Below are positions 1 through 60,899 of a stretch of 60,899 bases of DNA, piece after piece (the first letter of the stretch is position 1; every line of letters starts with the position of its first letter). Origin of the DNA: Bacteroidota bacterium (GTDB taxonomy: Bacteria > Bacteroidota > Ignavibacteria > Ignavibacteriales > SURF-24); NCBI GenBank assembly GCA_030706145.1, contig JAUZPB010000016.1, positions 1 through 60,899 on the forward strand, given 5' to 3'. The translations under genes were made by a program, and so were the position numbers. The notes under the pieces were generated by a model that was not told the origin of the DNA, made no database searches, and saw nothing but the letters and a program-made list of their open reading frames with translations.

Positions 1-139
1 GACCGGACTGCCTGAAAAAATACTGTTAGAAGAAGTTTCCTCTGTTTTAGATCAGATCACTATTTTTCTTTATTATTGTTTTGGCCACTGCCTCCTGTAC
101 CCTTCTCCCTTTCCATTTTGTGTTTTGGCATTCTTATAG
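1..139 (+). CDS. Possible 3' end of an unidentified gene (partial)
   Basis: A plus-strand frame is open from the window edge (second base) to a TAG at 137-139. The first 20 or so codons read like real protein (…GLPEKILLEEVSSVLDQIT…), an amphipathic helix resembling C-termini of small toxin-like proteins. Everything after about base 60 overlaps the convergent gene and looks like low-quality hydrophobic translation. The family cannot be named from this fragment, and it may be chance. Confidence 0.2.
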   Translation, partial: TGLPEKILLEEVSSVLDQITIFLYYCFGHCLLYPSPFPFCVLAFL

Positions 140-1001
140 GGGGCTTTAATAAAACTTCCCTTGTTTTTTTATATCTCATCTTAGTTTCTTTACTAAGAGC
201 CCTCTGGTATGAAAGGTCATAATTCATTCCTTTGGACATAAGGTCGCGCTGTATGGTCTCCCTGAGGATTGAAAATTCGGTTTCTTCGCAGGAGATCTGT
301 GCGTCAATCCAGATTTCCCCGTGTGGAATAAAATGATACACATATTCATTGCCGCTTAGTCCGAAATCAGGATATATATCCTTTCTTATAAGTGAGCCGT
401 CAACTACCCATATGGCAATTCCATCTCTTATCTCATACAAGCTTATATATATGCCGTTAAGCCTTATTGAATCTGCAAGTTCAGCAATCTGTTTTATGCC
501 GTCACAGTCGGTCGGAGATACTTTCTTTAGATGAGCTTCATGAAGCCTTGCTGCCCCCTGGTCTTTAAGCCGCATTTGGCGCTCTAGCCTAAGTGAACTG
601 TCGTGCGCTGCTGTATAGGTATAACCGTAATTTGCCATTAGAGATCGTTCGTTTATCTCGTGAGCAAGTGTGTATGAGTATTCTTCTGCTGAAATTGAGT
701 TGTCTATCCAGATCTCATTTGGAGGGTTAAAAAGGTAGCGCTCATCATTTCCGCCATAAAGAAATTCATGATATATTCTGCGCCTTACTTTTGGGCCGTC
801 AACTATACATATATCAAGATCATTACGCTTTCCAATAATAAGTCTATATACTTGACCTACAGTCTTTTCCCCTTTTAGCTGTGACTGTTTAACTGCTGAA
901 GGATTAGACCTCTTCTTCTGCTGCTGCTGCGAGTGCCCACCAGCTTCGGATAAGTATGTTAAAATAATTAAAATAAGAAAAATTATTAGGGTCTTATGCA
1001 T
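60..1001 (-). CDS. Secreted protein with two copies of an uncharacterised 'EIWID…HE…ER' domain
   Basis: This 313-residue protein starts with a signal peptide (hydrophobic residues about 4-20, then a Gln-rich stretch). The rest is two copies of one domain, roughly residues 50-150 and 170-280. Each reads VDG…R+…YPDF/YHEF…GGN…Y…P..EIWID..IS.EE, then a helix, then M..G..Y..A…E…R. Copy 1 carries AHEINER, which resembles a metallopeptidase HE motif. In copy 2 the His is lost (LRETIQR). I know single-copy relatives only as uncharacterised bacterial and phage proteins, so no function is assigned. It is convergent with whatever lies left of the window and divergent from the ClC gene. Confidence 0.75.
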   Translation of the reverse strand: MHKTLIIFLILIILTYLSEAGGHSQQQQKKRSNPSAVKQSQLKGEKTVGQVYRLIIGKRNDLDICIVDGPKVRRRIYHEFLYGGNDERYLFNPPNEIWIDNSISAEEYSYTLAHEINERSLMANYGYTYTAAHDSSLRLERQMRLKDQGAARLHEAHLKKVSPTDCDGIKQIAELADSIRLNGIYISLYEIRDGIAIWVVDGSLIRKDIYPDFGLSGNEYVYHFIPHGEIWIDAQISCEETEFSILRETIQRDLMSKGMNYDLSYQRALSKETKMRYKKTREVLLKPPIRMPKHKMEREKGTGGSGQNNNKEK

Positions 1002-1180
1002 AAAGTATAATATGTAAAAATTTTGTAAGGATTAAAACACTTGAAAAATTTTCTAAGGTAATACATCTTAAGACTCTAGTTTTGTAGTTTTGCTGCAAAA
1101 AAAAATCATTATATTAGTTATTTAGAATTGATTCAAATTGTTATTCACATTTTGCTTAATATTCGTATCCTATAAGATTA

Positions 1181-2953
1181 ATGAAACTATATAATTCGAT
1201 ACTTCTTCTGGTAAAAAAAAGCTTAAGCCACAGGCAATTTCTTATCCTTTCTAGCATACTTGTCGGACTTACCGCCGGTATAGCTGCTGTAGTGTTAAAG
1301 ACGGTTGTACACTATATTCAATCATTCCTGACAAATGATTTTCATTTCAGGTATCAGAATTATCTTTATCTCATTTTCCCGTTTTTTGGCATATTTCTTA
1401 CAGTAACCTTTGTGACATTTTTCCTGAAGGGCAGGTTTGGCAAAGGAGCCGGTCATATTCTGCTCCATATTTCGAAAAAATTAAGTATTATAGAAAAAAC
1501 GACCATGTATTCTCATATGGTCACAAGCGCCCTTACCGTAGGCTTTGGAGGTTCGGCAGGACTTGAAGCTCCTATTGTTGTAACGGGTGCTGCAATAGGA
1601 TCAAACTATGGACGTGTAAATACAGATGACTACAGGGATAGAACACTGCTTCTTGCCTGCGGTTCTGCTGCAGGAATTGCAGCTGTTTTTGATGCTCCTA
1701 TTGCAGGACTTATGTTCGCTTTGGAAGTGCTTATCTCTGAGGTAACAATAACAGCTTTTATTCCTCTCATAATTGCTGCAGCAACAGGCGCCCTCTGCTC
1801 TAAGGTAATACTTCAGGAAAAGATACTTCTTTACTTTAGCCTTAGAGCTCCATTTAATTATATGAACGTGCCTTTCTATATTATTCTTGGGCTTCTGTCA
1901 GGACTGTTATCTCTCTACTACGCAAAAGTGTTTCGTAAAGTTGAAAGTATTTTCCGCCCTCTTGAGAAAAGGACATACCTTAAGGCTTTAATAGGAGGAC
2001 TTGTTCTTGCACTTCTTGTATTTCTTTTCCCTCCCCTTTTTGGTGAAGGGTACTCTGCCATAAAAATGCTTGCAAACGGAGAAGTCGATTCTCTTTTAAG
2101 TAACAGTTTTTTAGCCGGCTTTAGCGATAATCAGTGGTATATTCTTTCCATAATTGGCCTCATTACGCTCGTTAAGGTATTTGCAACATCTTTTACATTG
2201 GGCAGCGGTGGAAACGGAGGCAATTTCGCTCCCTCTCTTTTTGTAGGTGCTTTTCTTGGATTTTTCTTCTCAAGGTTTGTAAACCTTATTTATCCGGATA
2301 AGCTACCCGAGGCCAATTTTACACTGGTCGGTATGGCAGGAATACTAAGCGGCGTTATGTATGCTCCGCTTACTGCTATTTTCCTTATTGCTGAAATCAC
2401 AGGCGGCTATGAACTTATGATACCACTTATGATCGTATCGGCTTCAGCCTATGCAATAGCAAAACATTTTGAACCATTCTCTATGGATACAAAAGAGCTC
2501 GGCAGTAAAGGTGAACTTATAACAGGTAACCGCGACAAAACCATTCTGACACTTCTGCATTTAGATGAAATAATTGAGCGCGATTTTAAGGTGGTTCACT
2601 CATGCCAGAAGATAATAGAACTAACAGATGTAATTTCTCATTCAAAAAGAAATATTTTCCCTGTTGTGGACGATGGTGGAAAACTACTTGGAGTAATTAA
2701 GCTTGAAACAATAAGAGAAATGCTATTTGAATTAGAAAACTATAAGGACCTCTTTGCAATTGAGCTTATGGATAAATCTCCCGCAGTTATAGAGTATAAT
2801 GAAGAGATGAACCGCGTAATGAAAACCTTCGACGAAACAGGTGCCTGGAACCTTCCTGTTGTAAAGGAAGGGAAATATATAGGCTTTATTTCGAAATCAA
2901 GCATTTTTACAAAATACCGTAAAGAGCTGCTAGATAGCTGCGCAGAATTATAA
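1181..2953 (+). CDS. ClC-family chloride channel/transporter with C-terminal CBS pair
   Basis: This 590-residue polytopic membrane protein belongs to the voltage-gated chloride channel family. The helix-F gating segment is visible at residues 121-131 (GFGGSAGLEAP) with the gating glutamate at Glu129, so proton coupling or glutamate gating is possible. The second anion-binding loop is GSGGNGGNFAPSL at 341-353. The usual GSGIP selectivity loop is replaced near residue 88 by GKGAG. From about residue 455 there is a pair of CBS domains (…NIFPVVDDGGKLLGVI… and …WNLPVVKEGKYIGFI…), which in this family bind nucleotides and adjust activity. It stands alone, followed by a repeat tract and a strong terminator. 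The transported anion cannot be read from the sequence. Confidence 0.93.
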   Translation: MKLYNSILLLVKKSLSHRQFLILSSILVGLTAGIAAVVLKTVVHYIQSFLTNDFHFRYQNYLYLIFPFFGIFLTVTFVTFFLKGRFGKGAGHILLHISKKLSIIEKTTMYSHMVTSALTVGFGGSAGLEAPIVVTGAAIGSNYGRVNTDDYRDRTLLLACGSAAGIAAVFDAPIAGLMFALEVLISEVTITAFIPLIIAAATGALCSKVILQEKILLYFSLRAPFNYMNVPFYIILGLLSGLLSLYYAKVFRKVESIFRPLEKRTYLKALIGGLVLALLVFLFPPLFGEGYSAIKMLANGEVDSLLSNSFLAGFSDNQWYILSIIGLITLVKVFATSFTLGSGGNGGNFAPSLFVGAFLGFFFSRFVNLIYPDKLPEANFTLVGMAGILSGVMYAPLTAIFLIAEITGGYELMIPLMIVSASAYAIAKHFEPFSMDTKELGSKGELITGNRDKTILTLLHLDEIIERDFKVVHSCQKIIELTDVISHSKRNIFPVVDDGGKLLGVIKLETIREMLFELENYKDLFAIELMDKSPAVIEYNEEMNRVMKTFDETGAWNLPVVKEGKYIGFISKSSIFTKYRKELLDSCAEL

Positions 2954-2980
2954 TAGCTGAGAACTACTTTCTCATCTAAA

Positions 2981-3058
2981 AGTTATAGCCGCTTGGAGTT
3001 GTAGATGCTAAGAGTTGTAGATGCTAAGAGCTAGCAGCTAAAAGTTATAGCTGTTAAG
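2981..3058 (+). repeat. Five tandem 14-16-bp units just after the ClC gene
   Basis: Units start at 2981, 2997, 3013, 3029 and 3043. Units 2 and 3 are identical (AGTTGTAGATGCTAAG). The first and last are AGTTATAGCCGCTTGG and AGTTATAGCTGTTAAG, and the fourth is a 14-bp variant. The array lies between the stop codon and the terminator. A related array follows the Bax-inhibitor-like gene at 12569-12628. Confidence 0.85.
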
Positions 3059-3061
3059 AAT

Positions 3062-3109
3062 ATTATAGCAGTGCCAAACGTGCGCAGGCACTGCTATAAT
3101 GGTTTTTTT
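3062..3109 (+). terminator. Rho-independent terminator after the ClC gene
   Basis: A perfect 14-bp stem (3062-3075 with 3087-3100) encloses an 11-base loop and is followed by GGTTTTTTT. Confidence 0.93.
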
Positions 3110-3538
3110 ATATGCAGAGTATTTTTCCCTTGTATAGGTATATCCCTCACTTATACTTATTTTTCAGGAGAAATATCTCTGAGTCTGATGAATTTTGTAA
3201 TGTAAGCTTAAAAATAAATGTGCCTTTCTTTCCTAATTGACTTTCGACCTTTCTTTTTTAGGGCAATATAATGATTTGCTGCCCAATTTATGAGTAAGAT
3301 GTAATAAGCGGTAATTATTTGTAATAAACGGTTGCATTTTGCAATGAATTGCAAGGTAATACTTCCTTTTCTGCTAAATAAAGCAAACCCAGCGAAACAA
3401 TTTGTTCTGTGGGGTAATAACTTCTTTTCTGATGACGGTCATTTGATCTTATTTATTCCTGAATATTTGATAGCAAATTATCAGGGGCTTTATTATTATA
3501 ACTTTTACAACAAAGAAGTAAAACTACCAGGTGCTGCT
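3110..3538 (+). other. Long leader region before the alpha-2-macroglobulin gene
   Basis: No gene is evident in these 429 bases, although the downstream frame stays open from an ATG at 3332. A direct repeat GTAATAARCGGT occurs at 3301-3312 and 3321-3332, spaced 20 bp, followed by the short palindrome TTGCATTTTGCAA at 3332-3344. These could be regulator sites. I found no convincing -33/-7 promoter pair. Confidence 0.4.
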
Positions 3539-6500
3539 ATGAAAAAGTATTTTATCGTTGTACTGGTTTTGCTATTGTGCCTTGTTATAGGTGGCTGCGG
3601 CCTCTTTGGTAACCATGTAAGCATTGAGGACTTCAGTCCCCAGGGGGAGGTAAAAAAACTTACTTCATTTAAGGTAGAGTTCTCCGAAAACCTTGCACCT
3701 CCTGAGATGCTTAATAACTGGACGAGTGATGAATTCATTGAGTTTACTCCTAAGATCGAAGGAAAATTCAAATGGATCAGCCCAAAGACACTCATCTTTT
3801 CCCCGGAATACCCACTGCAGCCAATTCAGTCCTACAGAGCAAAAATTACAAATAAGGTCCTCTTCAATACAAAGTTTTCTCCTGACTTTAAGGAATATGA
3901 ATTCCATACTCCATATTTTGATGTAGTTAAGGCTGAATACTTCTGGGTCCAGCTTCCAAATGAAAACTATAAGCTTAGCATTAAGGCAAACCTCTACTTT
4001 AACTATCCTGTTAATCCATCAGATCTTAGAGATTATCTTACTGTAAAAAATAAGGGGGAATCTCTTAAAGATTTTCAGATAGTCTCCGAAAGCCCTTCAG
4101 ATGTTATTGCCCTTAACCTTGGTCAGATCAGTCAGACTGATAAAGAACAGCAGCTAGAACTTATCGTAAAAAAAGGACTATTTTCTATAGTAGGGAAAAA
4201 ATCACTCCAGGATGAAAAGACTTTTTCATATGAGCTCGCGCCAATAACAAGACTTGCTGTTACAGATGTTTCTTCGGGCTATAGCGATCAGAAGGGCTGG
4301 ATAGAGGTTTATACAACTCAAAGGGTCGATGATAAAAGGATCAAAGAATTCGTAAAGGTTGAACCTGCTAAAGATATTCAGTATTTCGTAAATGAAAATT
4401 CATTCCGCATTGAAGGGGACTTTTCTTTATCCCAGGTTCAAAACTTAAGAATAAAAAAGGGCCTGCCGGGGCTTTATGGCGGTGAAATGGAAAACGACTT
4501 TGAGCAGGAAGTGACTCTTGCTGACCTTGACCCTTCAGTCCGCTTTACAGATTCAAAAGGCAGATATATGATGCTCTCGGGCAATAGAAATATTGAACTT
4601 AGGGCCGTAAACATTCCTTCTGTTAATATAGAAGTTTCACAGGTATTTAAGAACAATATACTCTATTTCTTAAGCAGGTACGACTACTATAATGAAAATG
4701 AAGCAGCAGGAAGCTACTACTTTACGCCTTATTATGAGGCCGATAATTTTGGAAGACCTTTCTATAGCGAGACACGTTTACTTAAGAATAGGCAAAACAA
4801 GCTTGAAAAGTTCAACGTTAATCTTGACCACGCTTTTAATGCAAAACTTAAAGGGCTTTTTATTGTTAACGTCAGTTCTACCTCAGATAGCTGGAGGCGG
4901 GCAGGAAAAATAGTTTCTATGTCGGACCTTGGTATAATTGCCAAGATGTGCGAAGATGAACTGATTGTCTTTGTGAACTCAATTGCTGCAGCAGAGCCTG
5001 TGGAAAATGTTGAGATTACACTCCTTTCAGAGAACAATCAAACCCTCCTTTCAGGAAAGACCGACCAGCACGGCATTATACATTTTAAGAATATCGCAAA
5101 TAACACTAAGGATTTTAAGCCACGGCTAATTACAGCAGAGACAAACGGAGACTTTAACTATATAGATCTTCCTGTAACAGAAATAAGGACATCACGCTTT
5201 GATGTAGGCGGGGCCTCGGATTTTAATAGAAACTATAAGGTATTCCTTTATGGTGAGCGCGACCTCTACAGGCCTGGCGATAAGGTTAACATCTCTGGGA
5301 TCGTACGTAATGAAACCTTTAATGTTATAAAGGGCGAGCCTGTAATAACAAGGATAATTGCCCCTACTGGAAAAACCTATTCACAGTTTAAGAGCGACTT
5401 AAACCAGGAGGGATCATTTGAAATATCATTTGCCGTTCCGCCATACATACAGACCGGGCAGTATAGGGCTGAAGTGTTAAATGGCGCCGGAAGTATGATT
5501 GGCTCCTATAATTTCAGCGTTGAGGAGATAGTCCCAGATAAGATACGCCTTTTAGTTAAAGCTGACCGCACTCAGGCTAAGCCCGGAGAAACAGCACATA
5601 TAAATCTTCAGGCAGAATATCTTTTTGGTGCTAAGGCCTCGGGACTTCGCTATGAGGCTTCATACAGAATAAGTCATAGAGCCTTTTCAAGCAGAAAATA
5701 TTCTTCTTTTGATTTCTCTAATTCAACATATGCTAACACAAACATTCCCTCCTCAGCTACCGATGGAATCTTAGATGAAAATGGTAATGCAACCTTAAAC
5801 TTTAAGGTGCCCCAGGATTTGAATTCCTCAGGCATTGCAACTCTCTACAGCTATTTAAGTGTGTTTGACCCTACAGGAAGAACTGTCGACAGGAGCACTT
5901 CAATAGAGGTTTATCCCTTGGACTATTATATAGGAATAAAATCACCTGGATATTATTTCTCTACAAATGAGCAGATTACTTTTAAGATTGCCGCCGTTGA
6001 TAAAAACGATAAGACACCATCTTCTTCCATGCCTGCAATAGCAAGGCTTATCAGGTATGACTGGCAAACTGTCTTAAAGAAAGATAATTCAGGAAGATAT
6101 TATTATGCATCTGAAAAGAAGGATATTCAGGAATGGGAAAGAAATCTTGACCTTTCGGGAGGAGAAAAAAGCCTGACATTAAATGTATCAAAAAGCGGAG
6201 AATATGAGCTTAGAATATTCAGGAAAGGAAGCTCTTTTTACAGCCGCTCTGGATTCTGGGCCTATGGCTGGGGCTCTTCTACTGTAAGCTCTTTTGCAGT
6301 TGATAAAGAAGGTAAAGTTGAAATATTGACAGACAAAGTAACATATAGCCCAAATGAAAAGGCAAAGATCCTCTTTACTGCTCCTTTTTCGGGCAAGATG
6401 CTTGTTACGCTTGAAAGAAATGGCATTTATGACTACCACTATCTGGATGTAAAGGATAGATCGGCACAGATGGAGATTAGCCTTAATGAAAACTATATGC

Positions 6501-8947
6501 CGAATATCTATGTTACAGCTACGCTGTTTAAAAAGCATTCTTCAGATAACTCGACGCCTTTCTTTGTTGGACATGGCTTTGCTTCACTTAAGGTTGAAAG
6601 GCGCGATTACAAACTTCCAGTTAGCATACAGGCCCCACAGAAAATTAAACCTAACACAAAGCAGGATATAGTCATAAGGACATCTGCTCAGAAACAGGTC
6701 TATGTAACACTTGCGGCAGTTGATGAAGGCATACTCCAGATAAATGACTATAAAACACCCGACCCATACAGCTATATGTATGAAAAGCAGAGCCTTAAGG
6801 TTACAAGCTATGATTTGTATGAACTGCTCCTGCCCGAGATAATTTCACTTAAATCTTCTTCCGGAGGTGATCAGGCAGCTGGCGAAATAAAAAAAAGGAC
6901 TAACCCTATAACAACAAAACGCTTTAAGCTCCTTTCAATGTGGAGCGGCATAAAGAAAACATCTTCAGACGGTACAGTCCACATTAACCTTGACATACCT
7001 CAGTTTAATGGTGAAGTGCGCCTTATGGCAGTTGCTTACTCAGGACAAAAATTCGGTTCAGCAGAAGCAAGAATGAAAGTCTCTGATGACATTATAATTG
7101 AACCACAGCTGCCGCGCTTTCTTTCAACAAATGATTCACTAATTATGCCAGTTACTTTGCTAAATACAACAGGCGTAAAAGGAAAAGTTACTCTTGGACT
7201 TAAGGTCTCTGGACCATTAAAGATACTTTCACAACAAAAGCAGAATTTGACAATTTCTCCAAATGCATCAGCACTGGCCTCATTTGTAATTAAAACGGGA
7301 AAAGATATTGGCCAGGCAAAGGTAACTCTTGAAACCTCAGGCTTTGCAAAGGTAAAGGAAGAGACCGATATTGCTATAAGGCCTGTTTCTCCATATTTAA
7401 GTGAAAGTTCTTCTGGCAGGATACAGGCCGGTAAAGATTTGGTCTTAGATATTCCACAGGATTTTATAGAATCTACAAAAACATCATCTGTTATTATAAG
7501 TAAGTTCCCCTCTGTTAGATTTTCTAAGCAGCTAAGAGATCTTATAGGCTATCCGCACGGATGTGTAGAACAGACGGTATCAAGGATATTTGCACTGCTT
7601 TATTTTGATGACCTTGCAAGGCTTGTTGCACAGGAATATTATAAAAACAGTAGCCCTGCTTATTATGTAAAGGAAGGAATAAAAAAACTTGAGTCAATGC
7701 AGCTCTTTAATGGCTCTCTTTCTTACTGGCCAGGCAGTAGTGAACCAAGCTGGTGGGGAAGCGTCTATGCAGCTCACTTTTTAATTGAAGCAAAAAAGGC
7801 AGGCTATGATGTGTCTGATAATGTACTTCAGAAGCTATTAAACTTTCTTGCCTGGAAAGTCAAAGAAAAACATGTTTATAATTATGAGACATATGTTAAT
7901 AATTTAAGAGTGGTCCACCAGATTGCAAATAAAGAGATCATCTATTCGCTTTATGTGCTTTCACTTGCTGGTAAAAGTGATATTTCGACAATGAATTATT
8001 ATAAGAACAGGCCAAACCTTGTTTCAAGCGACTGCAGGTATCTGCTTAGCGGGGCTTATGCACTTGCAGGCAAATGGAACTCCTACTACGAGGTAGTACC
8101 TGCTTTGTATAAAGAAGAAAAAACAGAGCGGCAATCCGGAGGCTCATTTGATTCAGATATAAGGGCAAATGCCATAATGCTTAATACGCTGCTCGATATT
8201 GAACCTTCAAATAAACAGATCCCATTTATGGTTAAGTATCTCTCAAAGCAAATAAAAAATGCCTATTCAACGCAGGAAAATGCCTTTGCTTTTCTGGCTT
8301 TGGGTAAAGCTGCAAAATTTTCTTCAAATGCAAATCTGAAAATTGAAATAAAAGCCGATGCAAAGACTGTTGGCAGGTTTACAGGAGGAGACCTTAACTT
8401 AAAACTTGATAGTAGAGTAAAAAAACTTCTTCTTAAAGCATCAGGCCAAGGCGAGGTGTATTATTTCCAGAATAATGAGGGAGTAAAAAGAAGCGAAGTA
8501 AAAGAGGGTAATTCAAATATGAAAGTCTCCCGCACATATTATGATTACAGAAGCAGAAATCCTATCAGTAACGGGCGCTTCTATCAGGGTCAGCTTATTG
8601 TTTGTAAAATCTCCCTGCAGGGATTTAACATTAAAGCCGAGAATATTGCAATTACAGATCTTATTCCTTCAGGATTTGAAATTGAAAATCCAAGACTGCC
8701 CAATGCACATAAGTCAGAGTGGAAATCAACACTAAATGTAAAGTATATGGATGTAAGAGATGACAGACTTATACTCTTTACAGATCTTGATGGACAAACA
8801 AAAGATTATTATTACTTTATCCGTGTAGTAAATAAAGGAAAGTTTCAGCTTCCTGTTATTAGTGCCGAGGCAATGTATGATCCAGGTATTAGCTCCTCAA
8901 ATGGAAGAGGCTCAGTTCTTGTTGGCGACTATAATTACTTTCTCTAA
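3539..8947 (+). CDS. Bacterial alpha-2-macroglobulin-like lipoprotein
   Basis: This is a very large envelope protein of 1,802 residues from the chosen ATG. That start gives a textbook lipoprotein signal: Lys-Lys, a hydrophobic core, then IGGC with the lipidated Cys at residue 20, and a ribosome-binding AGG lies just upstream. The 69 extra upstream codons look non-coding. Macroglobulin-type beta-sandwich repeats precede the thioester motif GCVEQ at Cys1342. This differs from CGEQ at one non-catalytic position and should still form the Cys-Gln thioester. An alpha/alpha thioester domain and a receptor-binding-like end follow. The family traps attacking proteases at the cell surface. The next gene is penicillin-binding protein 1C, the classic partner of bacterial macroglobulins, 44 bases downstream, so one transcript is likely. 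Confidence 0.93.
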   Translation: MKKYFIVVLVLLLCLVIGGCGLFGNHVSIEDFSPQGEVKKLTSFKVEFSENLAPPEMLNNWTSDEFIEFTPKIEGKFKWISPKTLIFSPEYPLQPIQSYRAKITNKVLFNTKFSPDFKEYEFHTPYFDVVKAEYFWVQLPNENYKLSIKANLYFNYPVNPSDLRDYLTVKNKGESLKDFQIVSESPSDVIALNLGQISQTDKEQQLELIVKKGLFSIVGKKSLQDEKTFSYELAPITRLAVTDVSSGYSDQKGWIEVYTTQRVDDKRIKEFVKVEPAKDIQYFVNENSFRIEGDFSLSQVQNLRIKKGLPGLYGGEMENDFEQEVTLADLDPSVRFTDSKGRYMMLSGNRNIELRAVNIPSVNIEVSQVFKNNILYFLSRYDYYNENEAAGSYYFTPYYEADNFGRPFYSETRLLKNRQNKLEKFNVNLDHAFNAKLKGLFIVNVSSTSDSWRRAGKIVSMSDLGIIAKMCEDELIVFVNSIAAAEPVENVEITLLSENNQTLLSGKTDQHGIIHFKNIANNTKDFKPRLITAETNGDFNYIDLPVTEIRTSRFDVGGASDFNRNYKVFLYGERDLYRPGDKVNISGIVRNETFNVIKGEPVITRIIAPTGKTYSQFKSDLNQEGSFEISFAVPPYIQTGQYRAEVLNGAGSMIGSYNFSVEEIVPDKIRLLVKADRTQAKPGETAHINLQAEYLFGAKASGLRYEASYRISHRAFSSRKYSSFDFSNSTYANTNIPSSATDGILDENGNATLNFKVPQDLNSSGIATLYSYLSVFDPTGRTVDRSTSIEVYPLDYYIGIKSPGYYFSTNEQITFKIAAVDKNDKTPSSSMPAIARLIRYDWQTVLKKDNSGRYYYASEKKDIQEWERNLDLSGGEKSLTLNVSKSGEYELRIFRKGSSFYSRSGFWAYGWGSSTVSSFAVDKEGKVEILTDKVTYSPNEKAKILFTAPFSGKMLVTLERNGIYDYHYLDVKDRSAQMEISLNENYMPNIYVTATLFKKHSSDNSTPFFVGHGFASLKVERRDYKLPVSIQAPQKIKPNTKQDIVIRTSAQKQVYVTLAAVDEGILQINDYKTPDPYSYMYEKQSLKVTSYDLYELLLPEIISLKSSSGGDQAAGEIKKRTNPITTKRFKLLSMWSGIKKTSSDGTVHINLDIPQFNGEVRLMAVAYSGQKFGSAEARMKVSDDIIIEPQLPRFLSTNDSLIMPVTLLNTTGVKGKVTLGLKVSGPLKILSQQKQNLTISPNASALASFVIKTGKDIGQAKVTLETSGFAKVKEETDIAIRPVSPYLSESSSGRIQAGKDLVLDIPQDFIESTKTSSVIISKFPSVRFSKQLRDLIGYPHGCVEQTVSRIFALLYFDDLARLVAQEYYKNSSPAYYVKEGIKKLESMQLFNGSLSYWPGSSEPSWWGSVYAAHFLIEAKKAGYDVSDNVLQKLLNFLAWKVKEKHVYNYETYVNNLRVVHQIANKEIIYSLYVLSLAGKSDISTMNYYKNRPNLVSSDCRYLLSGAYALAGKWNSYYEVVPALYKEEKTERQSGGSFDSDIRANAIMLNTLLDIEPSNKQIPFMVKYLSKQIKNAYSTQENAFAFLALGKAAKFSSNANLKIEIKADAKTVGRFTGGDLNLKLDSRVKKLLLKASGQGEVYYFQNNEGVKRSEVKEGNSNMKVSRTYYDYRSRNPISNGRFYQGQLIVCKISLQGFNIKAENIAITDLIPSGFEIENPRLPNAHKSEWKSTLNVKYMDVRDDRLILFTDLDGQTKDYYYFIRVVNKGKFQLPVISAEAMYDPGISSSNGRGSVLVGDYNYFL

Positions 8948-8991
8948 TATTCTAAAACAGGAATTGCATAACTTTATAATTGAGAAAGAAA

Positions 8992-11424
8992 ATGGATATA
9001 ATAAAATCCATACTGCAAAAAATAAAAACAGCGATAAAGTATATAACAAAATCAATAACGAAAGCTGCAGCACCAAGGCTGCGCAGGGCACTTTATTCTG
9101 TCTCAATAATTTTAATTATAATAATTGCATTGGATACTTTCTTTCCTCTGCCTGAAGCTAAAGACTATTCAAAGGTAATATATGATAGTGAAGGGCAGCT
9201 GCTAACGGCTTATCTTTCAAAAGATGAAAAGTGGAGAATGCAAACCCACCTAAAAGATGTTTCACCTGATCTAGTAAAGGCTATACTTGAAAAGGAAGAT
9301 AGCTGGTTTTACTGGCATCCGGGAGTAAATCCATATTCCATTGTTCGCGCACTATTTCAGAATATTATTAAGCAAAAGAGAGTTTCCGGAGCATCTACTA
9401 TAACAATGCAGACAGCAAGGATGCTTCAGCCAAAGGAAAGGACATACTTAAATAAGTTAATTGAAATACTGCGGGCCATTCAGCTAGAAGTCCATTATAG
9501 TAAAAAAGAAATACTTGAGCTTTATCTTAGCCTTCTTCCATATGGTGGAAATATTGAAGGAATTAAAAGTGCCTCTTACATTTACTTTGGCCGCTCCCCA
9601 GATAAACTGAGCCTTTCACAATCAATCATTCTAGCTGTTATTCCAAATGACCCAAATGATCTGCGGCCTGACAAAAATCCAAAAGAATTACTCAAAGAAA
9701 GGAATAAATGGATAAAAATATTTTTGGAAAGAAAGGCTTTCAGCAGATCGGAACTCAAAGATTCTTTTGAAGAACCTGTATATTCAAATCGCTTCTTAAT
9801 TAGATCTGAGGCTAGTCACTTCTGCCGCTTTGTTGCAAAAAATTTTCAAGGTAGTGAAATTAAAACCAGCCTTAAACTTTCTGTTCAGCAGTCGTCTGAA
9901 AAGCTTCTTTCTGACTATATAGAAAGAGTAAGGTCAAAGGGAATTTTTAATGGAGCGGTTATCATTGTTGATAATAAGACAAACTCTATTGTGGCCTACT
10001 GCGGCTCTCAAGGCTTCCAGGATAGCCTGTCTTCTGGACAGGTAAATGGAATAACCGCACTTAGATCCCCTGGAAGTACACTGAAGCCGGCTTTGTATGC
10101 AATGGCAATAGATGAAGGACTTATTACACCTTCGATGAGGCTATATGATATACCTACAGATTTTGGCGGCTATGAACCTGAAAACTTTGACTTAAAATTT
10201 AGAGGAATTGTAACGGCAAAATATGCTCTTGTAAATTCACTTAATATCCCGGCTGTGGGACTGCTAGAGCAGCTAGGGCCAGATAAGTTTATTTCGCTTC
10301 TTATAAGGGCAGGACTTTCAGGGATACTAAAAGAGAAAAAATCACTTGGACTTTCCTTAATTCTTGGGGGCTGCAGTGTAAGGCTTGATGAATTAGTTAG
10401 ACTCTATACGGCCTTTGCTCATTCGGGCCTTTTATACCCGCTTAATTATATTCACTCGGTTAATTATATTCATGCGGATAATCTTTCTGCTGAAGCAGTA
10501 AATCAGTTACAAGAAAGCGGCAAGTCAGATAAAATAAAAGCCCAAAGGCTGTTTTCTCCTGCTTCATCATATCTTATTGCTACAATGCTTTCAACTAACC
10601 AGAGGCAGGATTTCCCGACTGATCTGCCCGGAACAACATTTCTTCCGCAGATAGCATGGAAAACAGGAACATCTTTCGGAAGGCGCGATGCATGGGCAGT
10701 TGGCTTTAATCCTGATTACACAATTGGAGTGTGGCTTGGAAACTTTGACTCCAGGGGATCTTCTGACCTCTCCGGCTCTGCAATTGCTGTCCCACTACTG
10801 TTTGAACTCTTTAGCGCTGCTGACTATAAGCCTAAAAAGTTATGGTTCGACAGGCCTTCTGATCTGGAAGAAAGGGATGTCTGCAGTGAAACGGGACTAC
10901 TGCCTGGGGAGAACTGCAAAAATGTTGTAAGAGACTATTATATTAAAAACGTTTCACCAAACTTAAAGTGTGACCTTTATAAACCTGTTTATGTAAATAA
11001 GTCAGAGACAATTCAATACTGCACTGAATGCCTTCCTGACTCAGGCTATAAAAAAGTATTCTACCCATCTTACAGACCAGAAGTGGCAGTCTGGCTTGCA
11101 AAAAACAATGTTGAGTTCAAAAGCCCACCTCCTCATAACTCCCTCTGCTTTGGAAAGCGCTCTGGAGAAGGGCCAAAGATAGTTTCTCCGTTAGAGAACT
11201 ATGAATACTATATTGAACAGAATACCTCGCAGCAAATAATGCTAATGGCAGCATCGGACCCGTCTGTTAAACAGATCTACTGGTATATAGATAATAAGTT
11301 CTATAAAAGCTCAAGTCCTGGAGATAAACTATTCTTTAGGCCATCAAAAGGTAAAACAAAAATTGTCTGTCTGGATGAATCAGGAAGAAAAGCTTCTGTT
11401 TCGATCAGCGTCAATCTTTACTGA
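8992..11424 (+). CDS. pbpC: Penicillin-binding protein 1C (bifunctional peptidoglycan synthase)
   Basis: This 810-residue class A PBP polymerises glycan strands and has a transpeptidase-type domain. It starts with a membrane anchor (about residues 34-50). The GT51 glycosyltransferase domain carries EDSWFYWHPG with catalytic Glu near residue 102, and SGASTITMQTARML. The transpeptidase domain has SxxK at Ser362-Lys365 (SPGSTLKP), SLN at 416-418 and KTG at 557-559. The last 120 residues match the PBP1C C-terminal extension. ATG 8992 follows a purine-rich GAGAAAG; a TTG four codons upstream is less likely. Pairing with the macroglobulin suggests repair of the wall after protease or phage damage, as proposed for the YfhM-PbpC pair. 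Confidence 0.95.
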   Translation: MDIIKSILQKIKTAIKYITKSITKAAAPRLRRALYSVSIILIIIIALDTFFPLPEAKDYSKVIYDSEGQLLTAYLSKDEKWRMQTHLKDVSPDLVKAILEKEDSWFYWHPGVNPYSIVRALFQNIIKQKRVSGASTITMQTARMLQPKERTYLNKLIEILRAIQLEVHYSKKEILELYLSLLPYGGNIEGIKSASYIYFGRSPDKLSLSQSIILAVIPNDPNDLRPDKNPKELLKERNKWIKIFLERKAFSRSELKDSFEEPVYSNRFLIRSEASHFCRFVAKNFQGSEIKTSLKLSVQQSSEKLLSDYIERVRSKGIFNGAVIIVDNKTNSIVAYCGSQGFQDSLSSGQVNGITALRSPGSTLKPALYAMAIDEGLITPSMRLYDIPTDFGGYEPENFDLKFRGIVTAKYALVNSLNIPAVGLLEQLGPDKFISLLIRAGLSGILKEKKSLGLSLILGGCSVRLDELVRLYTAFAHSGLLYPLNYIHSVNYIHADNLSAEAVNQLQESGKSDKIKAQRLFSPASSYLIATMLSTNQRQDFPTDLPGTTFLPQIAWKTGTSFGRRDAWAVGFNPDYTIGVWLGNFDSRGSSDLSGSAIAVPLLFELFSAADYKPKKLWFDRPSDLEERDVCSETGLLPGENCKNVVRDYYIKNVSPNLKCDLYKPVYVNKSETIQYCTECLPDSGYKKVFYPSYRPEVAVWLAKNNVEFKSPPPHNSLCFGKRSGEGPKIVSPLENYEYYIEQNTSQQIMLMAASDPSVKQIYWYIDNKFYKSSSPGDKLFFRPSKGKTKIVCLDESGRKASVSISVNLY

Positions 11425-11484
11425 GAAATTTTCTCCCTGAAATATTCTGTTTTACTACTCTTTTTTTGAAATGGAACTAATTAA

Positions 11485-11706
11485 TCAGTAAATTTAGGCC
11501 AGTATAATTTTTGTGCTAAAAGATCGGGAGAACTAATAGATGAACTTTTAGCATTTTATTCCAACAAACTACGGCATTAACTTAATCTGAAATTGAAATG
11601 CTTGCTAAAAATGCAAGGGAAACTATGGGCGGACCCTTTTGCGTTAGATCCATACAACCTTTCACTTGAGCAGACAATAGATATTATGAAGAATGCTTAT
11701 AAATAA
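11485..11706 (+). pseudogene. Possible remnant of a small gene
   Basis: The same frame reads through two short protein-like stretches separated by one TAA at 11578-11580: …SGELIDELLAFYSNKLRH and then …LWADPFALDPYNLSLEQTI…NAYK, ending at TAA 11704-11706. The second part alone could be a 31-residue peptide from ATG 11611, but it has no clear ribosome-binding site. I do not recognise the family. A decayed gene or chance are both possible. It occupies most of the 348-base gap between pbpC and the next gene. Confidence 0.25.
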
Positions 11707-11772
11707 AATGTTTTTTTAATTGCATGCTTAAGGTTTTTATTTATACTAAAGAAAAATATTTTGGGAGTCAAA

Positions 11773-12555
11773 ATGGAAAATGAAACTAATAATGAAGGCG
11801 TTAGCAGTAGCAGGAAAACTTCTAATCCTGCTTTAAGGAAAGATACATTTACAGGACTTGCTGTTGTAGATTCTTCTGAAGCTATGAACCTGCAGGGCGT
11901 AGTAAACAAGGCAGGATTTCTGATTGCTTTAGTTGTAATTTCGGCTGCTTTTATCTGGAGCCAGTACTTTTATGAGGGTGTCTTAGATCCGGGCGTTATT
12001 CCTGTTGCCCTGGTTTGTGTGCCGATTGCACTTATCACTGCATTAGTTACAATATTTAAGAAGAATTTGGCCCTCTATACAGCTCCAATCTATGCCCTTG
12101 CTGAGGGTGTTACATTAGGCATTATCTCCTGCTTATTTGAACAGCGTTATCCTGGAATAGTTATTCAGGCCGTTGGCCTTACCTTCGGAACCTTTGCAGC
12201 TCTTCTTATTGCATATTCGACAAGGCTTATAAAACCTACGGAAAACTTTAAGCTTGGAGTAGCTGCCGCAACAGGCGGTATTGCACTGTTTTACCTGGCT
12301 TCTATGATTACAGGGTTTTTTGGCTATCAGATGCCTTTGATACATGAGAGCGGTATTTATGGTATTGGCTTTAGCGTTTTTGTAGTTATTATTGCAGCAC
12401 TTAACCTTGTACTTGACTTCGACTTTATAGAACAGGGAGTAAGAATGCGTGCGCCAAAATATATGGAATGGTATTCTGCCTTTGGACTACTGGTTACTCT
12501 TATTTGGTTATATCTTGAGATACTAAGACTTCTGTCAAAAGCAAGAAGTAAATAA
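11773..12555 (+). CDS. Bax inhibitor-1/YccA-like membrane protein
   Basis: This 260-residue protein has a polar N-terminus of about 45 residues (…SNPALRKDTF…) and then seven hydrophobic segments, matching the bacterial Bax1-I family of integral inner-membrane proteins. Relatives such as YccA and YetJ are linked to FtsH regulation and calcium leak; the role here is unknown. ATG 11773 is preceded by TGGGAG at a good distance, so the TTG four codons earlier is not needed. It is monocistronic, with a repeat tract and bidirectional terminator downstream. Confidence 0.85.
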   Translation: MENETNNEGVSSSRKTSNPALRKDTFTGLAVVDSSEAMNLQGVVNKAGFLIALVVISAAFIWSQYFYEGVLDPGVIPVALVCVPIALITALVTIFKKNLALYTAPIYALAEGVTLGIISCLFEQRYPGIVIQAVGLTFGTFAALLIAYSTRLIKPTENFKLGVAAATGGIALFYLASMITGFFGYQMPLIHESGIYGIGFSVFVVIIAALNLVLDFDFIEQGVRMRAPKYMEWYSAFGLLVTLIWLYLEILRLLSKARSK

Positions 12556-12568
12556 CAGAATAAGACGA

Positions 12569-12628
12569 CTAACTTGTAGATGGCTAACTTATAGCTGATT
12601 AGCTTATAGACGGTTAACTTATAAACAT
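12569..12628 (+). repeat. Four tandem 15-bp units after the Bax-inhibitor-like gene
   Basis: Units start at 12569, 12584, 12599 and 12614, of the form YTARCTTRTAGNNGG/A (for example CTAACTTATAGCTGA, TTAGCTTATAGACGG). They share the TTATAGCTG core and the position (after the stop codon, before a terminator) with the array at 2981-3058. Confidence 0.85.
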
Positions 12629-12641
12629 AACGTTTCAAAGT

Positions 12642-12686
12642 AAAATGGGCTGCCATGTATTATTTTATGGCAGCCCATTTTTTTTA
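12642..12686. terminator. Bidirectional terminator between convergent genes
   Basis: A perfect 15-bp stem (12642-12656 with 12667-12681, core ATGGGCTGCCAT) encloses a 10-base loop. It has an A-run on the left and a T-run on the right, so it can end both the Bax-inhibitor-like gene and gatD. Confidence 0.92.
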
Positions 12687-12727
12687 AAACTAGGTGTGGC
12701 TTTTATATCAATGTAAAAGCAGATGAT

Positions 12728-14116
12728 CTATTTCATATACTTTGAAATAAATTCCTCTACCTCTGGAATTCCTCCCTGATAGATAAGATATCCATTGCTT
12801 GGTTCTCTTTCTGTTATCTCGCCTGCAATTGGAGTTAGCATGATCTCTTTTACTTTGTTTAGATCATTTGTCTGTCCTAAAGCCCACCCAAGCTTAATAT
12901 AAGCAACTTCAGGAAGCATATTTGCACATGGAACAACTCCTAGCTCCATTATATCTCTTCCTGTATCATAGACATACATCTGCACATATCCCCAAAGAGT
13001 TTGTACTGTCATATACACAGCTATATTGTTATCACATGCCCTTTTAAGTGCAGGATAAAGCGGTTTGTTTACGTGACCTAATCCTGTACCTGCAATAATA
13101 ATCCCTTTATAGCCATTATCAATAAGCGATTCTATGATATCAGGCTTCATATTGGGATAGTAGTATACAATGCTTACCTTCTCTTCAAAGGAGGTGTTAA
13201 TGGTAACTTCCCTGTCTTTTCTGCGGCGTTTGTAGTCCTGCCTTAAAAGATGGATCTCTTTTTTGCTTACCATAGCAAGGGGTATATCACCAATTGTCCT
13301 GAATGTCGACCTGTAGCTCGAATGCATCTTTCTTACTCTTGTCCCTCTGTGTAGAAGTCCATAGGCATCAGAGGTAGGACCAAACATGCATACCATTACC
13401 TCGGCAATGTCGCTCTCTGCTGCCGTCTTAACACTGTGCTGAAGGTTCAGTGCTGCATCCGATGATGGCCTGTCACTTGAACGCTGTGAACCTACCATTA
13501 CAATAGGAATAGGTGAGTTCTGTACCATAAATGAAAGGCATGCTGCAGTATGGTGCATTGTATCTGTGCCATGACCTATGACTATGCCCTGCACTCCTTT
13601 TTTTATTTCTCTTCCAATTGCCTCGGCTGTTCCTTTCCACTGCTCAGGGCCCATATTTTCACTAAATACACCATAGAGCTTTTCAGTTTCAAGGTTGCAT
13701 ATATCGGCAAGTTCGGGCACCGAGCCAAAGAGCTCACCCGGCGAAAATGCAGGAATTACGGCTCCTGTCCGGTAATCTAAGCGGCTTGCTATTGTACCGC
13801 CCGTCCCAAGGAGCTTTACCATGGGCTTGCTTGGATCATATGGAAAAGCCTTCTCTTGTATCTTGTAGTTGGCTTCTTTTCGCCCCGAAATATTTATTTC
13901 TTCAATTGCCTTTACTGCTACACCAATATTGTATCCGGAACGAAGCTTTAGGACTATATGTGCTGAATCTGCAGTCTCAGATCGTGGAAGTATTATGCCA
14001 TAATACTTCCCTTTCGAAGTCTTAATCTCAACATCACTCCATATCTGCGCACTAAACTTCTTTAGAGTCTCCAGGGCCTCATTTCTGTAGCCTTTATATG
14101 CTTCATTAGATGACAT
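12728..14116 (-). CDS. gatD: Glutamyl-tRNA(Gln) amidotransferase subunit D
   Basis: This 462-residue protein is the glutaminase half of the GatDE amidotransferase, releasing ammonia used to convert Glu-tRNA(Gln) to Gln-tRNA(Gln). It has a short N-terminal beta domain (about residues 25-80), then an asparaginase-type domain. That domain carries both active-site segments: GTGGTIASRLDYRTGAV (Thr108) and GHGTDTMHHTA (Thr184-Asp185). Length and the N-terminal domain separate it from plain L-asparaginase. The start ATG overlaps the 3' end of gatE by 11 bases, with GAGGGA inside gatE as its ribosome-binding site, implying translational coupling. GatDE is known as an archaeal enzyme, so its presence here is unusual. 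Confidence 0.93.
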   Translation of the reverse strand: MSSNEAYKGYRNEALETLKKFSAQIWSDVEIKTSKGKYYGIILPRSETADSAHIVLKLRSGYNIGVAVKAIEEINISGRKEANYKIQEKAFPYDPSKPMVKLLGTGGTIASRLDYRTGAVIPAFSPGELFGSVPELADICNLETEKLYGVFSENMGPEQWKGTAEAIGREIKKGVQGIVIGHGTDTMHHTAACLSFMVQNSPIPIVMVGSQRSSDRPSSDAALNLQHSVKTAAESDIAEVMVCMFGPTSDAYGLLHRGTRVRKMHSSYRSTFRTIGDIPLAMVSKKEIHLLRQDYKRRRKDREVTINTSFEEKVSIVYYYPNMKPDIIESLIDNGYKGIIIAGTGLGHVNKPLYPALKRACDNNIAVYMTVQTLWGYVQMYVYDTGRDIMELGVVPCANMLPEVAYIKLGWALGQTNDLNKVKEIMLTPIAGEITEREPSNGYLIYQGGIPEVEEFISKYMK

Positions 14117-16040
14117 CGATTCCCTCTCTTTTGTAGGTTGATCGTAATGACTTTAATATTTGAGCACTGCTTATTCTGCCACGGACTTTTCTCATTACAA
14201 GCCCTATCAGCACTTCATCTTTCTTTTCGGGATTTCTTAGATTTATTCTCTCAAGCTCTGAATGCGAGCTCTTTATAGCAGAAGAAAGTTCTTCTTCTGT
14301 ACAAACTGCCTCAAGCATTTCAGAAGAAAAGGATCCATTCCTTATTGCTTTTTTCATAGCAGGCAGAATTCCTTCCCTGCTTAAAAGTCCTAAAGTGTAT
14401 GCTTCAAATATCTTCTGCATAACTTCAGGCGTAAGTATATCTGTCTTAAAGCCTTCTCTTTTTAGCCGTTTGGGATACTGTATAAATGCAATTGAGGCAA
14501 CTATGGGGCTTACATTTTTTTCTTTTACCATGTTTTCAAATAGACCGGCAAACTTTGAAATGGCAAGCGGTTCAACAGTATCCTGAGGAATATTCAGTTC
14601 CCTATACCATTTTTCTCTTATCCAGAATTGTACGGGCATATCAAGCGAGAGTTTCTTAAGCCTTTCTTCTGTTATCTTTCTTGGAGGAAGATCTGTATCA
14701 GGGTACATGCGGTCAGGCCCGGGAAGTATCCTTTCAAAACCATTTGTTCCATCTTTCAAAGCTTGTCTTGTCTCAGATGGAACACCTATAGTAGCTTCCC
14801 TGGCGCGGATGATTATTTCCTTTGCAGCTGTATCAATGTCTTTGTCGCTTCCCCATACTACAACAAGAGTATCATCATCCATAGCTCCTGCTGCTTTTTT
14901 TATCTTTAGCCACTCTGAGGAAGTAATATTGTCTCCTTTGCTGTCTGAGTGAATTATGTTTGGTATGTGTGTCAGACATGCTACGACACGGACCCTATCG
15001 GATATTTCTTTTGAAAAATATGTGTCTGTCTGAGTCTCCCAGTGAAGAAGTCCTCTGAACCCTTTTAAGACAACACATTTTATTATCATTCCCTGCGAAG
15101 CTGCAGTTTGAAGCGGCATATAGTAGGTCTTTTTCATCAGCCGTGTAATATCTTCAACCTTTGCACTAAAACTCTCGGGAGTAATACCTCTTCTCTTTAG
15201 CTCATCTCTAAGGCGTAGAAGATTCCACTGTCTCATTGCTTCATTGTAGGTTAAAAGTGGTATAAGAGGAATTTTGTGTACGCCTTTAATTTCTACTCTT
15301 GTCCCGCCTTTTACACTTACATTTACATCCTGCCTTGCAGCACCAATACCTGTGCGAACCTTTCCGGTTGAGCGCACGAGCTTTCTGCAGATCTGTGCGA
15401 CTTCTGCAACTTCATATGGAGTTCTCATCTCTGGCGCTGTTACAGTCTCTATTAAAGGCATTCCTAGACGATCGGTCAGATACACTCTTCTGTGCCCAAT
15501 GTCACTTACCTCGCGGCATGCGTCTTCTTCAATAGACATCTGTATAATATTAATTTCTCTATCTTTAAAGGGAATTCTGCCATCTAATGCAAATATGGAT
15601 GTCCTCTGAAATCCAGTTGGTATGCTGCCATCAAGATACTGCTTCCTTGAAATGTGAATTTCGTCAACAATATTGCAGTTATATAGCATTCCGGTCTGAA
15701 GCGCTATGTCAAGTGCTTCTTCATTGATCTCAAAAGGAGGTGTGTCGTCCATCTCATATGTGCAGACAGTCTCGCGGTTGATCTGGTAGATAATCTCTTT
15801 TTTTGTCTTAAATTCCATAAGGGCTGTACCATCATACTCTCCGAACTCTGAAAGCGTAGGGCGCATGTGTCTAAGTATCTCTGCATTGTATTTTGTGCTG
15901 TATATTCCAGCAGGACAGCGGCAGAAGAGTTTTTTTGAAGTTAGAAGTTGCTGGTGGATCTCCAGACCGGACTTGAAACCGATAAGTTCATAATCTTTGT
16001 CGGTCATTTCGCTGAAGGGCTTGAACGTGAAATCATCCAT
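14106..16040 (-). CDS. gatE: Glutamyl-tRNA(Gln) amidotransferase subunit E
   Basis: This 644-residue protein is the kinase/amidotransferase half that binds tRNA(Gln), phosphorylates the attached Glu and amidates it. The opening GLEIHQQL is the GatE version of the GatB/GatE signature. The middle holds the AspRS-like insertion absent from GatB (about residues 280-420). The run FERILPGPDRMYPDTD and a YqeY-like C-terminal tail follow. About 640 residues against about 480 for GatB also supports GatE. ATG 16040 is preceded by GAAGAG; the GTG three codons earlier sits too close to it. It is the first gene of a two-gene operon with gatD. No gatCAB genes are in the window. Confidence 0.93.
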   Translation of the reverse strand: MDDFTFKPFSEMTDKDYELIGFKSGLEIHQQLLTSKKLFCRCPAGIYSTKYNAEILRHMRPTLSEFGEYDGTALMEFKTKKEIIYQINRETVCTYEMDDTPPFEINEEALDIALQTGMLYNCNIVDEIHISRKQYLDGSIPTGFQRTSIFALDGRIPFKDREINIIQMSIEEDACREVSDIGHRRVYLTDRLGMPLIETVTAPEMRTPYEVAEVAQICRKLVRSTGKVRTGIGAARQDVNVSVKGGTRVEIKGVHKIPLIPLLTYNEAMRQWNLLRLRDELKRRGITPESFSAKVEDITRLMKKTYYMPLQTAASQGMIIKCVVLKGFRGLLHWETQTDTYFSKEISDRVRVVACLTHIPNIIHSDSKGDNITSSEWLKIKKAAGAMDDDTLVVVWGSDKDIDTAAKEIIIRAREATIGVPSETRQALKDGTNGFERILPGPDRMYPDTDLPPRKITEERLKKLSLDMPVQFWIREKWYRELNIPQDTVEPLAISKFAGLFENMVKEKNVSPIVASIAFIQYPKRLKREGFKTDILTPEVMQKIFEAYTLGLLSREGILPAMKKAIRNGSFSSEMLEAVCTEEELSSAIKSSHSELERINLRNPEKKDEVLIGLVMRKVRGRISSAQILKSLRSTYKREGIDVI

Positions 16041-16120
16041 ATGAATCACTCTTCATTTTTATTTAAGGAAAGATAAATATGTAAAATTTAATTAACAAGA
16101 AACTTTTATTTGGAATAAAT

Positions 16121-16150
16121 CTACTGCTTGAGTTGTCTAAAAAGCAGTAG
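16121..16150. repeat. Perfect 9-bp inverted repeat upstream of gatE
   Basis: CTACTGCTT (16121-16129) pairs with AAGCAGTAG (16142-16150) across 12 bases, in the 250-base divergent region between gatE and a small plus-strand gene. It lacks a T-run, so a regulator site or an RNA hairpin in the gatE leader is more likely than a terminator. Confidence 0.5.
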
Positions 16151-16290
16151 AAGTGATAAAATTATGATTTGTTTACTTTGGAAATAAACCTTTGGCTGAT
16201 TTACCTTGTCAAAGTTACAGTAGGCAGGTTGATATATGTTACGTTAATATTTGTTCGTTTTCTGGACTATATATTTTAAAAAGGAGAAAT

Positions 16291-16602
16291 ATGATGTTAA
16301 ATGGAGTTTGCAGCATGGGTTCAAATAATTTTAATTCCTGTACGTTAAATTCCCGTGCCGGGGAAAATTTTAAGAGGGCAGAAAGTCAGAAAACAGAATC
16401 TCAGGAATTCTTACCTGCAATGCCGCCAAAGACAGAAGATGGTGAAAATATTTTTTCAGGTGTAAAAGAATTAACACCACAGTTTGTATTTGAATTTGCT
16501 AGAAGACTGGAATCAGGAAGCTTGAGCTACGATGATATAAGTGAGTTTCTGAAGAATGTAAAAAGATCAGGTAATTCTGAGTGCGATTTGTTTTTAGATT
16601 AA
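16291..16602 (+). CDS. Small protein of unknown function
   Basis: This 103-residue protein has an excellent ribosome-binding site (AAGGAGAAAT) directly before ATG 16291. The N-terminal half is polar and low in complexity (Asn, Ser, Cys, Lys, Glu). The C-terminal half predicts two helices (…TPQFVFEFARRLESGSLSYDDISEFLKNV…). There is no signal peptide, membrane segment or familiar motif. It is flanked by its own terminator, so it seems to be a free-standing gene. A small regulatory or interaction protein is conceivable, but I do not recognise it. Confidence 0.6.
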   Translation: MMLNGVCSMGSNNFNSCTLNSRAGENFKRAESQKTESQEFLPAMPPKTEDGENIFSGVKELTPQFVFEFARRLESGSLSYDDISEFLKNVKRSGNSECDLFLD

Positions 16603-16663
16603 CTCATCTTAAAAACAGATTATACATAAATTTTTCAACTTGGTGATCTCCCAAACTAAGAAA

Positions 16664-16712
16664 GGGATAACTGCTTTTTTCTTTTGTTGAAGCAGTTTAT
16701 CCCTCTTTTTTT
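16664..16712 (+). terminator. Terminator after the small orphan gene
   Basis: GGGATAACTGCTT (from 16664) pairs with AAGCAGTTTATCCC (to about 16703) with one bulge, followed by a T-rich tail. Confidence 0.8.
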
Positions 16713-16847
16713 ATCCCATTTTTTCCTTCCCTAAGACACTGAAATTTAATTTAAGAATTAGTAAATAAAAGGTAAGTAATAAGTGATCAAAAATGAGTGA
16801 AAGAAAAAGGTATAAAAATAAAAAGAGAATATAATAAGTAAGGGAAA
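16713..16847. other. Purine-rich spacer
   Basis: This A/G-rich stretch lies between two convergent terminators. I see no gene or motif in it. Confidence 0.5.
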
Positions 16848-16893
16848 GAATAAAGAAAGGGACGAACTCCCCCTTTTGGGAAAGGTTCGTCCC
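16848..16893 (-). terminator. Terminator after the chemoreceptor gene
   Basis: GGGACGAAC (16859-16867) pairs with GTTCGTCCC (16885-16893). Read on the minus strand it is followed by TTTCTTTATTC, just past the chemoreceptor stop codon. Confidence 0.85.
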
Positions 16894-16909
16894 TGTTATA
16901 TAGAGGTGC

Positions 16910-18769
16910 TTAATTTGTTAGTACCATTCTTCCATTTTCTCTAACTGCAAGCCTGCTTCTGCCGCTTAAAGAAATCTTGCTTTTTTCTTCAGATAACTTG
17001 AATCTGTTTATTAGCCCCTGAAGATCATCGGTAAGTCTGTTAAGTTCTTCGGCTGCCTTTGCAATCTGCTGCGTTCCGGCCGAGCTCTGCTGAGTTATAT
17101 TGTTTATTCCCTCAATGTTTCTGCTTATCTCTTCGGCATTTTTGCTTTGCTCTTCTCCTGAATAAGCAACCATGTTTATCATATCATTTACTTTCTGGTT
17201 AACTTCAAGAATATGATTTAATGAATCTGCTACTTGCTCTGTAAGTGTCATTCCTTCTTCAACAGATTTTTCAGCTTCATTCATTGCATGGTCAGCCTGC
17301 TTTGCTTCTAGTTGTATAGATTTAATTGTATCTGCTATTTCTTTTGTAGCCTTTGTTGTCCTCTCGGCAAGTTTTCTTACCTCATCTGCAACAACTGCAA
17401 AGCCACGTCCCTGCTCGCCAGCCCTTGCTGCTTCAATTGCTGCATTAAGTGCTAAAAGATTTGTCTGGTCTGCAATATCATCAATTACCTGAGTGATCTG
17501 CCCAATTTGTTCTGTTTTACCCGAAAGAAGACTTATCTTTTCTCCTGCAGCTCTGGTAGATGAAACGATCTTAAACATACCTTTCTTTGTCTCTTCGACT
17601 TTTTGCGCACCCTCCTTTGCACTTTCACTTGCAAGCTTTGAATTCTCGGAGGCTACTCCTGCATGTTTTGCGCTCTCTAGTATTGTCTTTGTTATCTCCT
17701 CGATCGATCCTGTAACCTCGGTCGTCTGCCTGCTTTGTTCTACTGATCCCGATGCTAACTGCTCACTGCTTGATGAGATCTGGTTTGCAGCACTTGCTGT
17801 CCTTTGAACAGAATCTGAGACCGAAAGGATCATCTCTCTTGTATTTACTACAGCATTGTTGAAACCTTTGTAAAGTTTTCCTATTTCATCGTCTTTTTCA
17901 ATGTCTAGTTCTACAGTTAAATCCCCTTTTGCGAATTTATTCATTTCGCTTAAAATTAGATCTACCTTCTTTGAAAGGTAGTCTTTCTGCTCTTCGAGTT
18001 TAATGCTCTGCTCTTCGGCATGCTTCATTGCATTTTCAGCCCTTAGCTTTTCACTTAAAAGAGATTCTGATGATTGCTTTATGCTTGTTATCATATTTGA
18101 TATTGCTGAAGCAAGCTGCCCTATCTCATCTGCTGATCTAATATTTATATATGGATCAAAATCCCCATGGCCAACCCTTTCTGCCGATTTTTTCAGCGTC
18201 TTTATCTGCCTGATCAGGTAAGTGCTTCCACCTATTATAATTATTAGACCTGCAAGGAATATTATAAGGTTTGTTATTACAAGTACTATTGCCCGCTCGT
18301 TTAATTCACTTTCCATTTCCTTTAGCGAGTAGGCCATAATAATATTGCCAAGATTCCTTTCCTTGTAAACAATTGGCATTTTTACTGCCAGATAATCTTT
18401 CTCGCTTTTAAGAGCTTTGCCCGATGAAATTATTTCATCTTTCCCTATCTTAATATTTCCAGGATTATGTGTTACAATACTCGAATTTGTCTCATCTATG
18501 ATATCAATATAAACTATATTCTTATCACCTTTTGCCCAGTTGAAGGCTGTCTGTACGATATCAAAATTACTTTCACCAAGGCCCGAACCAACTGAAAAAG
18601 CAAGCATTTGGGCAAATGTTTGTACATGTTTTGTGGCAAAGTCAATACTATCTGACCTTTGTTTTTTGTAACTATAGAAAAAGTTAACAACTGACAAGCT
18701 CAGAAGAAGTATGCTGAAAATTATTATTATCTTTGCCTGCAGGGAGTTTTTTATTAGTCTTATATGCAT
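16910..18769 (-). CDS. Methyl-accepting chemotaxis protein
   Basis: This 619-residue transmembrane chemoreceptor has TM1 at residues 13-33, a periplasmic sensor of about 125 residues, and TM2 at 160-184. Two HAMP units follow (about 186-235 and 265-315), then a long coiled-coil signalling domain. The CheA/CheW-binding hairpin is at about 430-470 ([32 protein letters not shown]). Glu/Gln-rich helices on both sides could carry methylation sites. It is last in a three-gene operon behind a periplasmic binding protein and an outer-membrane barrel, 13 bases after the former. That suggests it senses the ligand bound by this protein. No che genes are present here. Confidence 0.95.
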
Positions 18770-18782
18770 GGCTATTTATTCC

Positions 18783-19202
18783 TTAATCAAATTTTGCTAT
18801 TACTTTCACTGCACCCGTTACATTCTTTAATTCTACGTATCCTATTGCTCCTGGAGTTGAAGCTACCTTTGAGACTATTTCATCTTCTGAGTAAAGTGAG
18901 CTTGGTGCACTTCCTCCTCCGGTTAACTGCATTCTCATCCATACTTTTTTTAACTCCGCATTGGATTTACCTATGTTCTGATAGAACTTGTCCTTGGCAC
19001 TGCTGTTACTTTTGAGGTCAAAGACTACAATTTTCTCTCCATTACTCCAGCTCTTCTGCGAGATAGAGTAGATATCAAGGAGTTTTGATTTATTTATACT
19101 GCTGACAGGTACTGACTTGTTGGCTATGACGGCTACCTGTGCATTTATGTCAAGTTTTATACAAACCAATATTACAAATAGAAATAAGATTTTTGTCTTC
19201 AT
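18783..19202 (-). CDS. Small PstS-like periplasmic binding protein
   Basis: This 139-residue protein has a signal peptide (cut after about residue 21, …DINAQ). It resembles the short phosphate-ABC-transporter substrate-binding-like family: VAVIANKSVPVSSI, then …IYSISQKSWSNGEKIVVFDLKSNS…, a TGGGSAPSS loop and PGAIGYVE. Full PstS is about 300 residues, so this is a one-lobe or minimal version and there are no transporter genes beside it. Between a barrel gene and a chemoreceptor, it may be a sensory binding protein. The ligand (phosphate or another oxyanion) is a guess. Confidence 0.75.
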   Translation of the reverse strand: MKTKILFLFVILVCIKLDINAQVAVIANKSVPVSSINKSKLLDIYSISQKSWSNGEKIVVFDLKSNSSAKDKFYQNIGKSNAELKKVWMRMQLTGGGSAPSSLYSEDEIVSKVASTPGAIGYVELKNVTGAVKVIAKFD

Positions 19203-19235
19203 TATTTTTTAAGCCCCACTTTTTATAATTATCGA

Positions 19236-20432
19236 TTAAAAGAAAATGCTTGCGCCGATCAGGTAATATTTTACGTTGACTGCATCGGACTTCATTTGCT
19301 GGTACTGTAATTTTAGGAGTATATCATCGTTAGGCTTAAATCCTCCGCCGAAGCTGTATCCATTAACTGCCATACCGCCAAGTGAGGCATCGTCTTTTAT
19401 ATAGTCATACTTTCCATATACATATAGATTGTCAGTGAAATTATAGGAAAGACAGCTATAGAAATACTTCTTGTCAAGATCTGTTGTCTGCATTGGACCA
19501 CCTGCAGGCGGAGTTGCTGTAGAAGACTGATCTGTTGTAGTTGTTGGATTGGTACCTGTTCCAGCTGGTTGCGAAGAACCCTTTAGGGTTGCTTTTTGAT
19601 CATCTGTAAGATTGTGAAGTACTCTTATGTATTCACTCTCAAGTGTAAATCCAAAGAGTGAGTATGAAAGATCAAGACCTAATCTTACTCTGCTTACGTT
19701 TCCAAGCCCTAAGCTTTTCTGGTTGTGCTTGTCAAATGTTGAGGAAAATCCCAGCTTCAGGTTTGAATACTCTAAGCCTATTCTTCCACCAATTAACTTA
19801 AACTTTGTGCTGTCTGTTCCTGAAGTGCCTCCTTTGGATGAATCTGAGGTGATGTATGAGTCTTCACTGTTGCCAGCATATAATGAATAGTTTAGTTTAA
19901 GGTCACTGACAGGCAATTCTCCTGCAACTTCAATGTTTGCCCTTTGAGGAACAAAATTAGCTGCCGACATGATCTGCTCCATTGCAGTTTCATAGACAAG
20001 TGGCCTGAAAATGTATGGAAGTATTATAGACCTGTTCTTAATTGTATTTAGATTATTAAAAGATGGTATAAAAAGACCGCCTCTTATATTCAGAAGGTTG
20101 CTGTAGCTATAGCGCAGCCATGCCTCTTCAAGGTTAAACGTTCCCCAATTGCGTTCGGTTGAAAATGAGTTGGTGAGCTCAAAGTTAATAAATGTGCTGA
20201 AACTGCTGCTAATATCTTTTGCCAGGAAAAGATTCATCTGCTGCTGCCAGAATGTGTTCAGATTCTTTGTCTCAGTACTACCTGACATCTGGTGCATGTT
20301 GAAGTTCTGCTGATAAAAAGAGGTCTGAAAAAAACCATAAAGCTTTAATCCGTATATATCACTTTGAGCATTTATTGTTTTTGCTGCCGACAAAATTATC
20401 AGAGTAAGTGCTATTGCGTGTCTAATTTTCAT
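19236..20432 (-). CDS. Outer-membrane beta-barrel (porin-like) protein
   Basis: This 398-residue protein has a signal peptide (about residues 1-22, …KTINAQ). Alternating amphipathic strands end in a hydrophobic/aromatic C-terminus (…LIGASIFF), typical of outer-membrane barrels. Residues near 290-320 form a Thr/Pro/Gly-rich loop, probably surface exposed. The start follows GAGGAGA, a near-ideal ribosome-binding site. It is first in the operon with the small binding protein and the chemoreceptor. It may be a phosphate-selective-porin-like channel, judged mainly from its neighbours. Confidence 0.75.
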   Translation of the reverse strand: MKIRHAIALTLIILSAAKTINAQSDIYGLKLYGFFQTSFYQQNFNMHQMSGSTETKNLNTFWQQQMNLFLAKDISSSFSTFINFELTNSFSTERNWGTFNLEEAWLRYSYSNLLNIRGGLFIPSFNNLNTIKNRSIILPYIFRPLVYETAMEQIMSAANFVPQRANIEVAGELPVSDLKLNYSLYAGNSEDSYITSDSSKGGTSGTDSTKFKLIGGRIGLEYSNLKLGFSSTFDKHNQKSLGLGNVSRVRLGLDLSYSLFGFTLESEYIRVLHNLTDDQKATLKGSSQPAGTGTNPTTTTDQSSTATPPAGGPMQTTDLDKKYFYSCLSYNFTDNLYVYGKYDYIKDDASLGGMAVNGYSFGGGFKPNDDILLKLQYQQMKSDAVNVKYYLIGASIFF

Positions 20433-20685
20433 TATTTCTCCTCATAGAGTAACATTTTGATTTTTCATATCTTTTGTTTATACATATCTGTTGTAAGGCC
20501 CTACAAACAAATTTTATCTTTAGACAATCAGAATTCCTGTTTATTCCGTCTTGGGGTATTTTTCTTGGGATGATTGTGAATTTTAACTGACTCTTTTTCG
20601 TTTTATATACTTGGATAAGCTGTCTCCTTTTCTAGATGAAAAGGAGTATTCTATCATAAAAGTGACCTGTGGGTCTAATTCTGAG
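20433..20685. other. Divergent control region between porin and heme operons
   Basis: No gene is seen here. The right end adjoins the heme promoter. I found no clear promoter match for the minus-strand operon. Confidence 0.4.
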
Positions 20686-20716
20686 TTGCTAATAAGAAAA
20701 GCTTTTATTATGTTTG
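20686..20716 (+). promoter_or_regulatory. Bacteroidota-type promoter of the heme operon
   Basis: TTG at 20686-20688, exactly 20 bases, then TATGTTTG at 20709-20716, matching TTG-N19-21-TAnnTTTG. The predicted start is near 20722, giving a leader of about 30 bases before hemX. Confidence 0.7.
20692..20711. promoter_or_regulatory. Candidate operator in the heme promoter
   Basis: ATAAGAAAAG (20692-20701) and CTTTTATTAT (20702-20711) form a 20-bp palindrome with nine of ten pairs. It fills the promoter spacer and enters the -7 element, where a bound repressor would block RNA polymerase. The obvious candidate protein is the TetR-HemD fusion in the same operon (inference). AAAGCTTTTATT from this site recurs at 23048-23059. 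Confidence 0.5.
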
Positions 20717-20750
20717 AACCCATCAGTCACTTTCAAAAAAAAGAAAAACT

Positions 20751-21575
20751 ATGTATTCTGCAGTCAAGATCCTAAATATTCTTCTGCCTTTTCTCTATTG
20801 CCTGACATTTCTGGTCTATCTATATGATTTTGTCAAGGAAAAGAACAGATTTGCCAATTCAAAGAGGATATTCCTGTTTGTTACATTACTAACTCACGCA
20901 ATTTATCTTTTGGTTAGAACTGTAGAGTTTAATCACCCTCCTATAACCAATGTTTTTGAAATATTTACCGTTTTGGCTTTTGCTATCAGCTGTTCTTATT
21001 TTATACTTGAACTGCTGACTGACATAAGGGGGACTGGATTATTTATAATAATTTTCTCTATCATTTTTCAGCTCATTTCATCAATCTTTATACAGGATCT
21101 CCTCCAGGTTAGAGAGGTATTGAGAAACCGTATGCTGGGACTGCACGTTATAAGTGCACTTCTTGGTTATTCTGGCATTACGATCTCTGCCGTCTACGGC
21201 ATACTTTTCTGGATACTCTATAAGGAGATCAAGCTGAACAGATTTGGACTTATTTTTGACCGCCTTCCAAGCCTGGATGTACTTGAACAGCTAAGCTTTT
21301 ATTCAGTTGTTATAGGTTTTGTCCTTTTTTCTGTTGCAATTACTATTGGGGTCGTCTGGCTCCCCTCGGCTTTCCCTAATTTTAACTATTTTGACCCCAA
21401 GCTGACCGTTACGGCCGTAATTTGGCTGATCTATGGCCTCGGGATATTGAGTAAAATTGTTGGACGCTGGCATGGAAAAAAGGTCATCGTTTTTTCAATC
21501 GCAGGCTTCTGCCTTGCTATTTTTTCGATGCTTTTGACTAATTTTCTTGCAAAGAGCTTTCACTCCTTCTACTAA
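20751..21575 (+). CDS. hemX: HemX/CcsA-like membrane protein
   Basis: This 274-residue protein with about eight membrane segments belongs to the CcsA/ResC/HemX family and leads the heme operon. In true cytochrome-c assembly members the loop reads WGxxWxWDPKE. Here the equivalent is FPNFNYFDPKLTV: the tryptophans are gone and only the DPK core remains. Heme handling as in CcsA is therefore doubtful. Its place before hemA mirrors Bacillus, where HemX lowers glutamyl-tRNA reductase levels, so a regulator or partner of HemA is the better guess. The gap to hemA is 95 bases. Confidence 0.78.
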   Translation: MYSAVKILNILLPFLYCLTFLVYLYDFVKEKNRFANSKRIFLFVTLLTHAIYLLVRTVEFNHPPITNVFEIFTVLAFAISCSYFILELLTDIRGTGLFIIIFSIIFQLISSIFIQDLLQVREVLRNRMLGLHVISALLGYSGITISAVYGILFWILYKEIKLNRFGLIFDRLPSLDVLEQLSFYSVVIGFVLFSVAITIGVVWLPSAFPNFNYFDPKLTVTAVIWLIYGLGILSKIVGRWHGKKVIVFSIAGFCLAIFSMLLTNFLAKSFHSFY

Positions 21576-21670
21576 AAGTGGATTTTGAGAATGAAAACTC
21601 TCTTTTATCCCGCTTTTGTGCCCGGGAGATTTTAGGGATTGGTAAGTATGTGTAATTTTAACTTGGAATT

Positions 21671-22984
21671 ATGAATTTATTAGCAGTCAGCATTAATCAT
21701 CGAACAGCTCCTGTTGAATTAAGAGAAAGTCTTCACTTAAGCCAGGATGAAATAAAACAGATGCTTAAGGGACTTAAAGATACTCTCTTTAGTGAAGGCT
21801 TTATAATATCTACTTGTAACAGGACTGAAATCTACGGCTTCCCTTTGAATCCGCATACAAATTTTAATGATCTTCAGAAGTTTTTAATAGATAATAAATC
21901 TGTAGAAGGCATTGGCCCGACCAACTTCCAGAATTTTTTCTCATGCAGCGCAATTAACCACCTCTTTAGGGTAAGTGCAGGCATTGATTCCCTCTTTATG
22001 GGTGATAACCAGATCTTAGGACAGGTAAAGGAATCCTTCCAGCTCTCTGAGGATATTGATTTTGCCGGCTTTTTGATGAAAAGAGTCTTTGATTCGGCAA
22101 TTAAGGTTGGAAAAAGAGCAAAGACTGAAACCATAATTAGCGACGGCGCAATTACGGTAAGTTATGCTGCTGTCCAGCTTATCGAAAAAATATTCTCTAA
22201 CCTTCACCGGAAATCTGCCCTTGTCATTGGAGCCGGTGAAACCGGAGAGATTGCTGCTAAACACTTGCGCGACAAAGGTATTGGCGCGCTTACTATTACA
22301 AACAGAACACTCAAAAAGGCAGAAAAACTGGCAGAAACGGTTCATGCAAGGATAATTCCTTTTCAATATTTCAAAGAGCAGCTAAATGACTTTGATATCG
22401 TAATAAGTGCAACTAGCGCACCAGAGCTTATACTCAGCTTCAACGATGTAAAAATGGCTATGAAAAAGAGAAATAGTGCTTCTACTTGCTTTATGGATAT
22501 AGCTGTCCCAAGAGATATTGATCCTATGATTAGCCAGCTTGATAATGTTTTTTACCATGACATCGATTCTCTCAAAATTATTGTCGAGCAGAACCTAAAA
22601 AAACGTCAGGCCGAGGTCCCTAAGGTAGAATCTATAGTAATGGAGGAGATGATAAATCTCTTTAGCTGGTATAACTCGCTCGAGGTCACACCCACAATTA
22701 AGCTCTTAAGGCAGCATTTTGAAGATATTAGAGCCGAGGAAGTTGAAAAACTTAAAAATAAGTTTACAAACGAGGATATAGATAAGCTGGATATCGTGAC
22801 TAAAAGAATTATTAATAAGCTCCTGCACCACCCTACCGTTGAATTGAAAAAGATCTCTGAAGATGGTAGTGGCTCACAGGAGTCGGTCATTAGGGTAAAT
22901 GTTATTAAAAGCCTCTTTGGACTTAATGAAAATGACAATTCTTCTTCTTCTGACAACAATGGAACGGATAGAGAAAACGGATAG
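21671..22984 (+). CDS. hemA: Glutamyl-tRNA reductase
   Basis: This 437-residue enzyme performs the first committed step of the C5 heme pathway: glutamyl-tRNA plus NADPH to glutamate-1-semialdehyde. The family opening SINHRTAPVELRE and the catalytic Cys49 in STCNRTEIYG are present. The NADPH site follows at about residue 180 (VIGAGETGEIAAKHL), and a helical dimerisation domain ends the protein. The Ser/Asn-rich tail is disposable-looking. Its position after hemX and before hemC is the classic order. The next pathway gene, hemL, is not in the window. Confidence 0.96.
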   Translation: MNLLAVSINHRTAPVELRESLHLSQDEIKQMLKGLKDTLFSEGFIISTCNRTEIYGFPLNPHTNFNDLQKFLIDNKSVEGIGPTNFQNFFSCSAINHLFRVSAGIDSLFMGDNQILGQVKESFQLSEDIDFAGFLMKRVFDSAIKVGKRAKTETIISDGAITVSYAAVQLIEKIFSNLHRKSALVIGAGETGEIAAKHLRDKGIGALTITNRTLKKAEKLAETVHARIIPFQYFKEQLNDFDIVISATSAPELILSFNDVKMAMKKRNSASTCFMDIAVPRDIDPMISQLDNVFYHDIDSLKIIVEQNLKKRQAEVPKVESIVMEEMINLFSWYNSLEVTPTIKLLRQHFEDIRAEEVEKLKNKFTNEDIDKLDIVTKRIINKLLHHPTVELKKISEDGSGSQESVIRVNVIKSLFGLNENDNSSSSDNNGTDRENG

Positions 22985-23047
22985 AAAAAAAGCGGACATT
23001 ATATTGAAGCTTTAACACAGAACATAAAATAAGACTTTTTAGCAGAT

Positions 23048-23059
23048 AAAGCTTTTATT
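23048..23059. promoter_or_regulatory. Second copy of the heme operator core before hemC
   Basis: AAAGCTTTTATT here is identical to 20698-20709 inside the heme promoter palindrome. It ends 22 bases before the hemC start. Only about half of the full palindrome is conserved, so it may be a secondary binding site or coincidence. Confidence 0.3.
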
Positions 23060-23081
23060 GAAAATTAAAAAGAGGTTTTTC

Positions 23082-24029
23082 TTGGCAAAGAAGACAAAAA
23101 TTATTATTGGCTCACGCGGAAGCGAGCTTGCTCTCTGGCAGTCAAATTTTATAAAAAAAGAAATTGAAAAGAAGAATAAAACAGTATCTGTTGAAATCAT
23201 CTTAGTAAAGACCAAAGGTGACAAGGTCCTGGATGTGGCTTTGTCAAAGATTGGCGATAAGGGACTTTTTACAAAGGAACTTGAAACTGAACTTTTAGAT
23301 AAAAAGATTGACCTTGCCGTTCATAGCCTTAAAGACCTGCAGACAGAAATTCCACAGGGCTTAAAACTAGCCGCCGTTACAAAACGCCACCCGGTTGAGG
23401 ATGTTTTAATAGCAAGAAAGAAAAACCTGGGTATCTTTGACCTTAAAGAAGGCGCCATAGTAGCTACGGGCTCTTTAAGAAGAAGATCACAACTTCTGCA
23501 CCTCAGACCTGATATTAATGTCGTTGAACTAAGAGGTAATGTCCCTACAAGAATAAAGAAATTCCTGGACTCAGAGTGGGATGCTATCATTCTGGCAAGA
23601 GCAGGTATAGAGAGACTTGGACTTAAAAAATATGTTTCGTCATATATTCCTACTGAGATTTTATTGCCTGCTGTAGGACAGGGAGCCTTAGGACTTGAAG
23701 TCCGCTCGGACAATACAATGCTAGAGGAAATACTCCTTTCTGTACACGACGAAACTACTTACCAGGCTGCAATGGCTGAACGCGCATTCTTAAAGGCCCT
23801 TGAGGGCGGCTGCCAAGTACCAATTGGTGCATTTGCCGAGGTTAAATCTAATGGTATTTATCTAGATGGACTTGTAGGCTCGATCGATGGCAGCATTACT
23901 TTCAGGAAAAAAATAAGAGGAAGTAAAAAAGAACCTGAAAAGATTGGATACACTCTTGCAAAGGAGATCAAAAAGGCGGGAGCCGATAAGGTACTAAAGG
24001 AAATATACTCTACAGTTAGAATTAAATAA
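23082..24029 (+). CDS. hemC: Porphobilinogen deaminase (hydroxymethylbilane synthase)
   Basis: This enzyme of 315 residues joins four porphobilinogens into hydroxymethylbilane. It shows GSRGSELALWQ near the start, VHSLKDLQ with the catalytic Asp, the Arg-rich TGSLRRRSQL loop, and the cofactor-bearing Cys244 in EGGCQVPIGA. I chose the TTG at 23082 because AGAGG lies six bases before it; the TTG eight codons earlier has no ribosome-binding site. Length is normal. Confidence 0.96.
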   Translation: MAKKTKIIIGSRGSELALWQSNFIKKEIEKKNKTVSVEIILVKTKGDKVLDVALSKIGDKGLFTKELETELLDKKIDLAVHSLKDLQTEIPQGLKLAAVTKRHPVEDVLIARKKNLGIFDLKEGAIVATGSLRRRSQLLHLRPDINVVELRGNVPTRIKKFLDSEWDAIILARAGIERLGLKKYVSSYIPTEILLPAVGQGALGLEVRSDNTMLEEILLSVHDETTYQAAMAERAFLKALEGGCQVPIGAFAEVKSNGIYLDGLVGSIDGSITFRKKIRGSKKEPEKIGYTLAKEIKKAGADKVLKEIYSTVRIK

Positions 24030-24069
24030 TAGAAACCTAATAATGAACTAATAACTAAGTCTTAAAGCG

Positions 24070-25485
24070 TTGGCGACTAAAGGTAAAATAGAGACAAAAA
24101 AAAGTAAGAAGCGGGAAAAAATTATTGAAGCTGCTTCTGAATTATTCTCAAAAATGAACTTCCATGAAGTAATGATGGAAGATGTGGCAAAACTTGCGCA
24201 AATTGCCAAGGGCACACTCTATAACTATTATTCTTCCAAGGAGGACCTCTACTTTTCTATTATGGTCCTTAGAATGGAAAACCTTATTAACTCACTTAGA
24301 GAAAAGATCAAAATCGATGCAACAGCAGTAGACTCACTTCATACATTTGTTATTCATAACTATCTGTTCTTTGTCAAATATAGCTGCTTTTTCCGTATGT
24401 TTCAGAGAGACAGCCTGACTGCCCACAATGAAATGTGTACCGAGTTTAAATCAAAAAAATGTGAGCTCAGAGATCTTCTTAAAGAAATTATTGTATCTGG
24501 AAAAAATGTAAAACTCTTCAGGGATATTGATACAGAATTTGCAAGTGACCTCATCTTAGGCTGTATCTATGGCGCTGTTAACAGGGCAATAGATAAGGAC
24601 TATAAATTAGGGCAGATAACTGACCATGAAAGAGAGGACCTTTTAGATTTTATACTTAATGGCGTCCTTTGGCCTGATGACTCTCAGATTGACACTCATT
24701 TTAAGGAGGAAAAGCAGCTTCCGCTAAAGGGTAGAACAATAGTCATTACAAGAAGTGTTGAAGACTCAAAGGATTCCTCATCTGCTTTTTTGGATGCTGG
24801 AGCTGATGTTGTTTCATTTCCTACTCTGGAAGTTACTCAGCCTAAGGATTGGAGTGATTTTGATGATGCTGTAAAAAGCAGTTTTGATGTACTAATTTTT
24901 ACGTCCTCTAACGCAGTTAAAATGTTTGCTAAAAGGTGCCAGGAACTTGAACTTAGCCTTGATTACTCATCTTTATTTGTAATTGCACTTGGAAAGAAAA
25001 CCTCAGCTTTATGCCAGAAGTTTTCAATACCTGTTAATATGGTCCCAAAGGAGTTCAGTAGCCTTGGACTAATAAAAGAGTTATCCATATCTGATTTCAA
25101 GGGAAAGACCGTCTTAATTCCATCTTCTGCAATTTCAAGAGATGAGCTTCCCCTGGCTCTTTTGGATTTGGGAGCTATTGTAAAAAAGCCTGTAGTCTAT
25201 AGTGTGTCTGTTCCAAAAGAAGAGCATTTAACCCAGGCTATAGAAACATTAAGTAAAGCAAAGCCCGACGTATTTATTTTTACAAGTCCTTCAACCTTTA
25301 GAAATTTTCTTGATATAATGAAAATATCAGAACCAAAAAAGTATTTTGACAGTTATAGCGTTGCAGCCATTGGTCCTACGACAAAGTCGGAAATTGAAAA
25401 GGAAAATGTTCATGTTGCAATTATGCCCACTACTGAATACACGATGGATGGACTGCTAAAAGAAATAATTGTTTTTTTAAGCTAA
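24070..25485 (+). CDS. hemD: TetR-type regulator fused to uroporphyrinogen-III synthase
   Basis: One uninterrupted frame of 471 residues. Residues about 13-205 form a TetR-family regulator: a helix-turn-helix at 34-58 (EDVAKLAQIAKGTLYNYYSSKEDLY) followed by an all-helical ligand/dimer domain. Residues 219-471 form a complete HemD, which cyclises hydroxymethylbilane. Its segments are KGRTIVITRS, FTSSNAVKMF, the second lobe GKTVLIPSSAISRDEL…GA, IFTSPSTFRNF and AAIGPTTKSEIE…TMDGLLKEI. The start is TTG with a weak ribosome-binding site; the gap to hemC is 40 bases. Free-standing HemD is about 250 residues, so the regulator is an added module. I infer that it controls this operon in response to a tetrapyrrole intermediate. 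Confidence 0.92.
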   Translation: MATKGKIETKKSKKREKIIEAASELFSKMNFHEVMMEDVAKLAQIAKGTLYNYYSSKEDLYFSIMVLRMENLINSLREKIKIDATAVDSLHTFVIHNYLFFVKYSCFFRMFQRDSLTAHNEMCTEFKSKKCELRDLLKEIIVSGKNVKLFRDIDTEFASDLILGCIYGAVNRAIDKDYKLGQITDHEREDLLDFILNGVLWPDDSQIDTHFKEEKQLPLKGRTIVITRSVEDSKDSSSAFLDAGADVVSFPTLEVTQPKDWSDFDDAVKSSFDVLIFTSSNAVKMFAKRCQELELSLDYSSLFVIALGKKTSALCQKFSIPVNMVPKEFSSLGLIKELSISDFKGKTVLIPSSAISRDELPLALLDLGAIVKKPVVYSVSVPKEEHLTQAIETLSKAKPDVFIFTSPSTFRNFLDIMKISEPKKYFDSYSVAAIGPTTKSEIEKENVHVAIMPTTEYTMDGLLKEIIVFLS

Positions 25486-25521
25486 ATTAAACGTATAATT
25501 ACAAAAACAGGGAAAGTATTA

Positions 25522-26574
25522 TTGAAGCTGAAGAATGACATATTTTTAAGAGCCTGCAAAAGAGAGCCGGTTGAAAGAACCCCTATCTGGATAATGCGCC
25601 AGGCAGGAAGATATTTGCCCGAATACAGAGCCGTAAGGGAAAAAGCAGACTTCCTGACAATGTGCAAAACTCCAGAGCTTGCCTCCGAAGTAACAATTCA
25701 GCCTGTCGATATTTTAGGTGTCGATGCGGCTATAATATTTTCTGATATACTCGTTATTCCAGAAGCAATGGGGATGCACCTTGAGATGCATGAGGGAAAG
25801 GGACCCATTTTTCCTGACCCTATACGCAAGGAATCTGACTTTAAGAATCTGCGTGATATTTCCCCAGAAAAAGATCTGAAATATGTCCTCGATGCAGTTT
25901 CTCTTACAAAAAAGGAACTTAGGCAAAGGGTCCCGCTTATTGGTTTTAGCGGATCCCCATGGACTCTTTTAACTTATATGGTCGAAGGCAGAGGGTCAAA
26001 GAACTTTTCTTTCGTAAAAAAGATGATCTATAACGAACCGCAGCTTGCACACAAGATCCTGGATAAGATTTCAAGAGCCGTCTCAGATTATCTTTCTGCA
26101 AAGATAGAATCTGGCGTAAATGCAATTCAGATCTTTGATACCTGGGGAGGAATACTCTCTCAGGAGGATTTCTATGAGTTTTCTCTTAAGTATATAGCAA
26201 AGGTCATTTCAAACATTAAGAGAAAAGATGAGCCTGTAATTGTATTTGCAAAAGGAGTCCACTATGGACTTGAAAAAATTGTAGAAAGCGGAGCCGATGT
26301 CATAGGCCTTGACTGGACGATGGATCTGGGTAGTGTAAGAAATATTTTAAAAAATAAAGCAGCTCTTCAGGGCAATATGGATCCATCTGTTTTATATGCA
26401 TCTGAAGATAAGATTAAAAATGAGGCTAAAAAGGTCCTCTCCTCTTACGGCAAAGGCAGTGGACACATCTTTAACCTGGGTCATGGTATATTGCCAGATA
26501 TTGATCCGGAAAGGGCAAAAGCACTCGTCCGGTTTGTAAAAGAAGAAAGCATGAAATTTAATTCAGGAGAGTAA
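25522..26574 (+). CDS. hemE: Uroporphyrinogen decarboxylase
   Basis: This 350-residue enzyme removes four carboxyl groups from uroporphyrinogen III to give coproporphyrinogen III. The signature WIMRQAGRYLPEYR is at residues 23-36 and the active-site Asp lies in AAIIFSDILV. GFSGSPWTLLTYMVEG and FDTWGG follow. The start is TTG with GGAAAG upstream, the third successive TTG start in the operon. The 3' end is five bases from hemN. Confidence 0.97.
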   Translation: MKLKNDIFLRACKREPVERTPIWIMRQAGRYLPEYRAVREKADFLTMCKTPELASEVTIQPVDILGVDAAIIFSDILVIPEAMGMHLEMHEGKGPIFPDPIRKESDFKNLRDISPEKDLKYVLDAVSLTKKELRQRVPLIGFSGSPWTLLTYMVEGRGSKNFSFVKKMIYNEPQLAHKILDKISRAVSDYLSAKIESGVNAIQIFDTWGGILSQEDFYEFSLKYIAKVISNIKRKDEPVIVFAKGVHYGLEKIVESGADVIGLDWTMDLGSVRNILKNKAALQGNMDPSVLYASEDKIKNEAKKVLSSYGKGSGHIFNLGHGILPDIDPERAKALVRFVKEESMKFNSGE

Positions 26575-26579
26575 AACTT

Positions 26580-27989
26580 ATGTTTCAGATAGATTTGGAT
26601 AAGGTTAGAAAATATGATAAGCCTGGTCCAAGATATACAAGTTATCCAACAGCTCCCCAGTTCAACGAGAGCTTCAGGCACGAACAGTATCTTGATGAGA
26701 TCATTAAAACCAATTATGTCAAGGATCCCTCCTCTTCCGGCCAGGGCGGAATAGCTGATCTTCCGGATATTTCACTTTATTATCATATCCCCTTTTGCGA
26801 TACTCTCTGTTACTTCTGCGGATGTAATATGTTAGTTACAAGAAACCGCCAGAGAGTAAAAGAATATGTTAAATATCTTAAGAAGGAAATTGACCTTCTG
26901 CGCACCTATATTTTGCCCGATAGGAAAGTTACACAGCTGCACTGGGGCGGCGGAACACCAACTCACCTGGATCCTGATGAGATTGATGACCTGATAAGCT
27001 ATATAGCCCAATCATTTAATTTTAAGCCTGAGGTTGAGGCTGGATGCGAAATTGATCCGCGCGGACTGACAAAGCCGCACCTTGAGGCTCTTCGTAAAGG
27101 GGGCTTTAACAGAATAAGTATGGGCGTTCAGGACTTTAATGAAAAAGTTCAGAAAGCTGTCAACAGAATTCAACCTGAAGATATTACGCGCCAGACAGTT
27201 AATTGGGTAAGAGAACTTGGATTTAATAGCATTAACCTTGACCTTATGTACGGATTGCCTTTTCAAAGCCTTCAGTCTTTTGAACAGACAGTCGACAAAG
27301 TAATTGATATTTCTCCTGATAGAATTGCTGTCTTTAATTATGCGCATGTCCCCTGGATGAAAAAGCATATGGCTCTAATCCACCCAGAGGACCTTCCTGC
27401 ACCCGAGGAGAAACTCCAGATATTAAAGATGACCATTGAAAAACTTACATCTGCAGGATATGTATTTATTGGAATGGATCACTTTGCAAAACCTGATGAT
27501 GAGCTTTCAGTTGCATTCAGGGAAAAGAAACTCTACAGGAATTTTCAGGGCTATAGCACAAACGCAGGGGCTGATCTTTATGCTATGGGAATAACAGCTA
27601 TTAGCCAGCTGCCTAGAATATACGCACAGAACTTTAAGACAGAAAAAGAATATTTCCAAGCCCTCGATGAAGAGATACTTCCTGTTGTAAAAGGATACCA
27701 TCTTAATGATGATGACTTCTTGAGACGCCGCGTGATAATGAGGCTAATGTGTGACTTTGAGCTGAATATTCCAAAAGTTGAAAAAGAATTTAATATCAAT
27801 TTCAGAGAGTATTTTGCCTGGGGACTGAACAATATGAAGCAGCACATTGACGATGGACTTGTCCAGCTTACTGGCGATGAAATAAAAGTAACTGAAATGG
27901 GAAGACTCCTTATTAGAAACATCGCAATGAACTTTGACGGATATATTGAACGCAAAGAAGATACTGCAAGGTATTCAAGAACAGTCTGA
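26580..27989 (+). CDS. hemN: Oxygen-independent coproporphyrinogen III dehydrogenase (radical SAM)
   Basis: This 469-residue radical-SAM enzyme converts coproporphyrinogen III to protoporphyrinogen IX without oxygen. The 4Fe-4S cluster motif is Cys73-x3-Cys77-x2-Cys80 with the HemN-specific Cys82 (PFCDTLCYFCGC). The N-terminal trip-wire KYDKPGPRYTSYPTAP marks true HemN rather than HemW or heme chaperones. The SAM-binding GGGTPTHL follows. AGGAGAG in the end of hemE serves as its ribosome-binding site, so the two are translationally linked. Confidence 0.97.
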   Translation: MFQIDLDKVRKYDKPGPRYTSYPTAPQFNESFRHEQYLDEIIKTNYVKDPSSSGQGGIADLPDISLYYHIPFCDTLCYFCGCNMLVTRNRQRVKEYVKYLKKEIDLLRTYILPDRKVTQLHWGGGTPTHLDPDEIDDLISYIAQSFNFKPEVEAGCEIDPRGLTKPHLEALRKGGFNRISMGVQDFNEKVQKAVNRIQPEDITRQTVNWVRELGFNSINLDLMYGLPFQSLQSFEQTVDKVIDISPDRIAVFNYAHVPWMKKHMALIHPEDLPAPEEKLQILKMTIEKLTSAGYVFIGMDHFAKPDDELSVAFREKKLYRNFQGYSTNAGADLYAMGITAISQLPRIYAQNFKTEKEYFQALDEEILPVVKGYHLNDDDFLRRRVIMRLMCDFELNIPKVEKEFNINFREYFAWGLNNMKQHIDDGLVQLTGDEIKVTEMGRLLIRNIAMNFDGYIERKEDTARYSRTV

Positions 27990-28028
27990 TTGGTCTCTGT
28001 TAAAAGATATTAGAAGAAAGGACAAATA

Positions 28029-28991
28029 ATGGATAAAACGGCTGTGGTTCTTTTTAATTTGGGAGGTCCCGATTCTCTTGAAGCGGTTGAACCTTTTCTG
28101 ACAAATCTTTTTAGTGACAGGGATATTTTTAACCTTCCCTTCCAAGACTATCTTGCTCAATATATTGCAAGAAAAAGAGCCCCGAAGGTAATAAAGGAAT
28201 ATGAACTTATTGGGGGAAAATCTCCCATAGGGCACTGGACAGGCTTGCAAAGAGCAATGCTGGAGGATAAACTGCGCAAACTAAATCCTCTTACAGATGT
28301 TTATGTTGCTATGAGGTACTGGCATCCTCTTACTAAAGATGTTGCAAAAGAAGTTGCTGAAAAAAATTATGACAAAGTGATTCTTCTTCCCTTATATCCC
28401 CATTATTCTATTTCCACTACAGGCTCGTCTTTCAACGAGTGGAAAAGAGAATATAAGGGCAATAGCGCAAAGCTTGTATATATAAATGACTATTATGAAA
28501 ATGAGACCTATGCCAGAGCCATAAACAAAAGAATCGATGAGGCACTCTTAAAGTTTCCTGAAGAAGTCAGACATCAGGTTCAGCTTGTCTTTAGTGCACA
28601 TGGCACCCCTGTCAGCTTTGTTAAGAAGGGAGACCCATATAGTGGACAGATAAAAAAGACAGTTCAGCTTGTAATGAAACTTAGAAATAATTCTCATGAA
28701 TTTCATGAATGCTTTCAAAGCAAGGTCGGACCTGTAAAATGGCTCGAACCTTCAACAGATAAGATGATTGAAGAACTTGCGCTAAAGGGGAAAAAACATT
28801 TGCTTATAATTCCAATTAGCTTTGTCTCAGATCATGTTGAAACACTTTATGAACTTGGGATTGAATATAAACATGTTGCAGACAGGTCCGGCATTGTAAA
28901 CTATATTGTAATGACAGGACTTAATGATTCTCTCCTTTTCATCGATGCTTTATGCGATCTTGTTAATGAAGAGGTTGCAGGTGAAAGCTGA
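28029..28991 (+). CDS. hemH: Ferrochelatase
   Basis: This 320-residue enzyme inserts Fe2+ into the porphyrin ring. Family marks: NLGGPDSLEAVEPFL at the start, MRYWHP, the metal-site His in FSAHGTPVSF, and the second-lobe CFQSKVGPVKWLEPST…L with FVSDHVETLYELGIEY. GAAAGGACAA before ATG 28029 is a good ribosome-binding site. No transmembrane anchor is visible. It sits between hemN and hemG, so the last three steps are adjacent. Confidence 0.97.
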   Translation: MDKTAVVLFNLGGPDSLEAVEPFLTNLFSDRDIFNLPFQDYLAQYIARKRAPKVIKEYELIGGKSPIGHWTGLQRAMLEDKLRKLNPLTDVYVAMRYWHPLTKDVAKEVAEKNYDKVILLPLYPHYSISTTGSSFNEWKREYKGNSAKLVYINDYYENETYARAINKRIDEALLKFPEEVRHQVQLVFSAHGTPVSFVKKGDPYSGQIKKTVQLVMKLRNNSHEFHECFQSKVGPVKWLEPSTDKMIEELALKGKKHLLIIPISFVSDHVETLYELGIEYKHVADRSGIVNYIVMTGLNDSLLFIDALCDLVNEEVAGES

Positions 28992-29072
28992 AAAATGTAT
29001 TATTATGCAAGCGTAGAGTAAATCTGTAAAAATTATCTTTTTTTGTGAAAATAAAAATTTAAAGTGGAGAAT

Positions 29073-30446
29073 ATGAATAAAAGAATTGTCATCCTGGGAG
29101 CAGGTATCTCCGGCCTTGCTACTGCATACTGGCTGATGAAAGAAGGACTTGATGTTGTTGTTCTTGAAAAAGCTCCTGATGTTGGCGGCGCAATGAACAG
29201 CAGAAATGAAAATGGTTATATGGTTGATTATGGCCCTAATAGTGGCCTTGAGACTACACCTTTGATAAGAAAGCTTGTTGAAGAGACGGGAATTATTGAC
29301 CAGATGATTTATGCAAATCAGGAAGGCAACAAACGTTATATCCTGCGCGATGGAGAGCTTCATGCACTTCCAATGAATCCTCCTGCTTTTTTGAAGACAA
29401 AACTCTTTTCTGCAAAAGCTAAATTAAGATTATTTGCAGAACCATTTATCGGAAGGTCCGAAGATGGATACTACCAGAGCATTTCTGATTTTGTCAAAAG
29501 AAGACTTGGCCAGGAATTCCTTGACTATGCAATAAACCCATTTGTTGCAGGTGTCTATGCAGGTAATCCGGATGAACTGAGCGTAAAGTCTGCCTTCCCA
29601 AAACTCTACAGGCTTGAAGAGGAATATGGTGGACTTATAAAAGGGACAATAAAAGGGGCCAGGGAAAGAAAAAAAAGAAACGAGGAATCGAAGCAAAGCG
29701 CTAAGATGTTCTCCTTTAAAGATGGAATGCAGACCTTTCCAAAGGCAATATCAGAAAAGCTTGGAAGCGATAGGATTATACTTAATGCTGAGATAAAGAA
29801 AATTTCAAAGTCTGGTAGTTGTTATGTAATTCATTATACTCAAAATGGAAATACAAAAGTCCTTGAGTCTGAAATAATTATTTCGGCTCTTCCTGCTTAT
29901 TCGGCTTGCTATGCTTTTAAGGACTTTGATGATAAATTATATTCTCATCTTAAATCACTTTACTATCCACCCGTAAAAGTTCTTTTCCTGGGGTATGAAA
30001 AAAAAGCAATTGGCAGAGCTCTTGACGGCTTTGGATTTCTGATACCTGAAAAAGAGAAAAGATCTTTCCTAGGTGCTATATGGAGTTCGGTTATATTTAA
30101 TAACAGGGCCCCCGAGGGCCATGCAGCCTTTACACTCTTTGTTGGTGGTGCCCGCTCACCTGAACTCTTTGATAGCCCTGAAAAGGAACTTTACAATAAG
30201 GTAATTGGCGAGTTTCACAAGATAATGAATATTTCTGAAGATCCTGTCTTTAGGGCCGAAAGAATGTGGACCAAGGCTATACCACAGTATAACATTGGAT
30301 ATATTGAACATGAAAGATATTTCGACGAATTTGAAAAAGCTAACAAAGGAATTCTTTTAAGCGGCAATTTCAGGGGGGGAATTGCTGTGGGAGACTGTAT
30401 AAAGAGTTCAGAGATTGTTTATAAAAAAGCACTTGACCTGCTTTAA
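29073..30446 (+). CDS. hemG: Protoporphyrinogen oxidase (FAD-dependent, HemY/HemG type)
   Basis: This flavoenzyme of 457 residues oxidises protoporphyrinogen IX to protoporphyrin IX. The dinucleotide motif is at the N-terminus (RIVILGAGISGLATAYWL). The FAD-contacting segment PDVGGAMNSRNENGYMVDYGPNSG and the closing GNFRGGIAVGDCIKSS are typical of the monoamine-oxidase-like family. The ATG at 29073 is the first sensible start; a GTG three codons earlier lacks a ribosome-binding site, though GGAGA is rather close to the ATG. HemN plus this enzyme and no HemQ in view favours the protoporphyrin-dependent route. Confidence 0.94.
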   Translation: MNKRIVILGAGISGLATAYWLMKEGLDVVVLEKAPDVGGAMNSRNENGYMVDYGPNSGLETTPLIRKLVEETGIIDQMIYANQEGNKRYILRDGELHALPMNPPAFLKTKLFSAKAKLRLFAEPFIGRSEDGYYQSISDFVKRRLGQEFLDYAINPFVAGVYAGNPDELSVKSAFPKLYRLEEEYGGLIKGTIKGARERKKRNEESKQSAKMFSFKDGMQTFPKAISEKLGSDRIILNAEIKKISKSGSCYVIHYTQNGNTKVLESEIIISALPAYSACYAFKDFDDKLYSHLKSLYYPPVKVLFLGYEKKAIGRALDGFGFLIPEKEKRSFLGAIWSSVIFNNRAPEGHAAFTLFVGGARSPELFDSPEKELYNKVIGEFHKIMNISEDPVFRAERMWTKAIPQYNIGYIEHERYFDEFEKANKGILLSGNFRGGIAVGDCIKSSEIVYKKALDLL

Positions 30447-30507
30447 GTTAAATAAGCCAGGGCCAATTGAATAAAAATTGAATTTAATAATACATTGGAG
30501 AAATTTA

Positions 30508-31494
30508 ATGGCTAATTATCCGACTAAAAGATTGAGAAGACTTCGTTATAATCCTGTCGTAAGGGATATGATTAGGGAAACACATCTGGATAAGAGCGAT
30601 CTTATCTATCCGCTTTTTGTAGTCCATGGAACGAATGTAAAAAAAGAAATTAAATCGATGCCGGGCGTCTATCAGATGTCTATAGATGTCCTTGTTGAGG
30701 AATGCAAAGAGGTCTCATCCTTAGGTATTCCATCTGTACTGCTTTTTGGTATTCCCGAGCACAAGGATGAAAGGGGTTCCGAGGCCTATGATAGTAATGG
30801 AATTATACAGCAGGCCGTGCGGGCAATAAAATCAAATCTTCCAAACCTTCTCGTTGTAACTGATGTTTGCCTTTGCGAATATACATCGCATGGACATTGT
30901 GGCGTCTTAGATGGTGAAGAGATATTAAACGATGAGACAGTTTCACTCCTTGCTAAAGAAGCCGTTTCCCATGCTGAGGCCGGAGCCGATATTATTGCCC
31001 CTTCAGATATGATGGACGGGCGTATTGCTTCAATTAGAAAGGCTCTTGATTATAAAGGATTTTCAAAAACACCTATTATGAGCTATGCCGCAAAATATGC
31101 CTCGGGATTCTATGGACCTTTCAGAGATGCTGCTGAATCTACACCGGCCTTTGGCGACAGGCGCTCTCATCAGATGGATGTGGCTAATGCAGAGGAGGCT
31201 TTAAGAGAAGTTGAGGCTGATGTAGAAGAAGGAGCCGATATTGTTATGGTTAAACCTGCAGGGGCTTATCTGGATATCATTTACAGGGTAAAGGAAAAGT
31301 TCGGCTTGCCTACTGCCGCCTATCAGGTATCGGGTGAATATTCAATGATTAAAGGTGCTTCAAAACTCGGCTGGATCGATGAGGAAAGAGTCATGATTGA
31401 ATCTGTCCTTGCAATCAAGCGCGCTGGTGCAGATATTATTATTACTTACTTTGCAAAAGATATTGCTAAATATCTAGATAGGACAAGAAAATAA
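30508..31494 (+). CDS. hemB: Delta-aminolevulinic acid dehydratase (porphobilinogen synthase)
   Basis: This 328-residue enzyme condenses two aminolevulinates to porphobilinogen. The zinc-site cysteines are Cys121, Cys123 and Cys131 ([13 protein letters not shown]), placing it in the zinc-dependent group. The Schiff-base lysines are Lys196 ([17 protein letters not shown]) and Lys249 (MVKPAGAY). ATG 30508 with TTGGAGAAA upstream is better than the ATT/TTG-like start ten codons earlier. It is the last operon gene, closed by a strong terminator. Confidence 0.97.
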
Positions 31495-31520
31495 AGACCT
31501 CTTTTTAACTTTAGTTTTTA

Positions 31521-31561
31521 AGATGCGCCAAAGTAAATTTTACTTTGTCGCATCTTTTTTT
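31521..31561 (+). terminator. Terminator of the heme operon
   Basis: AGATGCG…CAAAGTAAA pairs with TTTACTTTG…CGCATCT (31521-31554) with one mismatch, followed by TTTTTTT. Confidence 0.93.
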
Positions 31562-31822
31562 CACTAGCTTTTTCTTCACTAGATTTTCCCTTGTTTGGAT
31601 CTTTCCCCGGCCGACTTTTTTCTTAGTTAGCTCTTTTTCTTGGCACCTATTTTCACTACCTATTTTTACTAGTTCATTCCTGTAAGAATTAGTTTTGTTA
31701 GAATTAGCTTAATGTAAGTTTTTTTTATCGATTTACTTTAGCGATAAAAATCAATAAATTAAAAAAATATCAGTTGTATCTATGGCTAAAAAAACAGCAG
31801 GCTTTATTTTATAAGAGGAATA
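31562..31822. other. T-rich spacer before the sensor kinase, with an inverted repeat
   Basis: No gene is seen. The first 120 bases are a low-complexity pyrimidine tract with repeated TTCACTAG words. A perfect inverted repeat TTTTTATCG (31722-31730) / CGATAAAAA (31742-31750) encloses a near-consensus -7 sequence (TACTTTAG, 31734-31741), about 75 bases before the kinase start. It could be an operator. Confidence 0.4.
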
Positions 31823-34513
31823 ATGGAAGAGGGAGATTATATACGGGTTCTTTTGATCGAAGATAATCTCGGTGATGCTAAGTTTATTAATGAAATGATC
31901 AATGAAGCCAGAGATTTCCGCTACAAGTTTGATCATGCATTCAGACTCTCTACCGGATTAGAATATATTCAAAAGAAAAAATTTGACATTATTCTTTTGG
32001 ATCTTGGCCTGCCAGACAGCATTGGTCTGGAGACCCTTATTGAAGTACATTCTGCAGCTGAATCAACTCCAATTGTAATTATGACTGGCCTTGATGATGA
32101 TGAGCTAGGCCTTAAAGCCGTGCAATTGGGAGCTCAGGACTATATCGTGAAACTCCAGATAGATAGTAACCTCCTTATCCGGTCAATTCGCTATGCAATT
32201 GAAAGGAAAAAAATATCTCAGAAGTTAATAGAAAGTCAAACAAATCTGGCAGAAGCACAGAAAATAGCACATCTTGGGAACTATGAAGTATTGCCCTCCG
32301 GAAATTGGATTACCGCTTCTGAGGAAGCCTGCAGGATACTTGGGCGCGATCCGGACCTGGGCCCAGGGGGTATGAATGAGTATCTCTTTGAACTTATACA
32401 TCCAGAGGATAGAGATACTGTAAAATGCTTTGTAGAAAAAGTAATAAAAGATAAAGTTCCGGTTGAAATGGATTTTAGAGCCGCAATGCCAAACGGTGAC
32501 ATAAAGTATATCCATAACATTATCCGCCCTGTGCTTGATAGTTCTTCGGGTGAAGTAACCAAACTCTTTGGCATTATAATGGATATAACGGGACAAAAAT
32601 TAAATGAGAAGGCTCTTATTGAAAGTGAAGAACTTTCGCGCGCTGTCTTTGAACAAGCTGCCGTTGGAATAGCCTTGATTGCATTGGACGGTAGGTTCTT
32701 TAGTGTAAATGACAGATTCTGCCAGATAGCAGGACGCTTGCGCCAGGACCTGCTTGGACTTACAGTCTCTGATATTACTCATCCGGATGACCTTCAAAGG
32801 GATATGGAATTCCTTCAGAGACTTAAAGATAAGGAGATCAATGCCTATTCTCTTGAGAAAAGATATATCAGGCAAGATGGTTTTTATGTCTGGGCAAACA
32901 TTACCGTTTCATCAATGTATAGCTCAAACGGGCAACTAAAATATTTTCTGGATGTAGTAGAAGATATCACTGAACGCAAATGGGCTGATGAAGCCCGACT
33001 GCAAAGTGAAGAGACGGCCCATGCCTTCATGACTGCAATAACAGATTCGGCAATGACAATTGATAGCACTGGGCTTATACTTGCTGGAAACGAAACTGCC
33101 GCAAACAGATTCGGAAAACATCTGGACAGGTTTATAGGAACAAATTTCTTTAATTACTTGCCTGAGGATGTCATAGATCTGTGGAAAGAAAAACTAAGCC
33201 AGCTTCTTAAGACCAGTATGCCCGTCAGATTTGAAGATGAGAGGTTTGGACGAACCAGTGATAATATTCTCTACCCCATCTTTAACTCAAGAGGCGAAGT
33301 AACTCGAATAGCAGTACTTACAATCGATGTTACGGAAAGAAAAATAACTGAAATTGCCCTTAGAGAATCTGAAAAAAGACTCTCTACAATCTTTAAGGAA
33401 TCCCCCTCTGCTATTGCAATAATCAGAATACGCGACAATTTTATATTGGATGTAAATGCTGCCTTCGAAACACTTACCGGATATAGCCGCAAGGATATAC
33501 TTAACAGAAGTCTGGACCAGCTGAATATCTTTGCTAACCGGGATGATAGAGCAAAACTTTCTAAGACTATCGGCCAAAAAGGTGAGGTCCGTAATTATGA
33601 AATGAGCTTTCTGGCTAAAGATAGAAGTAATATAACAGTGCTACTATCAGCTATACAAATGGAAGTCGCCGGTGAGCAAAGCTTCCTTGTAGTTATTCAC
33701 GATATAACTGAAAGAAAAAAAGCATTAGAACAGATTGAAAAATATGTAGAAGAACTGCAGCAAAATAAGACTCTCCTTGAAGAAAGCGCAAACGAGCTTT
33801 CGCTGCTTAATCAGAAACTAAATGAGTCGAACTTAAATAAAGACAAATTCTTCTCAATTCTTGCACACGACCTTAGGAGCCCTTTTTCTGCACTGCTTGG
33901 CTTTGCAGAATTTTTGTCCAACCATATTGAAGAACTTACACAAGATGAAATAAAGGAATTCTCCCAGAGAATATATAAATCACTAAATAATTTATTCAAG
34001 CTAATTGAGGATCTTCTTCAGTGGTCGAGAATCCAGACAGGAAGGATCGATTATGCTCCTGTTAAATTTGACCTGCATAGAGTCGCAGACGAGACTTTGG
34101 ATATCTTTCAGGTGAATTCGTCTCAGAAAGAAATTGAAGTAAAGAACAATATTGCCCGTAATAGTTTTGTCTTTGCTGATGAGGATATGATATCTCGCGT
34201 TATTGGAAACCTTTTATCAAATGCTATAAAGTTTACTCCAAGAAAAGGGAAAATAACTTTGAGAGCTACTGAAAAAGAGGGCTTTCTTCAGTTCATAATA
34301 TCCGATACAGGTGTTGGCATAAGCAGTGATAACATGCAGAGACTTTTTAAGATAGAACAAACCCTTACAACAGAAGGCACAGAAAAAGAAAGAGGCACAG
34401 GTTTGGGACTGATTTTATGCAAGGAGTTTGTAGAGATAAATCATGGGTCTATCTCTGTTAAAAGTGAACCTGGAAAAGGAAGTGATTTTATAATTCTACT
34501 GCCTAAACCTTAA
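31823..34513 (+). CDS. Receiver-PAS4-histidine kinase
   Basis: This 896-residue soluble signalling protein opens with a receiver domain (about 7-125): acidic pair in LLIEDN, phosphoacceptor Asp60 in LLDLGLPDS, and conserved Lys in YIVKLQ. Four PAS domains follow (about 140-260, 265-390, 395-510, 515-640), each closing with a D-I/V-T-x-R/Q-K-like end. The HisKA domain has His682 in SILAHDLRSPFSALLGF. The ATPase domain has NLLSNAIKFTP, DTGVGIS and GTGLGL. With the receiver first and no transmembrane segment, it is probably activated by another kinase and by cytoplasmic PAS signals. No partner regulator is adjacent. Its last four bases overlap the convergent metalloprotease gene. Confidence 0.95.
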   Translation: MEEGDYIRVLLIEDNLGDAKFINEMINEARDFRYKFDHAFRLSTGLEYIQKKKFDIILLDLGLPDSIGLETLIEVHSAAESTPIVIMTGLDDDELGLKAVQLGAQDYIVKLQIDSNLLIRSIRYAIERKKISQKLIESQTNLAEAQKIAHLGNYEVLPSGNWITASEEACRILGRDPDLGPGGMNEYLFELIHPEDRDTVKCFVEKVIKDKVPVEMDFRAAMPNGDIKYIHNIIRPVLDSSSGEVTKLFGIIMDITGQKLNEKALIESEELSRAVFEQAAVGIALIALDGRFFSVNDRFCQIAGRLRQDLLGLTVSDITHPDDLQRDMEFLQRLKDKEINAYSLEKRYIRQDGFYVWANITVSSMYSSNGQLKYFLDVVEDITERKWADEARLQSEETAHAFMTAITDSAMTIDSTGLILAGNETAANRFGKHLDRFIGTNFFNYLPEDVIDLWKEKLSQLLKTSMPVRFEDERFGRTSDNILYPIFNSRGEVTRIAVLTIDVTERKITEIALRESEKRLSTIFKESPSAIAIIRIRDNFILDVNAAFETLTGYSRKDILNRSLDQLNIFANRDDRAKLSKTIGQKGEVRNYEMSFLAKDRSNITVLLSAIQMEVAGEQSFLVVIHDITERKKALEQIEKYVEELQQNKTLLEESANELSLLNQKLNESNLNKDKFFSILAHDLRSPFSALLGFAEFLSNHIEELTQDEIKEFSQRIYKSLNNLFKLIEDLLQWSRIQTGRIDYAPVKFDLHRVADETLDIFQVNSSQKEIEVKNNIARNSFVFADEDMISRVIGNLLSNAIKFTPRKGKITLRATEKEGFLQFIISDTGVGISSDNMQRLFKIEQTLTTEGTEKERGTGLGLILCKEFVEINHGSISVKSEPGKGSDFIILLPKP

Positions 34514-36465
34514 AAGCTGCTCTTTTCTGTTGTGCGTGACTTGCGAAAAACTATATTTTTCTTCGGTATGTTTTTCCCTTCTGAGACAAAATTCCCTTCA
34601 ACAAAGATCTTGGATTTATTAAGAAACTTAAATTTGGCAGCTTTCTTTACAGTTAATGTTGCACCTAGTGGAACCTTCAGGTCATTGCCTATTATAACAT
34701 TTCCATCCATTTCTGCTTTGTCTTCTACTTCCCCCTCCCAGTAATTAAAGTATACATTAGCCGTCATATAATCCTTTTCGTGTCTGATCGAAGTAATTGC
34801 TATGTGCGTCTTCTCTGACTTTTCAGTTCTGCCACTCCCATATTCTCCACCCCATGAGCACGAAGATGGATGTGTGGCATCGGTAAGCTTGTCTTTTATG
34901 TGACCTTTTACTTGTAGCTCTGAGAAGAAGTCGGATCTTAAACTTAAAAGCCGTGGGAATCTTTTTTTATCTTGTGGATACCATGTCCAGTCCAGCCCTT
35001 TTGTTGTTATCTCCCAGTTTGACCTGCCGCCATCGGGCAGATAAGTAAATACCCAGGCGCCACCTCTGTTTTCCATTTTTCCGTCATCCAGATAGTCATA
35101 CTCCCCTGAAAAATTTCCATTCCACATCTTTGGACGCTTGTAATCTCTGGGGTAATTGTCATTTGGTATAGGACTGCCATAATAACCATTGTAAGGTACA
35201 GCTGTTAGAAGGTCTATTATATTGTCTGCAAATGTATTTATGAGTTTTGTCTTTTCTTTTATGTGCCAGATGAGTATTCCCTTGTTATAGCCAAAAAGCG
35301 GGAATTCATCATAGTTACTGAAATTCTTGTCGAATTCAGTTGCATTATGAAATTCTACTAGGAAATATTCATCCAGGTTATCTGAATAATTTTCTTTTAT
35401 CATTACCTTAAGAATTCTTTTATATCCCTGCTTTAGTTGCTTTTCTGACAAAGGATAGTTTACATCTGCTAATTTTACTTTCCCGATATAGCTTTTGAAG
35501 TTTTTCTTTGTGACTGTCAGAATTTCCTCTGGCTTTATCCACCCCAGGAATATCAGGTCATGCGAAATTATTGGCGGGTATCCATATAGTGAGTGTTCAG
35601 AGACAATGGCTGCATTGTGATACATCATATCATAGCCGTAGAGAAGATTTGTATGATCTTCTCCTGAAATGACATCAAAGCCCCGGTCAGGAAAACCATT
35701 AAAGCCTTTGGGCGCCCCGGCAAGCCTTCCTATTATATGCATCCTCTCATGTGCAATTGCATTTACTTCCCTCTGAATGCTGACCGGCCCTTTATAGTAA
35801 GTCTTTCCGGAAGAACCCTTTATTTCAGTGTCCCATTCGACAGTCCCTCCATGCTGCGTGTTAAACTCATTTTTATTCATACCTGAAAAAACAAAATGAA
35901 TAGCTTTTACTTCTGAAAAAGCATTTTTATTGTCATTATAGACCTTCTCTGCAACTTGACTAACCATTTGGTGCCAGTTGTTCCAAATAACATCATTGCC
36001 GGAATTTGACCCCTTCCCTATCCACTTACTCAGACTGTCTTTCGTAAGATACATCCTGCCTGAAGGAGCCTTTATAAAGTCGAACTCTACGTTATACTTG
36101 CCCCCTGAATGTGAACTATAGAAATGATTTAGTGCAGGCTTATACCACTTGTCAATGGCAATTGAGCCTCCATGAGAAGCCATGTAATCTGACAGGAGTG
36201 TTCCATCTGGAAATGCCCCCAAGGGAGGAAACTTGTCATTGCTCTTTATTACAGGATATGATGTATCCCTGTCGGGAAAGCCCATGATTATTACAAGCTC
36301 TTTTGAATTGCCCGTTATGCTTACAGTCTTTTCATTTGTTTTCTGCTGCTGCTGCTTTTCTAGTTTACTTTTTTTTGCAGACGAGGATGTTTGGGATAAT
36401 GTCTCACTTACCCCAAAAAGTATGACCAAAAAGAATAACACAAAAGGAAATATATGCCTGTTCAT
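34510..36465 (-). CDS. Secreted M6-like metalloprotease
   Basis: This 651-residue protein has a signal peptide (about residues 1-24) followed by a Lys/Gln-rich linker. The zinc motif HExxH is AHERMHIIG (His239, Glu240, His243), with FPDRGFD about 15 residues later and YDMMYH, as in M6/immune-inhibitor-A-like peptidases. The start YSSHSGGKYNVEFD also fits that family. The last 70 residues resemble a beta-helix or carbohydrate-associated repeat (…LKVPLGATLTVKKAAKFKFLNKSKIFVEG…). There is no obvious type IX secretion tail. It probably degrades extracellular protein; the substrate is unknown. Confidence 0.82.
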   Translation of the reverse strand: MNRHIFPFVLFFLVILFGVSETLSQTSSSAKKSKLEKQQQQKTNEKTVSITGNSKELVIIMGFPDRDTSYPVIKSNDKFPPLGAFPDGTLLSDYMASHGGSIAIDKWYKPALNHFYSSHSGGKYNVEFDFIKAPSGRMYLTKDSLSKWIGKGSNSGNDVIWNNWHQMVSQVAEKVYNDNKNAFSEVKAIHFVFSGMNKNEFNTQHGGTVEWDTEIKGSSGKTYYKGPVSIQREVNAIAHERMHIIGRLAGAPKGFNGFPDRGFDVISGEDHTNLLYGYDMMYHNAAIVSEHSLYGYPPIISHDLIFLGWIKPEEILTVTKKNFKSYIGKVKLADVNYPLSEKQLKQGYKRILKVMIKENYSDNLDEYFLVEFHNATEFDKNFSNYDEFPLFGYNKGILIWHIKEKTKLINTFADNIIDLLTAVPYNGYYGSPIPNDNYPRDYKRPKMWNGNFSGEYDYLDDGKMENRGGAWVFTYLPDGGRSNWEITTKGLDWTWYPQDKKRFPRLLSLRSDFFSELQVKGHIKDKLTDATHPSSCSWGGEYGSGRTEKSEKTHIAITSIRHEKDYMTANVYFNYWEGEVEDKAEMDGNVIIGNDLKVPLGATLTVKKAAKFKFLNKSKIFVEGNFVSEGKNIPKKNIVFRKSRTTEKSSF

Positions 36466-36578
36466 AAAAATAAAGCGTCTCTTTTCTCTTTTATTACTTA
36501 ATTTATCCCTTTATACACAAGAGCGCAAGGAAAGAAAGTATATTCCCCTAAAAGCATTTCGATATTTATAAAAATAAA

Positions 36579-36610
36579 TTTGCATTTCTGAAGAAACAGC
36601 CTTATATTTG
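36579..36610 (+). promoter_or_regulatory. Bacteroidota-type promoter of the ArsR/GIY-YIG gene
   Basis: TTTG at 36579-36582, 20 bases, then TATATTTG at 36603-36610, a full match to TTTG-N19-21-TAnnTTTG. The expected transcription start is near 36616, which is itself an ATG. This argues for the next in-frame ATG at 36655 as the start codon. Confidence 0.72.
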
Positions 36611-36611
36611 T

Positions 36612-36627
36612 TTCGATGGATATCGAA
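36612..36627. promoter_or_regulatory. Candidate operator at the transcription start
   Basis: TTCGAT, four bases, ATCGAA: a perfect 6-bp inverted repeat immediately after the -7 element. A further TTTCGATAT occurs at 36557-36565, 54 bases upstream. ArsR-family repressors often bind such sites, so autoregulation by the encoded protein is the simplest reading. Confidence 0.5.
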
Positions 36628-36654
36628 TTATATTTAATATTATACTTGTTTACT

Positions 36655-37764
36655 ATGGAAATAAAAGAAAGCATTAGCCTTATGAAGGCCCTAGGTGACT
36701 CATCGAGGCTACAGATTGTAAATTCGCTCTTGGAAAAACCACAGTACCTCGAGGAAATTGCACAAAGGCTGGGACTTGCAGTTTCAACAGTTTCTTTTCA
36801 TATGAAAAAGCTTGAGTGTGCAGGACTCATACGTAAGGAAAAAGAACAGTATTATGTGGTCTTTCACATTAATGAAAAGGTCTTCGAAAAGACGCTAAAA
36901 GAAATAATATCTTTTGAAAATTCATACAAAACACTGCAGGATGATAGAATACGCAGCTATAGACAGAAGGTAATCAGCACATATTTCCTTGGAGGGAAGC
37001 TACTCAGGATGCCTTCGCAGTATAAGAAGCGCCTGATCGTTTTAGAAGAGATAATGAAAATATTTGAGAAGAACAGAATTTATCTCGAAAAGGAAATTGA
37101 TTCTCTGATTGAAGAGATAAATGAAGACTATTGTGCTATAAGGCGCTATTTTATTGACGAAAGAATGATGCGCCGTGAAAATGGGAAGTATTGGGTTGAC
37201 TCAGATTATGTTAATACGACAGGAACCGATGAACCCGCCTTCATTTCTATGCAGGAAAATTCAAAAAAGAATAGGAGAAAGAAAAATATGAGCTCTACTA
37301 CAAACAAGGCTGAAGAAGAAACCAAAACAGAAGAAGCTGAAGAAATAAAAGCTGATGAAATTAAAGAAGAAAAGATAAAGACAATTGATGCGCAAAAACG
37401 AAAAGAGATTATAAAGAACTATAAACAGATGCCTACTCCTATGGGAGTATATCAAATAAAAAATCTTAAAAATGGTAAAATTTTAGTTGGAAGCACAAAG
37501 AACCTTTATGCCAGAAAAAACAGAGAGATGATGTCCTTTAGCCTTAAACTTTGCGAAATAAAGGAGCTGCAGGAAGCCTGGGATGAGCTTGGTGATAATG
37601 GCGTTGTCTTTGAAGTAATAGATACACTCGAGCCAAAGAAAGATGAACCGGATTATAACTACACAAAGGATCTTGAAACCCTCGAGGAATTATGGCTGGA
37701 AAAATTACAACCTTATGGTGATAGAGGTTATAACGAGCTTAAAGCAAAGAAAAATAAGAAATAG
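36655..37764 (+). CDS. ArsR-type regulator with DUF2087 and C-terminal GIY-YIG domain
   Basis: The protein has 369 residues from ATG 36655. Residues about 3-75 are an ArsR-type winged helix (LMKALGDSSRLQIVNSLLEKP…LGLAVSTVSFHMKKLECAGLI). Residues about 120-185 match DUF2087 (KKRLIVLEEIMKIFEKNRIY…DYCAIRRYFIDERMMRRENGKYWV). A charged Lys/Glu linker follows (about 200-255). From residue 263 there is a GIY-YIG-like domain (GVYQIKNLKNGKILVGSTKNL…LEELWLEKLQPYG), in which the second signature is LVG rather than YIG. No metal-binding Cys pair is seen in the winged helix, so the signal is unknown. It is convergent with an MFS exporter gene. Confidence 0.85.
   Translation: MEIKESISLMKALGDSSRLQIVNSLLEKPQYLEEIAQRLGLAVSTVSFHMKKLECAGLIRKEKEQYYVVFHINEKVFEKTLKEIISFENSYKTLQDDRIRSYRQKVISTYFLGGKLLRMPSQYKKRLIVLEEIMKIFEKNRIYLEKEIDSLIEEINEDYCAIRRYFIDERMMRRENGKYWVDSDYVNTTGTDEPAFISMQENSKKNRRKKNMSSTTNKAEEETKTEEAEEIKADEIKEEKIKTIDAQKRKEIIKNYKQMPTPMGVYQIKNLKNGKILVGSTKNLYARKNREMMSFSLKLCEIKELQEAWDELGDNGVVFEVIDTLEPKKDEPDYNYTKDLETLEELWLEKLQPYGDRGYNELKAKKNKK
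37273..37290 (+). promoter_or_regulatory. Internal ribosome-binding site and ATG inside the fusion gene
   Basis: AGGAGA at 37273-37278 lies nine bases before an in-frame ATG at 37288, exactly at the junction between the DUF2087 part and the linker. Initiation here would yield a separate 158-residue protein with only the linker and GIY-YIG domain. Confidence 0.45.
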
Positions 37765-37769
37765 TTATA

Positions 37770-37803
37770 GGGATAAAAAGCAGTTATTTGCTCTTTTTAT
37801 CCC
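37770..37803. terminator. Bidirectional terminator
   Basis: GGGATAAAAAG pairs with CTTTTTATCCC-like sequence (37770-37803) between two convergent stop codons, with A-rich and T-rich flanks. Confidence 0.8.
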
Positions 37804-37814
37804 TTGTTTCTTCC

Positions 37815-39155
37815 TCAAGGCATTGATTTTAGTTTTGGTACAGCAAAAAATACAAGAACTGTAACTAAGATCAATATCGTTGAATTTATTATAAGTGCTG
37901 CAGGCTCTCCCATATGTTCTGCAAAGGATCCAACAATCAAAGCCCCGATTGGCATAAAACCGAAAAATCCTATACTGTAAATACCCATTACACGCCCCCG
38001 GAAATCATCTGAGACAAGAGTCTGTATAAGAGCATTTGCTACGTTAAAGGTAAGTATCTGTGCCATTCCGACTGCTACAAGCAAAATAAGTGAAACAGGC
38101 AGGTAATGCACTAAAGAAAAAAGCAGGAGAAATATTGGATATGAAAGCATCCCAAATGTAAGCAGCTTCCCCTTTATCTTTAAGTGGCTTACCGTAGCAA
38201 TAAAGAGCGCAGCAATTAATGCTCCAAGACCTCTTGCCGACTGAAGGTATCCATTTGTTGCAGCATTGCCATGCAGTATCTTAACTGCCCATGCTGGTAC
38301 AAGTGTAGCAAAGGAAATTCCGAAAAGAGCAAAAAATACGACGAGTATTATGACAGTCCTTATTATTTTCTGAGACTTGAGTACATAAGACATTCCTTCT
38401 TTTAATTCTGCAAGCGCATTCTTTGACTTTCTTTCTGTTGGCTCATATTTAATTCTCATCATAACAAGGGCTATAATAACGCCTATAAAAGAGACCCCGT
38501 TTATCGTAAAACACCATGCAGGCCCAAAGGCTGCATATGTAAGACCTGCAACGGCAGGACCTATTGCAGTTGCAGAATTAAACATCGTGGAATTCAGTGC
38601 TATTGCATTTACAAGATCTTCTCTTCCTTCTATTAGCTCAAGAACGAAGGCCTGTCTTGCCGGTGAATCGAATGCATTTGCAACCCCAAGGCCAAAGGCC
38701 AGTAGTATTATATGCCACGGCTGTACTGTGTTTGTAAATGTAAGGACAGCTAAGATCATTGCCAGAATCATCATAAAGCTCTGCGTGATCATTAGCACTG
38801 TCCTTCTTGGCACGCGATCTGCAATTACTCCGCCATAAAGCATAAAAAGCCAGGCTGGTATACCAGAGGCAAATCCAACATAGCCTAAGAAAGCCGGAGA
38901 ATGTGTAAGCTGAAATATCAAATATCCCTGCGCAGTTGTTTGCATCCATGAACCTACCAGGCTAGTCATCTGACCCCAGAACCATAGTCTGTAGTTCCTG
39001 TGCTTTAAGGCTGCAAAGGTCTTATTCCAGCTTACCTTTCCTTTTAATTTATTTACTCTTAAACCATCTTTCCCATCTTGAATATGCTCGCTAGTAGCTG
39101 TCTTGTCTTTTTTATTTTGTTTTTCTATTGATCTGTTTGTCATTTTCTCATGCAT
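37815..39155 (-). CDS. MFS transporter (MFS_3/EntS-like exporter)
   Basis: This 446-residue protein has a polar Lys-rich N-tail of about 45 residues and twelve membrane segments. The opening FAALKHRNYRLWFWGQMTSLVGSWMQTTAQGYLIFQLT and GGVIADRVPRRTVL are typical of the MFS_3 group, which includes enterobactin exporter EntS and many drug/macrolide pumps. The ATG at 39155 is preferred over the one at 39257, which lies upstream of the likely -7 element and operator repeats; ATG 39143 is another option. The substrate cannot be predicted. Confidence 0.85.
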   Translation of the reverse strand: MHEKMTNRSIEKQNKKDKTATSEHIQDGKDGLRVNKLKGKVSWNKTFAALKHRNYRLWFWGQMTSLVGSWMQTTAQGYLIFQLTHSPAFLGYVGFASGIPAWLFMLYGGVIADRVPRRTVLMITQSFMMILAMILAVLTFTNTVQPWHIILLAFGLGVANAFDSPARQAFVLELIEGREDLVNAIALNSTMFNSATAIGPAVAGLTYAAFGPAWCFTINGVSFIGVIIALVMMRIKYEPTERKSKNALAELKEGMSYVLKSQKIIRTVIILVVFFALFGISFATLVPAWAVKILHGNAATNGYLQSARGLGALIAALFIATVSHLKIKGKLLTFGMLSYPIFLLLFSLVHYLPVSLILLVAVGMAQILTFNVANALIQTLVSDDFRGRVMGIYSIGFFGFMPIGALIVGSFAEHMGEPAALIINSTILILVTVLVFFAVPKLKSMP

Positions 39156-39172
39156 TAAATTAACATTTCCCA

Positions 39173-39214
39173 ATGTAAATAAATTGATGTAAATACATTG
39201 GTGTAAATACATTA
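39173..39214. repeat. Three direct repeats before the MFS gene, likely operator
   Basis: ATGTAAATAAATTG (39173-39186), ATGTAAATACATTG (39187-39200) and TGTAAATACATTAG (39202 onward) repeat every 14-15 bases between the likely transcription start and the MFS start codon. The core TGTAAATACA is partly palindromic, as for a dimeric regulator. Confidence 0.65.
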
Positions 39215-39217
39215 GAG

Positions 39218-39225
39218 CAAAAGTA
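39218..39225 (-). promoter_or_regulatory. -7 element of the MFS promoter
   Basis: On the minus strand this reads TACTTTTG, a perfect TAnnTTTG. No TTG is found at the ideal 19-21 spacing upstream, so an activator or a weak -33 is implied. The start would fall just before the direct repeats. Confidence 0.45.
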
Positions 39226-39288
39226 TATCCATATAAATACAATCTCAGTTTTATCACAAGTAAAAAAGAGAGAGAAAGATTATCAAAG

Positions 39289-39317
39289 AAAATAGCTGCA
39301 CAAAGCAGCTATTTTTC
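39289..39317 (-). terminator. Terminator after the aldo/keto reductase gene
   Basis: AAAATAGCTGC (39289-39299) pairs perfectly with GCAGCTATTTT (39305-39315) around a 5-base loop, flanked by T-rich sequence on either strand. Confidence 0.85.
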
Positions 39318-39352
39318 TCAAAAAAATCTTAAAAAAATATCACAGAAAAATC

Positions 39353-40336
39353 TTACTGATAGCTGAATCCCTTGAATAAATCCTTCATAAAAAGGAAGTC
39401 TTCACTTGTAAGTGGTTTATCAGCAGCTTCCAGATTTACAATTACTTGCTTAAGATTTCTAAAGCCTGGTATTACACCTCCTACAACATTATAATGTAAT
39501 AAATATTGCAATGCGGCTCTAGATAAAGATTCTGGGCTAGAACCGAACCTTTGCTTTAAGGCTTCTATCTTTGGTTCAAGTTTGCTAAGGTTCTCGGGTG
39601 TAAACCTGTTTGAATTAGCCCTGTGATCTCCTGCTTCAAATTTTGGCGGATTATTCTTATCATATTTACCTAACAAGAGCCCTTGTGCTAATGGGCCAAA
39701 TGTAATAAAGGATATTTTATTTGCCTCAAGAAGCTTTCTGACAGGTGTGCCATCGGCAAGGAACCTGTCATCTATCGCACTTGCAAAGCTCTGAAGTACT
39801 TCAGGCTTTACTTTAGGTATCAGCTTTTCAAAATCCTTGTTCGAATAAGCTGATTGTCCAATAAGACGTATCTTCCCTTCTTCCTTAAGACGATACATAA
39901 CTTCAACTGCAGCATCAAGGTAGCGGTCATTTTCACCAAAATCTCCATGGTGAAAATAATAAATATCTATATAGTCTCTTTTCAGATTTACAAGTGATTG
40001 TTCACATTGATGTCTTATATGCTGCGGCTCGTATGCATGCTCAGCAGTTCCGGGGAACCATCCAACTTTTGTCGCAATTACAACATCCTTTGACCTGTTG
40101 CCAAGTATTCTTGATAGCATTCTTTCTGCTCTTCCATTACCGTAGACATCGGCATTGTCAAAGTGGTTTACACCCTTTTCCAAAGCATAATTTACTGCTT
40201 CAGCGACTTCTTTTTCATCAACATTTGCCCAGCCATTTGGCGTTCCGTTTACCCAGTTCAGCCCTCCCATCGTCCAGCAGCCTAAACCGATCTCTGAGAC
40301 CTCAATATTGCTTTTTCCTAACTTGCGGTATTTCAT
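39353..40336 (-). CDS. Aldo/keto reductase
   Basis: This 327-residue NAD(P)H-dependent oxidoreductase has a TIM-barrel fold. The catalytic tetrad is readable: Asp and Tyr in HFDNADVYGNG, Lys in VIATKVGW, His in YYFHHGD. The cofactor end (…SRAALQYLLHYNVVGGVIPGFRNLKQV) is also standard. It resembles the YghZ/general stress branch of aldo/keto reductases. The physiological carbonyl substrate is unknown. It is a single gene with its own terminator. Confidence 0.93.
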   Translation of the reverse strand: MKYRKLGKSNIEVSEIGLGCWTMGGLNWVNGTPNGWANVDEKEVAEAVNYALEKGVNHFDNADVYGNGRAERMLSRILGNRSKDVVIATKVGWFPGTAEHAYEPQHIRHQCEQSLVNLKRDYIDIYYFHHGDFGENDRYLDAAVEVMYRLKEEGKIRLIGQSAYSNKDFEKLIPKVKPEVLQSFASAIDDRFLADGTPVRKLLEANKISFITFGPLAQGLLLGKYDKNNPPKFEAGDHRANSNRFTPENLSKLEPKIEALKQRFGSSPESLSRAALQYLLHYNVVGGVIPGFRNLKQVIVNLEAADKPLTSEDFLFMKDLFKGFSYQ

Positions 40337-40560
40337 TTAATTATTCCTTCTCTCATGAATATTAAAATATTTGTATTGAACAGAGCTATTAGTCTGGCAC
40401 TGTTTACATTTTAATTTAAATAATGTTTCAAATTAAAATAAAGTGAAAACCTAAATATACTCGCTCAATTGGGAAAATAAAACAATAGTCTTAACTGATT
40501 ATCTATTGACTGGCAATATGTGTTAAAAAGAAAGCTATAGGAAAGAAACCTTTTTATGAA

Positions 40561-40568
40561 TATTTTTG
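40561..40568 (+). promoter_or_regulatory. Possible -7 element before the GroES-like gene
   Basis: TATTTTTG matches TAnnTTTG 29 bases before the GTG start, but no good TTG lies 19-21 bases upstream of it. Confidence 0.35.
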
Positions 40569-40596
40569 CATTGTAAAATTATCAGGAGCCTAGTAA

Positions 40597-40962
40597 GTGG
40601 TGAATACAAGTAAAATTATTGTCGTAGGTGACAGAGTACTAATAAGACCGGAAGAAGATTTAAATAAAACAAGCAGCGGATTATATCTGCCGCCAAGTGT
40701 ACTTGAAAAAGAAAGAATTCAAAGCGGGTATGTAATAAAAGTTGGACCTGGATATCCCGTTGGAGCCCCAGTAGATGATGACGAGCCATGGAAAGAATCA
40801 AAAAAATCCACAAATTATATCCCTCTGCAGGCAAAAGAGGGGGACCTTGCAGTCTTTATGCGTAAAGAAGCTATCGAAATTGAAATAGAAAAGGAAAAAC
40901 TACTTATCGTTCCACAGTCGGCAATTCTGCTGCTTTTCAGGGATGATTTACTGAATTTCTAA
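40597..40962 (+). CDS. GroES-like co-chaperone family protein
   Basis: This 121-residue protein has the Cpn10 fold signature: VVGDRVLIRPEEDLNKTSSGLYLPPSV near the start and …EIEIEKEKLLIVPQSAIL at the end. An insertion (about residues 55-85, DDDEPWKESKKS) and the lack of the usual mobile-loop sequence set it apart from housekeeping GroES. No groEL is next to it. This variant family is common in Bacteroidota. The start is GTG, with AGGAG eight bases upstream; a second GTG follows directly. The function may be a specialised co-chaperone. Confidence 0.82.
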   Translation: MVNTSKIIVVGDRVLIRPEEDLNKTSSGLYLPPSVLEKERIQSGYVIKVGPGYPVGAPVDDDEPWKESKKSTNYIPLQAKEGDLAVFMRKEAIEIEIEKEKLLIVPQSAILLLFRDDLLNF

Positions 40963-40996
40963 ACCTTTATTAAAAACTTCATTAAACGGGTGAACC

Positions 40997-42703
40997 ATGA
41001 AAAAACTAAATTCAGCAGCCTTTGTTAAATCTTTTCTTATTCTTTTTTTTTCAGTTATATTAAATAATATTTATTCACAATCAGAAAAAGAAAAAATGAA
41101 TAATGAGTTTTCGCAGTTCCTGAAACAATATGTGGAAAAAGCCGACAGACTTAGCAAAGAGGCTAACCTGGCCTACTTTAATGCTACTATTTCCGGTAAA
41201 AAGGAAGATTATGACAAATCTGCGGATTTAGAGATACAAAAAAGTAAGATCTATACGAGCAAAGAAGATTTTGCTAAGCTGAAAAAGTGGAAAGAATCAA
41301 ATCAGATAACAGATCCTATACAGAAAAGGGTCCTGGATGTCCTTTATGATGCTTATCTTGAAAATCAGATAAATGAAAATGAACTTGCTGAGATGATCAA
41401 CATGAGGACTGATATTGAGAATAAATTCTCAACCTACAGGGCAGAAGTAAATGGGAAAAAATTTACTGACAATGAGATAGAAGATATACTGAAGAATTCA
41501 ACTGATTCTAAAGAGCTTAAAGATGCCTGGATGGCAAGCAAAAAGATCGGTAAGGTTGTAGCCGATGATGTTATTAAACTAGCAAAAATGAGGAATCAGT
41601 CTGCCAGGGAACTGGGTTTCAAGAATTTCCATGACATGAGCCTTAGGCTCAGTGAGCAGGACCCCAATGAGATCGAGAAGCTCTTTGATGAACTTGATAA
41701 TCTTACAAGATCGTCTTTTGCAAAACTTAAAAGCGAAATGGATGATGTCCTGGCAAAAAAGTATAATATATCCAAAGATGAGCTTATGCCATGGCACTAT
41801 CAGAACAGGTTCTTTCAGGAAGCTCCAAAGATCTATAATGTAGATCTTGATACTTATTACAAGGATAAAAATGTAGTTGACCTTACAAAAGCTTATTACA
41901 AAGGTATTGGACTGCCGATAGATGAAATGGTTGAAAAAAGCGACCTCTATGAAAAAGAAGGGAAATACCAGCATGCTTACTGCACAAATATTGACCGCGA
42001 GGGTGATGTCAGGGTCGTCTGCAATATAAAACCAAACTATAACTGGATGAATACAGCTCTGCACGAGTTTGGTCATGCTGTTTATGATCACTATCTTGAT
42101 CACACGATCGACTGGGAATTAAGGGAGCCTGCACATACCTTTACAACAGAAGCAATCGCAATGATGTTTGGACGATTTGCCTCTAGCCCTGCCTGGATGA
42201 AAGATATGCTAAATATCTCTGATGAAGAAAAAGCAAGAATTGCTGAAGAGGGTTTCAAATCCTTAAGACTCGAACAACTCGTATTTAGCCGCTGGGTACA
42301 GGTCGTCTATAGATTTGAAAAGAGTATGTATGATAATCCTGATCAGGATCTGAATAAACTCTGGTGGGATCTTGTTGAAAAATACCAAATGATAAAACGC
42401 CCTGCAGATAGAAATGAACCTGACTGGGCCTCAAAGATACATATTGCAAGTTACCCATGCTATTATCATAACTATATGCTGGGTGAACTACTTGCCTCAC
42501 AGCTTTACTACCATATTACAGAGAAGGTCTTAAATTCTACTGACTATAAAAATCAGAGTTTTGCAAATAAGCCTGAAGTTGGAAAGTTCCTTACGGAAAA
42601 GATCTTTAGACCAGGAAGAATTTATTTCTGGAACGATATGATCGAAAAGGCAACAGGCGAAAAATTAACTGCTAAATATTATGCAAAGCAATTTGTAGAT
42701 TAA
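40997..42703 (+). CDS. Secreted M2-family (ACE-like) zinc peptidase
   Basis: This 568-residue protein has an N-terminal signal (residues about 5-28, ending …NNIYSQ). It is a gluzincin of the M2 peptidyl-dipeptidase type: HEFGH at 356-360 and the third zinc ligand Glu about 24 residues later (AHTFTTEAIAMMFGR). The N-terminal helical lid (AYFNATISGKKEDYDKS…, …LYDAYLENQI…) and the M2-like C-terminus (NYMLGELLASQL) agree. Members clip dipeptides from peptide C-termini in the periplasm. It starts 34 bases after the GroES-like gene, so co-transcription is likely, but a functional link is not clear. Confidence 0.9.
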   Translation: MKKLNSAAFVKSFLILFFSVILNNIYSQSEKEKMNNEFSQFLKQYVEKADRLSKEANLAYFNATISGKKEDYDKSADLEIQKSKIYTSKEDFAKLKKWKESNQITDPIQKRVLDVLYDAYLENQINENELAEMINMRTDIENKFSTYRAEVNGKKFTDNEIEDILKNSTDSKELKDAWMASKKIGKVVADDVIKLAKMRNQSARELGFKNFHDMSLRLSEQDPNEIEKLFDELDNLTRSSFAKLKSEMDDVLAKKYNISKDELMPWHYQNRFFQEAPKIYNVDLDTYYKDKNVVDLTKAYYKGIGLPIDEMVEKSDLYEKEGKYQHAYCTNIDREGDVRVVCNIKPNYNWMNTALHEFGHAVYDHYLDHTIDWELREPAHTFTTEAIAMMFGRFASSPAWMKDMLNISDEEKARIAEEGFKSLRLEQLVFSRWVQVVYRFEKSMYDNPDQDLNKLWWDLVEKYQMIKRPADRNEPDWASKIHIASYPCYYHNYMLGELLASQLYYHITEKVLNSTDYKNQSFANKPEVGKFLTEKIFRPGRIYFWNDMIEKATGEKLTAKYYAKQFVD

Positions 42704-42765
42704 ACTGTTGTGGCTCTAAAAAGCGTGGACTAAAAGATATGCCAGTTTCTTCATGAAAGATTTAT

Positions 42766-42808
42766 TAAAAAGGGCTGCCTCTTTAATTTTAGAGATAGCC
42801 CCTTTTTT
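42766..42808. terminator. Bidirectional terminator
   Basis: AAAAGGGCT..CTCT pairs imperfectly with AGAG..AGCCCcTTTT between convergent genes, with T-runs on both sides. Confidence 0.75.
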
Positions 42809-42827
42809 CTTCTTAAAGTTCTTCTTC

Positions 42828-43343
42828 TTAAAGTTTTTCTTCCCTCTCTCTTTTCCTTTCGTAATTCCTTTGTTTTAGAGTCTGGAGTAGTTCGTCACTT
42901 TTTTCCTTCCTGATTTTGCTTAAAATAATTGTAAGCAGATCGTTTATTTTGCTTAGGTGGAGTGAAAATGCAATTGTTATGTTTTGTTTGCCGTCATGTA
43001 TGGCTACAGGCTTATTCTTTAGTCCGCTGAAAATGCTTCCTGTTATCTTGTCGATATCTTCAAACCTTATCTGCACTATCTTTTTACTGAATGGAAAATC
43101 TGAACAGATCATTTGTGTGTCATCTACTTCGATCTTGTATGGAAACATTTTGTAAAGCTTGAAATAAAATTTGTTTAGAAAATAGATAAGAAAAATGTTT
43201 ATTGCCGCTGGTACAAGGCTTATCGAACTTATGCGCAATGCTACGATAGAGATAAAAAGGTACAGGAACATTAGTATCGTCAGCGGAATATTAGCATAAC
43301 GATACACTAGCCTTGCTATGAGTGGATATGTGAATGTGAGCAT
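42828..43343 (-). CDS. Membrane protein of unknown function with PH-like C-terminal domain
   Basis: This 171-residue protein has two or three hydrophobic segments in the first 65 residues. A soluble part follows that looks like the pleckstrin-homology-like bacterial domain (YKIEVDDTQMICSDFPFSKKIVQIRFEDIDKITGSIFSG…). A charged tail (KRNYERKREREEKL) ends it. The start ATG 43343 is chosen because AGGAAGG lies directly before it; the longer frame begins ten codons earlier without a ribosome-binding site. Related proteins are uncharacterised. Confidence 0.65.
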   Translation of the reverse strand: MLTFTYPLIARLVYRYANIPLTILMFLYLFISIVALRISSISLVPAAINIFLIYFLNKFYFKLYKMFPYKIEVDDTQMICSDFPFSKKIVQIRFEDIDKITGSIFSGLKNKPVAIHDGKQNITIAFSLHLSKINDLLTIILSKIRKEKSDELLQTLKQRNYERKREREEKL

Positions 43344-43563
43344 AATAATTCCTTCCTCTCTCTCTATAAACACTCCTGCCGTATATATAATTATGGATAA
43401 TTTTATAAATGATCAACACAAAATTTCAAAACCATCCTGCGAAAGCCTATTTATATTTTTCTTTCAACAGCAAAAATAATGAGTGAAAATAATGGACTCT
43501 TTGTTTTCTCTTCTGCTTTTTTTTTATAAATTGTAAAATATAAGCAATTTGTCAGGGATTCTA

Positions 43564-44538
43564 ATGCACTTAGAAAAGTATAATTTAATTATCATTGGTG
43601 CCGGTCCGATTGGTCTGGCATGTGCTGTTGAAGCTGAGAAAAAAAAGTTGAGCTATCTTGTCATTGAAGCTGGATGTCTGGTAAACTCACTTTTTAACTA
43701 TCCTGTTAATATGACATTCTTTTCTACTTCCGATAGACTGGAGATAGGTGAAGTGCCATTTATTTCCCATGGATATAAACCTACACGTTCCGAGGCTTTG
43801 GAATACTATAGAAGAGTTGCTCTTTCCTGGGACCTGAACATAAGGTACTACGAAAGTGTCTTGGGAGCCGAAGAATTTAACAGCGCCTTTAAAGTAAAAA
43901 CAACTAAGGCTAGTTATCTTACAGATAATATTATTGTTTCAACAGGATTCTATGGAAGACCTAACCTTATGGGCATTGCAGGAGAAGACCTGCCCAAAGT
44001 AAAGCATTACTTTAAGGAACCACACCCCTATATAGGACAAAAGATCATTGTTGTAGGCGGCGGGAATTCTTCTGTAGATGCTGCATTGGAGACTTTTCGC
44101 AAAGGTGCCAATGTTACTATGGTTATTATGACAAATGAGCTAGATAGTGGGGTCAAATATTGGGTGAGACCTGATATAGAAAACAGAATAAAAGAGGGAT
44201 CTATAAGGGCATATTTTAACTCGACAATAAAAATCATACGCGAAAGGGAAGTTGAAATTTGTACTCCTCAGGGGGAAAAGACAATCGAAAATGATTATGT
44301 CCTGGCTATGACGGGCTACCAGCCAGACTATGAACTCCTAAATAGACTCGGCATCGAGTTTTCATGTGATAGTATTAAAGAACCTGTCTACGATAAGCAA
44401 ACATTCGAGACTAATAAAAAAGGAATTTTTCTGGCCGGATGCGTTTGCGGAGGAATGAATACGAGTAAATGGAATATTGAGTCTTCTAGATATCATGCCA
44501 AGAATATTGTTGAATATCTTGTACTTAGATACCAGTGA
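43564..44538 (+). CDS. ypdA: YpdA-family flavin oxidoreductase (putative bacillithiol disulfide reductase)
   Basis: This 324-residue protein binds FAD (IIGAGPIGLACAVEAEKK at about 10-27) and NADPH (VVGGGNSSVDAALETFRKGANVTMV). It has the YpdA-type substrate face: NYPVNMTFFSTSDRLEIGEVPF and the end GCVCGGMNTSKWNIESSRYHA. YpdA reduces oxidised bacillithiol in Firmicutes, and Chlorobiota use a methylated bacillithiol, so a low-molecular-weight thiol system is implied. There is no thioredoxin-reductase CxxC in the usual place. ATG 43564 is preceded by AGGGA; a TTG five codons earlier is less likely. Confidence 0.87.
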   Translation: MHLEKYNLIIIGAGPIGLACAVEAEKKKLSYLVIEAGCLVNSLFNYPVNMTFFSTSDRLEIGEVPFISHGYKPTRSEALEYYRRVALSWDLNIRYYESVLGAEEFNSAFKVKTTKASYLTDNIIVSTGFYGRPNLMGIAGEDLPKVKHYFKEPHPYIGQKIIVVGGGNSSVDAALETFRKGANVTMVIMTNELDSGVKYWVRPDIENRIKEGSIRAYFNSTIKIIREREVEICTPQGEKTIENDYVLAMTGYQPDYELLNRLGIEFSCDSIKEPVYDKQTFETNKKGIFLAGCVCGGMNTSKWNIESSRYHAKNIVEYLVLRYQ

Positions 44539-44555
44539 CTTAAGAATTATCTCTG

Positions 44556-46073
44556 CTATTGGGGACTCTTTTTTACCGGCTCGGGGGGAACTCGTAGGTT
44601 ACCATACCATTTGAGAAACATGCCTGCCGAATGATCATTTTCACTATTGCTGCTTTTTATTTGCAGATAGGTGAAATTATTCTGAGGATTGCTTTTATCT
44701 TCATCTGGAATTGGAAACCATGCCCCGGTATTATAAAAGCTTCTCCCGTTCTCCTCAAAGCTTGCCGCATGATGTGTGTGCCCGAAAGTTACAAGCTTAA
44801 GTTGAGTGTTTTCAGCTAACTTTTTCCTTGCAAATTGATCAAGTCTGGAATGTTCTTCAAGATTCATGTATGCACTGCTGCTGCTTATGGCAAATGAGAG
44901 AAATGAAAAGATCATATTCTCTATTGTGTTTGCTCCAGGGATCTTGAAATATTTTGAAATAGTAAGCCTGGGTTGTTCTATGGAGTCTAACTTCATACCG
45001 ACGGGTTCAACTATATTCCAGAACTTGTCTATCAGGTATAAAACCGGCAGGAATATTGTAAGTCCAATAAGTAGTACTCTACCAAAAAGGTATCTGTAAT
45101 ATCTCATCGGTATTATTAAAAAAAGTACTGGTATATGCTGAAGAAGTGCTTTTATTCCTACAAAAAAACGCTTTTCGATTAATAGTGGAAGTATATTTTT
45201 CTTTTCACGCACATGCTTAAAAGGCGGATGAGCAATTTCTATATGATTAAAAAGATAACGGTTAAAAAAAGAACCGAATGGAATGTTTAACTCCTCTTTG
45301 TTCTTTAGAACAGGACCACCAATACAGTGACAAAGCTTATCATATTTGTGACCATGTTCTATGTAATACATATTATCTAATATCAGTGTATCATCAATAA
45401 AATGTATCTTTGAAAGAACTCCTTCCAAAAGGACATCTTCCAGTCCTTTTATTTTCTGCAAGCTAAGACTTTCTGCAAAATAAAGTCTTAAGAAATTTCT
45501 TACAGCAGGCCAGTAAAATTCTAGATCATGATTTCCCTTTATTATTATAAGGCTGTTACCCTCTCCAAGCCACTGTGTCAGGGCAAAAAAAATACTTTGA
45601 TGCTCCTGAACTACAAGGTTAAGTTTCCAGACAGATTTGTAGTCACTTGTATTTAACCCGTAACGGATCTCTCTTTTTGAGATTGATGACTTAAGAAGGC
45701 TTAAATCTTTTTCAACACCGATCTTTTTAAGTATATTCTGCCACTGGTAGAAATCATCTTCTGATTCAGGTATAGCTATTATTCTAAGGAAATCAATAAA
45801 ATCACCGTTTATGATAAGCATTCCTTTGCCGGGGGGCGTTTTGTCTCTGATGTAGTCAAGGAACTTTACAAACGATAGATCATCTTCGGGTTTATCTGCT
45901 GTGTAATTTGTTCTATGCATATAATCGGGTTCAACTGTAAGATGAAGATCACTTACAATAAAGACATCCTTACCTTGACAACTAAGAAATATTTTAGAGC
46001 TTCCATATTCAGGAGCAGTGCCATTTTTTTCACAGTCTAAAAGCAACCGGCTTACCTTGATTGAATAATCCAT
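44556..46073 (-). CDS. Metallophosphoesterase with a membrane segment
   Basis: This 505-residue calcineurin-like phosphoesterase shows all metal-site blocks: SDLHL, NGDFIDF, KGNHDLEFYWP and GHTHHAA with TGAW after it. A hydrophobic stretch at about residues 310-350 (VLFLIIPMRYYRYLFGRVLLIGLTIFLPVL) suggests membrane attachment within an insertion between the blocks. The substrate is unknown; lipid-linked or nucleotide substrates are typical of membrane-bound relatives. It is convergent with ypdA with only 17 bases between stop codons. Confidence 0.85.
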   Translation of the reverse strand: MDYSIKVSRLLLDCEKNGTAPEYGSSKIFLSCQGKDVFIVSDLHLTVEPDYMHRTNYTADKPEDDLSFVKFLDYIRDKTPPGKGMLIINGDFIDFLRIIAIPESEDDFYQWQNILKKIGVEKDLSLLKSSISKREIRYGLNTSDYKSVWKLNLVVQEHQSIFFALTQWLGEGNSLIIIKGNHDLEFYWPAVRNFLRLYFAESLSLQKIKGLEDVLLEGVLSKIHFIDDTLILDNMYYIEHGHKYDKLCHCIGGPVLKNKEELNIPFGSFFNRYLFNHIEIAHPPFKHVREKKNILPLLIEKRFFVGIKALLQHIPVLFLIIPMRYYRYLFGRVLLIGLTIFLPVLYLIDKFWNIVEPVGMKLDSIEQPRLTISKYFKIPGANTIENMIFSFLSFAISSSSAYMNLEEHSRLDQFARKKLAENTQLKLVTFGHTHHAASFEENGRSFYNTGAWFPIPDEDKSNPQNNFTYLQIKSSNSENDHSAGMFLKWYGNLRVPPEPVKKSPQ

Positions 46074-46239
46074 CGGTTCGTATCCTAATTAAAAAGTTTT
46101 TGCAAACTATAGCATAGACAACTTTATTAGCCTGCTTTTTGCCCTCTCTAAGGACATGTTATTTCATGGATAATTCAATCTACTTACAATCAATTCAATA
46201 TTGCAATGCTTTTTTCCCTGTAAAGCATAATTGTGATAT

Positions 46240-47081
46240 TTATCTGTTTATCTTATCAGGAGAAAATTCAAGGTAATTTATTCCATTATATTTTATGAAT
46301 CTATTAAGCAGTCCACTTGGATTTGTATAGGGAGCTATATAATCATATGGGATTTTAACAAAGTAAGCCCCATCTTCAGCGGGTGCAACTATTCCGGGAG
46401 GGAATGCAAATTCAATGTAGCCTTCTGTAACTAAAAATAGATTAAGAAAATCTCTATCAAGTGAGCGTATCTTTTTATCTTCTATCCATAAAGCATTCTG
46501 ACCTAAGAGATCCTTCATTGCGTATTCTGATAATTTCTGTATATAGTCTGTGTTCGGTAAGAAAAGATCAGAGAGTTTAATGTTTTGGAAGGAATTGTCT
46601 TTTAATTCAATGTTTGATGTACTAAAGGATACATCTGGCTTGTCGGAAATGGAATATTCATCTTTTCGTATTAAAAGGCTTAGAAAGTCTTCTGAATAGT
46701 AGCTGACAATATAGTTTACCTGATACTGCCATCCCAGAAAAATATTTGTCTTATTAAAGACTAACTGGTCCTCTTTCCTTATAACGAAGTTATTTATAAT
46801 TTCCGAATTTATGTCGTTTATCCATAAGTTCAACTGTTGCCAGGGAGCCTTTGGCTTTAAGAACTGGGGAATACTGGCTTGTGCCTTAATAAAACCGGTC
46901 TCCTGACTTAAGACCAGATATTCAGCAACTTTCTTTATTCGGAATTTCCGTCAGGTTTTCGAGCTCGTTTTTATTCCTATTCCCTTTGGGCATATTGGTA
47001 TCTTTCTTAAAAAGAAAAATTTTTTCGGGTTTGCTTTCTATAAGAAATCTATTCCTAAGGGAACTATTAACACTTTTAACT
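46240..47081 (-). pseudogene. Frameshifted DUF3298-type (RsiV-like) protein gene
   Basis: The downstream part is a clean frame encoding the DUF3298 end: FLVTEGYIEFAFPPGIVAPAEDGAYFVKIPYD. Read on the minus strand, the coding signal continues upstream of the apparent start in changing frames. First comes …FLIESKPEKIFLFKKDTNMPKG, stopped at 46977-46979. Then …NKNELENLTEIPNKE, stopped at 46922-46924. Then KVAEYLVLSQETGFIKAQASIPQF, which runs into the long frame. Two single-base indels, near 46980-46990 and 46925-46950, explain this. No start codon or signal peptide is evident at the upstream end. It is either a decayed gene or carries sequence errors. Confidence 0.6.
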
Positions 47082-47222
47082 TATTGTACTTTTATACCGG
47101 GGCCGTTTTATCTGAGCAGTATTGAATGTAAAGACTCTTGACCTTATATTGTTATGCTATTAAGAACTAAAGAAAAATTAGAAATTCATAAAAAGGTCAA
47201 TTTCATAGAAAAGGTAAAATAG

Positions 47223-47681
47223 ATGACGAAAACACAAATCTGGGTAGCTGCATTTTTAGGATTATTCCTTATTCTTTTTGGCATTTCATACATTACCAGA
47301 GTCGATAATTCTTCTCTGACATCTTCCCCGGGAGGAGATAGTGGCGCTATGACTCCTTCGGGCAGTAGTAATGCAGAAAACAGGAATATTGAGCAGGCAG
47401 GTAAGGAATTAAGCGCCATGGCGCTTATTAAAAATAATGGCTGTTTAGCTTGCCACGGACAAGACCTCAAGGGGAGCAGACTTGCCCCTGCGCTTGTTAA
47501 TCTGAAGGATAACTGGAGCCGGGATGAGCTGATTGCTTACCTAAGAAATCCATCTTCATTTATGGATAAGGATCGCCTGAAAAGCTATAAGCAAAAGTAT
47601 AGCTCGACTATTATGCCTTCATATAGTCACATTGATATTAAGGACCTTGGAAAGATTGCCGATTATCTTATTAGGCTCTGA
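47223..47681 (+). CDS. Membrane-anchored monoheme cytochrome c
   Basis: This 152-residue protein has an uncleaved-looking N-terminal anchor (residues about 8-27) and a Ser/Gly-rich linker. The cytochrome c domain has heme-binding CLACH at about 75-79 and the likely axial Met in IMPSYSHI. LAPALVNLKDNWSRDELIAYLRNPSSF between them is typical of cbb3/caa3-related small cytochromes. It is a single gene, so its electron partners are not shown. Heme comes from the operon described above. Confidence 0.9.
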   Translation: MTKTQIWVAAFLGLFLILFGISYITRVDNSSLTSSPGGDSGAMTPSGSSNAENRNIEQAGKELSAMALIKNNGCLACHGQDLKGSRLAPALVNLKDNWSRDELIAYLRNPSSFMDKDRLKSYKQKYSSTIMPSYSHIDIKDLGKIADYLIRL

Positions 47682-47696
47682 TAGGACTCCTCTTTT

Positions 47697-47727
47697 CACC
47701 TCATCCCCTTTTATTAGGGGAGAGGTG
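47697..47727. repeat. Intergenic palindromic hairpin
   Basis: CACCTCATCCCC (47697-47708) and GGGGAGAGGTG (47717-47727) form a stem with one bulge, between the convergent cytochrome and hslU genes. Neither strand has a T-run, so it resembles a dispersed palindromic element more than a simple terminator. Confidence 0.6.
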
Positions 47728-47760
47728 TAAAGAAGGGGCTAAATTTTTACAAAATATATC

Positions 47761-49146
47761 TTATAGAATGTATTTGCTTAGGTCGCGGTTAGTTACAATT
47801 CTTTCTAACTTATCTTTAACCATTTTCCCATCAACGTTGACCGCAGCTTCGGGAAGAACATCTGGTACATTAAAGAGTATATCATCAAGTAGCGTCGTCA
47901 AGATCGTGTGCAGCCTTCTTGCGCCAATGTTTTCAACCTGCTCGTTTACAATTGTTGCAATGCGGGCAACTTCTTTAATGCCGTCTTCAGTAAAATCAAT
48001 ACTAACTCCCTCTGTATTAAGAAGAGCAGAATACTGCTTTAGCAGTGCATTTTGCGGAAGTGTGAGTATCTTTACAAAATCTTCTTCTGTTAGGCTTTTC
48101 AATTCTACCCTGATCGGGAACCTTCCCTGAAGCTCTGGTATTAGGTCCGACGGCTTTGCAATGTGGAAAGCACCCGAGGCAATGAATAAAATATGGTCTG
48201 TCTTAACTACACCATATTTTGTATTTACACTGGAGCCTTCAACTATAGGAAGAAGATCCCTTTGCACGCCTTCACGCGAAACGTCCGGTCCCTGCGCTTT
48301 GCCTTGCGCTCCTGCTATTTTATCTATCTCATCTACAAAGACAATACCGGACTCCTGCACACGTGCAATGGCTTCTTTCTGTACTGCATCCATGTCAATG
48401 AGTTTCTGTGCCTCTTCCTGTGCAATAAGTCCTTTTGCCTCTTTTATTGGGGTTTTCCTCTTCTTTTTCTTCTTTGGCATAATATTACTCATTATCTCTT
48501 GAATATTAATGCCCATATCGTCAAAACCAAAAGGTCCCAAGACCTGCATGCCTACTCCGCCATTTGCAGTAGCAACATCATATTCTACAAGTTTGTCATC
48601 AAGCTCACCATTGCGAAGTTTACTGCGCATCCACTCGCGCGTCTTCTGGTTCTGATAAACTTCATCATCCTCATCCTGCTGCCCTTCGGTCTGTGGCGTT
48701 GAAGTTGGCTTTTTAACAGGTGGAATAAGCATATCAAGTATCTTGTCTTCGGCAATCCTTTCTGCCTTTTCCTTTACCTCTTCAGTCTTTTCAGCTTTGA
48801 CCATGTTTACTGCAATCTCTGTCAGGTCGCGGATCATCGATTCAACATCCCGCCCTACATAACCGACTTCAGTATACTTTGATGCTTCGACCTTTATGAA
48901 AGGGGCTCCTGAAAGCTTTGCAAGCCTCCTTGCAATTTCAGTCTTTCCTACCCCTGTCGGACCAATTAATATTATGTTGTTAGGAAGTATCTCTTCTTTA
49001 AGTTTTTCTTCAACCTGCTGCCGTCTCCAGCGGTTTCTCAAGGCAATAGCTACTGCGCGTTTTGCCTCATCCTGCCCTATGATAAATTTATCTAACTCCC
49101 TGACTATCTGTGTAGGTGTTAAACTTTTCATTACATCATTTCTCAT
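47761..49146 (-). CDS. hslU: ATP-dependent protease ATPase subunit HslU
   Basis: This 461-residue AAA+ unfoldase feeds proteins to HslV. Walker A is GPTGVGKTE, Walker [11 protein letters not shown], the pore motif [10 protein letters not shown], and the sensor-2 end is ARRLHT. The I-domain (about residues 145-250) includes a Lys-rich loop [10 protein letters not shown]. The C-terminus ends in …DLSKYIL, matching the tail that activates HslV. It follows hslV by 12 bases; ATG 49146 has GGAAA upstream and an alternative ATG lies five codons in. Confidence 0.97.
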
Positions 49147-49158
49147 TTCAATTTCCGT

Positions 49159-49725
49159 TTATTTTTCTATAGTCTCGACATTAATTTTATCGTTTGTGTA
49201 TATGCAGATATCTGCTGCTGTCTTTAAGGCTTCCGAGACAATTTCCTTTGCAGAAAGGTTGCTGTACTTCTTCAGCATTTTAGCTGCAGCTAAAGCATAC
49301 ATTCCACCAGAACCTATGGCTACTATTTTATCGTCCGGCTCAATAACATCTCCTGTACCTGAGATAACAAATGCCTGATCTTCTGATAATACAGCCAACA
49401 TTGCCTCTAAGCGGCGCAGGTACTTATCTGTGCGCCAGTCCTTTGCAAGTTCTACTGCTGCACGGCTTACGTTACCTCTGTACTGCTCGAGTTTCTCTTC
49501 AAATCTTTCAAGCAGTGTAAATGCATCGGCTGCCGATCCTGCAAAACCGCATATGACTTTGCCATTGTATAACTTTCTGATCTTCATCGAGTTATGTTTT
49601 ACAACCGTGTTACCTAAGGTAACCTGTCCGTCACCACCTATTGCAGCAACTCCGTTATGTATTATTCCAACTATTGTAGTTGAACGAATTTTCTGCCCCA
49701 AATTAAATCTCCTTTTTTTTCTCAT
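49159..49725 (-). CDS. hslV: ATP-dependent protease peptidase subunit HslV
   Basis: This 188-residue proteasome-like peptidase has a short propeptide. The mature N-terminal Thr is about residue 16 (RSTTIVGI), slightly longer than the one-residue form of E. coli. Lys ([12 protein letters not shown]) and [12 protein letters not shown] complete the family picture. It is first in the hslVU operon. The 320-base upstream region has AT-rich sequence but no promoter match I trust. Confidence 0.97.
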
Positions 49726-49984
49726 TCGTCCGTTGCCCGTTTGTTTTTACCTTTGCCAAAAAATAGGATTTAACAAAGACTTAGTAAGGACTTTTATATA
49801 TATAATATTTATATACTTAAAAATAAGTCAAAATTCCCTTTAATGCTCGCTCTTTCGTATTTTAAACGGAATTATTAACCTAACGGTTCTCTAAAGGATA
49901 ATATTCTTTTCATAGCTCTATAAATGTAATCTTAAAATGTAGTCTTATTAAAGGTATTTTATATAATAGAAGGCAAAAGAGGGG
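49726..49984. other. AT-rich control region upstream of hslV
   Basis: About 260 bases with no gene. It contains a TATATATATAATATTTATATA stretch near 49796-49816 but no clear promoter pair, and no CIRCE-like inverted repeat. Confidence 0.4.
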
Positions 49985-50012
49985 AAAATAAAAGGGATAT
50001 AACCATCTTGCG
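49985..50012 (-). terminator. Terminator after rpoN
   Basis: ATATCCC/GGGATAT arms (49994-50012), followed on the minus strand by TTTTATTTTCCCC. Confidence 0.72.
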
Positions 50013-50048
50013 ATCATATCCCGTAAAAATCTTTTACTACTCTTTTTT

Positions 50049-51533
50049 TTACAACTCTTTCCTTAGCCGTGCGACCGGAATTCTCAGCTGTTCCCTGTAC
50101 TTAGCGACTGTCCTTCGTGCAATGTGTATTCCCTTGTCATTTAGTAGTTCGGCTATCTTATCGTCGCTATGTGGATTGTCTTTTGGTTCAGTATCGCAAA
50201 TCTCTTTAATAAGCTCCTTTATATGCTTGTTTGATATTTCTTCACCTGTATCGGTTGAAAGTCCTTCACTGAAGAAGTATTTCAGTTCATGGATCCCGAC
50301 AGGACTCTGTACATACTTACCATTTACAACACGGCTAATTGTAGAGATATCCATTCCTATTTCTTCGGCTATATCTTTATAGATCATTGGCTTTAAGGCT
50401 TTAGGCCCAAGTTCGAAAAAGTTATACTGCTTCTCTACAATTGCACGCATTATCTTCATGAGCGTTTCGCGTCTTTGTTGAATAGATGCAATAAACCACT
50501 TTGCCGACTCGAACTTTTCTCTTAGGAATTTGTGGGTCTCCTTTTCACGGTTTGAAATATTCCTCTTTCGCTTATTGGAGTTCAGCATCTCAAGGTATGT
50601 CGTACTGATAGTCACTGAAGGAACATGACGATCGTTCAATGAAATTATAAAATTGTCATCTACCTTCTCAACTATAAAGTCCGGGGTAATCTGATTTGCC
50701 TGGTCAGATTCAATATTCCCTTCACCTGGTTTCGGATTGAGCTTGTGTATAAGGTTTATTGTCGATTTGAGAGTTTCAGTCGTTAGATTCATGTTCTTCT
50801 GAATTGCATCAAACCGCTTGTTTACAAAGTCATGGTAATGTTTTGACAGAAGTTCTTCGGCTATAAAAGAATAATAAGGATCGAAAGAAGAATTCCTGAT
50901 CTGGACAAGCAGGCATTCCTGCAGATTGCGCGAGGCAATTCCAAGTGGATCGAAGGTCTGTATTTTTTTTAGAAGCTTTTCAGCATCTTCTGCACTTATC
51001 TCAATGTGCTGAAACATGTTCAGTTCGTCTCTAATGCTTTCAAGGTCACGTTTAAGATAACCGTCTTCATCCAGGTTTCCAATTATCTCCTCCCCTAAGG
51101 CAAAAAGCTCTTCAGTCAAAGCAAGTACATGAAGTTGCTCTAATAAGTGTTCGGTCAGAGTTTCCCTGGCTGGCGCTATAGGCTGTATCTTTTCTTCCTC
51201 ACTGCTCCTGTTGTGGTAGTCGATATCGATTTCCGAATCGTTCATGTAGTCTTCAATACCAAACTCGTTGTCCTCACTCCTATCGAAACTATCTTCATCA
51301 GCCTCATCATCTGAGGAAGTCTCCTTTATCTCTTCATCAGGCTTATCTTCATCCTGCTGTACTTCTAGCTCATAATCATCTAAAAGAGTTTCTTCAAGAA
51401 TTGGATTTAGCTCCAATTCAGTTTTTATCCTCTGCTCAAGAGACAATGTATTTAATTGCAGTAGTTTCTGATACTGTATCTGCTGCGGTGAAAGCTTCTG
51501 CAGCTGTGATAATCTTTGATTTAACGATAGCAT
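50049..51533 (-). CDS. rpoN: RNA polymerase sigma-54 factor
   Basis: This 494-residue alternative sigma factor needs enhancer-binding ATPases. The Gln/Leu-rich region I is at the start (LNQRLSQLQKLSPQQIQYQKLLQLNTLSLEQRI). An acidic region II covers about residues 50-115. The core-binding domain is next, and the RpoN box ARRTVAKYRE lies near the end, contacting the -24 element. It follows a DUF3109 gene by one base, so they are co-transcribed. No sigma-54 activator is in the window. Confidence 0.97.
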   Translation of the reverse strand: MLSLNQRLSQLQKLSPQQIQYQKLLQLNTLSLEQRIKTELELNPILEETLLDDYELEVQQDEDKPDEEIKETSSDDEADEDSFDRSEDNEFGIEDYMNDSEIDIDYHNRSSEEEKIQPIAPARETLTEHLLEQLHVLALTEELFALGEEIIGNLDEDGYLKRDLESIRDELNMFQHIEISAEDAEKLLKKIQTFDPLGIASRNLQECLLVQIRNSSFDPYYSFIAEELLSKHYHDFVNKRFDAIQKNMNLTTETLKSTINLIHKLNPKPGEGNIESDQANQITPDFIVEKVDDNFIISLNDRHVPSVTISTTYLEMLNSNKRKRNISNREKETHKFLREKFESAKWFIASIQQRRETLMKIMRAIVEKQYNFFELGPKALKPMIYKDIAEEIGMDISTISRVVNGKYVQSPVGIHELKYFFSEGLSTDTGEEISNKHIKELIKEICDTEPKDNPHSDDKIAELLNDKGIHIARRTVAKYREQLRIPVARLRKEL

Positions 51534-51534
51534 T

Positions 51535-52107
51535 CTACTTCTTTACTTCCCCACTTAATTTATTGTACCATTTTTTGCCATAAAGCCTCAATAATGAATC
51601 CTTGCAAAACTCAGCAATTGTTACATTTAGCTTAGAACCATTTTCAAGGGCCATTTCACATTCATTTATTTTCTCATACCTTAGTATATCTCCCCCGAAC
51701 TTTGAGACTCTAATGGGGAAGAGGTGACAAGAAATAGGTTTTATAAAACTGATTTTTCCGTCCTTATATGCCTTTTCAATTGCACATTTAGCAATGCCGT
51801 CATTTTCGTAATAAACAAATACGCAGGCTCGGTCGTTTAGACTTCTTGTCAGAAGTTCGCCGCTTTTTTCCTCCCAGAAGCCGTTTTTCTCAATCTCTTC
51901 TACGTGCTCCTTAGGAAGATATTCTTTAACTATGGGAAGTGTCTTTTCAATTATGTCGATCTCTTCTTTTAGAAGCGGCGCGCCATACTCGCTTTCCATT
52001 GTACAGCAGGCACCTTTGCATTTGCAAAGATCACAGACAAATTTGACATCCGTAATTTCCCTGTTTAATAATACGTCATCTATCTTAAAAATATGGTCTA
52101 AATACAT
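51535..52107 (-). CDS. DUF3109 cysteine-rich protein
   Basis: This 190-residue protein matches DUF3109, common in Bacteroidota. The N-terminal cluster CDLCKCKGACCTMESEYGAPL holds five cysteines in eleven residues, with further ones in RACVFVY, AKCAIE, ISCHLFPIR, NECEM and FCKDS. This suggests a metal or Fe-S site like the YkgJ group. The function is unknown. It is first in a transcript with rpoN; whether they are functionally linked cannot be said. Confidence 0.87.
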   Translation of the reverse strand: MYLDHIFKIDDVLLNREITDVKFVCDLCKCKGACCTMESEYGAPLLKEEIDIIEKTLPIVKEYLPKEHVEEIEKNGFWEEKSGELLTRSLNDRACVFVYYENDGIAKCAIEKAYKDGKISFIKPISCHLFPIRVSKFGGDILRYEKINECEMALENGSKLNVTIAEFCKDSLLRLYGKKWYNKLSGEVKK

Positions 52108-52260
52108 GCTAGAAGAATAAATTAAAGTTTGGAATAATTTTTGTTAAAAATAGCAATTTTGGTTGTAATAGAAAAGAATATTAAGTAGTTCTTTAGATTA
52201 ATTTTTTTTGCATTGCCTTGAATACTAAAGATCGTAAAGTAGATGAGTAATGTAGCCGTT

Positions 52261-52315
52261 AAAGGCAGGGAAAACAGAGTAGGTCATACTTTTTTCTCTT
52301 TTCCCCGCCTTTTTT
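52261..52315. terminator. Large imperfect hairpin between GH13 and DUF3109 genes
   Basis: AAAGGCaGGGAAAAcAGAG pairs with CTCTTTTCCCcGCCTTT across about 16 bases. The T-run is strong on the plus strand but weak on the minus strand, where the flanking genes lie, so its use as a minus-strand terminator is uncertain. Confidence 0.55.
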
Positions 52316-52372
52316 AGAATGTTTTTTAATACTGTTTTTCCTCTGTCAGGATTCCAGAATGAAAAGATATTT

Positions 52373-53848
52373 CTAGAATGAAAATATATGGCTTTGAAAG
52401 CCCTTCAGATCAATATATAATCCCTGATGATAAGTCTCTTCGGTTGATCTGAGATATTCGCTTCCTGTAAGAAGATCAGTTATCCTGAAGTTGTCATCAT
52501 AGCCCAGAATATTTAATTTTATTCTACACTGTGAATGTATTTCCGAATAATTTACAGCTATCAGGCGGTTTTCGCTTCCATAGCTCCACAGCCATGCAAG
52601 TATATTTTCATGTGTCCGGTTCTCTTCCCAGGCAGGAAGTACATCCACTAGCTTCCAGCTTCCATAGCTAAAAATATCCTCTTTTACTATTTTTAGAAGC
52701 TTATTGTAAAAATCGACCATGCATTCTACCGGATGTTCTTCGGCATCGCGCCCTAGCTGAACTGGGATCTTAATTTTTCGTCCCTCAAATTGTCCATCAT
52801 AATAGAGTTTCATTCCCTTCAGTGTGCTTATAATTATTGCAGCTGCCTGTGAACGGTATTTGCCAAATGCCGTCATTGCACGCTCTTCGTCATGATTTTC
52901 TATAAATCGTACTGACTTTTGCTGATATGACATTTCTGCACCAAGGTGGGCCCTTACGGCTTCGGCATCTCCCGATAAAAGCCTGTCTGTTAGTTTTTTG
53001 TCGTAAGTATAATCAAATCCAAGCTGCTGCAATTCCCATTCGAGATCCCAGTAAGCTTCGGCTATAAATAAAAACTCCGGATATTTTTCCTTAACCCTTT
53101 CAATAGCATATTTCCAGAATTTTCTTTCAGGCTTTTTATAGCCCATTTTTTTCAAAACCCCGCTCCAGGTGTTCGCAAAAACATTCTCAAGAGGAAGCAT
53201 TGCCATATCACACCTCAGCCCATCGCAGTATTCTGCTATATCAAGAAGCAGCGAGGTCATAAAGTCTATTGCCTCATCGCTAAAGTAATTAACTTGTATG
53301 GTATCCTGCCAGGCTGGAAAGAATGGGTCCCGCCCATGAGCAAAGAACCTGCCGCTTCCCTCTGCATTAAAGAAAGTATGCGTGTCCCTTTTGTATATTT
53401 CCTCGTCTACTTCGAGAAAAATGCCCGGGTTAGTTCTTATAAGGCTGCTTCCTGCATTGAAATGATTTGGAACAAAATCTAAAAAAAGCTTTAACCCTTT
53501 TTGGTTTAGCTCTTCTTTTAGCTTTTTCAGCTCCTGGCTTGTCCCTATCTCGGGTGAGATACTGTAGGTATCGATTGCATAAGGCGAGCCTATTACGTCT
53601 CCTTCCTTCCAATCTCTGAGGGCTTTTTCGTAATTTCTTATTAGGAAGTCTTCAAAACAGTACTTTTTTACGCTCTCCGGGCATGTCTTCCATATGCCCA
53701 TTAGCCAGACTATATTTATTCCCTTTTCTGTAAAATTATCCCAGACCTCTGGAGCTATATCTCCAAGTCCGCCTTCTTTTGAGGGATTTCTAAATTTTTT
53801 TATCCAGATTCGAGTATTTATTTCATAGACTTTAGGATCTTTCAACAC
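52373..53848 (-). CDS. GH13 alpha-amylase-family glycosidase
   Basis: This 491-residue TIM-barrel enzyme acts on alpha-glucans or a related sugar. The GH13 regions are DFVPNHF (I), GLRCDMAML with the nucleophile Asp (II), FIAEAYWD with the acid/base Glu (III) and FIENHDEERA (IV). The N-terminus VYEINTRIW is typical of small cytoplasmic members. There is no signal peptide, so intracellular glycogen or maltodextrin turnover is likely. The start is TTG with CAGGAA upstream. It stands alone, without other sugar genes. Confidence 0.9.
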   Translation of the reverse strand: MLKDPKVYEINTRIWIKKFRNPSKEGGLGDIAPEVWDNFTEKGINIVWLMGIWKTCPESVKKYCFEDFLIRNYEKALRDWKEGDVIGSPYAIDTYSISPEIGTSQELKKLKEELNQKGLKLFLDFVPNHFNAGSSLIRTNPGIFLEVDEEIYKRDTHTFFNAEGSGRFFAHGRDPFFPAWQDTIQVNYFSDEAIDFMTSLLLDIAEYCDGLRCDMAMLPLENVFANTWSGVLKKMGYKKPERKFWKYAIERVKEKYPEFLFIAEAYWDLEWELQQLGFDYTYDKKLTDRLLSGDAEAVRAHLGAEMSYQQKSVRFIENHDEERAMTAFGKYRSQAAAIIISTLKGMKLYYDGQFEGRKIKIPVQLGRDAEEHPVECMVDFYNKLLKIVKEDIFSYGSWKLVDVLPAWEENRTHENILAWLWSYGSENRLIAVNYSEIHSQCRIKLNILGYDDNFRITDLLTGSEYLRSTEETYHQGLYIDLKGFQSHIFSF

Positions 53849-53917
53849 GGTTCCTGATATAGAGTTCAGAATGATTAAGAATTTTTCAAAGAAAATTCTA
53901 AATTAAAATAAGTATTA

Positions 53918-55864
53918 TTAGGCTTCACCTATCATTTTCTTTTCTTCCAGTATCTGTCTTATTTGCTTCATCAGGTTAAGAACTTCTTCCTCATCTTTCG
54001 TCACTTCTAATAAATGATGTTTAATTTCCAGATCTTTATCAATCCTAAAAATCCTTAGCCTCTTTATTGAGTCCTTTGCCTGCCGCATTGTACTATGCGC
54101 ACTTGGAAGTCCGGGATTAATTTCATCCCAGGTCTTACTGATCGAATACTTTCCCATTGATATACTAAGGACAAATTGCTTTTTCTCTTCCTCATCAATT
54201 TTGTCCAGTAGTGCTCCGGGCAGAATATCCTGTCCGGATGTATAGGCATCAAAGACAACATTAGAAAGATACTGAAAGTCGGGTGTACTGAAGTCTTCGG
54301 GTGTTATATTATTGAATATATATTTGATAACCTTTGGCTCACCTTCAAAAAGAAGCATAATTAGCTCTTTTTCAGCCGGACAAACAGCCTGCTCCTTTGA
54401 TTCTATAAGGCTTTCATCATAAAATTCTTCCGGATTAAATCCCTCGGGATTAAATCCTTCTTCATTTTTCTCCTCCTCTTTTGGGGGATTGACAACTTTG
54501 GGAGGAAGGGATGATGCTGCCTTAGCGCTGCGCCTTTCTGTTTTTTCTAAGGAAGAAGAGACAGACTTTACTACATTTTCAAGCTCGTCTTCAAGAAGCC
54601 GTTCTTTCAGATTAAACTTCTTTGCAATTGATTTGATGAGCAGTTCTCTTTTTAGCTCATCATTTACCATGGCAACTGAATGAACCAGTTCCCTTAGCGC
54701 TTGTGTCTGTTCTGCCGGATCGTTGAATTTTCCCTGCTTTTCAAGCTGAAGAGCCTGGTATTCAAGAAAATTCCGGGACCTTTTTATTACTTCTTCAAAT
54801 TCCTGACGTCCGGCACTATTAACATATGAGTCAGGATCTTCTCCCTGTGGAAGCTCGCCGATCTTGACCTCAAAACCGTGCTTTACAAGTATCTCAATGC
54901 TTCTTATCGATGCCTTTATGCCGGCAGCATCGGCATCGTAGAAAACAATGATGTTCTTTGTATAACGGGCAAGCATCTGCGCCTGCTCTTCTGTCAGCGC
55001 CGTTCCGCATGAGGCTACAACATTCTTTATTCCATTTTGATAGAGTGAAATAAGATCAATATAGCCTTCTACAAGAATTGCCTTGTCTAACTTCCTTATT
55101 TCTTCTTTTGAATGATATAGCCCATAGAGAGTCTTTCTCTTGAAGTATACAGGACTTTCTGGCGAATTTAAGTATTTTGCAGCTTTATCGGATTTCTGCA
55201 TTACTCTTCCGCCAAAGGCAATTACTCTGCCATTGGGGGAGAAGATTGGAAAGATGACCCTGTCTCTAAACTTGTCATAGTATCCACTGCCATTGTCTCT
55301 TTTGTCTGTAAGTCCAAGAAGACTGGTCTTTTCAAGATCTATTCTGTTCATCTTGGCATAGTTTACAAAACTATCCCAGCCAGGAAGAGCATAACCAAGC
55401 CCAAAAATTCTCTGCGTCTGAGGTTTTATGTTCCTTTTTGAAAAATAAGTCCTGGCTGATTCACCTTCCGAATTATTAAAAAGATTATTAAGGAAGAATT
55501 TTGCCGCAAGCGTATTTATATCAAAAAGGATTTCCTGTTCACTCTGCTTTTCAGAGGGCCGCTGTGTTTCTTCTGTCTCGAGTATAATTCCACTCTTACG
55601 TGCAATTTCCTGTACTGCCTCTATAAAAGAGATACTCTCATAATCCATTAAGAACTTAAATACATTGCCCCCGGCATGGCATCCGAAGCAGTGATATATC
55701 TGTTTTTCGCTGCTTACAATAAAAGATGGGGTCTTTTCCTGATGAAACGGGCAAATTCCAATGAAATTCCGCCCCCTCTTCTTTAACTGTACGTGTTCAG
55801 AAATAATATCAACTATATCTACTGAGGAGCGGACCTCTTCAACTTTTCTTTCAGGTATATTCAT
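53918..55864 (-). CDS. dnaG: DNA primase
   Basis: This 648-residue primase makes RNA primers at the replication fork. The N-terminal CHC2 zinc finger uses Cys38, His41, Cys59 and Cys62. The Toprim domain has VEGYIDL and FYDADAAG. The last 150 residues form the DnaB-helicase-binding part, preceded by a Pro/Glu/Asn-rich linker (about 455-490) with a GFNPEGFNPEEF repeat. Length is typical. It is not in the usual rpsU-dnaG-rpoD arrangement. Confidence 0.97.
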   Translation of the reverse strand: MNIPERKVEEVRSSVDIVDIISEHVQLKKRGRNFIGICPFHQEKTPSFIVSSEKQIYHCFGCHAGGNVFKFLMDYESISFIEAVQEIARKSGIILETEETQRPSEKQSEQEILFDINTLAAKFFLNNLFNNSEGESARTYFSKRNIKPQTQRIFGLGYALPGWDSFVNYAKMNRIDLEKTSLLGLTDKRDNGSGYYDKFRDRVIFPIFSPNGRVIAFGGRVMQKSDKAAKYLNSPESPVYFKRKTLYGLYHSKEEIRKLDKAILVEGYIDLISLYQNGIKNVVASCGTALTEEQAQMLARYTKNIIVFYDADAAGIKASIRSIEILVKHGFEVKIGELPQGEDPDSYVNSAGRQEFEEVIKRSRNFLEYQALQLEKQGKFNDPAEQTQALRELVHSVAMVNDELKRELLIKSIAKKFNLKERLLEDELENVVKSVSSSLEKTERRSAKAASSLPPKVVNPPKEEEKNEEGFNPEGFNPEEFYDESLIESKEQAVCPAEKELIMLLFEGEPKVIKYIFNNITPEDFSTPDFQYLSNVVFDAYTSGQDILPGALLDKIDEEEKKQFVLSISMGKYSISKTWDEINPGLPSAHSTMRQAKDSIKRLRIFRIDKDLEIKHHLLEVTKDEEEVLNLMKQIRQILEEKKMIGEA

Positions 55865-56015
55865 TTTTCCCCGTTCTTTTTCGCCTTATTGCTTTTGTCT
55901 CTTTACAACAAGTCTCTTTACAACAAGTAGCGGCATATCTAATACAATCCTTTTCTAAATACATCCTATTAAATTATCACAAAAACTAAATGAAAACAAT
56001 AAGGAGCTATAACAA

Positions 56016-56063
56016 AAAAGCCCGTAGCTAAAGGATTTGTCACATCCTGCTCTACAGGCTTTT
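56016..56063 (-). terminator. Terminator after the beta-lactamase gene
   Basis: AAAAGCCcGTAG (56016-56027) pairs with CTACaGGCTTTT (56052-56063), with an inner AGGAT/ATCCT helix. Read on the minus strand it is followed by TTTTTTGTT. Confidence 0.85.
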
Positions 56064-56091
56064 AATTGTTTTTTAAGCTTAAGTTATTTAT

Positions 56092-56880
56092 CTATAAGAG
56101 CTGCATATCCTTAAGCATAGAAATAATAATGTCACGGGCTTTAGGTCCGTTTGTATCAGGATTTTTACTCTCAAGGTTTAAGGCAAAGATATATGTGTTA
56201 TCTTTAGTTGTAAGATAGCCTGTGTACCATCCAAGAAAATTTCCATCTACTGCGCCCGAAGAACCAGTCTTACCTCTTAAGGTTGCTTTATCGGTTTTAA
56301 GATAGATCATTATATCTTTGACCATATCAATTGAGCGCTTTGAAAATGGCAGCTCATTTTTATATAACTTTTTCAGAAACTCGACCTGCTCACTAGCTGA
56401 TATTTTAAGAGAACTCATAAGCCAGAACTTATCAATTCCACCTGAGATGTCTTCGTTGCCATAGTGTAGCCTTTTAATAAAAGACTTCATCTTTTTTTTG
56501 CCTACACGTCTTGCTAGTTCCTGATAGTATGGGACGACAGAGTTTTCAAAAGCAGTTCTTAATGTGTGATCCTTATTCCAGACCTCCATTGGCCGCTTCT
56601 TTCCATCCCATTTAATGACAAAACTTGTATCTTTTATTACACCTGTCTCAAGGCCAATAAGCGAGTTTGCTATCTTAAATGTCGAGCATGGCGAAAGGCG
56701 CTCGTCTGTCTTTTTATCATTGTACTTTATGTATTCATTCTTATTTAAGTCAAGCATTAAAAAGGCAGCATCATAGCCCTGGAAATATTTGTCAAGTTTA
56801 ACTGTTTGACTGGTTTCTTCCTTTTTCACTTGGGCAAATAGACTAGAAAAAATTAAAAACAGTAAAAGTATCTTTTTCAT
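56092..56880 (-). CDS. Class D (OXA-type) beta-lactamase
   Basis: This 262-residue periplasmic serine beta-lactamase has a signal peptide (about residues 1-16, …SSLFAQ). The class D motifs are all present: STFK with Ser66 and Lys69, SVV at 114-116, YGN at 140-142, the KFWL block at 151-154 and KTG at 204-206. WDGKKRP…WNKDHTL is also family-typical. Spacing and length match acquired OXA enzymes, but no mobile elements flank it and its composition matches its neighbours. It is therefore probably an old chromosomal gene. The spectrum cannot be inferred. Confidence 0.93.
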   Translation of the reverse strand: MKKILLLFLIFSSLFAQVKKEETSQTVKLDKYFQGYDAAFLMLDLNKNEYIKYNDKKTDERLSPCSTFKIANSLIGLETGVIKDTSFVIKWDGKKRPMEVWNKDHTLRTAFENSVVPYYQELARRVGKKKMKSFIKRLHYGNEDISGGIDKFWLMSSLKISASEQVEFLKKLYKNELPFSKRSIDMVKDIMIYLKTDKATLRGKTGSSGAVDGNFLGWYTGYLTTKDNTYIFALNLESKNPDTNGPKARDIIISMLKDMQLL

Positions 56881-56950
56881 TGTGCGTTTGTTTTCTCCCC
56901 TTGTGTGTCTGTTTTTTCTCCCCTGGGAAAAATATTGATCCGTAATAATT

Positions 56951-59137
56951 TTAAAAATAGTAGAGGTAATTTACTTTAACAACAGAAGCTCTTTCAGTAA
57001 CACGCATTATGCGTGGAAGCTCATGTCCATTATTATCATAGTATGGATCCCGGTTCTGTACTTCATTATAGGCAAAATATATCCAGCTTTTTGGTGAAAA
57101 ATTGTAGGAAAATAAAAATCCTATTATTACACTGTTAAGCCTGTCTGCTGATTTTAGAAAAACATTATCTACGTAGATTCTTGTTGTCATGTTATTTATT
57201 GGGGTCAGTGTAACATAAGGGCGTGCGTTATATGTAATATCCTCAAGAGATCCATCAGGCTTGTTTTCAATATACATATTATAATCATTACCTATAGAGA
57301 GATTCTTTGAGGCTTTCCACTCGAATGTATTATTAAGCCAAAAGTAAGTGGCCAGGTAGTCTCTGTCAAAATTATAGGTCTTTGAATATCCGCAGCTTAG
57401 ATTTGCATTCCAAAGAGGAGAAATATTATACCATGAGCTAAGGGATATATCCCTTGAGTCATAGAGCTTGTCGCTGTCTTTTGATCTTCCTATAGTTCCG
57501 CTTAACTCATATCCCCAGTTGTCTCTAAACTGCATATTTATACCAAGTATAATCGAACGGTCCGTATAATCATCTACTTTTTCATAGTTTAAAGATTCCC
57601 CGACATACAAAAGTAAAGATTTAAGGTATCCTTTATCAAAATACCAGTTCGGTCCGCCAATAGTTGTTAGTTCTGCGGTTCCTTTCCATGGAACATAACC
57701 TATAGTATTTCCTTCAAAGTTCTCTCCAATATACCGTGTACGGCTATATAAAACATAGCTTCTGGAGAAGTTCATAAAACCTGCAGAAAATCCGAAATCT
57801 CCTTTATCTCCTTCAAAGGATCTTGCAATCTGATATGAAAGCTGCCAGTCTGATTTTCTGAATGCTCCATCAATGTCAAGAACACCCGAATTTCCCTTTT
57901 CAGTAGCTTTGCCTGCAAACAAGATTCCAAGGGTTGAATTATCGAGTATCTGCTTTTTTATGCGCGCAACTCCATAATAAGCTCTATCTTCTTTATGCAT
58001 TACTGAATCAACTTTATAATCCTTTTCTCCCGTTACAGCCAGCAAACTGCCGTATTCAATGTCGCTAATGCGGCCAAAAGCCTTTGTCCCAGATAAAAGC
58101 GGTACGTCACTCCCATCTGGAAGTTTCTTTCCAATCCTTCTTGAATAAAAGAGTTCCAGAGGTTTATAGAACCCGGAATTGCTTTCTTTTCCTGAGGCCA
58201 TAAAGATTTCATTGCCCTGCGTAAAAAATGGCCTCTTTTCGTCAAAACGGGATTCATACCTCGAAATATTAAAATCATATGGATCGGCTTCTATCTGTGC
58301 AAAGTCTGGATTAGCTGTTAACTGAAGTGTCAGACTTGGGGATGGATTATATAATATGTCAAGCCCTGCATTTGGTTTTACTTTGTATTTCCCATCATCC
58401 TGAAGTGAAACATTTGTAATTGCAACGGGGAAGACTTCGAGATTTATTCCTTGTGAGGATGGCTTTACATCATTAAAGACAAGATGTCCGAACTTGGAGA
58501 TCCTTAAACCTTCATTCTGTGCGTATTTGTTCCAATAGAGATCTTCATTTGTGTGGGCTATCCATCTGTCAAAATCCAAACCCCACTCATTTAAGGTTTT
58601 GTCATATGAAATAGATCTGAAAGGTATCTTGATCTCTACAACATAACCCCAGCTATAAACCTTAGCTTCAGAAAACCAGATGCCATCCCAGTTGTAGTCT
58701 TTATTTCTTCCGTCATCTATCATTCGGCAGTCGTCTCTTGCTCCAGAGGCACTAACGGCAAACTTATAGGCACTTCTTTTGTCATTATATGTATCGAGCA
58801 TTATCGAGACCATATCACCACTTGCCTGATCGAGTGTCCCTGAGTTTACTTGTATGAGCCCTGTGTTATCGTAAGCAACTATCAGGCAGTAAAGTGCATC
58901 ATCTGTGGCAAGGACTTTTGCTACAGTTTTCTGCGTAGGAGTAATGCCATAATAAGGTGCTTTCTGAAAGAAATTTGTTGCTGAATCGGCTTTTGCCCAT
59001 ACTGGATCAATTAAACCATCAATAGTAATTTCACTTTGAACCCTTTTGATCCTTAAGACATTCCCTTCAGAATCTGCAGCTATTAAGATCTCAGTAAACA
59101 GGAACACTAAGGCTAAAACAGTAAAAATCTTGTTCAT
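56951..59137 (-). CDS. DUF5916 outer-membrane protein with CBM9-like N-terminal domain
   Basis: This 728-residue protein has a signal peptide (about 1-20). A carbohydrate-binding-module-9-like domain follows (about 25-205: IDGLIDPVWAKADSATNFFQ…, …GDMVSIMLDTYNDKRSAYKFAVS…). The rest is a long beta-rich DUF5916 region with the signature FDEKRPFFTQGNEIF and a barrel-like C-terminus ending …VKVNYLYYF. The family is widespread in Bacteroidota, and function is not established; surface or outer-membrane location is likely. It lies downstream of a MarR-type gene on the same strand, 197 bases away. Confidence 0.85.
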   Translation of the reverse strand: MNKIFTVLALVFLFTEILIAADSEGNVLRIKRVQSEITIDGLIDPVWAKADSATNFFQKAPYYGITPTQKTVAKVLATDDALYCLIVAYDNTGLIQVNSGTLDQASGDMVSIMLDTYNDKRSAYKFAVSASGARDDCRMIDDGRNKDYNWDGIWFSEAKVYSWGYVVEIKIPFRSISYDKTLNEWGLDFDRWIAHTNEDLYWNKYAQNEGLRISKFGHLVFNDVKPSSQGINLEVFPVAITNVSLQDDGKYKVKPNAGLDILYNPSPSLTLQLTANPDFAQIEADPYDFNISRYESRFDEKRPFFTQGNEIFMASGKESNSGFYKPLELFYSRRIGKKLPDGSDVPLLSGTKAFGRISDIEYGSLLAVTGEKDYKVDSVMHKEDRAYYGVARIKKQILDNSTLGILFAGKATEKGNSGVLDIDGAFRKSDWQLSYQIARSFEGDKGDFGFSAGFMNFSRSYVLYSRTRYIGENFEGNTIGYVPWKGTAELTTIGGPNWYFDKGYLKSLLLYVGESLNYEKVDDYTDRSIILGINMQFRDNWGYELSGTIGRSKDSDKLYDSRDISLSSWYNISPLWNANLSCGYSKTYNFDRDYLATYFWLNNTFEWKASKNLSIGNDYNMYIENKPDGSLEDITYNARPYVTLTPINNMTTRIYVDNVFLKSADRLNSVIIGFLFSYNFSPKSWIYFAYNEVQNRDPYYDNNGHELPRIMRVTERASVVKVNYLYYF

Positions 59138-59334
59138 GTTGATACTTCCGATAGATATTTTTTAGCTTTTAGACTGTAGTTTAATAAATAAGTTACACTT
59201 CAAGGACCCCAAAGCTCTCAAGTTTAGGCTTGAATTTTAAACATAGTAAAGCGGTCCGGAGGATATAAAACACCCGGTAAGATATAGCATTCTAACTGTC
59301 GTAGAAATTTTAATGAATCGTAGAGCTTATTGTC

Positions 59335-59784
59335 CTATTTAACCTCTGACCAGTTCTTAAATCCCTTCACTAATTCCTCCATTGCAGAGATAACACTTGG
59401 GATTCTTTCGGCTTCCATGTGAGAGAGTATCTCGCTGTGCAGTCTTATGTGGTTTTCGTTAAGGTTTTTAATAAGAGGCAGACTTGACTCGGTGAGCAAA
59501 ACAATAATGCCTCTCCTATCGTCCGGATCAATTTCTCTTGTAATCAGTCCTTTTGATTCCAGAGAAGTAATAATATGTGTGATCCTTCCAGGGGTAAGAT
59601 TCATCAGCTTAACCAACTCCTTAACATTTAAGGAATTTGAATTTCTGAAGAAACGGAGGAATTTAAACTCAACAGGAGTAAGATTAAATTTTTCGGCTAA
59701 GAAAAGTTCATTGTCCCGCCATGTTTTCACTAATTCAAATGTTAAATCAGCCATCTGTTCGGCTTGATTATTTACTTGGTCCAT
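59335..59784 (-). CDS. MarR-family transcriptional regulator
   Basis: This 149-residue dimeric winged-helix regulator has the recognition region LVKLMNLTPGRITHIITSLESKGLI and the wing REIDPDDRRGIIVLLTE, followed by a C-terminal dimer helix. ATG 59784 is preferred; a TTG four codons earlier is possible. Its promoter is visible just upstream. It might control the DUF5916 gene behind it, but the ligand and targets are unknown. Confidence 0.92.
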   Translation of the reverse strand: MDQVNNQAEQMADLTFELVKTWRDNELFLAEKFNLTPVEFKFLRFFRNSNSLNVKELVKLMNLTPGRITHIITSLESKGLITREIDPDDRRGIIVLLTESSLPLIKNLNENHIRLHSEILSHMEAERIPSVISAMEELVKGFKNWSEVK

Positions 59785-59814
59785 CTTTTTTTCCAAAATA
59801 TAAAAAAACCAACC

Positions 59815-59846
59815 CTAAAATATTTCAAATTCTTGCCAGACGCAAA
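59815..59846 (-). promoter_or_regulatory. Promoter of the MarR-type gene
   Basis: On the minus strand: TTTG (59846-59843), 20 bases, TATTTTAG (59822-59815), one mismatch from TAnnTTTG. The start would be near 59808, leaving a leader of about 24 bases. Confidence 0.55.
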
Positions 59847-59891
59847 CGTTTTAAAATATTTTATGGATTATTCCTTGAACCAAATGCCCTG

Positions 59892-60182
59892 TTAGTGCTG
59901 TTTTTTATCGGCTTTACCGAAAATATTATGAACTATATTCATAAATCTCCCAAATAAGCCATTTTTGCCCTTGGCTTTATCTATCTGATTTCTGAACTTT
60001 TCTTTAACTGAATCTAAAAGTTTTCGCGCCCACAGAAACTCGGTCGCAAGTATTGCCAGCCCGGCAGGTATGACTATAAAGGCCGGACCTGGCAACACAA
60101 TCATTGCAACACCAATTAGTGTTACTGTAAAACCTACTACACCAACGATGAGCCTTTTTACTTGTTTGAGAGTTCTTTTCAC
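59892..60182 (-). CDS. PGPGW-family small membrane protein
   Basis: This 96-residue protein has two hydrophobic segments (about 10-30 and 33-48) around the family signature VLPGPAFIVIPAGLAILATEFLWARK, then a basic tail. Such proteins are uncharacterised inner-membrane proteins. The start is GTG with GGAG upstream. It lies 30 bases after gmd on the same strand, so it probably shares its transcript. Confidence 0.82.
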   Translation of the reverse strand: MKRTLKQVKRLIVGVVGFTVTLIGVAMIVLPGPAFIVIPAGLAILATEFLWARKLLDSVKEKFRNQIDKAKGKNGLFGRFMNIVHNIFGKADKKQH

Positions 60183-60212
60183 TTGCAGGAGCTCTCCTGG
60201 TTTATATATTGA

Positions 60213-60899
60213 TCAATAACCTTTTTTAATTGTTAGCTCTAAGTCTGCTTTTGCCATTAGCTTTACAAGCTCACTAAACTTTGTCTTTGGGGTCCAGTTA
60301 AGCCTTTCTTTAGCCTTTGAGGCATCACCAATTAAAAGCTCAACTTCAGTGGGCCTGTAGTAGTTTGGATTTACCTCAACTATGCAGTCACCTTCTTTTA
60401 GGTTCTGATCTATGCTCTTTTCTAAACTCTGAAGGCTGAACTTTGAATTTTGCTGCTTCTCTTGCTGAGCTTTAAGAATATTTAAGACTAAATCTTTATT
60501 TATTGAACTTACAACGGCTTTTTCATTTTCTTCCTTCCCCTTCCACTGAATCTCAATTCCAAGTTCACGGAATGTAAGCTCTGTAAATTCTTTTACCGTA
60601 TGCATCTCTCCTGTAGCTAAGACGAAGTCTTCTGCCTTTTCATGCTGAAGTATTCTCCACATCCCTTCACAGTACTCGGGTGCATAGCCCCAGTCTCTCT
60701 TTGAATTCAGGTTCCCAAGTGAAAGGCTCTTCTGAAGCCCTAAGACTATCCTTGCTGCTGCACGTGTTATCTTCCTGGTTACAAATGTCTCACCACGCCT
60801 TGGTGACTCATGGTTAAAGAGTATGCCATTACAAGCAAATAGGTTATATGCTTCCCTGTAGTTTACTATTATCCAGTACCCATAGAGCTTTGCTACCCC
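60213..60899 (-). CDS. gmd: GDP-mannose 4,6-dehydratase, 3' part (5' end outside the window)
   Basis: The last 228 residues of an enzyme that makes GDP-4-keto-6-deoxymannose for fucose/rhamnose-type surface sugars. Visible: [51 protein letters not shown] and [22 protein letters not shown]. The N-terminal NADP site and the catalytic Tyr/Lys lie beyond the right edge. Between [10 protein letters not shown] and [14 protein letters not shown] there is an extra stretch of roughly 35-40 residues, Gln/Lys/Ser-rich, not present in the usual enzyme. The frame is unbroken from the window edge. Confidence 0.92.

Follow-up and report, generated by a model that had tools for sequence, protein, structure and literature searches.

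An intact GatDE amidotransferase gene pair alongside GlnRS in Ignavibacteria

Introduction

An article of 2022 dealing with the genetic code systems of archaea restricts present-day GatDE, a Glu-tRNA(Gln) amidotransferase, to that domain, connects its specificity for archaeal tRNA-Gln with GlnRS not having been transferred into archaea, and reports that the archaeal enzyme uses an A1:U72 pair (PMC9499178). A difference in D-loop size is also reported as a feature read by GatDE (PMC4810234). For bacteria, a redundancy of the Bdellovibrio/Thermus type is described, in which organisms that have GlnRS and AsnRS retain GatCAB to make Asn (PMC4206432).

Here we describe a gatE-gatD pair in the window, by which we mean the whole stretch of 60,899 nucleotides analysed, and which its named relatives place in the class Ignavibacteria. 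What is new is the presence of intact GatDE and GlnRS together in many bacteria of one class, contrary to the archaea-only description.

Results

The features of the locus are as follows.

14106..16040, minus strand: gatE, Glu-tRNA(Gln) amidotransferase subunit E, 644 aa from the conserved ATG (Pfam, NCBIfam and PDB matches, 40-row alignment)
14787..15179, minus strand: predicted AspRS-like insertion domain of GatE, residues 291-421 in the 647-aa numbering (fold match to 1c0a)
14940..15062, minus strand: bacterial GatE insert signature, residues 330-370 (sequence alignment)
14130..14549, minus strand: predicted C-terminal helical/YqeY tail of GatE, fast evolving, residues 501-640 (Pfam, fold, identity, dN/dS)
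14106..14116, minus strand: 11-base overlap of the gatE end and the gatD start (ORF coordinates)
12728..14116, minus strand: gatD, subunit D, with GatD_N and type I asparaginase-like domains, 462 aa (Pfam, NCBIfam and PDB matches, 39-row alignment)
12731..12811, minus strand: C-terminal extension of GatD, residues 436-462 (alignment)

An alternative gatE start, a GTG at 16049, gives a frame of 14106-16049 (minus strand) and 647 aa; the ATG at 16040 (644 aa) agrees with the conserved GatE N-terminus of the family. GatD scores 527.4 bits against an NCBIfam equivalog cut-off of 310 and GatE 537.7 bits against 456, Pfam assigns GatD_N, Asparaginase N and C, GatB_N and GatB_Yqey domains over the two genes, and the top full-length PDB matches for both proteins are the archaeal GatDE structures 1zq1 and 2d6f. 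The predicted GatE model aligns to 2d6f_D over 491 residues with a Z of 31.8. The cut-offs are well exceeded and both subunits are full length, as an earlier note made from the sequence alone had read them. The note also ends the operon at 16040, the position of this ATG, and the translational coupling that it proposes would be compatible with the 11-base overlap. A pair of GatB and asparaginase paralogues, the outcome named beforehand as decisive against that identity, is not what was found, since the best GatB model gives GatE 141 bits, under its own cut-off of 338 for the GatB equivalog. The gene pair is thus a genuine GatDE, confirmed far beyond chance. The surroundings are bacterial, as the note also held, with bacterial genes on either side of gatDE along the 60.9 kb, and the contig is not mixed.

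The asparaginase segments of GatD, TGGTIAS, HGTD and RKM, are invariant in all 39 aligned rows, and the active site that the note had recognized appears intact by alignment; its four residues we take to be Thr/Thr-Asp/Lys. The conserved acidic and His residues of the GatB-like catalytic domain of GatE, presumably catalytic, are invariant in 40 of 40 rows. The GatE-specific AspRS-like insertion claimed earlier is likewise confirmed by the fold of the structural model: residues 291-421 match residues 285-418 of E. coli AspRS (1c0a) with a Z of 14.4 and an rmsd of 2.7 over 120 aligned residues, and twelve AspRS entries match residues 291-432 with Z values of 11.1-14.4. Within it, the archaeal GLIGxEIQPGRRLGTE segment is replaced by a signature region, W-x-T-Q-T-D-T-Y-F-S-x-E-I-S-D-R-V-R-V-I-A-C-L, which is near-invariant, has a few extra residues relative to the archaeal motif and contains an invariant Cys358. 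The GatE tail is matched by Pfam at 30.7 bits (cut-off 27), and its model matches the YqeY-like 8xje over 55 residues at a Z of 7.0, in a range that the tool classes as ambiguous. Mean identity is about 38% in this tail versus 83% in the catalytic part among 19 genomes (without the divergent G014 and G031), and GatB of the same 19 genomes averages 60% and 75%, respectively. GatD carries a 27-residue C-terminal extension in all 39 rows that is absent from two archaeal GatDs; in the AlphaFold GatD model, residues 435-450 have a pLDDT below 50 and the remainder of the extension is of low confidence.

Among 391 genomes sampled from the class, 108 have a GatE over the cut-off, as do 25 in a set of 59 genomes that includes the window's own. 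At 40 of 41 loci gatD comes after gatE on the same strand (with one gene intervening at two of the 40), and the remaining locus ends at a contig edge; the count excludes the partial locus L063 as well as L056, L057 and L061, which were treated as duplicates of the contigs of L078, L097 and L091. No third gene is common to the gatDE loci laid out across the class. In family f2, a PhoH-like gene, named by eye, lies upstream of gatDE. HemA uses Glu-tRNA, and a haem cluster with HemA near the window's gatDE was considered as a functional link; it is not shared by the other gatDE loci laid out, and was rejected. A search for an RNA leader at gatDE yielded nothing credible, its one match, to an animal editing element, being below the gathering cut-off and discarded.

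A GlnRS tree was built for 36 genomes, of which 25 have GatDE and 11, picked by hand, do not; along it the presence of GatDE changes 11 times with no clustering. G013 shows an apparent recent deletion of the genes. The pair is present in the single-contig genomes G006, G024 and G030, and gatE occurs in eight named contigs whose labels read Ignavibacteria, Melioribacteraceae or Bacteroidetes. The window's genome is a 345-contig draft. In G033 the pair sits on a contig of 3652 bases and clusters with a different family, so single misbinning cases may exist.

Both genes are under strong purifying selection and the GatE tail is also under selection, with dN/dS at 0.005-0.061 for GatD (9 pairs); the GatE core gives 0.006-0.061 over the 8 pairs in which dS is finite, and the tail 0.089-0.300 over 9 pairs. 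These figures are rough, as several dS values exceed 1. Mean pairwise identity is 82% for GatD versus 70% for GlnRS in the same 24 genomes (G009, where gatD is missing, is excluded). The identities of GatE and GlnRS correlate at 0.57 with G014 and G031 and at 0.87 without them.

The idea that GatDE is the source of Gln-tRNA in this organism fell once the rest of its genome was searched: GlnRS adjoins GluRS, and both AsnRS and GatB are present. With all three in the same genome, GatDE is not the needed route to Gln-tRNA or Asn-tRNA, and the puzzle shifts to why it is retained. Of the 59 genomes, 56 have a complete frame of GlnRS size and three a fragmentary one, AsnRS is over its curated cut-off in 58, and reading of the sequences verified GlnRS in 36 of 36 genomes (25 of 25 with GatDE and 11 others); the absence of GlnRS that marks GatDE as the sole route in archaea is thus found neither in the window's genome nor in any of the 36. 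Among the 36 loci given, 23 yielded a readable GluRS, and all 23 keep the equivalent of Arg358 of the discriminating GluRS, so that Glu-tRNA(Gln) may be formed only in small amounts; this Arg is reported not to be decisive in every phylum (PMC3927822).

A role for GatDE standing in for GatCAB in Asn supply was also considered and rejected. Across the 59 genomes there is no association with AsnB or GatB (Fisher p 0.42 and 1.0), AsnB and AsnRS being counted as matches over the curated cut-off and GatB from cross-matches of the GatE model, with partial matches scored present. All 36 genomes without AsnB over the cut-off have GatB, and all five without GatB have AsnB, irrespective of GatDE. The window's genome has no AsnB match at E 1e-30 and one bacterial-type AspRS was found, and its tRNA-Asn, like its tRNA-Gln, has U1-A72. 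By analogy, this set of GlnRS, AsnRS, AspRS and GatB without AsnB fits the making of Asn on tRNA, which GatB would serve.

The note had proposed inspecting tRNA-Gln for GatE identity, and the result is divided. The D-loop size difference is there (by eye, 7-8 bases in tRNA-Gln versus 9 in tRNA-Glu(CUC)); the first base pair is U1-A72, not A1:U72. All 50 tRNA-Gln genes read (30 UUG and 20 CUG, the genome's own two included) have U1-A72, with or without GatDE, and none has the archaeal-type pair. These 50 are the best matches to the genome's own genes, from 57 genomes for UUG and 49 for CUG, and an unusual tRNA-Gln in GatDE genomes was sought among them and not found. The tRNA-Gln(UUG) of G033, with GatDE, is 100% identical to those of G040 and G046, without it, and both tRNA-Gln genes of G013, where gatDE is lost, are identical to those of the GatDE-bearing G025 and G055. 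No tRNA-Glu(UUC) is among the 28 genes listed in the window's genome, 150 of 269 candidates having been scored, and a further tRNA of unusual type may lie elsewhere in it.

When the tree is rooted with GatB, the bacterial GatEs do not nest among the three archaeal GatEs tested, all euryarchaeal, but branch outside them. The bacterial GatDE proteins may form their own clade, with weak support for that of GatE (83/67) and a program warning that long branches meet, those of G014, G031 and G380 being very long. Identity to the three euryarchaeal GatEs is 32-36% for the GatE of the window, against 50-53% among those three. G+C reaches its two highest values in the window over gatDE (0.41 versus 0.36-0.40), a weak hint of transfer at most. 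The rooting lends no support to the note's horizontal transfer from Archaea. Transfer of gatDE from archaea is a possible origin, with a group other than the euryarchaeal ones as donor, and so is descent as an old bacterial lineage. A plasmid search found one archaeal GatE.

Discussion

We put the probability at roughly 0.5 that gatE-gatD encodes an intact, selected, accessory two-gene GatDE amidotransferase beside GlnRS. The substrate of the bacterial enzyme would probably be Glu-tRNA(Gln). By analogy with the archaeal enzyme, GatD would release ammonia from Asn or Gln and hand it on to GatE, which would activate and amidate the side-chain carboxylate of Glu on tRNA(Gln). GatDE here would not be the essential route that it is in archaea; it would serve to correct or use Glu-tRNA(Gln) from GluRS, or to make Gln on tRNA under favouring conditions, and GatE would have adapted its tRNA-docking parts, suited in archaea to an A1-U72 tRNA, to the U1-A72 tRNA of bacteria. 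The equivalog scores, archaeal GatDE fold matches, invariant active sites, low dN/dS, gene order and D-loop size speak for this accessory route, and the coexistence with GlnRS, the GluRS Arg, U1-A72, a tRNA-Gln alike with or without GatDE and a presumed tRNA-reading tail that is the least conserved part speak against it, in what we judge an even balance.

The main rival, which we consider plausible but would not bet on, keeps the chemistry and changes the target, for example to another aminoacyl-tRNA (tRNA-Asn has U1-A72) or a non-tRNA carboxylate. It draws on GlnRS in every GatDE genome, the discriminating-type Arg in 23 of 23, the unchanged tRNA-Gln genes of G013, the rewritten insert motif with its Cys358, the GatD extension, and a tail-to-catalytic drop in identity far steeper in GatE than in GatB. 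Whole-protein similarity nevertheless still places both subunits in the Glu-tRNA(Gln) amidotransferase equivalogs, the YqeY-like tail is still predicted and under selection, no common partner gene hints at another pathway, and for Asn, GatB already fits (36/36 and 5/5, above). On a similarly tentative footing, the Ignavibacteria GatDE may be a distinct bacterial branch that has taken on a new substrate or cellular role and works as a non-canonical amidotransferase alongside GlnRS, AsnRS and GatB, its marks being the GatD tail and the rewritten GatE insert.

The remaining explanations fare worse. Patchy presence, the 11 changes on the tree and the deletion in G013 would suit a vestigial gene pair acquired from archaea, now functionless and being lost, but dN/dS at or below about 0.06 for the GatE core and GatD, unbroken active sites in every aligned row and a GatD more conserved than GlnRS make this improbable. 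Still less credible is the note's own reading, an acquired archaeal GatDE supplying Gln-tRNA where the usual enzymes are missing: GatDE family membership and the slightly raised G+C agree with it, the rooting and the identities to euryarchaeal GatEs do not, and the supply role is already refuted by GlnRS, AsnRS and GatB in the genome. As for contamination or misassembly of a metagenome bin, the draft state of the genome and the short G033 contig lend it a little colour; it is refuted for the window by the bacterial genes on both sides, and the single-contig genomes and named contigs leave it hardly any probability at all.

Returning to the accessory GatDE, the pair resembles the archaeal enzymes of Pyrococcus abyssi (1zq1) and Methanothermobacter thermautotrophicus (2d6f), as far as sequence and models indicate, in its full-length subunits, domain order, active-site segments and AspRS-like insertion, and probably in a YqeY-type tail. 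It differs from them in a GatE identity of 33-36%, in coexisting with GlnRS, in being missing from many close relatives, in its GatD extension, replaced insert motif and poorly conserved tail, and in a host tRNA-Gln with U1-A72 rather than the reported A1-U72. With bacterial GatCAB it shares homologous amidating subunits, GatB and GatE (hhalign 99.1%); GatB is without the AspRS-like insertion, the partner of the GatE described here is a GatD of asparaginase type, and the genome has a separate GatB. The redundancy of the Bdellovibrio/Thermus type is matched in this genome by GlnRS, AsnRS, the single AspRS, GatB and the lack of an AsnB match, but it would account for GatB and not for GatDE. These bacteria thus offer a natural setting to test whether GatDE and GlnRS can share one tRNA, what a non-essential GatDE does, and the age of the enzyme; if the root outside archaeal GatE is true, GatDE would be an older enzyme surviving in bacteria, not an archaeal invention transferred late.

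Identity and setting of the gatE-gatD pair

The window carries two complete genes, overlapping by 11 bases, that the earlier note had named as an archaeal-type gatDE operon in a bacterium:

14106-16040, minus strand: gatE, complete
12728-14116, minus strand: gatD, complete

The genes were rightly named. Both products are full length and exceed the curated equivalog cut-offs for subunits of Glu-tRNA(Gln) amidotransferase (GatE, 537.7 bits against 456; GatD, 527.4 bits against 310), whereas the top model for GatB, a subunit of bacterial GatCAB, reached 141 on the pair against its cut-off of 338. The nearest PDB relatives of both proteins are the two archaeal GatDE crystal structures, 1zq1 and 2d6f. 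The AlphaFold model of GatE (mean pLDDT 81; residues numbered in the 647-residue version from GTG) matched 2d6f_D with a Z score of 31.8 over 491 residues. In this model, residues 291-421 match the AspRS insertion domain (Z 14.4), which confirms the AspRS-like insertion named in the earlier note, and scores are lower for the YqeY-type tail (30.7 Pfam bits; Z 7.0). None of the conserved active-site residues varies across the 40 GatE and 39 GatD alignment rows. The pair is thus an intact GatDE of a bacterium, present beside the direct enzymes; its chemistry is very probably conserved and its substrate putative.

The draft genome containing the window comprises 5.34 Mb in 345 contigs (98.5% complete, 2.7% contamination). 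As the earlier note held, the surrounding region is bacterial, with genes for PBP1C, alpha-2-macroglobulin, a Bax inhibitor-like protein and chemotaxis, and a haem cluster. G+C content in 2-kb steps runs from 36 to 41%, with the two gatDE steps highest at 0.41 and the others up to 0.40. The haem cluster includes an apparent TetR-HemD fusion (24070-25485, plus strand, TTG start assumed), with an N-terminal TetR-type DNA-binding domain at residues 18-62 (48 bits) and HemD (uroporphyrinogen-III synthase) at residues 238-463.

Synthesis of Gln-tRNA and Asn-tRNA

The question of how this organism supplies Gln- and Asn-tRNA had been framed too simply. A search of the window's genome for glnS, asnS and gatB found GlnRS (beside GluRS), AsnRS and GatB, as well as a bacterial-type AspRS, so that GatDE is not needed to explain either product. 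Among 59 genomes (the window's own and 58 relatives), all have at least two matches to the GluRS/GlnRS family, and a complete frame of GlnRS size (556-608 residues) occurs in 56, with G002, G035 and G039 having fragments only. GlnRS was confirmed by similarity in all 36 genomes read, including the window's own and all 25 with GatDE, at 66-78% identity to the own GlnRS. AsnRS exceeded its cut-off in 58 of the 59; three relatives (G016, G029 and G058) score higher, at 620-627 bits, than the 55 others (456-517 bits), and there are perhaps two AsnRS types within one order.

AsnB was found over cut-off in 23 of the 59 genomes; the window's genome yielded no AsnB match at 1e-30. GatB is present in 36 of 36 genomes without AsnB, and AsnB in five of five without GatB (Fisher p 0.007); no association of GatDE with AsnB (p 0.42) or GatB (p 1.0) was detected among the 59. 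Together with the U1-A72 pair of tRNA-Asn, this picture resembles that of Bdellovibrio, in which, per PMC4206432, Asn is made on tRNA by GatCAB (known here by GatB).

Candidate substrate

It is doubtful that the bacterial GatDE acts on the canonical substrate, given a GluRS residue of the discriminating type and the first base pair of tRNA-Gln. In all 23 genomes whose GluRS was read (15 with GatDE, 8 without), the residue equivalent to Thermus Arg358 is Arg, which marks a discriminating GluRS in Thermus, but not in every bacterium (PMC3927822). The tRNA-Gln genes read, taken from the best matches of 57 (UUG) and 49 (CUG) genomes, have U1-A72 throughout: 30 of 30 UUG genes (15 each from genomes with and without GatDE) and 20 of 20 CUG genes (11 with, 9 without), the window's own included. 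The archaeal enzyme is said to recognise A1:U72 together with the D-loop (PMC9499178), whereas all 50 genes here have U1-A72. As a counterpoint, the D-loop is shorter by eye in tRNA-Gln than in tRNA-Glu(CUC), a difference in shape said to be used by both enzyme types (PMC4810234).

Distribution, gene order and origin

GatE exceeded its cut-off in 25 of the 59 genomes and, within the window's class, in 108 of 391 sampled; a sample of 395 genomes from the phylum gave 30, every one of them in that class. At 1e-60, matches extend to 110 of the 391 genomes and 62 of 190 genera. Three genomes with GatE are single contigs (G006, G024 and G030), and eight named metagenome contigs matched by the protein are labelled Ignavibacteria, Ignavibacteriales, Ignavibacteriaceae, Ignavibacterium, Melioribacteraceae, Melioribacter roseus or Bacteroidetes. 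These labels suggest that the window's own organism is a member of Ignavibacteria. The gatD gene lies downstream of gatE in 40 of 41 loci laid out, the last stopping at a contig edge, and no third gene is common to these loci class-wide. In two of the 40 (L083 and L095, from two genomes of genus g13), a 288-residue gene intervenes, its product secreted-looking and, by eye, ankyrin-like.

According to PMC9499178, GatDE is today restricted to archaea. Our literature search, by title and start of abstract and with most subscription journals outside its coverage, found no description of a bacterial GatDE; such genes may well have been annotated automatically already.

The transfer from Archaea that the earlier note implied may have taken place, but a GatB-rooted GatE tree (27 rows by 440 columns, with a long-branch warning from the program) does not show it. 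Three euryarchaeal GatEs group together (100/100), and the bacterial GatEs make up a separate clade (83/67, not firm). The window's GatE is 32-36% identical to the archaeal ones, which share 50-53%; for GatD the values are 45-51% between bacteria and archaea and 58% between two archaea. Judged by tree and identities, the bacterial clade does not appear to have been copied recently from the euryarchaeal groups compared. We would like to note an unannotated archaeal gatE on a Natrinema thermotolerans megaplasmid (L115, from about 4001), with one frameshift in the insertion domain.

Within the class, the GatE tree keeps families together fairly well, needing 10 changes of family label (minimum 7, shuffled mean 21.6), and GatE identity tracks that of GlnRS (r 0.57, or 0.87 once two divergent genomes are set aside), which suggests that gatDE was anciently present and was then lost many times and transferred a few times. 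On a GlnRS tree of 36 genomes, in which the 11 lacking GatDE had been chosen by hand, GatDE presence needs 11 changes and is not clustered. The gatE and gatD of G033 lie on a 3652-base contig (L082), and this GatE groups with that of G055, from another family; its congeners G037, G038, G040 and G046 lack GatE. Either a recent transfer or a binning error would account for this pair. Three very divergent GatEs (L100, L101 and L113, from G014, G031 and G380; 42-44% to the window, GatD 67-70%) form two separate long branches.

Selection and loss

The dN/dS values are 0.006-0.061 for the GatE core (eight pairs, two further values being saturated), 0.005-0.061 for GatD (nine pairs) and 0.089-0.300 for the GatE tail (nine pairs), with several dS above 1. 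Across the same 24 genomes, mean identity is 82% for GatD, 70% for GlnRS and 63% for GatE. Among 19 genomes, mean pairwise identity in GatE is 83% in the catalytic part, 67% in the insert, 73% in residues 421-500 and 38% in the tail; for GatB it is 75% in the catalytic part and 60% in the tail. The drift of the GatE tail, which is still under selection, is notable because yeast GatFAB loses its activity when the YqeY tail is removed (PMC4027206).

If its assembly is right, G013 represents a recent natural deletion of gatDE. Its 7-kb contig L102 retains the first ~64 codons of gatE (about 5685-5873), which share 97% identity with G055 along 61 residues and are flanked by the usual PhoH-like and Ada-like genes; gatD and the rest of gatE are missing from this contig, and no GatE over cut-off was found genome-wide. 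The tRNA-Gln genes of G013 are identical to those of the gatDE-bearing G025 and G055.

Comparison with archaeal GatDE

In all 39 rows, bacterial GatD ends exactly 27 residues past Thr435, and many positions of this extension are invariant, whereas both archaeal GatD chains stop within about 8 residues of the equivalent point. Archaeal GatE has the segment GLIGxEIQPGRRLGTE in two archaea and a related form in the third (frameshifted). In its place, bacterial GatE has a near-invariant motif with a few extra residues, in which Gln340, Phe345, Glu348, Arg352, Cys358, Pro363, Asn364 and Ser368 are invariant, and of these Gln340 and Glu348 align with archaeal residues.

Follow-up and report, generated by a model that had tools for sequence, protein, structure and literature searches.

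NnaR, a regulator of the actinobacteria Mycobacterium and Streptomyces, carries a HemD-type domain as well as one that binds DNA. It is described as an orphan response regulator of nitrate and nitrite use whose HemD activity is reported to be absent, and in its hosts a second HemD is responsible for catalysis (PMC6277429). In PutA a single polypeptide serves both as metabolic enzyme and as repressor of an operon (PMC6978683). Among TetR regulators, FhtR has two 14-nt palindromes at its own promoter (PMC7858072). Gene-level control of heme synthesis in Bacteroidota-related bacteria has been little described; in the literature searched, heme biosynthesis was treated together with Melioribacter in a general review only.

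Here we analyze a stretch of 60,899 nucleotides from a Bacteroidota bacterium (GenBank assembly GCA_030706145.1, contig JAUZPB010000016.1; hereafter the window), in which a TetR-type regulator and uroporphyrinogen-III synthase (HemD) share one gene. No TetR-HemD fusion was found in a search of open-access papers, as distinct from subscription papers and domain-architecture databases. NnaR is a precedent for joining HemD to a domain that binds DNA, while the TetR-HemD architecture is new within the literature searched. An earlier sequence-only reading of this DNA had known of no TetR-HemD fusion, in agreement with that search. The encoded protein is probably a bifunctional HemD enzyme and heme-operon autorepressor with predicted operators on its own promoter. 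As judged from sequence, a single protein would probably both make heme and control heme production; we infer that it binds DNA, represses, dimerises and has HemD activity.

Domain architecture and genomic setting

The fusion gene lies within an operon of the order ccsB-hemA-hemC-[tetR-hemD]-hemE-hemN-hemH-hemG-hemB, all on the same strand (Table 1). The heme-operon setting recognized in the sequence-only reading is borne out by the identities of these neighbors, and the placement of both domains in one frame by Pfam and the predicted structure.

Table 1. Features of the heme operon and its predicted promoter region (positions in the window).
Feature	Position	Strand	Remarks
Predicted operator O1, TGACCTGTGGGTCT	20663..20676	+	9/10 of consensus; upstream of promoter TTG
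Predicted -33 element, TTG	20686..20688	+	heme-operon promoter
Predicted -7 element, TATGTTTG (TAnnTTTG)	20709..20716	+	20 bases after TTG
Predicted operator O2, GAACCCATCAGTCA	20716..20729	+	8/10 of consensus; overlaps -7 element and likely transcription start
ccsB-like cytochrome c assembly protein	20751..21575	+	first gene of the operon
hemA, glutamyl-tRNA reductase	21671..22984	+	
hemC, hydroxymethylbilane synthase	23058..24029	+	makes the HemD substrate
tetR-hemD fusion gene, 471 aa	24070..25485	+	one open frame, TTG start
TetR half, residues 1-202	24070..24675	+	FadR-like helical regulator; Pfam TetR_N; VIA-align to FadR 3whb, 5gp9
TetR helix-turn-helix, residues 18-62	24121..24255	+	most conserved stretch among fusion proteins
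Linker, residues 203-215	24676..24714	+	disordered in predicted model
HemD (uroporphyrinogen-III synthase) half, residues 219-471	24724..25485	+	HEM4 match; HemD fold
hemE, uroporphyrinogen decarboxylase	25522..26574	+	uses the HemD product
hemN, coproporphyrinogen oxidase	26580..27989	+	
hemH, ferrochelatase	28029..28991	+	
hemG/hemY-type protoporphyrinogen oxidase	29064..30446	+	
hemB, porphobilinogen synthase	30478..31494	+	

Both halves of the protein are recognized by Pfam. TetR_N matches residues 18-62 above the cut-off (E 8.8e-13; PF00440, 48.3 bits against a cut-off of 24) and HEM4 matches residues 238-463 (E 9.7e-46; 156.2 bits against 27.5), while TetR_C_24 gives a weak match below its cut-off. 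In an alignment of fusion proteins conservation is highest in the helix-turn-helix, and the AKGT-Y motif of the TetR half is invariant. Retention of family motifs had been noted earlier for both halves. Of the 21 columns that at least 90% of 29 unfused HemDs of related bacteria conserve, the HemD half retains all, including Y377. The same 21 columns are also kept in at least 90% of fused HemDs. Loss of catalytic or DNA-binding residues, which would have spoken against a working fusion, was not seen. In the TetR half, H96 was considered as a possible heme ligand; it is common but not invariant, and no claim is made for it.

An AlphaFold2 model built from a 40-sequence alignment (mean pLDDT 88, pTM 0.52) contains a TetR helical fold at residues ~8-202 and a two-lobed HemD at ~219-471. 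The intervening residues 203-215 have pLDDT below 50, indicating a disordered linker, and the model lacks a fixed interface between TetR and HemD. By Foldseek and VIA-align, residues ~8-204 match TetR structures, with Bacillus FadR (3whb, 5gp9) near the top (Z ~20.6). An all-helical ligand-binding domain, with helices over residues 57-199, aligns to many TetR structures (VIA-align Z ~20). Residues 220-471 match the HemD structures 3re1 and 1wcx (Z ~21). The identity of the ligand cannot be read from fold similarity.

TTG starts are called in the window for hemC, tetR-hemD and hemE (23058, 24070, 25522). That of the fusion is common to its closest relatives (L089, L090), and an ATG lies nearby in most others. 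An independent start for HemD within the linker was considered and rejected, as the linker in the window is devoid of in-frame ATG, GTG or TTG.

Some features of the operon vary among relatives. In many of them a conserved lipoprotein-like ORF of ~200 aa, absent from the window, separates hemC from tetR-hemD or hemD (for instance, L093 8491-9181; the same gap in L101, L103, L107, L108, L111-L114, L122, L123 and L125). This extra gene was considered as a TetR and rejected, as it is the predicted lipoprotein-like ORF. In 15 of 20 fusion genomes no ferrochelatase match to the window hemH was found at E 1e-20, inside or outside the operon; for the f3 fusion genomes (L092-L109), a diverged enzyme may substitute for ferrochelatase.

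Distribution and evolutionary history

The same uninterrupted fusion occurs in ~45 other genomes at 35-59% identity, in two families (f1 and f3) of the same order. Full-length, stop-free matches are found in three f1 genomes (G463, G462, G267; 52-59% identity) and in ~40 f3 genomes (35-56% identity). An independent alignment-based scan returned ~40 full-length fusion records titled Ignavibacteriales, Ignavibacteria, Ignavibacteriaceae or Bacteroidetes. One copy (G417) contains an internal TAA stop. Conservation across genomes rules out a stop codon lost in one assembly only, and agrees with the intact junction described in the sequence-only reading.

The domain order recurs outside these families. 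An Eisenbacteria MAG (L208) encodes the fusion in a ccsB-hemA-hemC-[tetR-hemD]-hemB-...-hemE-hemN operon, one of two Eisenbacteria fusions (L208, G467) among 47 genomes searched. Separate genes, named earlier as evidence that would count against the fusion, were met in a single distant relative (L210), where adjacent tetR and hemD overlap by ATGA at the same operon position. This arrangement resembles a precursor of the fusion or a split version of it rather than an artefact. A tblastn search found no tetR elsewhere in the heme operon of non-fusion relatives.

Of 26 fusion genomes checked, 23 encode no HEM4 protein besides the fusion, and a second is present in G398, G425 and G451. In the first two, the second HEM4 domain (G398:C29:17231-17914; G425:C79:8363-9031) lies within an open frame of 508-515 aa. 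By the NG86 method on close pairs, dN/dS is ~0.01-0.04 in the helix-turn-helix, rises to 0.03-0.10 in the TetR ligand domain and spans 0.04-0.30 in HemD, rough values given that many dS estimates are near or at saturation. These sequence comparisons indicate strong purifying selection on both halves. The HemD half is presumably the working uroporphyrinogen-III synthase of the cell, as the complete heme operon and the usual lack of another HEM4 protein indirectly suggest.

In a tree built on ccsB, HemA, HemC, HemE and HemN, the non-fusion genomes of f1 and f3 (L121; L124/L125; L122; L123; L116/L128) sit among fusion genomes, and therefore the linkage can be lost. The simplest reading of this tree is approximately five separate losses of the TetR domain. 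Repeated gain or replacement of HemD is a possible alternative because a HemD tree places most unfused copies outside the fused ones, with weak support. Two non-fusion genomes have two tandem HemD domains in one open frame of ~570 aa (L124 8149-9660 in G456; also G455:C116), at the position where relatives encode TetR-HemD.

Predicted promoter and operators

The region upstream of ccsB contains a predicted TTG-N20-TAnnTTTG promoter, consistent with the Bacteroidota -33/-7 type, lying between the predicted operators O1 and O2. The stretch 20680-20730, proposed earlier for a gel-shift, holds the promoter and O2, with O1 just upstream. In ~18 fusion genomes the first base of O2 coincides with the final base of the -7 element. 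Its overlap with this element and with the likely start suggests repression, and it is the position of O2 only that favors repression over activation.

The operator motif, TGACY-N4-RGTCA, was first spotted by eye in the 300 bases before ccsB. It is present on the heme-operon promoter of 30/36 fusion and 0/19 non-fusion genomes, counts that come from related genomes and are hence not independent. Matches of at least 9/10 occur in 23/27 fusion and 0/12 non-fusion promoters, against a mean shuffle total of 0.3 for the fusion set. Because the motif had first been picked out visually, every palindrome having 5-bp arms and a spacer of 0-14 was enumerated; TGACC-N4-GGTCA ranked first (22/27 fusion versus 0/12 non-fusion), and in the shuffle control (n=20) arms with at least two G/C never rose above 4. 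In held-out genomes the operator was found in 7/9 fusion and 0/7 non-fusion promoters. Three non-fusion genomes (L121, L124, L125) keep such a promoter while the operator is absent, and the number of operators in non-fusion genomes nested among fusion genomes is zero.

The motif also accompanies the more distant proteins. Both Eisenbacteria fusions have TGACCGGTCAGTCA upstream of ccsB (shuffle frequency 0.0003 for L208), and L210, with its separate genes, has ACTGACCGGTCAGT, the same operator core. Among fusion genomes, L111, L112 and L146, all of one genus, lack the site, and L108, L109 and L145 have a weak O2 only. The case for the operator is comparative because the motif in the window alone is not beyond chance (three sites with at most one mismatch versus 4.5 expected).

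A wide regulon was rejected: exact genome-wide operator matches are few and not above a reversed-pattern control, and therefore mainly one target is supported. No operator was found at the stand-alone hemH of L278 and L279. Two exact matches may be extra targets or chance: one (L131 1501-1514, G411) lies upstream of a gene that immediately follows hemB, the other (L129 1501-1514, G140) 82 bases ahead of a dihydrolipoamide-dehydrogenase-like gene.

Mechanism and alternative explanations

In the proposed mechanism, the C-terminal half would work as uroporphyrinogen-III synthase, while the N-terminal TetR half would bind the palindromes flanking the heme-operon promoter, O2 overlapping the -7 element and start, and so repress its own operon. 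A small molecule in the TetR ligand domain may alter DNA binding and thereby adjust expression; candidate effectors are heme, a porphyrin intermediate and an acyl-CoA-like molecule. Through the fusion, repressor level would be coupled to the level of one enzyme of the pathway.

The explanation that competes best, to which we give somewhat less than an even chance, holds that an adjacent tetR lost its stop codon and that the halves are independent, the linkage serving co-expression without regulatory benefit. The overlapping separate genes of L210 at the same place in the operon, the flexible linker and the nesting of several non-fusion relatives among fusion genomes all agree with such an origin. 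Retention of the fusion in ~45 genomes, with very few split forms, argues against it. This explanation differs from bifunctional autorepression only in the benefit of linkage, as the roles of regulator and enzyme are the same in both.

In the broad sense of an enzyme that also controls gene expression, the fusion would qualify as a trigger enzyme, as its architecture and the predicted operator suggest. A strict trigger enzyme, in which HemD itself would be the sensor, its lobes shifting when hydroxymethylbilane or uroporphyrinogen III is bound and so altering how the TetR half binds DNA, is rather unlikely. Enzyme-repressors such as PutA do exist (PMC6978683), and the present regulator is fused to the branch-point enzyme of tetrapyrrole synthesis, long conserved and found also in another phylum. 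However, the TetR half has a ligand domain of its own that is complete, no fixed inter-domain arrangement is predicted across the disordered linker, and the same operator core occurs in L210, where the genes are separate and covalent linkage is therefore not required for the site. The related proposal that the HemD domain senses flux of hydroxymethylbilane or uroporphyrinogen III, relayed by the TetR domain to the operon promoter, is unlikely. If true, HemD would directly sense flux where tetrapyrrole synthesis branches. Because the TetR ligand domain is complete and the linker is flexible without a fixed interface, the TetR ligand pocket would be a simpler sensor than the HemD half. The one-protein feedback device suggested in the sequence-only reading is likely as regards feedback control, given the conserved fusion and the palindromic operator on its own promoter, whereas HemD as the sensor is possible but unsupported.

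It is very improbable that the TetR half has no regulatory function and persists as a degenerate leftover or a structural tail. The operator is missing in L111, L112 and L146, and divergence of the TetR half is greatest in L111 and L112 (38-40% identity), but the helix-turn-helix is the most conserved stretch, with the lowest dN/dS given above, and the operator tracks the fusion across genomes. An assembly or sequencing artefact is hardly credible, for although the assemblies are draft metagenomes and the G417 copy has its internal stop, the same junction occurs in ~45 separate assemblies, including the single-contig G294 and G236.

Bifunctional autorepression would place an essential enzyme, an apparent repressor and a predicted operator in one testable unit. 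Relatives without the TetR domain are also without the operator and constitute natural controls. TetR-HemD offers a direct test of whether an enzyme fusion makes a better metabolic sensor.

Comparison with known systems

In PutA, catalysis is known to be coupled to DNA binding, a link that for the window fusion is hypothetical; the two proteins also differ in DNA-binding domain, enzyme and pathway. Bacillus FadR, an acyl-CoA-responsive member of the TetR family, is among the closest solved structures to the TetR half (22-23% identity), yet the window fusion falls below the NCBIfam FadR equivalog cut-off (68.7 versus 200 bits). Unlike FadR, this TetR half is fused to HemD and has a predicted heme-operon target.

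HrtR, HatR and FhtR are TetR regulators of heme homeostasis, like the role proposed here, and the pair of 14-nt palindromes of FhtR resembles the predicted O1 and O2. In contrast to the window fusion, these proteins control heme efflux in Gram-positive bacteria and have no enzyme domain. Relative to NnaR, the domain order is reversed and the type of DNA-binding domain is different, as HemD is N-terminal in NnaR, while here TetR is N-terminal and HemD C-terminal. NnaR has a nitrogen role and an inactive HemD; the window fusion instead resides in a heme operon, and most genomes that carry such a fusion have no other HemD.
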